Below are positions 1 to 32,484 of a stretch of 32,484 nucleotides of DNA, one piece after another. The stretch is taken from positions 1-32,484 of the IMG/VR virus record IMGVR_UViG_3300033153_003229. The stretch is one strand, 5' to 3'. The notes under the pieces are model-generated. The model was not told where the DNA came from, made no database searches, and was given only the letters and a program-made list of their open reading frames with translations. The first letter of the stretch is position 1, and each line of letters begins with the position of its first letter. The position numbers and the translations under genes are program-made. The stretch is from a virus.

Positions 1-2
1 AT

Positions 3-95
3 ATGGGTGTAATAGATTACCCAGCGAGAGTCGAGGAACTAAAAGGATATCTCAACGGCGATGAGTGTTGGGGTGAAAATATATTTATGATTTGA
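3..95 (+). CDS. C-terminal end of a small hypothetical protein (5'-truncated by window edge)
   Basis: This reading frame is open from the first bases of the window and ends at TGA 93-95, giving about 30 visible residues. The ATG at 3-5 could be the start or an internal Met, since no upstream sequence is available. The peptide is acidic and probably helical (GVIDYPARVEELKGYL). It weakly resembles the C-terminus of the membrane-anchored protein at 25126-25449, which has GIIDYLRSLDDRIKAL, but the match is too short to call homology. It is followed after 23 bases by the next gene on the same strand. Function unknown. Confidence 0.4.
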   Translation: MGVIDYPARVEELKGYLNGDECWGENIFMI

Positions 96-118
96 AACTT
101 TAATTAAGGAGAAGTAAG

Positions 119-394
119 ATGGGAATTACAGAAACACAGTTGTTAATTAAGTATGGCATACCGTTGGCTGTGAAATTGCTTGACAAAGACCAAGACCCCA
201 GCGAGGTGGCACATGATGTTGCCAGTGCAATTGATAGCATTGCTATCACGAGAGACATAACGCAAAAGATAGCCAATGCACCAGATGACAAAGCCGCCAA
301 TATAGTAGAGATGTTATTCAAAGTACTCACTGGCGGACTGGATGCGGTAGGTGGGCTATTCAAGGCTGTATTTGGGGTACTCGATGAAAGCTAA
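119..394 (+). CDS. Hypothetical phage protein, 91 aa
   Basis: The start is well supported by the purine-rich site AAGGAG just upstream of the ATG. The product is a small, mainly helical protein with an N-terminal amphipathic stretch (LLIKYGIPLAVKLL), an acidic middle and a Gly/Val/Phe-rich C-terminus. There is no clear membrane segment and no motif I recognise. Its last 11 bases overlap the start of the lipoprotein gene at 384, so the two are probably translationally coupled. The pair next to a lipoprotein could hint at a lysis or envelope role, but nothing in the sequence shows this. Confidence 0.7.
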   Translation: MGITETQLLIKYGIPLAVKLLDKDQDPSEVAHDVASAIDSIAITRDITQKIANAPDDKAANIVEMLFKVLTGGLDAVGGLFKAVFGVLDES

Positions 395-647
395 ACTCAT
401 ACTAATTCTGGCTTTGTTAGTATTTGTTTCTGGCTGCGGGGTTGGTAAGCATGGCGGTCGTATCAAACTACTCGATAGTGACGGAGCGATTATAAGCCAA
501 GCTGAGGTTGAGGTTGACCGCCAAGCTTCACTGACCCTTGCTGATGGCGACAAGAGCGTAACCTTTGATAGTCGAGGGGACAGCACTTGGGGTACGTTCC
601 TCAAGGGTATGATGCAGATTGTTACTTTAGGGATAATAGCTGACTGA
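384..647 (+). CDS. Small lipoprotein, 87 aa
   Basis: The start is placed at the ATG at 384, not further upstream at 351. From 384 the protein begins with a classic lipoprotein signal: MKAK, a hydrophobic run (LILILALLVFV) and the lipobox VSGC. The mature part after the Cys (residue 20) is 68 residues, polar, and ends in a mildly hydrophobic tail (MMQIVTLGIIAD). Known biology of this signal: export by Sec, lipidation on Cys and membrane anchoring. Phages use such proteins as Rz1-like spanins or as superinfection-exclusion lipoproteins. There is no Pro-rich Rz1 signature, so I favour an unassigned envelope lipoprotein. It overlaps the preceding gene by 11 bases. Confidence 0.75.
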   Translation: MKAKLILILALLVFVSGCGVGKHGGRIKLLDSDGAIISQAEVEVDRQASLTLADGDKSVTFDSRGDSTWGTFLKGMMQIVTLGIIAD

Positions 648-663
648 TAGAAAGGGAGGTATT

Positions 664-807
664 ATGGCGAAGATGGGGCCATTTGATTTGGTAGTTGATT
701 TCCCAAATGCCGACGAAACACAAGGGTATCTTGACTGGCTAAAAGAATTTCGTGAAGAATCAAACAATGTTGTATTAAGTGTTGAGGAAAGTATGGTAGC
801 AAAATGA
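664..807 (+). CDS. Small hypothetical protein, 47 aa
   Basis: A strong Shine-Dalgarno site (GAAAGGGAGG) sits just before the ATG at 664, and the frame runs to TGA 805-807. The product is acidic and contains DWLKEFREESNNVVLSVEES. It shows no membrane segment or known motif. Its stop overlaps the ATG of the next gene (ATGA at 804-807), the usual sign of coupled translation, which supports both frames. I do not recognise a family. Confidence 0.6.
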   Translation: MAKMGPFDLVVDFPNADETQGYLDWLKEFREESNNVVLSVEESMVAK

Positions 808-1268
808 GGAATATGAGCTTTTCCATGACAACCGAACAGATACGGACTCAGACAAAAACTGTCACACGCCGGTTAGGTTGGCTATTCCTTAAAACAGGCG
901 ATCAAATATAAGCTGTCGAAAAAGGAATGGGACTCAAGAAGGGTGAGAAGATTAAACGACTGGCTGTTATTGAGGTCGTTAGTATCCGTCGTGAACCCTT
1001 ATCTTTTATTGACCAAGCAGATTGCTATAAAGAGGGATTTCCCGACCTAACTCCATTGGAGTTTGTGATAATGTTATGTGACCATTATAGCTGTACGGCT
1101 GAAACTGAATTTTCCAGAATCGAATTTAAATATATCAGTAAGGACAATACTATGGCAAGGGCAGGAATACCAAAAAGAGATAGCAGCGGCAAGGGTCGCA
1201 GAGCGAATCAGGGGCGTGGAGATTGCAAGGCTACCCGCAAGAAAGGAAAAGGAATATGTTCGAGCTAA
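804..1268 (+). pseudogene. ASCH-domain-like phage protein interrupted by an in-frame TAA at 909-911
   Basis: The frame starts at ATG 804 (ATGA overlap with the gene before) and reads MTTEQIRTQTKTVTRRLGW...LKTGDQI, then stop codon 36 (TAA 909-911), then in the same frame AVEKGMGLKKGEKIKRLAVI and onward to ...TETEFSRIEFKYI. Both halves match, in order, my memory of a phage ASCH-domain (RNA/nucleotide-binding PUA-like) family with TKTVTRRLGW, a GDxL.AVEKxxGLKKGEK core and a C-terminal RIEFxYx. The stop therefore replaces a single sense codon with no frame change. Neighbouring genes end in TAA, so TAA is not reassigned here. It may be a true nonsense mutation, a sequencing error, or allow re-initiation at ATG 927. 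The frame stays open past the expected end, through a nested small gene at 1152. Confidence 0.75.
1152..1268 (+). CDS. Small basic Gly/Arg-rich phage protein, 38 aa
   Basis: The ATG at 1152 follows AAGGA by 8 bases. The product, beginning MARAGIPKRDSSGKG and containing NQGRGDCK, resembles very short phage proteins of the pattern PxRDGSGxGxxxNxGRGGC that often sit between other small genes. It lies in the same frame as the interrupted ASCH gene, whose homologues normally end near the RIEFxYx motif, so it is probably translated from its own start rather than being an ASCH tail. Its end overlaps the next gene start by 13 bases. A second Arg/Gly-rich miniprotein of similar style lies at 12398-12499 on the other strand. 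Function unknown. Confidence 0.5.
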   Translation: MARAGIPKRDSSGKGRRANQGRGDCKATRKKGKGICSS

Positions 1269-1456
1269 TGAATAGTGGTTGGAAGTTTAATTTCTTTGCA
1301 AATGACCTTGGTAGTTTCACAGCAATCGCAACAAAAGAAGGCACTGAGGTTGTGACAGACATTATGCCGACAGGAACATACTTTATGTTGGTAGATGCAA
1401 TTTGCCGCAAGGTTGAAGACGAGGCGGCATGTTTGGAATATGCAAAAAACCTATAG
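1256..1456 (+). CDS. Hypothetical protein, 66 aa
   Basis: I chose the ATG at 1256 because it follows GAAAGGAAAAGGA directly. An upstream in-frame start at 1223 would lie inside the neighbouring reading frames and has no site. The product begins MFELMNSGWKFNFFANDLG and continues with a likely small alpha/beta fold (FTAIATKEGTEVVTDI). No catalytic or metal-binding motif is visible. It overlaps the preceding small gene by 13 bases and precedes the YopX-like gene by 41 bases. Confidence 0.6.
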   Translation: MFELMNSGWKFNFFANDLGSFTAIATKEGTEVVTDIMPTGTYFMLVDAICRKVEDEAACLEYAKNL

Positions 1457-1497
1457 AGTTAGTAATGGATTGAAAAGTTAGATGGAAAGAAAGTAAA

Positions 1498-1923
1498 ATG
1501 ATACAGTTTAGGGCTAAAGACATAAAGACTGGTGAGTTGGTTGAGGGGTATCGAGTAGATACTTATGACAAATTTTATATTATACCGCTAAAACATAACC
1601 AAAAGATAATAGACATCAATGGCGAAGGCCATCTTGAAGACATTGGCTCTACGATGATTGAAATTGACCCAGTCACCCTTGCCGTTACTTTCGGCACGAA
1701 GGATAAGAACGACAAGCTGATTTACGCATCGTTCGAGTGTGAGGGTGGAGAGATGTCGAAGGGTGGGGATGTGGTTAAGCAAGTTATTAGGGGCTGCTAT
1801 GATGAAGGATTAATTACGTTTCATGGTGGCAGGATATGGATTGGCGAAAGTTCCTTATTGCCTCTAATGGGCGAACTTGAAATCATCGGCAACCAAATGG
1901 AGAGAGTAAATGAAAAAGTTTAG
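1498..1923 (+). CDS. YopX-like phage protein, 141 aa
   Basis: The start is preceded by GGAAAGAAAGTAAA. The opening IQFRAKDIKTGELVEGY and the later TKDKNDKLIYASFECEGGE follow the pattern of the YopX family, in which an N-terminal KFRAWD-like strand precedes a DKNGKEIYEGDI-like turn. Those proteins are common in phages and prophages and have no settled function. The central part has additional beta-rich sequence and the C-terminal third (GGRIWIGESSLLPLMGELEIIGN) matches the usual C-terminal strand-helix of the family. The gene overlaps the next start by 14 bases. Family assignment is from pattern memory. Confidence 0.65.
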   Translation: MIQFRAKDIKTGELVEGYRVDTYDKFYIIPLKHNQKIIDINGEGHLEDIGSTMIEIDPVTLAVTFGTKDKNDKLIYASFECEGGEMSKGGDVVKQVIRGCYDEGLITFHGGRIWIGESSLLPLMGELEIIGNQMERVNEKV

Positions 1924-2554
1924 AGTATTATTTTACAAGGCCAAGTTCGGCGATAAGAAATGGATTGACGATGGCATCTCGATTTATACAACCTTTTGGA
2001 ATGTACTGGGACTGGCGTTTGAGCCGAAGCTGGCGTGGCAAGTGTTTCGCAGGCGGTACTCACACGTTGAGATATGGCTACCGGATGAGGGTGGGTTCTT
2101 CGTTAAATGTATCTCTACAGGATGGATTGCTAAACACGACAACGATAAGGTTATTATTAGCAAAGAAATATGCGGCCAATGTTTTACTTCCACCATGCGC
2201 GGCGACGACAATGGCACGGTGATACGACCTGCAAGCGAAGTGCTAACTCATCCGGAGCGATGGGATTATATTGAGATCATTGAACCATACGACCATGTGT
2301 ATAAAGAAGCCGTGAAATGGGCTTACCAACAGGTACATCGCAATCAAGGCTACAATAAGCGGACTATATTAGACTTCTTCAATCCATTCAGGCGGACGCG
2401 AAAGTCAGGGAAAGACGAAAAAAACATCTGCTCGGTAGCGGTAGAGGGATTTTTATGGAAGTTGGGCATGTTTGAAAACTGGATGATATGGTCACCTGTC
2501 AAGCTATGGTGGAAGCTGTACAAGCAGGGACGCAAGACGAAGTCGTTGAAATAA
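1910..2554 (+). CDS. Permuted papain-like (YiiX/NlpC-P60-type) cysteine peptidase or hydrolase, 214 aa
   Basis: The start overlaps the upstream gene by 14 bases and has a GGAGAG site. His52 lies in RYSHVEIWLPDEGG, and Cys174 lies in the C-terminal NICSVAVEGFL. A His in an SHV[GE]I strand followed much later by a Cys in a CS-helix is the order expected for circularly permuted NlpC/P60 (YiiX/YaeF-like) folds, where the usual Cys-then-His order is reversed. Such enzymes cut peptide or amide bonds, in some cases in cell-wall peptides or lipids. No signal peptide is present. A role as a cell-wall hydrolase near a lipoprotein gene is possible but inferred. No other endolysin candidate was seen in the window. 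Confidence 0.6.
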   Translation: MKKFRVLFYKAKFGDKKWIDDGISIYTTFWNVLGLAFEPKLAWQVFRRRYSHVEIWLPDEGGFFVKCISTGWIAKHDNDKVIISKEICGQCFTSTMRGDDNGTVIRPASEVLTHPERWDYIEIIEPYDHVYKEAVKWAYQQVHRNQGYNKRTILDFFNPFRRTRKSGKDEKNICSVAVEGFLWKLGMFENWMIWSPVKLWWKLYKQGRKTKSLK

Positions 2555-2606
2555 GTAACATAGGTTACATCGAAGGGTCAATGCAACATAGGTTACAGGA
2601 AATAAT

Positions 2607-2783
2607 ATGCCATGCACTAAAATACAAAACGGCTTTATCTGCCATGCGAACGTTGAGATTATTGGTAAGTATCTCGTTGAATTTCCGGCGACAGGCTGCC
2701 CCATTGCATTAAAAAAGGACGGTAGCCCATATCTGCGGATTCCCGGTGGCAGGGATAAGTTTTATAAGATGATGGAGAAATAA
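2607..2783 (+). CDS. Small hypothetical protein next to DNA methyltransferase, 58 aa
   Basis: The ATG at 2607 follows ACAGGA, and the stop at 2781-2783 is directly followed by the ATG of the methyltransferase at 2784. The peptide starts MPCTKIQNGFICHANVEI, has Cys3, Cys12 and Cys29, and ends in a beta-hairpin and helix (SPYLRIPGGRDKFYKMMEK). The MPCTxI opening resembles small phage proteins frequently placed beside this type of methyltransferase. It is not obviously a full zinc finger, since the Cys spacing is not paired. Function unknown. Confidence 0.6.
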   Translation: MPCTKIQNGFICHANVEIIGKYLVEFPATGCPIALKKDGSPYLRIPGGRDKFYKMMEK

Positions 2784-3311
2784 ATGAAACTGAATAGAAA
2801 ATGGGCGATGCCAAGCCGCAATACTTTTTCGATACCACCAATAGCAGAATTTGTGGAAAGGTACTTGTCGGCAAGTGAACGATCGGTTGACCCATTTGCA
2901 AGAAATTTTAATGGTGCAACTATTACAAATGACATGAACCCAAATACTCTTGCAGAATATCACCAAAAGGCTGACGATTTTTTGGCAAGCCTCGAAGGTC
3001 GTGGGCTGTTCGACCTCGTACTCTTTGACCCGCCATACAGTCTACGGCAAGTCAAGGAAGTGTATAGTGGAATGGGAATAGAAAAACTTACGATGGCAGA
3101 AACCCAGAACGTGGGACGATGGACGAAAGAGAAGAATGCCATCGACAAGATATTAGCCCCTGGTGGCTATGTGTTATCTTTTGGCTGGCATAGCAATGGT
3201 ATGGGGAAAAAAAGGAATTATAGAATTGAAGAAATATTACTTGTTGCGCACGGGTCGGCGCATAATGATACTATTTGTATGGCAGAGCGAAAAATAAAAG
3301 GGTTATTTTAA
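2784..3311 (+). CDS. Adenine-specific DNA methyltransferase-like protein, 175 aa
   Basis: The catalytic motif FDPPYS is at residues 81-86. An AdoMet-site-like segment lies at residues 35-42 (VDPFARNF), followed by ITNDMNPNT, where the acidic residue would hold the AdoMet ribose. A further segment, APGGYVLSFGWHSNGMGK, and the ending AHGSAHNDTICMAERK fit a compact phage methyltransferase family I recognise from other phages. At 175 aa it lacks a separate target-recognition domain, so the sequence specificity cannot be read. The expected product is N6-methyladenine. No restriction partner lies nearby, so a protective role against host restriction is the usual inference. It abuts the small gene upstream. 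Confidence 0.8.
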   Translation: MKLNRKWAMPSRNTFSIPPIAEFVERYLSASERSVDPFARNFNGATITNDMNPNTLAEYHQKADDFLASLEGRGLFDLVLFDPPYSLRQVKEVYSGMGIEKLTMAETQNVGRWTKEKNAIDKILAPGGYVLSFGWHSNGMGKKRNYRIEEILLVAHGSAHNDTICMAERKIKGLF

Positions 3312-3350
3312 CAGCAGCATTAGCGTTCAGAACATTATGGAGGCAGATAA

Positions 3351-4001
3351 ATGAATAGCGGGTTACCTATCAACGAAATAATTTGTGGTGATTGCATTTC
3401 AGTTATGAAGGGCTGGCCAGATAACTGTGTAGACTTGGTATTGACTGACCCGCCGTATGGGATAGGTATAGCGAAAAACCCATTCAGGCAGAAACACAAA
3501 AAATCTAACTGGGATGATAAGCCGATGGGGGTAGAACAAACAATGGAACTGCTAAGGGTGAGTTGTGAGCAAATAATCTGGGGCGGAAACTACTTTAATT
3601 TGAAACCCTCACAAGGGTTCTTGGTATGGGATAAGTGTCAGCCGTTTACTTTTAGCTCCGCTATGGTTGAAATGGCGTGGTGTAGTAGACAATCGCCAGC
3701 AAAGATGTTTCGGCAAAGGGTCACAGGGTATGAAAAGATGCATCCTACCCAAAAGCCACTTAATTTAATGATATGGTGTTTAGAGTTCCATGGTGAAGCC
3801 ACCGACCTAATCCTTGACCCTTTCTGTGGTTCAGGCACGACCTGCGTAGCCGCCAAGCTGTTGGGCCGTAACTACATCGGCATAGACATATCAGAGGAGT
3901 ACTGTCAGATAGCAAGAGACAGGATTAAAGCGGTGGAAACAGGAGTGCCAGTTAACGAAGCTAAAAAAGGCCAGAAGGGATTGTTTGAGGAAACAAAATG
4001 A
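3351..4001 (+). CDS. Beta-class DNA methyltransferase (N6-adenine or N4-cytosine), 216 aa
   Basis: The start follows ATGGAGGCAG. Motif order is typical of the beta class. The catalytic motif TDPPYGIG is near residues 32-39, and then come GGNYF and the conserved HPTQKP at 131-136. The AdoMet-binding DPFCGSGTT at 156-164 follows, then GRNYIGIDIS, whose acidic residue binds the ribose. DPPY fits N6-adenine methylation, though beta enzymes with closely related motifs can modify N4-cytosine. The central target-recognition segment is short. The protein is an orphan enzyme about 40 bases downstream of the other methyltransferase. The two together suggest dual protection of the phage DNA. A structured intergenic region follows directly. 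Confidence 0.9.
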   Translation: MNSGLPINEIICGDCISVMKGWPDNCVDLVLTDPPYGIGIAKNPFRQKHKKSNWDDKPMGVEQTMELLRVSCEQIIWGGNYFNLKPSQGFLVWDKCQPFTFSSAMVEMAWCSRQSPAKMFRQRVTGYEKMHPTQKPLNLMIWCLEFHGEATDLILDPFCGSGTTCVAAKLLGRNYIGIDISEEYCQIARDRIKAVETGVPVNEAKKGQKGLFEETK

Positions 4002-4003
4002 AT

Positions 4004-4164
4004 AGCCCCAGCGGTACAAACACAATACTATTCCCCAATATATTGGTCGTTCACTCGGCGCGTTGCCGACAGCCGCTGGGGCTTTTAATATACGGCAGAA
4101 CGAACCCGCCTGGCGAATCGTGCTTGCAGGAGACAGAAGGTCTGTGGCCTGCCTGTCGTATATT
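4004..4164 (+). ncRNA. Candidate structured RNA: two tandem three-way junctions
   Basis: This intergenic stretch has no convincing gene. The first domain is closed by a perfect 11-bp helix, 4004-4014 with 4073-4083, around two small hairpins: 4035-4046, a self-complementary CCAATATATTGG, and 4055-4069 (TCGGC/GCCGA). The second domain is closed by a 12-bp helix, 4087-4098 with 4153-4164. It encloses a hairpin at 4100-4121 and another at 4126-4152 (GCAGG/CCTGC with inner ACAGA/TCTGT). The single wobble, G4095 with T4156, pairs only in plus-strand RNA. Each domain is followed by a short T-run. It could be a non-coding RNA, a double terminator or a leader of the gene at 4186. Confidence 0.5.
4101..4120 (+). 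repeat. 20-bp palindromic repeat, copy 1 (inverted relative to 31127)
   Basis: The 20 bases here are the exact reverse complement of 31127-31146, and both copies are outside genes. The centre CGCC-T-GGCG is self-complementary and the outer CGA/TCG also pairs. The next flanking pair is A and T here but C and G at the other copy, so pairing is kept while the bases differ. This looks like a REP-like mobile palindrome or a protein or RNA hairpin site. Here it forms one arm of the second three-way junction. Confidence 0.6.
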
Positions 4165-4185
4165 TTAATTTAAGAAAGGAAAATA

Positions 4186-4521
4186 ATGAAGAAAGAAATT
4201 AGAGACAACATATGTCAAGTTTTTGACAGGTCTGATGGCACATGTATCAATCCATATAGTAAGCGAAGGCTCTTGGAATGTGAGGAATACAAGCAACTTC
4301 AAGCCGAACTCGACATTCTGAAAGAATTCGCACGAAAGGTAATCAAGGGCTATGTGTGGGGGTTCGACGGTGAAGGCATAGAGGAAATTGCTGAAAAACT
4401 TGGCCTTATTAAATCGATTGTAGTCACTGAAAAATATGTTGATGAAGAAAGCGGCATTGAGGTTGGTGACACTATTTTTGTTTTTAGTGATATATTGAAA
4501 GAGCCAGAGAAAGGGAAATAA
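4186..4521 (+). CDS. Hypothetical phage protein, 111 aa
   Basis: A good site (AAGAAAGGAAAATA) precedes the ATG. The protein has an N-terminal polar region with two Cys (residues 10 and 20), a helical middle (LLECEEYKQLQAELDILKEFARKVI) and a C-terminal half that includes GFDGEGIEEIAEKLGLI and a terminal strand-rich ESGIEVGDTIFVF. The EAAEKLGL-plus-VGDTIFVF layout recurs in uncharacterised phage proteins I have seen beside YopX-like genes, but I cannot name a family. Its stop and the Fic start share one base (TAATG), so the two are probably co-translated. It lies just downstream of the structured intergenic element, which may act as its leader. Confidence 0.65.
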   Translation: MKKEIRDNICQVFDRSDGTCINPYSKRRLLECEEYKQLQAELDILKEFARKVIKGYVWGFDGEGIEEIAEKLGLIKSIVVTEKYVDEESGIEVGDTIFVFSDILKEPEKGK

Positions 4522-4970
4522 TGAATGTATATGAAATGTTTATGTTAGAAAGCAATTGCATTGAGGGTGAAGAGCGACTTAATCCTTGTGACGATGATGC
4601 CATAGATTTGGCCTTAACTGGTATAGAGACCGAGAACGACATACTTAGTTTACACAAGTTGCTCGGCGAGTACCTGAACAAAAGCTGGGTTGGGAAATAC
4701 CGACATGTTAACGTGACCGTTGGCAGATGTGTGCCACCCAAATGGGAAAATGTCCCTCTTTTGATGCAGGATTATGTACAGCGACTACCCGACATGGACT
4801 CATTTACTGCCCATAATGCGTTTGAGAAGATACATCCATTCCGAGACCTTAACGGTAGAGTTGGCAGGCTGATATGGCTAAGCAAGGCTATTGACGAGGG
4901 ATACACGTTCTCGATGCCCTTCTTGCAGAAATACTATTACCAAACACTTAACTATTTTGAGGAACTATGA
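4521..4970 (+). CDS. Compact Fic-domain protein with N-terminal inhibitory motif, 149 aa
   Basis: The Fic motif is at residues 105-116, HPFRDLNGRVGR, against the canonical HPFxDGNGRxxR. The catalytic His105, phosphate-binding Asn111-Gly112-Arg113 and Arg116 are present, with Leu in place of the first Gly. Near the N-terminus SNCIEG (residues 11-16) fits the autoinhibitory (S/T)xxxE(G/N) helix, whose Glu15 would block the ATP gamma-phosphate site. Known Fic enzymes transfer AMP or other nucleotidyl groups to protein hydroxyls. Having its own inhibitory helix, it should not need a separate antitoxin. In a phage it could modify a host protein during infection, or be the toxic part of a defence or exclusion system. 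Both are inference. It overlaps neighbours by 1 and 4 bases. Confidence 0.8.
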   Translation: MNVYEMFMLESNCIEGEERLNPCDDDAIDLALTGIETENDILSLHKLLGEYLNKSWVGKYRHVNVTVGRCVPPKWENVPLLMQDYVQRLPDMDSFTAHNAFEKIHPFRDLNGRVGRLIWLSKAIDEGYTFSMPFLQKYYYQTLNYFEEL

Positions 4971-5122
4971 AACCGACTCATCTATTCAAAGTCTTGTCAG
5001 TTAAACTATGGCAAAAGTGGTGCAGGAAATTGGAACTTAAAAAGCGTAGTCAGCGATGGCAGAAAGGGTGCGATATGACTTTTGACAAAGCTGAGCAATT
5101 AAGAGAGGAGGGTGAAGAGTAA
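4967..5122 (+). CDS. Small basic hypothetical protein, 51 aa
   Basis: It starts with an ATGA overlap on the Fic stop and ends with a TAATG overlap on the next start, which is strong evidence for a coupled real gene. The N-terminal two thirds is very basic and Trp-rich (LWQKWCRKLELKKRSQRWQKG) and the C-terminus is acidic (EQLREEGEE). A nucleic-acid or protein-binding role would suit the charge pattern, but no family is recognised. Its position directly after Fic makes an accessory role conceivable. Confidence 0.6.
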   Translation: MKPTHLFKVLSVKLWQKWCRKLELKKRSQRWQKGCDMTFDKAEQLREEGEE

Positions 5123-5436
5123 TGTACACAATAGATGATTTAGAACGAGACTTAGCTAAACGAGATAAAATTCTCAAAGAAATTCGTGCCGACAGAGGCA
5201 AGCGATATGGCAGCCCTGATGATACGCTTGGCAATGTTGCTGCCTTTGGATGGATTGGAGCCGTTGTTAGCCACTACGAGTGCGCGTGTCGCCTAAGAAA
5301 CGCCGTTAATAAGCTCATTGCTGGCAAAGGAATTGATGTCGATGATATTAAAGATGCGTGCAGGGATGCGAGCAATTATGCCGCATACGTAGAAATATTA
5401 CTTGAAAGGAATGAACTATGTCCAGGCGAACAGTAG
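5122..5436 (+). CDS. Nucleotide-modification-associated domain-like protein (DUF1599/DUF6378-like), 104 aa
   Basis: After a charged helix, residues 25-32 read RGKRYGSP, followed by DTLGNVAAFGWIGAVV and a C-terminal DACRDASNYAAYVEILL. A RGxxYGxPxxNxxxIAA opening and a D..xDxxxYAAY helix near the end are the marks of a small all-alpha family found in phages and linked to nucleotide metabolism or base modification. The usual DLxxYAA acidic residues are partly kept (DIKDACRDASNYAAY). It overlaps the next gene by 19 bases. That gene is a deoxyribosyltransferase-like protein, which supports a shared nucleotide role. The catalytic activity is not settled for this family. Confidence 0.6.
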   Translation: MYTIDDLERDLAKRDKILKEIRADRGKRYGSPDDTLGNVAAFGWIGAVVSHYECACRLRNAVNKLIAGKGIDVDDIKDACRDASNYAAYVEILLERNELCPGEQ

Positions 5437-5771
5437 TCTACATCTCTTGTCCGATGCGGTTAGGTAATTGGACCAAGAATGTTCGTACCGCTGCAAGGGT
5501 ACAGTGTGATTTGATGCGCAAGGGGTACAGTGTCATCAATCCTATTGGTTCATGGCTAACCGACATTGTTGAACCCCTTGATTTCGAGACGTGGATTAAC
5601 AACGATTACGGATTGATTGATGTTAGCGATGCGATTATCCGTATACCAGGGGAGTCAGAAGGTGCAGACCTTGAATGCGACTACGCTATTAGGCAAGACA
5701 AGGAACTGTTTTGGGATTTACGGGAATTATATGGCGAGCTACCCACAACAATAACTATCAACGAAATATAA
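5418..5771 (+). CDS. DUF4406-like nucleoside 2-deoxyribosyltransferase-fold protein, 117 aa
   Basis: The start follows GAAAGGAATG. The sequence begins with YISCPMRLGNWTKN (residues 8-21), corresponding to the YISGPM.....N nucleotide-binding opening, and continues with GYSVINPIGSW and a WINNDYGLIDVSDAIIRIPG segment. The GADLECDYA stretch (residues 82-90) carries Glu86, at the place of the catalytic Glu in nucleoside deoxyribosyltransferases. Fold and active-site order therefore fit DUF4406. Related enzymes cleave or exchange the base on (deoxy)nucleosides or nucleotides. The usual Gly in YISGPM is Cys here. It overlaps the preceding nucleotide-metabolism-like gene by 19 bases. Confidence 0.7.
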   Translation: MSRRTVVYISCPMRLGNWTKNVRTAARVQCDLMRKGYSVINPIGSWLTDIVEPLDFETWINNDYGLIDVSDAIIRIPGESEGADLECDYAIRQDKELFWDLRELYGELPTTITINEI

Positions 5772-5782
5772 AATAGTACCCA

Positions 5783-5959
5783 ATGCTTTGCGAAAACCCA
5801 GAATGCAAATACAAGTTTGAACCGTTTGTGAAAGTAAATGGCAAGCAAATATGCTATTGCTGTTATATGGATCAGTCGTCTGCATATGGGGCTGGTATAA
5901 TGAAAAGGATATACATTCGGGAAAGGAATCGCGCAAATGAAATACCTGATAGCAAATGA
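5783..5959 (+). CDS. Small Cys-rich (zinc-ribbon-like) protein, 58 aa
   Basis: The frame starts at ATG 5783 and ends with TGA 5957-5959, overlapping the phosphoesterase start by 23 bases. Cys residues at 3, 8, 24, 26 and 27 (CENPEC and then ICYCCY) are spaced like a zinc ribbon, with a basic C-terminus (MKRIYIRERNRANE). The Shine-Dalgarno site is poor, so translation may depend on coupling with the gene 11 bases upstream. A nucleic-acid-binding role is the usual inference for such small ribbons. Confidence 0.55.
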   Translation: MLCENPECKYKFEPFVKVNGKQICYCCYMDQSSAYGAGIMKRIYIRERNRANEIPDSK

Positions 5960-6656
5960 TTTCCATGGGATATTTAGAGATAAAAAGACCTGCAAGATGC
6001 TATTTAACTTCATAAAAAGAGAGAAGCCGGATAGCATCATCCTTAATGGCGACATTGTGGACTTTTATTCTATATCTAAATTTGATAAAGACCCATCAAG
6101 GAAGGAGGATTTACAGTACGAATTAGATGACACATATAACCTACTCGTCGACATCCGTAACGCCGCGCCACAGGCCGCTGTACGCTACACAGAGGGCAAT
6201 CACGAGGCGAGGCTAACCAAGTACCTATGGAGTAAGGCAAGGGCGTTAGCATCGCTCAGGAGCCTTGAGATAGAAAAGCTGCTCGGTCTAAAAGAACTCA
6301 ATATATCCTACCACAAGGGCGGAATATGGGTTGGTGATTTATTCGTTTACCACGGCTCGCTTATCAGAACCAAGTCTGCCCTTACTGCCCACGCAGAAAT
6401 GGCCAAGAATGGGTGCTCCGGCATATCAGGGCACAGTCATCGAGACGGCAAGGCAGCGGTTAGGCAAAGAGGGGGGCAATTAGTTTGGTTTGAGAATTTC
6501 TGTATGTGCGGATTGAATCCTGAATACATCGAAGGTATTGCTAACTGGACGCAAGGCTGGTCAGTAGTTACATTACAAGGTAAGCGACCAACAGTAGAGC
6601 AAATACCCGTCCTCGGCGGCAAATACACTTATAGGGGTAAGGAATATACCAAATAG
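5937..6656 (+). CDS. Calcineurin-like metallophosphoesterase, 239 aa
   Basis: A GAAAGGAATCG site precedes the ATG. The metal-binding motifs occur in the standard order: D8-x-H10 (NDFHG), GD39xxD42 (NGDIVD), GN88H89E (EGNHEA), H139 (FVYHGS) and GH166SH168 (SGHSHRD). All ligands needed for a two-metal site are visible, so the enzyme should be active as a phosphomonoesterase, phosphodiesterase or nuclease, in the cytoplasm since there is no leader. Similar proteins occur in many phages, with roles in DNA or nucleotide processing that are not settled. It is the last gene of the plus-strand block and ends 2 bases before the convergent SprT-like gene. Confidence 0.85.
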   Translation: MKYLIANDFHGIFRDKKTCKMLFNFIKREKPDSIILNGDIVDFYSISKFDKDPSRKEDLQYELDDTYNLLVDIRNAAPQAAVRYTEGNHEARLTKYLWSKARALASLRSLEIEKLLGLKELNISYHKGGIWVGDLFVYHGSLIRTKSALTAHAEMAKNGCSGISGHSHRDGKAAVRQRGGQLVWFENFCMCGLNPEYIEGIANWTQGWSVVTLQGKRPTVEQIPVLGGKYTYRGKEYTK

Positions 6657-6658
6657 AA

Positions 6659-7045
6659 TTACGGCTTAATCCCATTTTCCTTACAGTACAAGCGATAGAT
6701 AAGAGCTTCGAGTCTGTACGATACAAGGTCGGACTCTTTTTCCGTCATGTCGGAATGGCCCCTTGTTAGGACATGGAGCATTTCGTGAACAAGGGTTTGC
6801 AACGGGCTGGTATTACTTGACTGTTTTTGGGTGAGCGGCACCCAAATATTTGCCTTGAGATAATCTGCCCTTGTATATACTCCACCTATTGCACCCTCCG
6901 CAAACGGCATATCCTTTGGAACGGCATCGCCTGTGTCGAGTGTTATTTCCCAATCACGCAGATTGAATTGGTTTTGGCACCACTTTATGCACTTAACCAA
7001 CTGTGCATGTGTTGTCGGTTTCCACTTGTATTCTTGTATAGCCAT
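6659..7045 (-). CDS. SprT-like zinc metallopeptidase domain protein, 128 aa
   Basis: Residues 86-91 read VHEMLH, an HExxH zinc site (His87, Glu88, His91). A later acidic helix, EKESDLVSYRLEALIYRLY, offers a possible third ligand. An upstream region of strands (DWEITLDTG, LKANIWVP) fits the SprT/WSS1-like fold used by small phage and bacterial peptidases. The N-terminus (AIQEYKWKPTTHAQLVKCIKWC) is helical and no leader is present. It is the final gene of the minus-strand block, follows a terminator-like hairpin at 7053-7098 and faces the plus-strand genes tail to tail. A role in processing virion or host proteins is inference. Confidence 0.65.
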   Translation of the reverse strand: MAIQEYKWKPTTHAQLVKCIKWCQNQFNLRDWEITLDTGDAVPKDMPFAEGAIGGVYTRADYLKANIWVPLTQKQSSNTSPLQTLVHEMLHVLTRGHSDMTEKESDLVSYRLEALIYRLYCKENGIKP

Positions 7046-7052
7046 ATTACCA

Positions 7053-7098
7053 CCAATAAAATAAGGGCCGCCCAGCCAATGGGTAGACCAGACAGCCC
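7053..7098 (-). terminator. Minus-strand intrinsic terminator-like hairpin
   Basis: Read on the minus strand, an 11-bp stem (7088-7098 with 7065-7075) and a 12-base loop are followed by TTATTTTATT. Four of the eleven pairs are G-U, so the stem pairs well only in minus-strand RNA. That supports transcription in that direction. It sits between the gene ending at 7112 and the SprT-like gene. Confidence 0.6.
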
Positions 7099-7111
7099 CA
7101 AAGGAAGGGAA

Positions 7112-7342
7112 TTATTTATTCTTGCAAAGCAACGAGTCCTCGCCATTAAGAGTGAGCTTAGAATCAATCGAGTCGAGTCTTAAAGACAGATTGCTTATAT
7201 CTTTCCGGACTAATTTTATGTCATTCCGTAGTGTAATTATAGCTCTGTCATGGGCAATATAAGGCCCCACTATGGCCGATATTATTACTAACACTACTGC
7301 TATTTTTCTTAACGCCGTTAACTCTCCGTTGTTCTTTGTCAT
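7112..7342 (-). CDS. Small membrane protein with coiled coil, 76 aa
   Basis: A membrane segment at about residues 13-30 (KIAVVLVIISAIVGPYIA) is followed by a heptad-like helix (LRNDIKLVRKDISNLSLRLDSIDSKL). The layout, with a short N-terminus, one membrane span and a periplasmic coiled coil, resembles an Rz-type inner-membrane spanin. It could also be an unrelated accessory membrane protein. No overlapping lipoprotein partner was found. The gene follows the large virion protein by 13 bases and is followed by a terminator-like hairpin. Confidence 0.55.
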   Translation of the reverse strand: MTKNNGELTALRKIAVVLVIISAIVGPYIAHDRAIITLRNDIKLVRKDISNLSLRLDSIDSKLTLNGEDSLLCKNK

Positions 7343-7355
7343 GTTAGATTTCCTT

Positions 7356-9425
7356 TTATCTAATATTCAATAAAGACTGCTGTTCAAATCTCGATAGTGA
7401 TTTACTTTTATTAAGTTCTTTCTTCAACATAGACCGCTTTTCTTTCCTCGTTATATCACGAAGTAGTCTGGTCATTCTCGCCATAGTTGGCACTAATCCA
7501 GATGCGCCCGGTTTCATCTTGAATCCAGCCGTTAAGAGTTTAACCCCCTTTGGGTTTGTTGCTAATTTCGCAAATGCTAATGGACCAATTGCCATTGCTG
7601 CACCAGCACTGAATCCTACAAAATCACCATCTTTTGCACCTTGCCACATCTTAACTACTCCAAGCGTTTGTGCCCCGCGAGAAAACAGGGCCGCTCCTGA
7701 CGGTGCGGTTTTTCCTGCAATTGCAAATAAGTCTTGTATTTTATCAACGCTTTCCCTTATAGCTTTTTCGGGGAACATCTCCCCAAACGAAGAACGCCCC
7801 ATCTTCCTAAGAAGGTTATTGTAAATTCTTGGATTAGCTACACCTTCTTTAGTCGCTTCTTCGACGGCATTAGCGACCCATGCTTGCCGAAGCTGGTTCC
7901 ATAAAGCCTTACCCTCCCTACTTGGCTTGCCGCTTATAGGTTCTACAAGCGACTCCCGTAAGAGCCGTATTGATTTTGGGTTGTTATTCGGGAATAACTC
8001 CTTAACTACCCTTGATGGGTTTTTTAGTAATCTCTTTGCTAATGCCGGAGCAAACGTAGTTTCAAGCCCTTTCCTTGAACTTTTATATAACGAATTTGTA
8101 TTCCTGAGTAAGTTTTTCGCCTCTTGGCTAAGACCCTCTGTGGTCTTCGGATTAAAGATAGCATCATCTGTTATACCTGCAAGTTGCTTAACGATCCCTT
8201 GGCTTTGGTCTACATCCCTTGCCATTTTTTGAACATCTTTAAGGAAAGAAGATCGCAATTTTCTCATATCAGAAAACGACAGAGCCTCCTTAAGACCGAG
8301 AATTTTCTCAAGTTTCGACTTACCTGTGGGTGATAGGAACTGGCCATTCAATCGGCTATCAGTAGCGAGATGTTTCCGGGCAAATTGCTTTAGTGATTTT
8401 GTGCCGACCTTAGCTTGATTTCCAGCTAATTCATCAACTTGTTTAAATAATGGGTCAAATAAGTCGTCAAGGATGTTAAATACCCTACCGCCTGGACGTG
8501 AGATTCCGCCAGCAAATGCCTCACCAATCTCTTCTGGCGTTTGCCTTGCAACCCCCTCACCAATAGCCTCTATGATGTTATCAGCAAACGCCAAGACAGC
8601 CTTGCCCTGTTTTTTTTCAAACTCTTGGAATATCTCTTTTGCGCCAAAACTACCACGACTAAATGCTTCGCCAATTCTCAAAGTAAATTTATTATCTAAT
8701 TCTGTTGGCGAAAAACTACCGCCTACTTTAGCGAAATCATCAACTAATGCCGCCGCTTCCGGGACAGTCTTTTTAATAAACGGAGACAAAACAAGTTTTC
8801 CAGCTCTAACCAAAGCCCTACCACCCACTTCAGTTCCAGCCTCTATCGCAAACGCCCTCAACGCTTCTCGTTTTCCAATTAAGCGTTTTTCTTCTATCCC
8901 TGTTTGGGCTGCTTCGCCAGCCACTCCACCAACGCCAGCCGCAGTGCCTGTTATCAAAGTTGCCAATATAGCTGCGTCATCTATTGGGCCTGGAATAAGT
9001 TTACTCGCCGCTATCGCGAAGGCTAACCCGCCCGCAGTCCTGCCGACACGCCCCCTATTTAACATAGAGTGGGTCTGAGTTGACAATCTTATTTGTTCAT
9101 CAGAAAAACCCATGCCCTTTAACTCTTGGATTGCCTGCTGTTTTGCTTCATATCCTGAACTTCTCGGGCGTGGCCCAACAAGGCCGACTGGTGTAATCCC
9201 TCCCTGTGGTGGCTGAAACTCTGGTACTCTCTTGGCCGCTATTTCTAACAAAGAGCTAACCCTGTTATCAATATCTTGTTCAATGCCTCGAAGTTTTTGC
9301 CTTGCAGCGACAAGTTGCTCTGTCGGGATAGCCTCAATGCCATCGGCAACGGGCTGTTGCGGGACTTGCGACTGTTGTCTTTGCTTGATAAGTTCTTCTG
9401 TGGACAATGCAGTTATATCGGCCAT
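7356..9425 (-). CDS. Large putative internal/ejection virion protein, 689 aa
   Basis: The N-terminus is Gln- and Pro-rich (QQSQVPQQPVADG). A Gly/Ala-rich hydrophobic stretch follows at roughly residues 130-180 (GGLAFAIAASKLIPG and then AAILATLITGTAAGVGGVAGE), which could span or perturb a membrane. The rest is long and helical, with another Gly/Ala-rich patch near the end (FVGFSAGAAMAIGPLAF). This composition and its place late in a podovirus-like late operon match proteins that leave the capsid during DNA ejection. No lytic transglycosylase or peptidase motif was seen. It overlaps the preceding gene by one base. Function assigned only by context. Confidence 0.5.
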   Translation of the reverse strand: MADITALSTEELIKQRQQSQVPQQPVADGIEAIPTEQLVAARQKLRGIEQDIDNRVSSLLEIAAKRVPEFQPPQGGITPVGLVGPRPRSSGYEAKQQAIQELKGMGFSDEQIRLSTQTHSMLNRGRVGRTAGGLAFAIAASKLIPGPIDDAAILATLITGTAAGVGGVAGEAAQTGIEEKRLIGKREALRAFAIEAGTEVGGRALVRAGKLVLSPFIKKTVPEAAALVDDFAKVGGSFSPTELDNKFTLRIGEAFSRGSFGAKEIFQEFEKKQGKAVLAFADNIIEAIGEGVARQTPEEIGEAFAGGISRPGGRVFNILDDLFDPLFKQVDELAGNQAKVGTKSLKQFARKHLATDSRLNGQFLSPTGKSKLEKILGLKEALSFSDMRKLRSSFLKDVQKMARDVDQSQGIVKQLAGITDDAIFNPKTTEGLSQEAKNLLRNTNSLYKSSRKGLETTFAPALAKRLLKNPSRVVKELFPNNNPKSIRLLRESLVEPISGKPSREGKALWNQLRQAWVANAVEEATKEGVANPRIYNNLLRKMGRSSFGEMFPEKAIRESVDKIQDLFAIAGKTAPSGAALFSRGAQTLGVVKMWQGAKDGDFVGFSAGAAMAIGPLAFAKLATNPKGVKLLTAGFKMKPGASGLVPTMARMTRLLRDITRKEKRSMLKKELNKSKSLSRFEQQSLLNIR

Positions 9426-10639
9426 TATTGAATTACCCCCCTCCGCTTTAATTCTGCATCAATTTGCTCTGGCGTGAATTGCTGTTGTCCTAATTGGATA
9501 TCAAATCTTTTTCTACCACCAAACACAATCTTTTTATTTAACCCTATTTCGTCGGCTCTCACTGAGAACTCGTCAAATGCCGCATTTGCTGACACCTTGG
9601 CCTGATCGAGCAACGTCTGCGCCATGTCTACTAATGCCCTCCTGTCGTCATCTTCTATCGCCAAACCACCTTCCAGCAACTTAGGTATCTGTGCCGTAAT
9701 TCTACTCATTAAAGAAGCGCCCTCTGGTGTTCTTGCAAACTCACTTTCTCTAACAACAGACGTAGGATCGAGCATTTTTTGAAACAACACACCCAGAGCC
9801 TGATCTGATGCTATCTTGCTTTTTTCTCCAGGCTGTAGGGCTTTTTTTAATGCCGCCTGCATCCCTTTTTCGCTTCTTTCAATTATTTGGAAATTCTTTA
9901 TTCGTTCGTCTGCCCTGAACTCCTTAGCTTGCGCAATGGCTATGGCTGTCTTATCTTTTGCCGATAAACCCTTCCCACCTGGCTCTGATATAATCTTAAT
10001 ATTGCCTTTGGGGTCTGCCTGAAAGACAGTGCCGTTAGGTAATCCAGTGGCATCGCCTTGCTTCGCAACCTGCAATTTACCCGCCTTAGCCTCAATAGGC
10101 TTTGCCGCCCTTTCCGGCAGTCCACCTACATCTACCGGCCCAGCACCAGTTACGCCCATCTGAGCCTGTATTGTAGCTATCTGGTTTAACGCCGCCTGTT
10201 CCGGTATCAATCCCTTTTGAAATCTCTCTTGAATATCCTGTATCTCGTTTAACGCTTCCATTTGTGTCATCGGCGGTTGGGCGCCTACCTGCTTCGTTTG
10301 CGCCTCTATTTGTAATCGCCTCGCCCTATCTAATGCAGTTTCTTGTGCCGGAGGAGTAAACCGTTGCTGTAGCTGTTGGGTTAAGAATTGACCTGCAATC
10401 TGCTTTCCAAGTGGGCCTTGCAACCTGCCTATAGCTCCAGCGAGATTACTCCGATCTCCTTGACTAAGTAGGCCAGACAGGACTTGCAAATCAGCAGTCT
10501 GCTGTGACTGTGCCTGTTGTTGTAGCTGTTGTTGTATCTTTGTCTGCTGATCCGCTAACAACTGCCTGCTAAGAGCTTGCCCTAATGCGGCACCAAACTC
10601 ACCGCCAAAGTTACGTTCTTGTATTACCTGTAGTGGCAT
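9425..10639 (-). CDS. Gln-rich putative internal virion protein, 404 aa
   Basis: The first 60 residues are Gln-rich (QQTKIQQQLQQQAQSQQ), then mostly helical sequence. Residues near the middle to the end carry SVVRESEFARTPEGASL and RRALVDMAQTLLDQAK, a pattern I know from uncharacterised virion proteins of environmental podoviruses. No enzymatic motif is visible. It overlaps the ICMT-like gene by 29 bases upstream and the 689-aa gene by one base downstream, so all are made from one message. A role in the ejection apparatus is likely by position. Confidence 0.5.
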   Translation of the reverse strand: MPLQVIQERNFGGEFGAALGQALSRQLLADQQTKIQQQLQQQAQSQQTADLQVLSGLLSQGDRSNLAGAIGRLQGPLGKQIAGQFLTQQLQQRFTPPAQETALDRARRLQIEAQTKQVGAQPPMTQMEALNEIQDIQERFQKGLIPEQAALNQIATIQAQMGVTGAGPVDVGGLPERAAKPIEAKAGKLQVAKQGDATGLPNGTVFQADPKGNIKIISEPGGKGLSAKDKTAIAIAQAKEFRADERIKNFQIIERSEKGMQAALKKALQPGEKSKIASDQALGVLFQKMLDPTSVVRESEFARTPEGASLMSRITAQIPKLLEGGLAIEDDDRRALVDMAQTLLDQAKVSANAAFDEFSVRADEIGLNKKIVFGGRKRFDIQLGQQQFTPEQIDAELKRRGVIQ

Positions 10640-10979
10640 CTTTAATCCTTTTAATCTTAGGAATTAACATTCCGGTTTCCCTTGCGTATCCCACATAATC
10701 CTGACTTTGCCGCAAGACCGTTTCTTCCGCAACTATCCTTGACAGAAAAAACGCCAAAGATATGAGAGATATCCCTATTATTGTGTGAATCATGCTCGAC
10801 CCAACTATTATCAATAAACTACCAGTGTATGATGGGTGCCTTATGTACTTGTAAATCCCAGATGTAACGATATGTTGCGGCATTTTCAGTTCAAGAGAAA
10901 AACTGGACTTCAACTGTTTTATTGATATAAGTCTTATACCAATTCCAATAATCAATAATATTATCCCAATATATATCAT
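10611..10979 (-). CDS. ICMT/PEMT-like membrane methyltransferase, 122 aa
   Basis: The core reads GIYKYIRHPSYTGSLL (residues 41-56), the hallmark of isoprenylcysteine carboxyl methyltransferase and related bacterial membrane methyltransferases. A C-terminal AEETVLRQSQDYVGYARETG supplies the expected acidic pair (Glu85, Glu86) and the Tyr/Arg motif that binds AdoMet, followed by LIPKIK. Membrane segments are at about 2-20 and 54-78. At 122 residues it is shorter than most relatives. Known relatives methylate prenylated Cys, phospholipids or other small lipids. The substrate here is unknown. It starts with an ATGA overlap on one virion gene and ends 29 bases inside the next, so it is integrated in the virion operon. 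Confidence 0.75.
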   Translation of the reverse strand: MIYIGIILLIIGIGIRLISIKQLKSSFSLELKMPQHIVTSGIYKYIRHPSYTGSLLIIVGSSMIHTIIGISLISLAFFLSRIVAEETVLRQSQDYVGYARETGMLIPKIKRIKDATTGNTRT

Positions 10980-11929
10980 ATCAGTGCAGCTAAACTTGCC
11001 GCTGCTCCACCAAGACCCGCACCAAGACCACTCATACTTGTGCCAAGGCCCGCGCCAAGACTACTCATACTTGCACCAAGACCACCTGTCCCCAACAGAC
11101 CTGCCGTCCCTGCTGCACCACCAGCACCTGCTGTGCCAAACAACAAGGGTGCAGCCGCTGTTGGCAAGAAAGATGTTGCTAACTGCTGACCAAAGCCCGG
11201 TGCTTTTTGGCTAATTGCAAACGGCTGGACATCCAGTAGTGATGTAGCTAAACCTAAAGATGGGTTATAAATCGGCTGCTGCTCCATGAATTGCTCACGA
11301 CCTGCTCCAATCTGTTCCTGCTTTAAACCTCGTTGCATGACACCTAAATTAGCCAGTTGAGAACTCAATTGACTGGAGAGCGCTGGAACCTGTGCTTGTC
11401 TGCTCAACGCCGCTTGCTGCGCGCCAAACTGCTGGCGGCCTAATTGATCCGCCAAGCCAAGTTCAAGATTGCGCCCCTGCCTGCCGAGTATATCTGCTGC
11501 ACCACTACTCCTCGCCATGCCCTGTGCACCAAGTGCAGCCATAATAGCAGGAATGGTTTCCTGTTGGAATCCCCGCCTCGCAAACTGTGCCGTTGGCTGG
11601 AATTGTCTTTCTATTTGGGCGGAATCGGCAGGCTGAAACGCTTCTGCTTGTACCGTCTGCGGCAAGCCACCAGCAAACTTAAATGCCTGCTCTTGTAGTG
11701 GGGCAAACGGTGCCACTCTTCGTCCAGAATAAGACGGGCCAGGTTCACCAATTTCGGGCAATGCCATGTCTCTCATAATCTTTTTAAATATGTTGCTTTG
11801 CCCACGCGTAAATCTCGAAACACTTTCTGAACCGCCGCCACCAAGAAATCTCATAAAAATCGAACTATGTCCAAGTCCTCCAAGAGAATCCTTGAGCATG
11901 TTATCGGTATCAAAAGCATCAAATCTCAT
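10976..11929 (-). CDS. Putative internal virion protein with C-terminal Gly/Ala repeats, 317 aa
   Basis: The N-terminal half is polar (RFLGGGGSESVSRFTRGQSNIF, with PLQEQAFKFAGGLPQ) and the middle is Gln-rich and helical (QFGAQQAALSRQAQVPALSSQ). The end is hydrophobic and Gly/Ala-rich with 11-residue repeats (LGASMSSLGAG, LGTSMSGLGAG). The pattern of a soluble Gln-rich body with a membrane-active tail suits an ejection protein that inserts in the host envelope. Position between GNAT and other Gln-rich proteins supports this. No named family. It overlaps the GNAT-like gene by 11 bases and the ICMT-like gene by 4. Confidence 0.5.
   Translation of the reverse strand: MRFDAFDTDNMLKDSLGGLGHSSIFMRFLGGGGSESVSRFTRGQSNIFKKIMRDMALPEIGEPGPSYSGRRVAPFAPLQEQAFKFAGGLPQTVQAEAFQPADSAQIERQFQPTAQFARRGFQQETIPAIMAALGAQGMARSSGAADILGRQGRNLELGLADQLGRQQFGAQQAALSRQAQVPALSSQLSSQLANLGVMQRGLKQEQIGAGREQFMEQQPIYNPSLGLATSLLDVQPFAISQKAPGFGQQLATSFLPTAAAPLLFGTAGAGGAAGTAGLLGTGGLGASMSSLGAGLGTSMSGLGAGLGGAAASLAALI
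11010..11075 (-). repeat. Two 33-bp tandem repeats in coding sequence
   Basis: The units 11010-11042 and 11043-11075 differ at only a few positions, and an 11-base start of a third copy follows. They encode the LG(A/T)SMS(S/G)LGAG repeats near the C-terminus of the 317-aa protein. The unit is in frame, so repeat number could change without breaking the gene. Confidence 0.8.
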
Positions 11930-12389
11930 AATCCATCTCCATTCTTATTCGCTTGCTTCGTGTAAACCCATTTTTCTCAAAGGCCGCTGAATGGGTAGTT
12001 GTTATGTATATTTTTTCAATCTTCTTAAATTTCAAATCTCTCAATACTGACAATGCGCTTTTAATTGCATTCTTATCTTGATATTCTTTGTCTACAGAAA
12101 AAAGATAGACGTAAAGTGATTCTTCTATTAAATCAACCGAGAACCAAAATACACCCTTTACATTACTCTCTTTGTCGATGAGGACGTAAAAGAATATGCT
12201 CTCGTTACTCAATAACGACGGCCCAAGCAATTGCAATGTATCTACATTGAATTTGGCATTCTTAAATTGCTCAAATAAATATCTTGGTATTTTGCTAAAT
12301 AATATTGCCGCGATCGAACCATCTGGGTCGGTTATTGCATTGGTTCTTAACCTTAAGAATTTCAAATCAGAGAAACTTTTTTTATCCAT
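11919..12389 (-). CDS. GNAT-like acetyltransferase-fold protein, 156 aa
   Basis: A central strand pair (SNVKGVFWFSVDLIEESLYV) is followed by a helix (NAIKSALSVLRDLKFKKIEK) and the ending TTHSAAFEKNGFTRSKR, which fits the last GNAT motif, where AAxxFxKNGF is typical. The canonical acetyl-CoA pyrophosphate loop (R/QxxGxG/A) is not clear: the region reads DKEYQDKNAIKS, so activity is uncertain. Phages of this type often carry a GNAT-like gene among their virion genes, possibly for modifying a virion or host protein. It follows a 33-aa miniprotein by 8 bases and overlaps the downstream gene by 11. Confidence 0.55.
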   Translation of the reverse strand: MDKKSFSDLKFLRLRTNAITDPDGSIAAILFSKIPRYLFEQFKNAKFNVDTLQLLGPSLLSNESIFFYVLIDKESNVKGVFWFSVDLIEESLYVYLFSVDKEYQDKNAIKSALSVLRDLKFKKIEKIYITTTHSAAFEKNGFTRSKRIRMEMDYEI

Positions 12390-12397
12390 ATTTTCCC

Positions 12398-12499
12398 CTA
12401 TTTTCCTCTCCTTCTACCCCTACCACCTCGCGGTTTTGCGTCGCCCTTCTTACCTACACGAGGTGTCCCGCGTCCACAATCACCTTTTCTTGCTACCAT
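12398..12499 (-). CDS. Arg/Gly-rich miniprotein, 33 aa
   Basis: An AGGAGA site lies 6 bases before the ATG. The product (MVARKGDCGRGTPRVGKKGD, then a run ending GGRGRRRGK) is extremely basic. Short Arg/Gly-rich proteins of this kind are common and poorly studied in phage structural operons, perhaps binding DNA. It lies between the second fibre-like gene and GNAT, 28 bases from the first and 8 from the second. It resembles in style, but does not clearly align with, the 38-aa protein at 1152-1268. Confidence 0.6.
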   Translation of the reverse strand: MVARKGDCGRGTPRVGKKGDAKPRGGRGRRRGK

Positions 12500-12526
12500 T
12501 TTAGTTCTCCTTAATTCCCATTAACA

Positions 12527-14473
12527 TTACAACAATTCCCCCTGCTTGTTTGATGTATACTTGAAATAATTTCCTCTTATATGTACTACATCTGTAATAG
12601 TATCTTGAGCATCTCCACTTAGTCGTGTTATCCTCCAGAACATAGCAACATCTGTAGATGACGGCAAATCTATTCCAGCAATCTCAACAACGGTTAATCC
12701 TTCGCTTGTAGCCGAGGCAGTTGATACTGCGGTTAAAGTCTCTTGAGCCGCTGCTGTAGCATCGTCGTTTGGACTCATGTATAAATACTCAAATTGCCAC
12801 TTACAATCACCTGGACTTACACCAGTTGCGTGCCATCCAATACCAAATGTTGGAGCAACACTTCTATCTATATCACAAGGAACCTTAACTGTCCCACTTA
12901 TGCTCTCCTGATTAGCTTCAATAGCATCGGCAAATTCCCAGCAGCCAGTTAAGCCGTCTTCAACAAACGTTGCAGGTTTAGAACCTGGAGCCTTAATGCC
13001 ATTAGCACCAATCCATACATACTTAATTACTCTTGCATCACCGTGTAGCTCTGTCTCACCATTGGATTTTATTTCAACGTAATCAGTAGTCGGGCTGCCT
13101 AATCTTAAGGCAGTTGCTACGTTAATAACACCATTTGTTCCATCACTGTAAATCTGTAAGTCAGTGTCGGTGTCACCAAATACTAATTTAACACCATCTT
13201 TCATCTCCTGCTGGCCATTTGTAGTGTTCCAGACAAACTCACGCTCACCATTCGCACTTTCGACAAAAGCTGCGTACGTTGAATCTACCCTTACAGCAAT
13301 TCCACCTACAGTAAAGACACTGCCAGTTACAAACACTTCACCATTTATAGTAAGAAAGTCATCAGCAATCTCTAATAAATCTTTATCTGATGATGTTCCA
13401 ATCTGTGTGGTTATTAGTTGTGTTAATGTTGTCTCAGCAAAACTTGCATCACCTGTTACAAAACTTACCCAAGCATTTCCTGTATCTGTTGAACTATCAG
13501 CAACACCACTGTCCCAGACAAATTTTTGATGAGTCCCTGTATATGTATAACCCATAATAGATGGAGTAGACCCTGCATACCACCTATCATGCCCACCTAT
13601 TCCAGCAAGAGTAAAACCTTTGTGGTCTAAATATGTCAAAGTATAACCATAACCACCGACAACAACACCCCCATTAAAACTACCACTTCCAGCCTTTAAC
13701 GCTCCTGTTGTTGTCAAGTCTTCATTACCAAAACTGATAGCACCAGTAGAGTCAGTGATTGAACCAGAGGAGATAGTCATTGTGCCAATTACCGCTGACG
13801 TATTCACATGAGCCTCATCTATATTGGTAATATCAAAACCGCCCCAATCAATATTAGCAGTTGGGTTGTTACCACCGTTAATCCTTAAATATAACCCATC
13901 AAGTCCAGATTCATCGCCAGCGATGGTTATTGACCCTGCGGAATTTGTGATATCTATCAAAGAACCCTCGGTTAGCGTAGCCATTACAGGGTCATTACCA
14001 GTACTGCCTATTGGCAATTGCCCATTAGACGCGGCGGGAAGGGCTGTGATGGCCGAAGTACCAGAACCCACCAATAGCCCACCATCGGCCAAAGAAGTCG
14101 CGCCAGTGCCGCCGTACGGAACTTCTATGGTATCTGCCTGCCATGTACCACCCGAAACTATGCCACCATTGACAAAAAATATGCTATCTGTTAGCGTGGA
14201 ACCTATAATTGTACCATTAGCATCGATATCATCCGTAGAAGTGATCTGCTCAGCCTGCACAGTACCCCGAAATATGCCATTTGTAAAACCGGACAAGTTG
14301 TTATTACTCCATGTTGCAGTGTTGTCCGTAATGGCATTGCAATATATATATCGCCACAGAAGCGAAGAAGTGCCTATGTCAAGTAAACTATCTTCTTTTG
14401 GTTTTTGGTGAGATGTATAGACATCCCCCAGACACACAGAGGCTAATAATAATATTAAAATAAGTTTTTTCAT
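12527..14473 (-). CDS. Fibre-like virion/adhesin protein with N-terminal signal peptide, 648 aa
   Basis: The first 17 residues, MKKLILILLLASVCLGD, form a clear Sec-type leader: Lys pair, Leu/Ile core and a plausible cut after CLG. The body is beta-rich and low-complexity, with many Ser/Thr/Gly-rich repeats (TSTDDIDANGTIIGSTLT, VPYGGTGATSLADGGLL, VGSGTSAITALPAASNGQLP) as in phage tail fibres. The YGGTGATS and ALPAASNGQLPIGS repeats are typical of fibre shafts. The C-terminal 150 residues look globular (GCWEFADAIEANQESISGT and then a Trp-containing strand region), perhaps a receptor-binding tip. A leader is unusual because phage virions assemble in the cytoplasm. It overlaps the upstream gene by 4 bases. 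Confidence 0.65.
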   Translation of the reverse strand: MKKLILILLLASVCLGDVYTSHQKPKEDSLLDIGTSSLLWRYIYCNAITDNTATWSNNNLSGFTNGIFRGTVQAEQITSTDDIDANGTIIGSTLTDSIFFVNGGIVSGGTWQADTIEVPYGGTGATSLADGGLLVGSGTSAITALPAASNGQLPIGSTGNDPVMATLTEGSLIDITNSAGSITIAGDESGLDGLYLRINGGNNPTANIDWGGFDITNIDEAHVNTSAVIGTMTISSGSITDSTGAISFGNEDLTTTGALKAGSGSFNGGVVVGGYGYTLTYLDHKGFTLAGIGGHDRWYAGSTPSIMGYTYTGTHQKFVWDSGVADSSTDTGNAWVSFVTGDASFAETTLTQLITTQIGTSSDKDLLEIADDFLTINGEVFVTGSVFTVGGIAVRVDSTYAAFVESANGEREFVWNTTNGQQEMKDGVKLVFGDTDTDLQIYSDGTNGVINVATALRLGSPTTDYVEIKSNGETELHGDARVIKYVWIGANGIKAPGSKPATFVEDGLTGCWEFADAIEANQESISGTVKVPCDIDRSVAPTFGIGWHATGVSPGDCKWQFEYLYMSPNDDATAAAQETLTAVSTASATSEGLTVVEIAGIDLPSSTDVAMFWRITRLSGDAQDTITDVVHIRGNYFKYTSNKQGELL

Positions 14474-14796
14474 TCAGGGCGCTCCCTTACCTGTACTTGT
14501 GTCCACGTACCATTTATTTTCACTTGATCCTCAAGATTGTCGCCAACCTGCATCCTCCGCCACGTTCCATCAGCATAAGTTCCGTCAGCCTGTTTCAAGT
14601 CGAAATAAACAGCTTCGCCGTCAGTCAAATCAATAGCATAATTCGTTGCGTCGGTTATCTTTTCGAGTAATCCTTGCAACGTTTTTACTAATTCCAATAA
14701 ATATTCGGCAACCCTCACTGGATTTCCACTACGCAAAGCATCTTCGTCGTAAGGGATTCGGATATTAGTATCAAGCCTTTCAAGTTTACTTGTCAT
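14470..14796 (-). CDS. Hypothetical virion-associated protein, 108 aa
   Basis: An N-terminal polar segment is followed by a helix (AEYLLELVKTLQGLLEKITDATNYAI) and a strand-rich end (DGTWRRMQVGDNLEDQVKINGTWTQVQV). The end looks like a small beta-domain. It overlaps the nozzle-like gene and the fibre-like gene by 4 bases each, so it is part of the tail cluster. It might be an adaptor or chaperone joining fibre to tail, but no family is recognised. Confidence 0.55.
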   Translation of the reverse strand: MTSKLERLDTNIRIPYDEDALRSGNPVRVAEYLLELVKTLQGLLEKITDATNYAIDLTDGEAVYFDLKQADGTYADGTWRRMQVGDNLEDQVKINGTWTQVQVRERPE

Positions 14797-16418
14797 AAAT
14801 TAACCCTTTCGGCTGGAGAGAAATATGGCAAAAGGGCGTGTATCTTCGGCGTATTACCTTTTTCGGTATGAGAGATTTTTATCCTATGAAAATTGCCTAT
14901 CTCGCCATCGCAATATATCCAAACCCAAAACTTGTCAACCGTGTTATCTGAACTATCACATGAGATTGTTTTTGTCTTGTACGCTACCGAACCTGTATTC
15001 TTGTAAACAGAAGCCGTAAAGGTCGCGCTTGCATCGTTGTCTACGAGGAACCCAATCTTGCTACAGGAAACTTTGCGACCCTCCTTCACAAATGGATTAA
15101 GAGTACTTGATAATGAATCTATCGAAATCTTACCACTATCATCATTAGTTGCATCAAACTCACCATCGCCCCATTTGTAAATCTGGCTATTCCTACAACC
15201 AATGAGTGTGAACGGCGTAGGATTCCCCAGGATATCTATGGCTGCTACATCCATATCGCTACCGATAGCGTCGGAATTTCCTGTGTGAACTACATCTATA
15301 TTCCCAATAGTAGCCACGCTCTCGCCTGTAAAGCCACCAATAACATTAACGAAGAACGACTGGTTAGATTTATGAACAAACCAGTTTTTTTCTAAGAAGT
15401 TATATTCCAGTATTCTATCGGGAACGGTTGAGCCGCTACTGGCATATGTGAACAAAACACTATCACTCTCTTGCCTGTAATATGACGATATATATTTAAG
15501 CCCGCTAACATCAAAATCATCTATAATACCACGAACATTCTCTAACTCGATATGCCTTATTTTGAAGTTATCAAAAAAGTCAATATGAGTAGTCCCTACG
15601 CTACAGAATCCATCATCGAACTCAACTCCTGAATATGGTGAATAGCTATATTCTATATTCATAAGTTTATCCCATTTAAACGGAATATCAGAGTTGCCCG
15701 TAGACTTTAGCCGCCATAAGGAATTGGTAAACCTCACAATAATATCTTTGCCAACAAAGCCAGCGGACACAATAGCATCAGGAGTTGGGGCATCAACATA
15801 GCCAGCGCCGGCAGCGAGACCATCTGTTTGTAAAACTGGGGTATAGCGCGCTCTTCGTACATGTGCAGTACCAAATTCTATTGTGCTTAGGAAAATCAAC
15901 CTGTCGTCTTTTACAAATATAAACCTACAAGTTGTTAAATGATTATCCCTTGCCTCGGTCGAATCTATCTGGTAATTAAATGCCTCAACATCACCAGACC
16001 CAGTGTATTTGTATATCTGGTTTTTATAATTAACCATATATCCAGTGCCGCGCCAATTGCAGAAATGAAAGCGATCTTCAGGCCCGCCGGTAAATATGTC
16101 TGAACCACCGGATATATCTGTTGTCGTTTCATTAACAGCATCATAAACATTCACCCTCTTCGTGTCCATTATAAGCAACTTAGGCTTGCCATTAGTTTTC
16201 AGGTAAGTATGTATCCCTGTTATCGTAGTATCAGTCTGTGGCGTGCTACCGTGTTTCATCGTAGCAAACGGACTATAACCAAGCCGCTTACTAAATACAC
16301 CCTTGCTTACCTCTATGTTTTCAAGCGTAGGGAATCCGTCAAGCGGAGTAAGCCACGGCTCTAACCCAATAGATTTTGCTGTTCTAAATCCGGCTATAAG
16401 AAAAGGTTGATAAGGCAT
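14793..16418 (-). CDS. Putative tail nozzle / packaged-DNA stabilisation protein (P22 gp10-like), 541 aa
   Basis: The opening GFRTAKSIGLEPWLTPLDGFPTLENIEVSKGVFSKRLGYSPFA is written here only for its pattern: residues 10-47 carry a G-x-P-x-x-x-x-N-x-x-x-x-x-G-x-x-x-x-R-x-G motif of beta-propeller tail hub proteins. The remainder has propeller-like blade repeats (GKPKLLIMDTKRVNVYD, NHLTTCRFIFVKDDRLIF, TPFTLIGCRNSQIYKWGD). In P22-like phages the equivalent protein plugs the portal channel below the adaptor. Length and position between adaptor/tailspike and fibre genes agree. The assignment is by pattern and context. It overlaps the tailspike gene by one base. Confidence 0.55.
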   Translation of the reverse strand: MPYQPFLIAGFRTAKSIGLEPWLTPLDGFPTLENIEVSKGVFSKRLGYSPFATMKHGSTPQTDTTITGIHTYLKTNGKPKLLIMDTKRVNVYDAVNETTTDISGGSDIFTGGPEDRFHFCNWRGTGYMVNYKNQIYKYTGSGDVEAFNYQIDSTEARDNHLTTCRFIFVKDDRLIFLSTIEFGTAHVRRARYTPVLQTDGLAAGAGYVDAPTPDAIVSAGFVGKDIIVRFTNSLWRLKSTGNSDIPFKWDKLMNIEYSYSPYSGVEFDDGFCSVGTTHIDFFDNFKIRHIELENVRGIIDDFDVSGLKYISSYYRQESDSVLFTYASSGSTVPDRILEYNFLEKNWFVHKSNQSFFVNVIGGFTGESVATIGNIDVVHTGNSDAIGSDMDVAAIDILGNPTPFTLIGCRNSQIYKWGDGEFDATNDDSGKISIDSLSSTLNPFVKEGRKVSCSKIGFLVDNDASATFTASVYKNTGSVAYKTKTISCDSSDNTVDKFWVWIYCDGEIGNFHRIKISHTEKGNTPKIHALLPYFSPAERVNL

Positions 16419-18550
16419 TATAGTCCTAAGTCATGTATTCTATAAGTTATCCTGACAGTCATTGTTCCTGTGCCAGTTGTATATTCGCCGCCTGTATTTA
16501 ATAACCGTACAAGTTGATTTTTTTCAGCAACAACATCGGTAGTAAGTGCCAAGGTTGACGGAACAATTCTTGCTTCATCGTCTGTGACAGTAAGGAATCC
16601 TGTGGCATCTATACTTGCAGAAAGGTCTGTGCCAGTGGCATATTCTATTACCATGTCATCTGGTGCCGAAGGTTCTACGTAAGCAGTACCAGCGTTATGT
16701 ATTAAAACAGCACTAATAAATTCAATAACGGTATCAGCACCTTGCGCCGCAATTAAGGTTTTTGGACTTGCTGCCAATGCTTTTATCTCATCTGAACTTA
16801 TTTCTACCGAGCGAGTTATTACTCCCCTATCGATAGGTGAAGAAAACGCACCACTATAATAATAGCTTATAAGGTCTTGCAGGTTAGCAAATGATAAGTA
16901 CTGCATCTCAGCTATATAAACCGTCTGAGATGTACTATCCTTTTCTGTTATAGTTACAGTTCTACTGCTGTTATCAGAGTGAGCACTTGCTGCCTGTTTA
17001 ATACCACAATATGTCTTCCATTCATTGGACGCGGGTATTTTCAGAATAATACGACCTGATGAAACATTAACCCAAACCTCACCGTCTGGATTCTTAATAG
17101 CAATGGTAAAGTATTTCCACTTTCCGGTCGCGTCCTCTCCACCTGCACCATAGTCAGTGAAAGTACCAGACGTAGCAACTGATTCAGGGGTTAGTGAAAT
17201 TACATTGCAGTTACCCCTAAGAACGCCATCGCCCGTAGTAAATGTTCCTAAGTCGGCTTCAAGGGTTTGATCTTTTCTTATATTATTACTCAAATACTCA
17301 CCCGCCGCTCTTCCGCTTATTATGCTCGTCCTGTCTGGGCAGCGGAATACCGAGTATCTATCTTCTTTGTATGGTAATTTCGGATGAATACCACACCATG
17401 ATGTATACCCGCCGCCCTCAAAAGTTGCTGCCAGTGGGTTATCAGATGGAACAATAGAATTATCTATAATTGTAGAGTTTGATTCAGAAAGTGCCTGTGC
17501 CTTAGAAATACCTTCGAGTATTAGAGATGAGCTATCCATTCGCACAGATACACTTTTGCTATCTCTAAAAACAATCTGTCGTGACAAATCCATATAAACA
17601 TCGGTATCTGTGCAGGTTATATCCTCATCAGTATCATCCGTGAAATGATGGATTTCTACCGTATTTTCTATGCCATTATCCTCAAACCAAACCCTATCGA
17701 ATGATACCGATGGATTGTTTAATCCATAACAATTTCTAAGAACCACGCCTGGCCCTTGGTTGCTTTGAATAATGGTGTCGCTAACAACGGTCAGCCCCAT
17801 GCCTGGAGTGGCATCATCTATATACAAACCAGTTTTTTTATTCTCATCTATCTGGCAATAATTTATCTGGTTAATACCGGCTTGCATTGTGCTGGCAGTC
17901 GCTTTTTGAAAGTAAAGACCATAATTGTTTTCCATGAAGAATGAGTGAGTGGCCGTAAAAAAGTAATTCCCATATTCCTTATAAACACCATAATCCATGT
18001 TCTGAATAAACACGTGGTCAATGTGTAAATATCCTCTGGTATTGGAAAAGGTTATGCCGTTCTTTGTTCGATCTGTGCCGTCTAATTTGAGATTACTTAT
18101 ATACGAAAACTGTCTTTCATCGCCAGAAGATGTAATTGTAATAGCATAATCATTGGCAGAAACGGGTTTGATGATAGTTTTAAGGCCGTCACCCTTCATC
18201 CTGAAAGTCTGATCCCCTGTTATTGTGGCTGTAATAGTAGCCAAATAAGTTCCCGCTGGTAAATAAACAGTACCGCCATTAGCCACCGCTGCCAGTATCG
18301 CCGCATTGATTGCATCACTATCATCGGTAACACCGTCGCCAACAGCACCGTATGTGCTAAGTTTTACATTTACAATTGGGGTGTCGAAATCACTGCCGAA
18401 AGCATCCTCTATGGCTTCCCAATTAGCTCGTATCGCTGCTATACCTACATCGTAATCAGTATTATCAGCGGGTTCGGTCTTATCCCACACGCCAAAGCAT
18501 ATTGAGGTAAGGAAAAGAACAATTATAATCATGTAGCTTGAGTTTTTCAT
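16418..18550 (-). CDS. Tailspike-like pectate-lyase-fold protein with signal peptide, 710 aa
   Basis: Residues 1-20 (MKNSSYMIIIVLFLTSICFG) form a Sec-type leader with a likely cut after CFG. Then comes WDKTEPADNTDYDVG, a segment found near the N-terminus of many phage tail proteins. Next, at about residue 60, is the start of a right-handed beta-helix: LSTYGAVGDGVTDDSDAINA, with GGTVYLPAGTYL, the signature of the pectate lyase 3 / GH28-like fold. The helix extends over several hundred residues, and the C-terminal part is beta-rich. Such spikes bind and often cut surface polysaccharide. Catalytic residues cannot be assigned from sequence alone. The leader is unusual for a virion protein. Confidence 0.8.
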   Translation of the reverse strand: MKNSSYMIIIVLFLTSICFGVWDKTEPADNTDYDVGIAAIRANWEAIEDAFGSDFDTPIVNVKLSTYGAVGDGVTDDSDAINAAILAAVANGGTVYLPAGTYLATITATITGDQTFRMKGDGLKTIIKPVSANDYAITITSSGDERQFSYISNLKLDGTDRTKNGITFSNTRGYLHIDHVFIQNMDYGVYKEYGNYFFTATHSFFMENNYGLYFQKATASTMQAGINQINYCQIDENKKTGLYIDDATPGMGLTVVSDTIIQSNQGPGVVLRNCYGLNNPSVSFDRVWFEDNGIENTVEIHHFTDDTDEDITCTDTDVYMDLSRQIVFRDSKSVSVRMDSSSLILEGISKAQALSESNSTIIDNSIVPSDNPLAATFEGGGYTSWCGIHPKLPYKEDRYSVFRCPDRTSIISGRAAGEYLSNNIRKDQTLEADLGTFTTGDGVLRGNCNVISLTPESVATSGTFTDYGAGGEDATGKWKYFTIAIKNPDGEVWVNVSSGRIILKIPASNEWKTYCGIKQAASAHSDNSSRTVTITEKDSTSQTVYIAEMQYLSFANLQDLISYYYSGAFSSPIDRGVITRSVEISSDEIKALAASPKTLIAAQGADTVIEFISAVLIHNAGTAYVEPSAPDDMVIEYATGTDLSASIDATGFLTVTDDEARIVPSTLALTTDVVAEKNQLVRLLNTGGEYTTGTGTMTVRITYRIHDLGL

Positions 18551-18554
18551 ATCT

Positions 18555-18956
18555 TCACCTATAAAAAATAGTCACATCAATTGTAACCCCATTAGCGCCA
18601 GGGTCTTTATCTATGGTACCTGTCAAAGTTAAAGTCCCGTCAACCAACGCCGCCTGAAAATCAGCGTCTGTTGCACCTATAGGTATTGCTTGCTTCAAGT
18701 GAGTTGTAGCATCAGCCAATGATGCCTCACTGAATAGTGTGGCGTTTTGTTCAGATGCTATCGCTACCGTGGCAGTCAAAGTCCCATCAGTGGCCGCACT
18801 AATCTCTGCCTCAATCTGCTCGATAACCCCATTGATATTCGACAATGTTGCAGTGTCTATCAATCCTGCGCCAGAAGCACCATTCGCATAAGTTAATTGC
18901 GCAAATGACTGACTCGCTACAGGAAATTGCCTGCCATCTCTTCTTCTATCTGCCAT
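18555..18956 (-). CDS. Hypothetical structural protein, 133 aa
   Basis: The N-terminus is charged (ADRRRDGRQFPVASQSF) and the rest is Thr/Ala-rich and strand-forming (DGTLTATVAIASEQN, DGTLTLTGTIDKDPGANGVTIDVTIFY), suggesting a small beta-sandwich. Position between the adaptor and the tailspike suits a tail or neck accessory. It lies 10 bases after the adaptor-like gene and 4 bases before the tailspike gene. No family recognised. Confidence 0.55.
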   Translation of the reverse strand: MADRRRDGRQFPVASQSFAQLTYANGASGAGLIDTATLSNINGVIEQIEAEISAATDGTLTATVAIASEQNATLFSEASLADATTHLKQAIPIGATDADFQAALVDGTLTLTGTIDKDPGANGVTIDVTIFYR

Positions 18957-18966
18957 GATTTATTCC

Positions 18967-20052
18967 TTAAATGTGCGCTTGCGTAAGCCTGTTTTTTAAT
19001 CGTTTATATTTGTCTAATTTGATAGAATCGAACATATACTTTGTCGTTTTCGCTAATTCTTCAATTCTTTCCTGCCCACCTCTCGGCGAAAGATAAAGAA
19101 GGACTGCACCGCGAGCTATTGCCGGCCCCCACTTTTGATCGTCTGGTGTAGCTGTATCAATAGTTAAAGCAGTTGGCCTGTTAGCTATTGTGAGAGCTTT
19201 AAACTCGTAAATGTCGTTAGGCCTTGGGCGGACATAAAGATTCTGTCCGTACAATAGTGCAATCGTCGGAGTATCTCGTATTTCAAATCTCCCGTCTGTG
19301 TAGGTATCTGTTACAGCGACATCGTCAAGTTGGGTAATTCCTGGTACAAAACCGCCTGCATCTGTGCTTATAACAGTAACATAGCCCATATAAGCTGACT
19401 CGCTATCACTTTCTGTGAGTCCTTCAAGAGCTTTTCTTGGCGTATGGTACCCTGTGCCATTCAAAGTTGCAGCAGCTACGGTTATCGAGCCTTCTGTGTC
19501 TATCTTGAGACTCCATGCACCATATTTGTTCTGCGGAATGGTATCACCGGTCAAATCAACCTCACTCGATGCCTTTGAATATGAAAATCCTGATATCCTG
19601 TAATCGAAAGCGGCGTGCAATACTTTAGTAGGATCGGTTCCAATAGATAGGCAGGGGTCGGTAATATACTGCTCATCCTCGTACCTGCTCAATCCATAGC
19701 TATTGAATGGAACAAAAGAATTAGACACCACAGGGGCATTTAAGCCGCCCTGGCCAGAAAAGAACATTTCACGATTCCGGCACAAAAGTATCTGGTTACC
19801 ATTTATGGTAACAGGGTCGTCCAGTCGGTCTACATTTTGAGCAACTGCATAAACACCGGAATCGGTAGGCAATAATAACTGCGTGAAAAACCCGTCAAAT
19901 TCGTCAACGCCAGCATCACTCGGAAAATGATTTACATAGTAATCATTTATTAGGTCGTTAACGTCGCTATCGGAAATGTCCGTAGTCTGGCTCCGACCAG
20001 TCTCGGCTCTCCATCTTGCTCTTATTTCGGCCAATGTCCATGTCAAAGCCAT
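18967..20052 (-). CDS. Putative neck/head-tail adaptor protein, 361 aa
   Basis: The first 50 residues (WTLAEIRARWRAETGRSQTTDISDSDVNDLINDYYVNHFP) follow the pattern of phage adaptor-like proteins: a helix containing LR.RxRxxTGR, then SDADLxxLIN. The middle is beta-rich (about residues 60-290). The C-terminus (GPAIARGAVLLYLSPRGGQERIEELAKTTKYMFDSIKL) is helical, like the part of adaptors that docks on the portal. It is the first gene after the terminator at 20061-20095, and sits directly upstream of the tailspike cluster. The function is inferred from pattern and place. Confidence 0.55.
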   Translation of the reverse strand: MALTWTLAEIRARWRAETGRSQTTDISDSDVNDLINDYYVNHFPSDAGVDEFDGFFTQLLLPTDSGVYAVAQNVDRLDDPVTINGNQILLCRNREMFFSGQGGLNAPVVSNSFVPFNSYGLSRYEDEQYITDPCLSIGTDPTKVLHAAFDYRISGFSYSKASSEVDLTGDTIPQNKYGAWSLKIDTEGSITVAAATLNGTGYHTPRKALEGLTESDSESAYMGYVTVISTDAGGFVPGITQLDDVAVTDTYTDGRFEIRDTPTIALLYGQNLYVRPRPNDIYEFKALTIANRPTALTIDTATPDDQKWGPAIARGAVLLYLSPRGGQERIEELAKTTKYMFDSIKLDKYKRLKNRLTQAHI

Positions 20053-20060
20053 CTGTCACC

Positions 20061-20095
20061 TCTTAAAATAAGGGGGCGACCGCAAAGCCGCCCCC
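20061..20095 (-). terminator. Minus-strand intrinsic terminator after fibre-like gene
   Basis: On the minus strand a 7-bp perfect GC stem (GGGGGCG with CGCCCCC, 20089-20095 and 20072-20078) with a 10-base loop is followed directly by TTATTTTAAGA. It lies in the 53-base gap between the 567-aa fibre-like gene and the adaptor-like gene. Confidence 0.75.
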
Positions 20096-20105
20096 TGTCA
20101 AATCG

Positions 20106-21809
20106 TTAGTCAGGTACAACTGCCGTCCTAACTGCACCAAGTTTAGTATAAGATACTCCAATCCAACTATCAGCGGCATGGCAAGTAAACACAATCATAT
20201 CTGTGTCTGTCGCCAAATACTCTGTTGCACCATCTGATGTATCAACATCGTTGATTGTATCGTCTCCGGCAGCTAAAGTCCTAATCTCAAAGTTAGAGCC
20301 AGCATTGCACATGATCTTAACAACAGTACCGATCGCTGGGTCGTTAGGTAGTGTTATAAAACCATCAGCATCATTAGTTGCTGTAACATTACCCACGCTT
20401 ATGTCATCGTCTACTTGTTGTCCAGCACCTTCGGCGGCTGCGGCTGTCAATGTTTCACCTACGCCAACCTGTAGGCCCAAAGTGGCAGTTAAGGTCTCGT
20501 CAACTAATACTTTACCAGAGTCAACATGGAGAGCCTCATTGTTAGTCGTTTCAATCTCCACGGCATAAGCAGTTGTTGCTTGGTTGCTGCCTGTATCGAT
20601 AAATCTTGCAAGGAAACCTTCCGCTGACGCTATTGGGGTTGCCGTATTAGTTATTTGCAATTGGCTTGCGCCAGCATGAGCAAGTGCTGTGTCAGCTTTT
20701 AAAGTCAACATACCTACGTCATCAGCACCAATCCAATTGCCAGCGGCACCATCAATAACCTGCAACCAAGTTGTTTGGTTAGCCGCTGATATTAGTTCGA
20801 GTAATTGAGTATCCGCCTCACTCGAATTGATTTGCAAGGCGGCACCAGTGCCAGAATGCGTAATAACAACTGTGTCGCTGTTTCCGGTAGTGTCGATGCC
20901 TGTCACAGTTAAAAGATTTCCACCGCTATCAATACCAGTAATAGTCTGACTCGCACCGGTAAGAATTAGCGAGCCATTTGTGTCGCCGTCCTGATCCCAA
21001 GTCATGTTAGAGCCAGCGGTATCAGCATAGAATATGTTATCTACGCCAGTGCCATCTACGCCAGTAGTAATTCCGCCGGTACTTGTAAGGCCAACAGCCG
21101 TAATGGCCCCAGCCTGACTAACACTCCAATTGTCACCAGCAATATCAGTCCCACTTGACTGGCTGTCTATTTCGATAGCGTTACCAGTTGCGCCAGTACC
21201 CATAGTAACCGTAAGGGCATCATTGTCGTTAGTGGCTTCATTCTGAACAATCGCCAATACAACATTGTTATCGGTATCGCTTGTAGTCATTGTGACGGCA
21301 CTCGTATCGACATCTATCGCATTGCCGACATTGTAAGCCGCATCCAAAGATGTTGCTCCACCTGTAGCAAACTCCGTCCATGTCGTACCGTTCTTACTGC
21401 CATAGAAAGTATTTGCAGAACTGTCATAATACATCTTGCCCTCAACAATCGCATTACCAGAGGGAGCCGATATCGGTGTAAAAGTGAATGTACCTGCACC
21501 GATAGAATCCCTCAAGTACTGTGAAAGAGTTTCTGGATTTGATGCGATATCATAATCGATATCGGTTGCAACGTAACAGAAAGCGGATACAGTGACTACA
21601 ATAGCGATAACGATCGCCAATAGCATGTTTCTTACCGTTACAAACCCACCTTCCTTGAGCTTCCTTTCTTTCTTTGGTTTCTTTTCGGCATCCTTCGCCA
21701 ATTGACTGACCTTGGCCGCCAACTGTGCTTGATTGTCGAAAAGCTCCTGTAGAATTTTCTGCATTTCGTTAGGAGAATCGCACTCACTAAAAGTAACTAT
21801 TCTTCTCAT
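20106..21809 (-). CDS. Membrane-anchored fibre-like protein, 567 aa
   Basis: I place the start at the ATG at 21809 because AAGAAAGGACG lies just before it. An alternative start at 21845 would overlap the upstream gene by 23 bases. The N-terminus is a soluble coiled-coil helix (MQKILQELFDNQAQLAAKVSQL, broken here by design) and a Lys-rich stretch. It is followed by one strong membrane segment at about residues 61-81 (NMLLAIVIAIVVTVSAFCYV), and then an outside-type beta-rich Ser/Thr/Gly repeat body of about 480 residues, like a fibre shaft or adhesin. The orientation predicts a type II anchor, N-terminus inside and repeats outside. It sits just after the capsid genes, before a terminator. No family. 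Confidence 0.6.
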   Translation of the reverse strand: MRRIVTFSECDSPNEMQKILQELFDNQAQLAAKVSQLAKDAEKKPKKERKLKEGGFVTVRNMLLAIVIAIVVTVSAFCYVATDIDYDIASNPETLSQYLRDSIGAGTFTFTPISAPSGNAIVEGKMYYDSSANTFYGSKNGTTWTEFATGGATSLDAAYNVGNAIDVDTSAVTMTTSDTDNNVVLAIVQNEATNDNDALTVTMGTGATGNAIEIDSQSSGTDIAGDNWSVSQAGAITAVGLTSTGGITTGVDGTGVDNIFYADTAGSNMTWDQDGDTNGSLILTGASQTITGIDSGGNLLTVTGIDTTGNSDTVVITHSGTGAALQINSSEADTQLLELISAANQTTWLQVIDGAAGNWIGADDVGMLTLKADTALAHAGASQLQITNTATPIASAEGFLARFIDTGSNQATTAYAVEIETTNNEALHVDSGKVLVDETLTATLGLQVGVGETLTAAAAEGAGQQVDDDISVGNVTATNDADGFITLPNDPAIGTVVKIMCNAGSNFEIRTLAAGDDTINDVDTSDGATEYLATDTDMIVFTCHAADSWIGVSYTKLGAVRTAVVPD

Positions 21810-21822
21810 AATACGTCCTTTC

Positions 21823-22398
21823 TTAAAAGGTAGTACCCATGTCACGCATCGCTTCGTCTGAAAGAATAACCTGTAACATGAACCTCGGCTTAATTATTGG
21901 CTTATTACCTACAATCATTCCGGTATTATCATCATAAATCGGCTTACTATCTCGAAACGTCTTGGATTCAAGATGCCTTATGATCCTTACTGGAAGATTA
22001 TATATCTCATTTGGCACAAGTTTAAAGCGTGCCATTTTCGATAGACCATTCGGATTCTTCTTCGGGTTCTTAGGGTCTCTGATACCAAGCCCACCATCAC
22101 ACATGAACTCCTCAACTGCATTGGGAAAATCCAGTGGTCGGAATTTTACTCTAACAAGCCGCTCTTTGGGATCGGCTATCGTGAATAATGCCGCCGACTG
22201 CTCATTCAATGTCTTTGCCGAAGTCACTTTGTCCTCATAAACCCTTATCAACTGGTCGACAACAACATCCTTTTTCAATTTTTCGTCAACAGAGAGACCA
22301 AACTCTTCTTGTGCAATATCGCGGAGTTCTTTGATTCCTAATTTGGATATTCTTTCTTTAAACGATACGTTCTCAACTGGCTGTGTGCCTGTTTCCAT
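21823..22398 (-). CDS. Hypothetical head-associated protein with Rho-N/HeH-like N-terminus, 191 aa
   Basis: Residues 13-52 (ISKLGIKELRDIAQEEFGL, then KKDVVVDQLIRVYE) look like the small helix-extension-helix (Rho N-terminal / HeH / SAP-like) fold that binds nucleic acid. The rest (ERLVRVKFRPLDFPNAVEEF and a NGLSKMARFKLVPNEIYNL segment) is unassigned but has the look of a virion assembly protein from this phage group. It lies between the head decoration-like gene and the fibre-like gene, in the same transcript segment as scaffold and capsid. Confidence 0.55.
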   Translation of the reverse strand: METGTQPVENVSFKERISKLGIKELRDIAQEEFGLSVDEKLKKDVVVDQLIRVYEDKVTSAKTLNEQSAALFTIADPKERLVRVKFRPLDFPNAVEEFMCDGGLGIRDPKNPKKNPNGLSKMARFKLVPNEIYNLPVRIIRHLESKTFRDSKPIYDDNTGMIVGNKPIIKPRFMLQVILSDEAMRDMGTTF

Positions 22399-22418
22399 AA
22401 TATCACCTTTCTAAATTG

Positions 22419-23075
22419 TTACAGTAAGACCGGGTTAGTTACATCTGCATCGCCCATGTTGCTTGACTTGTCGTGCATTTCTGCTGTGAAGGCATGAATT
22501 TCACCATCAGTACAGACAGAAGCGCCAACAGTGAAGCCCTGAACGCCCTGATTTTGAATTACTGATTCACGGGCAGTCCAAACATTGCTCTGGTCATCAG
22601 TAACGGTATCACCTGAAAGCGTTGGCCATGTAGGTTCAGTTCCGTACACACCAGTTGAGGTTGTACACTCGTAGACAAGGCCAGTCTCATTGCCTTGGCT
22701 TGGCTTTGTGACCGTGCCGAGAGCGGTTGTTGTTCTCGCTGTTGGCTGTGCTGTACCAGCTACGAAAGCGTCCGGCAAATCTGCACCAATAAGACCTTCG
22801 CCATTGGGTGCGGGCAACATCTGCTTAACAACAGCCGTGTCGTAGGCGGTAATGCCTGTTGCGGCTGTACTTGGTACTGATTTTGCACCAGCAGTGTCAA
22901 GTATGCCATACTGACCAGTAAGAGCGTCAGTATCACCCATAACTTTTAGCCATTCATAGACCAACTCGGTACCACCAACAGCAGTCGTCAGCTTAACTCT
23001 GTCTGGTACGAAACCGCACTCAACATTAACAGCGGCATCACTTGCTATATATGTTCCACTTATAATTTGACTCAT
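22419..23075 (-). CDS. Putative head decoration or structural protein, 218 aa
   Basis: The gene follows the major capsid gene by 16 bases. The product is nearly all beta, opening with SGTYIASDAAVNVECGFVPD, and contains a TEPTWPTLSGDTVTDDQSNV segment. That G.T.P.WP...GxTVTDxxxxW pattern is a small beta-domain common in phage structural proteins, usually exposed on the virion. No transmembrane segment or enzyme motif. The place right after the capsid gene is classical for a decoration or stabilising protein, but that role is inferred. Confidence 0.55.
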   Translation of the reverse strand: MSQIISGTYIASDAAVNVECGFVPDRVKLTTAVGGTELVYEWLKVMGDTDALTGQYGILDTAGAKSVPSTAATGITAYDTAVVKQMLPAPNGEGLIGADLPDAFVAGTAQPTARTTTALGTVTKPSQGNETGLVYECTTSTGVYGTEPTWPTLSGDTVTDDQSNVWTARESVIQNQGVQGFTVGASVCTDGEIHAFTAEMHDKSSNMGDADVTNPVLL

Positions 23076-23091
23076 TGTAAGTCCTTTCTTA

Positions 23092-24024
23092 TTAGCCGTT
23101 AGTACAACTTAAAACAATAATATTTGCATCGTTTAGGATTCGTGCTACCTGCCACATCTTCCAGCCGATAGTTGTGCGCTGTTCCAGTGGGTCAGCAGAC
23201 CCTGCGGAGCCTAAACCGTTAATGATACTCTTTGCATTCCCACCACTGATATCAACAACACCGTAAGCGTTCTTGCCAACTATTGGATTCAAGTAATTAG
23301 AACCACTCGTCGCACCCTGAGTGCTTGTCAACCAGCGGATTCCATCGGTCGAACCCCATTCAGCAACATCAACGCCCTGCTGCGCTGCGTAATTAGCCAT
23401 CTGCTTGAAACCAGCTACGGCCTCAAGGTCATCCTCCAAGTCAGTGTGTGCCAGCCCGAAGTAAGATGGACGAATTGGAGATGTGCCCTGACCCGTACCG
23501 CCTGCGATAAGGCTGGTAATAAAGTCAGAATCGCTTGATCTAAGTGCCTGCCTCGCAGTCTGGATGTCGGTTTTGTTCAGCAAGGTAGCTGTAGGCGTAC
23601 CGTTTGAACACGTCAGCGATGAAGCTGAATTAGCAAGTATGTCTCTCGTAATCTGATCCATTGTGTTCTGAATCTGGTCGGCCTGGAGTTCCACCTCTTT
23701 TGTAATATTTGGGTCTTCAACCGTCAAATCGACAACATCACTGATAATAGCGAAATCACCAAATTGACTTGCAACAGCAATAAGGTCTACCTTAGCTTGC
23801 TGATGGCCGTTTGGAGTGATACCCTCTGTCAATGGTGTCGTCGCTGCGGAATAGCGATCATACCTACGAAATTTCACTGTCTTTCCGCTCTTTGAAGCAA
23901 TTGAGAACTTCTGTGCGAACCTGTTGAAGATATATTTCGGAAAATTCGGCTCTAATAGCGTTCTTTCATAAAATATACCAACAGCAGGATCAACTTGTGT
24001 AGTAGTCGTTAAATTGTCACTCAT
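23092..24024 (-). CDS. Major capsid protein, N4-gp56 family type, 310 aa
   Basis: The gene has a GAAAGGTAACGA site before the ATG. Residues 1-40 include LTTTTQVDPAVGIFYERTLL and the core has TPLTEGITPNGHQ, QFGDFAIISDVVDLTVEDP and TMDQITRDILA. These follow, in order, the pattern of the N4-gp56-type major capsid family: LTEGxTPxG, then a QYGDFxxxTDVVDLT strand, then MDQxTRDVL. The length (310) is within range. It would form the capsid shell after scaffold-assisted assembly. Upstream is a scaffold-like gene (30 bases gap) and downstream a decoration-like gene. Confidence 0.85.
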   Translation of the reverse strand: MSDNLTTTTQVDPAVGIFYERTLLEPNFPKYIFNRFAQKFSIASKSGKTVKFRRYDRYSAATTPLTEGITPNGHQQAKVDLIAVASQFGDFAIISDVVDLTVEDPNITKEVELQADQIQNTMDQITRDILANSASSLTCSNGTPTATLLNKTDIQTARQALRSSDSDFITSLIAGGTGQGTSPIRPSYFGLAHTDLEDDLEAVAGFKQMANYAAQQGVDVAEWGSTDGIRWLTSTQGATSGSNYLNPIVGKNAYGVVDISGGNAKSIINGLGSAGSADPLEQRTTIGWKMWQVARILNDANIIVLSCTNG

Positions 24025-24054
24025 AATTCGTTACCTTTCATTTGTTCGTATTGC

Positions 24055-24894
24055 TCATGCTTTACTAACAATATTTTGCTTGTAGGCCTTAAACTCTTCG
24101 TCTGACATGGCCCTGATAGCAGCGGCCTTGTCAAGCGAACCAACCCCAGCTACAGCAGATACAGATGTTTGGCTATTTGCTTGCTGAATCGTCTGATTTG
24201 CTTGCTCGGAGAGTTTTTGGGCGGGCGGCTTATTAGCCTCTGCAACCTCAGCCATATAAACTGGGTCTTTTGATGCCAACTCGTAAGCCAATATCGCAGC
24301 GTTGTTACCCGCACTTTGTAAAGCTGTCGCAATACTCGGATTAGATTGTATTACTCGTGTTAATGGTGGAGAATACATAAATTGACCAGTAAGCGGGTCT
24401 ACCGCACCAACGACTTTTGCGAAATCAGGCTTCGAGGCTATGTAACTCTGTACGCTCGCTTGGGCTTGATAAGACGCAGCCGTTCGCCTCGAAACCTCGT
24501 CGTTTACCTGGGCTTGCTCTGCTCCTGTCAAAATATTTTCAGGGTCAATTCCTAATTCCTTCATTACTTGCAGTGTCAAGCTCTCTTTTGTCGGTTGCTG
24601 GACTGGCTGCTGGACTGGCTGCTGCGTGAGTTTAATGTAATTCTCAAGCTCTGCAACTCTATCAGAAGCAATTTTCTTAGCTTCGTTAACTTCCTTGAAG
24701 CGATCATAAGGAACTGGCCCGTTCTCCTCTGCGCCCTGAGCAGGGGCAACATCGGCCTGCGGTACGCCCGCAGCCTCTGCGTTTATGCTCTCGTCAGTAG
24801 CGACTGGCTGACTTACGCTTTCAGTGGTGGCGGCTTCCACTACGCCCGAAGCAGTGGCGAACTGCTCATTGTTTACGCCTTCTTCGATATCCAT
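24055..24894 (-). CDS. Putative capsid scaffold protein, 279 aa
   Basis: The start at 24894 is favoured because GAAAGGTTGCAAG precedes it. An upstream in-frame start at 24957 would fall inside a terminator hairpin. The protein is acidic in its first third (MDIEEGVNNEQFA and a run of Glu/Ala), followed by a coiled-coil helix near NEAKKIASDRVAELENYIK, a QQPV repeat encoded by a 12-base repeat at about 24597-24625, and a mainly helical C-terminus (MSDEEFKAYKQNIVSKA). The charge pattern and position before the major capsid gene are as expected for a phage scaffold. No protease motif. Confidence 0.7.
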   Translation of the reverse strand: MDIEEGVNNEQFATASGVVEAATTESVSQPVATDESINAEAAGVPQADVAPAQGAEENGPVPYDRFKEVNEAKKIASDRVAELENYIKLTQQPVQQPVQQPTKESLTLQVMKELGIDPENILTGAEQAQVNDEVSRRTAASYQAQASVQSYIASKPDFAKVVGAVDPLTGQFMYSPPLTRVIQSNPSIATALQSAGNNAAILAYELASKDPVYMAEVAEANKPPAQKLSEQANQTIQQANSQTSVSAVAGVGSLDKAAAIRAMSDEEFKAYKQNIVSKA

Positions 24895-24912
24895 CTTGCA
24901 ACCTTTCTTTAT

Positions 24913-24935
24913 GCAACGCAGTTTGTCGGCGTTGC
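24913..24935 (-). promoter_or_regulatory. Leader hairpin upstream of scaffold gene
   Basis: GCAACGC (24913-24919) and GCGTTGC (24929-24935) are perfect inverted arms around a 9-base loop. The hairpin lies between the terminator at 24941-24982 and the scaffold Shine-Dalgarno site. It could protect the 5' end of a new or processed capsid message, or be an operator, if a promoter lies nearby. No convincing promoter was found beside it. Confidence 0.4.
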
Positions 24936-24940
24936 GATTA

Positions 24941-24982
24941 ATAAAAAACGCCCGCACACCTCACGGTGAGGTAATACGAGCG
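24941..24982 (-). terminator. Minus-strand intrinsic terminator upstream of scaffold-capsid genes
   Basis: Read on the minus strand, an outer stem CGCTCG/CGGGCG (one G-U) and an inner perfect 7-bp stem ACCTCAC/GTGAGGT with a one-base centre are followed directly by TTTTTTATTAA. This is a strong terminator. It lies 31 bases after the 37-aa gene and before the scaffold gene. Confidence 0.8.
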
Positions 24983-25012
24983 TCTATTTGTTAGAGTAAC
25001 TCCGGTACTTAT

Positions 25013-25126
25013 TTAGTTTTTAATCTTCTTTTTGCCAGACTTTCCACTTTTGTTCTTTTCTATTCTTGCCCACGCCGCATCCCACTTCTTGCGGTCAACT
25101 CGCCGGTATGTATCACCCTTGCCCAT
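25013..25126 (-). CDS. Small basic protein, 37 aa
   Basis: The start shares a base with the stop of the preceding gene (TAATG at 25124-25128), and the frame ends at TAA 25013-25015. The product begins MGKGDTYRRVDRKKWDAAWA and ends with a Lys-rich tail (SGKSGKKKIKN). Its MGKGDTYRxVDRKKWDxAW opening resembles short phage proteins found just before scaffold genes, of unknown role. The strong overlap with its neighbour supports translation. The terminator at 24941-24982 follows it. Confidence 0.65.
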   Translation of the reverse strand: MGKGDTYRRVDRKKWDAAWARIEKNKSGKSGKKKIKN

Positions 25127-25449
25127 TATTCTTCAGGAACCTCCAACGCCTTTATTCTGTCGTCAAGAGACCTTAAATAATCGATAATCCCTACTTCGTG
25201 TGCTTTCTGTCCGTCCTCTGTGGTTTTGTTCTGGCCGAAAATCAAAATTTCATGCCTGTTTATCATGTCATTTTGTACCGAGTCCAGACGGGAACCATTG
25301 TCGTCACCAAAATACGCCTTCCATTCAGTGGGCAATTCACCTTCACCCCATTGTGGCCGCATTTCAGTGCCGAAAAAGAGCAAGACACCCAAAACTACCA
25401 CTAATAACATTAGCAATAGTACTTTGTGTTTAATAATAAGTTTTTTCAT
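25126..25449 (-). CDS. Membrane-anchored hypothetical protein, 107 aa
   Basis: A strong membrane segment occupies residues 8-28 (HKVLLLMLLVVVLGVLLFF), followed by a polar region of about 78 residues that ends in a short helix (IDYLRSLDDRIKALEVPEE). AAGGAACATT precedes the ATG. It is unusual to see a membrane protein between portal and scaffold genes. It might be a holin-like or spanin-like lysis factor or an envelope protein, but no family is recognised. It overlaps the next gene by one base. Confidence 0.55.
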   Translation of the reverse strand: MKKLIIKHKVLLLMLLVVVLGVLLFFGTEMRPQWGEGELPTEWKAYFGDDNGSRLDSVQNDMINRHEILIFGQNKTTEDGQKAHEVGIIDYLRSLDDRIKALEVPEE

Positions 25450-25467
25450 AATGTTCCTTTCTTGCCG

Positions 25468-25653
25468 TTAGTCGGTGTCAATAAATTGTTTGTTCTCGCT
25501 TATTTCCACACCAACCTCATGGATTAAATTGGCGTGAACCGTCTTACGCTTCCCTTGTAAGTTAAACGAAATTTTACCATAAAACAAGGGAAAAGCAGAG
25601 ATGAGTATCTTACCAGCTGCTTTAAGTGCTATATCTTTCTGTTCCTGATCCAT
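25468..25653 (-). CDS. Hypothetical protein, 61 aa
   Basis: The ATG at 25653 is preceded by GGGAGGGATTAGGA and is preferred over an in-frame start at 25695 that would lie inside the preceding gene. The protein is short and mixed (MDQEQKDIALKAAGKILISA, then FNLQGKRKTVHANLIHEVGVE), with no membrane segment. It is 2 bases after the 156-aa gene and 18 bases before the membrane protein. Function unknown. Confidence 0.6.
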   Translation of the reverse strand: MDQEQKDIALKAAGKILISAFPLFYGKISFNLQGKRKTVHANLIHEVGVEISENKQFIDTD

Positions 25654-25655
25654 TC

Positions 25656-26126
25656 CTAATCCCTCCCGTATACAATAGGCATATTTACACCACATTGAGC
25701 AACTGTCTTACTCTCAAGTTCAACATCAAAGCCCTGAATCATTGGTTTATCCGGCGGCAAAATGTAAATAAAACGAACCTGGCCAGTCTTGTTATTGACA
25801 TAGACCAAAGATGTACCAACTAATGGGACAGGAGGAACCTTATTTTTATTCAGTAATATAAAACGATGGCTCATCACGCGCTTTTTTGACAAATCAACCG
25901 TCTTTGTCTTGTTTTTGTGCGGCCTAACACCGGAATCCTCACCATGCAAAAGCTCGTTATTATTACCATATGCGGGAACGCCAGTATATCCATCTTTCAT
26001 AAATATTAAAATGTAGTATGGTTGCGAATAACCACTTTTTGAGTTAATAATACGCTCAAGATGGTCGTGGAGTATTTTTGTAGCCCACTCCTTTACATCG
26101 CCTACCGTCATGCCCTTAATGTCCAT
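25656..26126 (-). CDS. Hypothetical protein downstream of portal, 156 aa
   Basis: It overlaps the portal stop by one base. The sequence begins with a helix (MTVGDVKEWATKILHDHLERI) followed by strands (YYILIFMKDGYTG, SHRFILLNKNKVPPVPLVGT and VRFIYILPPDKP), consistent with a small alpha/beta protein. Genes of this size directly after the portal in phages of this group are common but uncharacterised. No motif for a protease or decoration protein was seen. Confidence 0.6.
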   Translation of the reverse strand: MDIKGMTVGDVKEWATKILHDHLERIINSKSGYSQPYYILIFMKDGYTGVPAYGNNNELLHGEDSGVRPHKNKTKTVDLSKKRVMSHRFILLNKNKVPPVPLVGTSLVYVNNKTGQVRFIYILPPDKPMIQGFDVELESKTVAQCGVNMPIVYGRD

Positions 26127-28102
26127 TATTCACCTGCCTTTTGTGGGGGTTGGTTCATTTTCTGCTGCTCAATACTTAGCCTGCCCAAATCCGAAATAGT
26201 CTTTAAGGTCTGGGCTTGGTTCTTCATCTGGATATCAATCGGAACGCCGCTCGATTTGGCCTCGTTAAGCTCGGCTGCCGTTAAACTCTTGATAGCATCC
26301 GCACGGCTCTCCATCGCTGCGGCATTCTGCATCTGAATTGTAGAGTCGAGGGCGGCAATCGTCATATCCTGTAATTGGTTCTGTTGCTGGATTTGTCGCT
26401 GCGACTGCTCCATCGCCGCTTGCTCCTGTTTTTGCATCTTCTCAAGCAACTCGGTATTCATCTCAATTGGGGCAAGCTCAATTAGGTCACCCCAAGATAC
26501 AGGGGCAGGATCACCCATCTCCGCACCAGAACGCTTGATGTTCATCAACTCCTGATACCGCGTGTTGCGCTGGGTGTCTGTGATTGGTGCCTCGGAAACA
26601 ACAGTATCAAAAGTGCCGAAATCCTTAGATGAAAACGATTCTGCGGGCTGCCTACCCAATATACGAACAACCTTCTCGTATGGATATTGCTGCATCAACT
26701 TCAATATCTTTCCGCCTATTATATTCTGAGAAGTACTAAGGTCGTCAAATAAAGTCCGAGTGCCGACCATTCCGGCACCTATGCGAATCTGAGAGAGAAC
26801 ACCGGATATTAAATTCTTCGTAGATTGCGGCTGCTCACCTAACATATCGGGGTTTAGGCCGATAGTCTTAGTCATTGAATCCTCTAATATTTGGTGCAAT
26901 TCCAGGTTCCCACCAGGAAATGCGGGCACTTGTCTATCCCTTGCCCTATTCCCCGCCAAAGCACCCTCCTTGAACATCCTCGGTTTCGTGCCAGTAGCAT
27001 AAGCGTCTTCAAGGTCTACCAGCGATCCTTCTTCAAAATCAAGACCATTTGCTATACTGTTTTCGTACCACGAAATCATAGACAATATCCGCTTGCTCTC
27101 GGCCCGCTGAATCTCCCGTAAGCTGCGGACAAGACCCTGTAATTTCCAATCAAAAAGGTTGTATTCAGGGTCGTAATAACACCAAATCGGCGTAAAACTA
27201 AAGTCTCCAATGCCAAACGGATCAATTTCAGTATTAAAATGCTCGCCATTAAGAAACGCAGATACCTCAACCGTCTCCTTTAGGCGATTGATTACCGCAA
27301 TTGACTCGGCGGGGATACCTCTCATTTGTAGCAATATCGGCAATTGCTCATCTAACTGCTTGCGAGTACCCTGCCATTCCTGCTCCGTGCCATCGAACCT
27401 GTTTATGATTACGATCTGCTCTTTTGTCGTCCGTTCCTGAAACTCATCATAAGCAATCATCTTCTGGCCGTGAACCAGTGGGGTCACGTAGTTCGGAAAC
27501 TTCTCGTCAGTACCTTGTCGCTCATTGTCTATTTTATCTACCTTGCCATGTTGACCTTCTGGCAATAGTATCTTTGCCTGGTCTTTTGTGATAAACTTGC
27601 GAATTATGCCATAACGGCAATCGCTAAGATTTAACCTCGTAAAACTTGGGTCTAACAAAAATTGGGTATAAAAGAAATGGTCGAGCTTGGTATTGGAATT
27701 GACGTCGTTGTAGGCATTAACCAGCGTTAGCCCTGTTTTTAAGGCATGTTCAAACGACTTTGTTATAACCTCATAACCATTGCACCGCTGCATTACATAG
27801 GACACCAAATCCGTAAAATCACTCGCCGCCCGATCGTCAGACCCCTCGATTGGGTCATACTTGATACCCTTTCGGTGGTCGGCCTGAAAACCCGATAACC
27901 ACTTAACCAATCGGCGTATAAGCTGGATATTCAGTATGTCCCGACCCTGCAATCTCAGCCTCTGCTTTTCGTCGGCGGTGTAGATATCACCGAGATATGC
28001 CGCTATATCTTTTTTTGCGGCGGCTTGCCACGCCCCGAAAGACGGCCACGCCTGATTATACGCCTCTGTGTAATCTGCTTTTTTGTCTCGCTCTTTTGCC
28101 AT
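26126..28102 (-). CDS. Portal protein (P22-like type), 658 aa
   Basis: The start at ATG 28102 follows TGAGGATAAAC. An in-frame TTG four codons earlier is less likely. Visible portal features include the N-terminal region LQGRDILNIQLIRRLVKWLSG, the DPF/DPSFTRLNLSDCRYG segment, the wing-to-crown EYNLFDWKLQGLVRSLREIQR helix, the AGNRARDRQVPAFPGGN loop and a long Gln-rich coiled-coil C-terminus (MQKQEQAAMEQSQRQIQQQN and further), as in the barrel of P22-type portals. It forms the dodecameric channel for DNA entry and exit. The length is near the P22 portal (725). Upstream is the large terminase, as expected. Confidence 0.8.
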   Translation of the reverse strand: MAKERDKKADYTEAYNQAWPSFGAWQAAAKKDIAAYLGDIYTADEKQRLRLQGRDILNIQLIRRLVKWLSGFQADHRKGIKYDPIEGSDDRAASDFTDLVSYVMQRCNGYEVITKSFEHALKTGLTLVNAYNDVNSNTKLDHFFYTQFLLDPSFTRLNLSDCRYGIIRKFITKDQAKILLPEGQHGKVDKIDNERQGTDEKFPNYVTPLVHGQKMIAYDEFQERTTKEQIVIINRFDGTEQEWQGTRKQLDEQLPILLQMRGIPAESIAVINRLKETVEVSAFLNGEHFNTEIDPFGIGDFSFTPIWCYYDPEYNLFDWKLQGLVRSLREIQRAESKRILSMISWYENSIANGLDFEEGSLVDLEDAYATGTKPRMFKEGALAGNRARDRQVPAFPGGNLELHQILEDSMTKTIGLNPDMLGEQPQSTKNLISGVLSQIRIGAGMVGTRTLFDDLSTSQNIIGGKILKLMQQYPYEKVVRILGRQPAESFSSKDFGTFDTVVSEAPITDTQRNTRYQELMNIKRSGAEMGDPAPVSWGDLIELAPIEMNTELLEKMQKQEQAAMEQSQRQIQQQNQLQDMTIAALDSTIQMQNAAAMESRADAIKSLTAAELNEAKSSGVPIDIQMKNQAQTLKTISDLGRLSIEQQKMNQPPQKAGE

Positions 28103-28164
28103 GTTTATCCTCAAAAACCCCGCTAACTATCAGGAAATACGGGAGAATAGATTTTTAGCCACTA

Positions 28165-29475
28165 TCAAGCATACTTCCTCTTCGTTTGCCGCCACAAATT
28201 CCTTAACTCCGGATTGCCGCGGCTAACCACTACATTTTCTATCGCTTTTGTTAGATACCTGAAACTGTCAGCCGGGTGAGATGCCCAGTCATGAACAGCC
28301 CGCTCCATATATACTTTCAGGGCTTCATTATAGTCGCGCCTGTAGTTCATTAGCCCTACAATGCCATCTTCGCATTTTATAGCATCAAACCAGCATCGGG
28401 GCAATGTCTGCATAACCCTGTTAATTCCAAAATCAACATTTATTTCACGCTCCAGTCTCACAACCTCATAGCCGAGCTTCTCTACTGACCTGGAAAGCGT
28501 GGTATTCGAGGTCATCTCTCGCTTATTGCTATCGTGTGGCATGAAAAACCGCCCATATATATAGCCGCAATCGGCTTTCCGCTTTTGCAAAATGTCAACA
28601 TAAAACTCAATAGCCTTCCCTGTGTTCTGGTAGTAGTCTACGACGTGAACTTCGTGCCCGACGAGTTGGAAGAACCAGATAGAAGTGCAATCGAAACCCA
28701 CGTCCCACGCTGTGTGAACAGGACAGCTTGCATCATGCGGAACACTGGCAATATGTCCTTTTCTGCGTAATTCAGCAATAATCTTGGCGTAATACGCTCC
28801 TTCCAGGCCAAGCTCGAATGAGCAATAAAACTCCTGCTCTATCATTGCATCAGTCATACCGGCTGCTCGCTCGTCTTCTATGGCCTGTAAAGTAATAGCT
28901 CCGGTGTCAACAACAGTCAGCCGTGAACAGAACCAGTCCCTATTCTCCTTCGCCATATCATAGAGGTCTTTAGCATGATTGTACCCGCGGGGGGTGAAGT
29001 TAAAAGCGCCCCAGCCATCATTCTCGGCCAGAATGGGCCGGACATAATCCCAACCACGAGGGTTTTGAAGTGAATACTCACTAAATACCACGCCCACAGG
29101 GTTAGTCCCTACCACATCCAACCGGTCGGTGCCAATAACCTGCATGATCGATCCGTTCACAGCCTTAATCTGCATAATATCATTCTTCCTGGTCGGGAAA
29201 GCCTCCCGCGGAAAGTGGTCTATAAACGGCACGCCGTCCCTATCCATTCCGTCCCAAAGTATCTTTCGGCCAAGCGTCTGGGTAGGAAAGTAATAGTAGT
29301 AAGTCCCGACTCGCTGGTACATCTTCTTCGCCATGAAGTTGATGAAAGTCAAGTCTTTCCCGCTTCGCCGGTGCCACACACACACCGCTCGCTTCACACC
29401 GCCGTCCATCGCTTGCAAAAACGGCAATTGATAGCTCCTGGGCTTATAATTATAGGGTAGGGTTAGATTTGCCAT
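28165..29475 (-). CDS. terL: Terminase large subunit, 436 aa
   Basis: The ATG at 29475 is preferred to a TTG five codons upstream. The ATPase has Walker A HRRSGKD (residues 35-41) and a Walker B-like VGVVFSE (127-133), where the usual Asp-Glu pair is Ser-Glu. The nuclease part opens with TAWDVGFD (residues 255-262), carrying a likely metal-binding Asp258, and ends with a HDWASHPADSFRYL motif that supplies another acidic residue. The protein packages DNA into the head using ATP and cuts concatemers. It overlaps the small terminase by 26 bases and is 62 bases upstream of the portal gene. Confidence 0.85.
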   Translation of the reverse strand: MANLTLPYNYKPRSYQLPFLQAMDGGVKRAVCVWHRRSGKDLTFINFMAKKMYQRVGTYYYYFPTQTLGRKILWDGMDRDGVPFIDHFPREAFPTRKNDIMQIKAVNGSIMQVIGTDRLDVVGTNPVGVVFSEYSLQNPRGWDYVRPILAENDGWGAFNFTPRGYNHAKDLYDMAKENRDWFCSRLTVVDTGAITLQAIEDERAAGMTDAMIEQEFYCSFELGLEGAYYAKIIAELRRKGHIASVPHDASCPVHTAWDVGFDCTSIWFFQLVGHEVHVVDYYQNTGKAIEFYVDILQKRKADCGYIYGRFFMPHDSNKREMTSNTTLSRSVEKLGYEVVRLEREINVDFGINRVMQTLPRCWFDAIKCEDGIVGLMNYRRDYNEALKVYMERAVHDWASHPADSFRYLTKAIENVVVSRGNPELRNLWRQTKRKYA

Positions 29476-29938
29476 AGTCAACAATATCAATCTTGATTTC
29501 GGACTTTACGTCATGCTCGTGCTTGTCCCGCATATCACTACAATTAACCGCGACAAACTTGAAGCTATTCGCCGGTGCCAAGCCAGAGAGTCCCACATCT
29601 ATCAGCCATTGCTTCCGAAGTTTCATCGCCACATTGTAGGCCTTGCAAAACTCGGGATGAAATTGGTCGCCTTTCTCATCGACCCAGCGATAAACCGTAA
29701 CATAGTCCACGCCGACCGACTTCGCAAAGCCCAAAAGCGAGGGCATTCTTCTGTATTGCCTCTTCCCCTCTTCGATACTGACATTCCCGTCTCCGTCCCG
29801 CCTTTCTGTCCTTGGTGTTTCCCACGGTTCTACATCGAAAAACTTGATTATATCTTGACAGAACCTCTCCTTGTAACGGCTCGGCCTGCCAGTCTTCTTT
29901 GTGTAATTATATTTTCTTTTGGCTTTTTCTTTGGCCAT
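29450..29938 (-). CDS. Terminase small subunit, 162 aa
   Basis: The N-terminus is Lys/Arg-rich with TGRPSRY. Residues 66-86 (PSLLGFAKSVGVDYVTVYRW) form a helix-turn-helix, the DNA-binding part of small terminases, which recognises the packaging site. The later AYNVAMKLRKQWLIDVGLSG and the NSFKFVAVNCSDMRDK stretch match the conserved C-terminal region of this family. It sits first in the late operon, with the large subunit overlapping its end. No strong promoter was found just upstream. Confidence 0.8.
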   Translation of the reverse strand: MAKEKAKRKYNYTKKTGRPSRYKERFCQDIIKFFDVEPWETPRTERRDGDGNVSIEEGKRQYRRMPSLLGFAKSVGVDYVTVYRWVDEKGDQFHPEFCKAYNVAMKLRKQWLIDVGLSGLAPANSFKFVAVNCSDMRDKHEHDVKSEIKIDIVDYGKSNPTL

Positions 29939-30076
29939 ATCGTATTCCTAAAAACCCAAGTGTCTAATTATTGTTTCCCGAATATTATTAAACTTTTTTT
30001 ATTCCCGTAAGCCCTTACTTTGTCTCACCTTGCGATTTGGTGCTATGTTTTTCCTGATTTTTCTTTAAGTTTACCC

Positions 30077-30105
30077 TTGCCTTTGTCCGATGTTGATCGT
30101 ATAAT
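30077..30105 (+). promoter_or_regulatory. Sigma70-type promoter for small plus-strand operon
   Basis: TTGCCT (30077-30082) and a perfect TATAAT (30100-30105) are separated by 17 bases. The -35 matches 4 of 6. It faces the small-gene cluster starting at 30145, with about 30 bases between expected start site and first ATG. Confidence 0.75.
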
Positions 30106-30144
30106 CTTGTGTAAATGAATGTTAATCTTTTTAGGAGACTGGAA

Positions 30145-30231
30145 ATGCCGCTATCACTTGCAATCTGCTTAAACGTCGCCCTTATTGTGGGCTTACCTAT
30201 ATTGTTGATTACTTTTACGAAAAGGAGTTAA
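30145..30231 (+). CDS. Very small membrane peptide, 28 aa
   Basis: A clear TTTAGGAGACTGGAA site precedes the ATG. The product (MPLSLAICLNVALIVGLPIL and LITFTKRS) is a single hydrophobic span with a basic end. It is the first gene after the promoter at 30077-30105, with 1 base to the next gene ATG. Small membrane peptides like this can be regulators, holin-like or simply leader peptides. Nothing more can be said from sequence. Confidence 0.5.
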   Translation: MPLSLAICLNVALIVGLPILLITFTKRS

Positions 30232-30232
30232 A

Positions 30233-30532
30233 ATGTACACAAAAGGAAAATGGAAAAATGAAAGGTATGGCGCAACCATAGCAATCTGGGCTGTTCCAGA
30301 AGGTGGAATGAAAACAATGGTTGCTAAAGTTAACGATTCTAATAGGGACATGGAAGCCAACGCCCGCCTGATTGCCGCTGCCCCTGAACTACTGGAGGCG
30401 TGCAAGGGTGCATTAGATAAGTTTGACGTAATCGCCGCCAAAATGGGCTGTTCAACGCAAGGAACAGATTGCGACACGTTAACAGTAAGGCAACTTCTCG
30501 AAACTACCATTGCCAGAGCAGGGGGTGAATAA
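30233..30532 (+). CDS. Hypothetical phage protein, 99 aa
   Basis: The start is preceded by AAAAGGAGTTAAA. The middle contains NARLIAAAPELLEACKGAL (residues 42-60), a motif shared by many uncharacterised phage and prophage proteins with the NARLIAAAPELLEA pattern. The N-terminal third is strand-rich (GATIAIWAVPEGG) and the end is helical. Phage genes with this motif usually lie in early regions beside replication or regulatory genes, though their function is not known. It overlaps the next gene by one base (TAATG). Confidence 0.7.
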   Translation: MYTKGKWKNERYGATIAIWAVPEGGMKTMVAKVNDSNRDMEANARLIAAAPELLEACKGALDKFDVIAAKMGCSTQGTDCDTLTVRQLLETTIARAGGE

Positions 30533-30708
30533 TGGAAATCCCTGTATTTTTGGCCAGAAAACAGCTTGCGGCAATGCTGAATATCTCTACCCGAACGCTC
30601 GACAATTATCGCGAGCAAGGTATACTGCCCGAACCCATACTCAAAGGCAAGTCGCTGCGTTGGCGGCTCGACGAAGTACTTGAAGCATTAACAAACAAAG
30701 GAGAGTAA
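30532..30708 (+). CDS. AlpA/MerR-like helix-turn-helix DNA-binding protein, 58 aa
   Basis: The sequence LARKQLAAMLNISTRTLDNY (residues 7-26) is a winged-helix opening, and REQGILPEP followed by SLRWRLDEVLEAL is typical of the AlpA/excisionase family, where the wing carries a W-x-x-x-E/D-V. Such proteins act as transcription regulators or excisionases. No integrase is in the window, so a regulatory role is more likely. It overlaps the upstream gene by one base. It may regulate the nearby promoters, but no operator was proven. Confidence 0.7.
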   Translation: MEIPVFLARKQLAAMLNISTRTLDNYREQGILPEPILKGKSLRWRLDEVLEALTNKGE

Positions 30709-30710
30709 AT

Positions 30711-30959
30711 ATGAAAGCCGTTATTGAAAAAGTCGCAAAACTCCTAACCTCGCCGGTCTGGGTTGCTGTTGACAAAAAGACCGAAACTCTCACCGAAACC
30801 ATTGTAGTTAATGGCAAGCAACTAAAACACCACAACAAAAAAGAGTCCGTCAGGTGTAATATCGGTGTAATTGATTACCAGAGCAAGGCAGAGGCGATGT
30901 ATATCGCAGGTGTTATACAAAGAGCAATTGAAGCCGCTCCTGCCTTTAAACCGAAATAA
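30711..30959 (+). CDS. Hypothetical protein, 82 aa
   Basis: The AAAGGAGAGTAAAT site precedes the ATG. A helix (IEKVAKLLTSPVW) is followed by strands (TETLTETIVVNG, ESVRCNIGVIDY) and a terminal helix (SKAEAMYIAGVIQRAIEAA). It is the last gene in the operon that began at 30145 and is followed by an intrinsic terminator. No family recognised. Confidence 0.65.
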   Translation: MKAVIEKVAKLLTSPVWVAVDKKTETLTETIVVNGKQLKHHNKKESVRCNIGVIDYQSKAEAMYIAGVIQRAIEAAPAFKPK

Positions 30960-30973
30960 CATCATTCTCCCCG

Positions 30974-31011
30974 AAACCGTCAGGCTGGCTTACGCTGGCT
31001 TGGCGGTTTTT
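30974..31011 (+). terminator. Plus-strand intrinsic terminator
   Basis: A 12-bp stem (30974-30985 with 30998-31009, with two G-U pairs) and a 12-base loop are followed by a T run (31007-31011). It ends the small plus-strand operon. Confidence 0.8.
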
Positions 31012-31356
31012 ATGTCCAACAACTATTAACTTGTAAAAGAACCGTTTTTAGACCTCACTGCTTCGCCGTCAGGGCCAAAACTCAAGGCAAGGGGTAGTTT
31101 GATACCCCCCAAAAAGTACTTCTCGCCGATTCGCCAGGCGGGTTCGGCGGAACCTTTGTTATCTCTGCCACTGGCAAAGAAATTCATTCAACTGTTAGGA
31201 AATACTTAATGGTTCACTGGAGATTATCCTTCCCCATTTTTGCCCAATGCCATTTTTTAACATCTAAAACTGCTTTCATTCGGTGATAAGTAGATAAATG
31301 ATTAAACAATAGCTTAAATAGCCACCAAACCAATCTGGATTTTAGAGTCGTTTTTA
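31012..31356. other. Non-coding stretch with GC hairpins; no gene seen
   Basis: No frame here has a good start site and coding look. Two hairpins stand out: GGGGTA/TACCCC at 31091-31108, and a 12-bp hairpin with one bulge at about 31124-31149 that contains the 20-bp repeat copy. On the minus strand the latter is followed 8 bases later by a T run, so a weak terminator is possible. The rest is AT-rich. Confidence 0.5.
31127..31146 (-). repeat. 20-bp palindromic repeat, copy 2 (inverted relative to 4101)
   Basis: This is the exact reverse complement of 4101-4120. Flanking pairs C/G and then G/C extend the stem to CGCCGA/TCGGCG, whereas copy 1 has A/T at the first flank. Both copies lie outside genes. 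Confidence 0.6.
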
Positions 31357-31512
31357 TTATATTCCCCTCAAATTACTCTCATACAACCGATTGCCTGCTC
31401 GAAGGTCTTTTTGCTGACTTCGGATTAATCTGCATAATTCCCGCGTGGCAGCATGAGCCGCCATTAGTTCTCTATGTAGCCTTCTTCTTTGACTTTTGTG
31501 TAGCTTCTTCAT
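31357..31512 (-). CDS. Small basic helical protein, 51 aa
   Basis: The frame starts at ATG 31512 and ends at TAA 31357-31359. The product is very Arg/Leu-rich (MKKLHKSQRRRLHRELMAAH, then CRLIRSQQKDLRAGNRLYE), probably one long amphipathic helix. Composition and length suit a small nucleic-acid-binding phage protein. The Shine-Dalgarno site is weak (TTTAGGTTACT). A possible minus-strand promoter with -10 TACAAT lies beside the dyad at 31563-31583. I found no matching family. Confidence 0.5.
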   Translation of the reverse strand: MKKLHKSQRRRLHRELMAAHAATRELCRLIRSQQKDLRAGNRLYESNLRGI

Positions 31513-31562
31513 AGTAACCTAAAGTCGCGCCAGTAGTAACAAATTGCAATAATGCAAGATTG

Positions 31563-31583
31563 TAGATAGACCCCGCCTATCTA
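31563..31583. promoter_or_regulatory. 21-bp dyad, possible operator or RNA hairpin
   Basis: TAGATAG (31563-31569) and CTATCTA (31577-31583) are perfect inverted arms with a 7-base spacer. On the minus strand it overlaps a promoter-like GTGACT...TACAAT (spacing 19, so weak) upstream of the 51-aa gene. The right arm is also part of a longer alternative helix with 31602-31614. Confidence 0.45.
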
Positions 31584-31850
31584 AGTCACACTTTTTGTTA
31601 ACTTGGGTAGGCGGAGGTGTCTGCAATGAACGCTGAGTTGCAGATGAGCCGTTGGTTAATTTCAGCCTTTTCGCAGTCGTATGCGGGTAGTTAACTTCTC
31701 CCTGCTTTCGCAGCCTCAGATCGGCGGGCGGTCAAATTAGAGGTCTTTATAAAACACGACACTGCTGTACTGGTTGCATCCTACCGAGCCGATGCAGATT
31801 GCTTGTGTAATGAGCCTAAGCCCCCGACTGTTACACGCAGCCATATTTAA
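31573..31850 (+). ncRNA. Candidate structured RNA with several hairpins
   Basis: A 13-bp helix (31573-31585 with 31602-31614) contains two U-G pairs that work only in plus-strand RNA. Further hairpins are CTGCAA/TTGCAG (31621-31626 and 31638-31643), TGCATC/GATGCA (31775-31780 and 31791-31796) and GTGTAA/TTACAC (31805-31810 and 31831-31836), each extended by a possible U-G pair in the last two. No long gene is present. This may be one large RNA or several separate small elements. Confidence 0.35.
31626..31694 (+). CDS. Possible leader peptide, 22 aa, with sequestered start site
   Basis: GGAGGTG (31613-31619) lies 6 bases before ATG 31626, and the frame reads MNAELQMSRWLISAFSQSYA and ends GS before TAA. 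The first two bases of the Shine-Dalgarno site are in the 13-bp helix, and the first base of the ATG is in the next hairpin. No larger downstream plus-strand gene follows, so a classic leader role is unclear. It may also be chance. Confidence 0.25.
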   Translation: MNAELQMSRWLISAFSQSYAGS

Positions 31851-31879
31851 TTGTCCGGCACTCAAGTATCTTATACCGG

Positions 31880-32047
31880 TTAAAACTTCCTTACTATTTT
31901 ATTTTCGTCGATCTCGTCAAAATCTTCAAAGGTCGGTTCTTCTGCGTCTATTAAATCCCAATATCCGGAACACGTTCGCAAGTCGTCTAATTGACAGCGC
32001 CAACATCTTTCACCTATCGAAGCTGCTCCGCAAATTTCACATTCCAT
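31880..32047 (-). CDS. Small zinc-ribbon protein, 55 aa
   Basis: Cys3, Cys6, Cys15 and Cys18 (MECEICGAASIGERCWRC) form a classic CxxC...CxxC zinc-binding site. The rest is acidic (DLIDAEEPTFEDFDEIDENK). Upstream lies a strong minus-strand promoter (32084-32112) with about 30 bases of leader, so the gene is very likely expressed on its own. An acidic zinc-ribbon protein could bind a protein partner such as RNA polymerase or a nuclease. This is inference. The Shine-Dalgarno site is weak (TTTGAGATACAAC). Confidence 0.65.
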   Translation of the reverse strand: MECEICGAASIGERCWRCQLDDLRTCSGYWDLIDAEEPTFEDFDEIDENKIVRKF

Positions 32048-32083
32048 TGTTGTATCTCAAAATAAAACTTAACCCTACAATCT

Positions 32084-32112
32084 ATTATCGTCTATATCGG
32101 ATACAAAGTCAA
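32084..32112 (-). promoter_or_regulatory. Minus-strand sigma70-type promoter
   Basis: TTGACT (-35, 32112-32107) and GATAAT (-10, 32089-32084), each 5 of 6 to consensus, are 17 bases apart. It drives the 55-aa zinc-ribbon gene. Confidence 0.75.
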
Positions 32113-32308
32113 GGACAAAATAGACTTTTTTGAAAGATTTTTGAAGTTTTTTTATTTGGTATTTCAGCAAGTCTTAATTCACCAAGTGTCTAATCACAAA
32201 AACAGATATTTTTCCTTGAGAGAGATATTTTTTTTTCGCCTGTTATCCTCGTTTGTGTACTGCTATCGCCGTTTTGGGATGTTTTTTGCTAATTCAGAAA
32301 AAAGAGTG

Positions 32309-32337
32309 TTGTACTTTTAAGGTTGTGCCGATATAAT
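32309..32337 (+). promoter_or_regulatory. Plus-strand promoter for DUF5405-like gene
   Basis: TTGTAC (32309-32314) and a perfect TATAAT (32332-32337) are 17 bases apart. The -35 matches only 3 of 6. The ATG at 32372 lies about 28 bases from the expected start site. Confidence 0.6.
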
Positions 32338-32371
32338 ATTACAGACGAACGAAATTTCATAGGAGTAAATA

Positions 32372-32484
32372 ATGGAAATACATATTAACGACAAATTCGT
32401 AATAACAAGCGATGAATACAATTTCATCTTAAACACAAAATCAATCATCCAATCCGGCAAGAACAAAGGCAAAGAGAGAACGAA
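32372..32484 (+). CDS. DUF5405-like phage protein, 3'-truncated by window edge
   Basis: ATAGGAGTAAATA precedes the ATG. The visible 37 codons contain ITSDEYNFILNTKSI and GKNKGKER, which follow the ITSDExxxILNxxxxxxxGxNKGxE pattern of the DUF5405 family of small early phage proteins of unknown function. It is driven by the promoter at 32309-32337. The C-terminal part is outside the window. Confidence 0.6.
   Translation, partial: MEIHINDKFVITSDEYNFILNTKSIIQSGKNKGKERT

Follow-up and report, generated by a model that had tools for sequence, protein, structure and literature searches.

Gene content of the window

The window, by which we mean the whole stretch of 32,484 bases analysed here, is an IMG/VR virus record whose minus strand encodes terminase, portal, scaffold, major capsid protein (MCP), decoration protein, an adaptor-like protein, spike, nozzle, fibre and internal proteins. 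It is the genome of an uncultured short-tailed phage of a podovirus lineage, with distant homology to the Pagevirus-like and Lessievirus-like podoviruses (Bacillus Page and Burkholderia BcepIL02; about 31% in the MCP and 24% in the portal). Using alignments of the MCP, the adaptor-like protein and the fibre N-terminus, we gathered about 60 related viral loci; one tblastn match (H42) was discarded because it lay on the wrong strand. The original prediction had named three adhesin-like open reading frames (ORFs) of the tail region, starting at 14473, 18550 and 21809, and all three are present on the minus strand with these starts. The tail features are as follows.

20106–21809, minus strand: fusion protein with N-terminal coil, one membrane span and long repeat body (the coil is a separate upstream ORF in relatives)
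21645–21809, minus strand: its coil domain, residues 1–55, predicted to be cytoplasmic (the fused-coil profile matches split ORFs)
21573–21626, minus strand: its membrane span or internal signal peptide, residues 62–79 (pattern common to most of 18 fused forms)
18967–20052, minus strand: adaptor-like protein, 361 aa (putative function, from position and conservation)
18555–18956, minus strand: jelly-roll-like tail protein, 133 aa, leaderless in the window (leader in 4 of 11 homologues)
16418–18550, minus strand: tail spike, 710 aa, pectate-lyase-like beta helix with Sec signal peptide (PF12708; PHROGs tail spikes)
18491–18550, minus strand: spike signal peptide, residues 1–20, immediately preceding the VWDKTEP motif
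14793–16418, minus strand: tail nozzle, 541 aa, leaderless in the window (AlphaFold pLDDT 79.7 and fold matches; leader in L038, L043 and L067)
14470–14796, minus strand: coiled-coil tail protein, 108 aa, leaderless in the window (homologues in L038 and L043 are leader-bearing)
12527–14473, minus strand: fibre protein, 648 aa, with Sec signal peptide (phrog_31660 tail fibre, E 1.5e-6)
14426–14473, minus strand: fibre signal peptide, residues 1–16 (K-K n-region, hydrophobic core, C-L-G before the cut)

The adaptor-like protein shares a TIPQNKYG-motif domain with long fibre-like proteins to which it is otherwise unrelated (L054, 7196–9220; L056, 5351–9325). Among the internal virion genes, 10611–10979 of the minus strand encodes a small membrane methyltransferase-like protein (PF04140 ICMT, 54 bits; PF04191 PEMT), and a 156-aa acetyltransferase-like gene (11919–12389, minus strand; phrog_1249) is conserved beside the tail genes in relatives and in the bacterial clusters as well. 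The plus strand carries a 98-aa ORF (351–647) whose leader is of the lipoprotein type (LVFVSGC) and which may encode a spanin or an exclusion lipoprotein, and two adjacent ORFs (2784–4001) that each match a different part of a DNA methyltransferase.

Signal peptides of the fibre and the spike

The leaders at 14473 and 18550, ending in CLG and CFG, are of the Sec type, as predicted: they are K-containing or K-rich, strongly hydrophobic and end in a small residue. With a positive n-region, a hydrophobic core and a small residue at position -1, they have the sequence features of putative signal peptidase I substrates. The predicted cut falls between MKKLILILLLASVCLG and DVYTSHQ in the fibre and between MKNSSYMIIIVLFLTSICFG and VWDKTEP in the spike. 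Lipoprotein signals of the [LVI][ASTVI][GAS]C type were ruled out for both, because Val or Ile stands before the Cys (LASVC, TSICF) and there is no lipobox; this, together with lengths of 648–710 aa, rules out superinfection-exclusion lipoproteins of the Llp or Cor type.

A signal peptide is present in all five homologues of the window fibre. The spike matches PF12708 at 51.2 bits, against a curated cutoff of 27, and PF21882, a true tail-fibre C-terminal domain, scores above cutoff in two leader-bearing proteins. Spikes and fibres of this clade resemble pectate-lyase-fold spikes and gp53-like tail fibres (PF12708, PF21882) in domains and gene position, but differ from them in carrying a signal peptide directly ahead of a W/F-D-K-P start motif. 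No family was found for this motif in Pfam, PHROGs or PDB, the matches there falling on the neighbouring pectate-lyase part.

The coil-span-body protein

The protein starting at 21809 has the coiled coil, single membrane span and repeat body originally ascribed to it, but is best read as a gene fusion. Its coil corresponds to a separate small ORF directly upstream of a leader-bearing fibre gene in L003, L004, L005, L036, L041 and L057; the fused-coil profile matches these split ORFs with E-values of 5e-19 to 4e-9 (more weakly, 0.0017, in L005), and did not match a candidate split coil ORF in L045. The window gene is therefore a fusion, unless the split forms arose by fission, and the protein is predicted to be a short coiled-coil ORF joined to an exported fibre, with the coil facing the cytoplasm and the body beyond the membrane. 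The ATG at 21809 has AAAGGA ahead of it and is followed by the cytoplasmic-type coil and one hydrophobic span; an alternative GTG at 21845, overlapping the upstream gene, is a less likely start. Most of the 18 fused forms have a K-rich stretch, G-F, K or R, a hydrophobic core and a small-x-small end in the span region. A dual translation start within the gene was rejected, since a well-placed internal start codon is absent in about one-third of the 18 forms; the conserved feature therefore lies at the protein level. Type IV prepilin identity was also rejected: K-G-[FS] is common, but the Glu at +5 is absent and K or R usually stands near there.

Leaders in the tail genes of the clade

Leaders were called by one fixed, home-made von Heijne-type test, not SignalP, on the non-redundant late genes of the clade (100 aa or longer). 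Positives numbered 85 of 433, compared with a mean of 4.3 and a maximum of 10 over 200 rounds of shuffled N-termini. The controls Mae-JY35, Page, T7 and P22 gave 3 positives in 154 (gtrC, holin and Rz), all ordinary membrane proteins and none a tail gene; the tail genes of Bacillus Page are without leaders, unlike those of the window clade. By family, over the approximately 60 loci, leaders occur in 65 of 107 tail or fibre proteins versus 4 of 249 head, adaptor or internal proteins (Fisher p = 3e-37, a guide only, as it ignores relatedness). On reading, one of these four proved to be a TerL with a mis-called start, and the other three are fibre-like proteins from other phages that have only one domain in common with the adaptor; none of the true homologues of the 361-aa adaptor-like protein has a leader. 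Automatic nozzle assignments were amended from the DNA, the false nozzle of L064 being taken out and the L043 nozzle put in.

Leaders in L038 and L067 stand on nearly every tail gene downstream of the adaptor. The original prediction counted three such proteins, and there are more of them in relatives. It had named absence from close relatives as the result that would tell against it; the leaders are kept in kind across relatives, and so are not absent there. L008, L052–L056 and L073 (a Syntrophaceae MAG contig) have a different portal or tail set, yet they also encode leader-bearing fibre-like proteins.

The leader as an addition to the mature N-terminus

In the W/F-D-K-P fibre family, all 20 leaders examined have G, A or S at -1. 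Identity is 19% among leaders and 49% among the first 30 mature residues, and mature identity exceeds leader identity in 178 of 190 pairs. Leaderless homologues are known in at least seven tail families, and nearly all have their first residue at the predicted mature position or only a few residues away from it. Thus leaderless M-AFDKDKPASSTSL (L068) and M-AFDKDTPAASTSL (L003) compare with AFDKDKPAASTSL, preceded by G at the cut, in the leader-bearing form, and the leaderless nozzle M-PYQPFLI with QEYQPFLI, preceded by A. In the 133-aa, 108-aa, LamG, fam11 and fam17 families and in the nozzle, leaderless starts lie mostly three residues or fewer from the predicted cut, larger offsets in the homologue table stemming from the simple cut predictor and weak alignments. 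On the trees, leader state changes three times in the W/F-D-K-P fibre and twice each in the 133-aa family and the nozzle. A fold search with the 133-aa protein gave generic jelly-roll matches only, all weak (Z of 9 or less).

The predicted structure of the window nozzle matches those of P22 gp10, Pa223, SU10, VP1 and T7 gp12 along almost its entire length. It has the nozzle beta-propeller fold (9nwi_Y: Z 28.6, rmsd 4.2, 470 aligned; P22, 8u10_1: Z 24.6, rmsd 3.7, 426 aligned), and its gene lies, as theirs do, between adaptor and fibres. What sets the clade apart from these known nozzles is the Sec leader that precedes the nozzle in three relatives (L038, L043 and L067), gained twice independently on well-supported branches. 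In all three, leader and conserved N-terminus share one reading frame, without an intervening start codon. This is the strongest sign that the leader-bearing proteins are tail parts. Since leaderless homologues start at or near the mature residue and a confirmed nozzle can bear a leader, the leaders appear to be add-on export signals on genuine tail proteins; some homologues do without one, so the leader is not indispensable.

Host and related bacterial clusters

A host scan of genomes by MCP alignment gave no match, and that by adaptor alignment gave one distant Syntrophaceae MAG contig. The same phage type, with leaderless fibre and nozzle, is present in genomes of the phylum of this MAG. 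These matches hint at a host among the Desulfobacterota.

Bacterial genomes also contain a compact phage-type cluster, at about 15.2–26.4 kb of G390:C104 (L086, L087), 8.7–20 kb of G037:C84 (L088, L089) and 24.2–35.5 kb of G396:C17 (L097, L098), comprising terminase, portal, capsid, adaptor, fibre, nozzle and internal protein genes. The same genes flank the cluster in G390 and G037, and none of the three clusters has a recognised replication or integrase gene. The capsid gene occurs in four of nine genomes searched in this bacterial family; in the fourth, G397:C210 (L096, L099), its 4.9-kb contig is too short to judge the cluster. The cluster is a candidate domesticated prophage or gene-transfer agent.

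Possible routes of tail assembly

We consider it somewhat probable (roughly 55%) that this clade makes much of its outer tail as Sec precursors that, once exported and trimmed, are added to virions either beyond the cytoplasm or upon lysis. A leader would carry each of these across the inner membrane: the spikes and fibres, the accessory proteins resembling lectins and, in part of the clade, also the nozzle. Signal peptidase I would then remove the leader, leaving an N-terminus at or near that of the leaderless homologues, and the mature proteins would join virions outside the cytoplasm, most likely when lysis opens the membrane. The heads would remain cytoplasmic, as would the portal, adaptor and ejection proteins. 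That the lineage actually assembles part of its tail beyond the cytoplasm, with the trimmed parts encountering the DNA-filled heads at the inner membrane or past it, we put forward more tentatively, at less than an even chance. Tail assembly in known tailed phages is cytoplasmic, and export of the nozzle is difficult to reconcile with its role, since it is needed to retain packaged DNA and seal the head. Most genomes combine leader-bearing fibres with a leaderless nozzle, which also counts against the export route. No even-cysteine bias was found (32 even versus 50 odd counts), so nothing points to oxidative folding outside the cytoplasm, and a disulphide-based reason for export was rejected.

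The main rival, to which we give a modest chance, is that the leader-bearing proteins are non-virion copies of fibres, exported to the host surface or medium, where they block receptors or glycans, remove capsule or protect against superinfection. Phages are known to export proteins that block superinfection, and binding or cutting of surface glycans would be expected of spike, lectin (LamG, PF13385) and fibre-tip domains. Yet the nozzle of L038, L043 and L067 is of no obvious use as a decoy, the mature starts coincide with those of tail proteins that lack a leader but occupy the same place in the gene order, and the nozzle-adjacent spike and fibre have no obvious leaderless partner in the genomes examined, so that the virion would lack them. 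It is improbable, in our judgement, that the leaders stay uncut as membrane anchors, gathering tail parts on the inner membrane during assembly or providing hydrophobic ends that aid genome ejection. The coil-span-body protein and the 18 fused forms are anchor-like in topology, but the small -1 residue in all 20 W/F-D-K-P fibre leaders and the leaderless starts at or near the cut speak for removal, and known nozzles align from residues 1–4, leaving no space for a leader.

Gains and losses among relatives, as counted above, would also be expected of a spreading 5' cassette (a strong ribosome site plus ATG-AAA-AAA) that boosts translation, export being incidental or inefficient. This we rate as less probable again, as such an effect needs neither a hydrophobic core nor small cut-site residues, and the leader sequences are diverse rather than copied. 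Wrong start codons or gene calls did occur among the first automatic calls (L002 TerL, L064 nozzle), but as a general explanation they are very improbable: the three nozzle leaders are in frame with no start codon before the conserved start, and the start of the fibre gene in the window overlaps the upstream gene's stop codon. The original prediction offered display on the host or a different assembly route; it stands in part, in that conserved leaders, nozzle leaders and leaderless homologues starting near the mature residue favour a different route for true tail parts over mere display.

Significance

A literature search, with thin coverage of subscription journals, turned up no account of tail fibres or nozzles bearing leaders. 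In a census of membrane proteins of phages and archaeal viruses, signal peptides made up a very low share, under 5% (PMC4641393). Lambda Lom, superinfection-exclusion lipoproteins and o-spanins use host export, as proposed for the window clade, but they are small and non-virion, whereas the clade has mostly large tail-type proteins, several per genome. A clade with repeated gain of removable export signals at the mature N-terminus may serve as a natural test of tail-part addition outside the cytoplasm. A leader in a metagenome protein is normally read as the mark of a non-virion protein; fibre-gene recognition in metagenomes would change, in that a leader would no longer exclude a virion protein.
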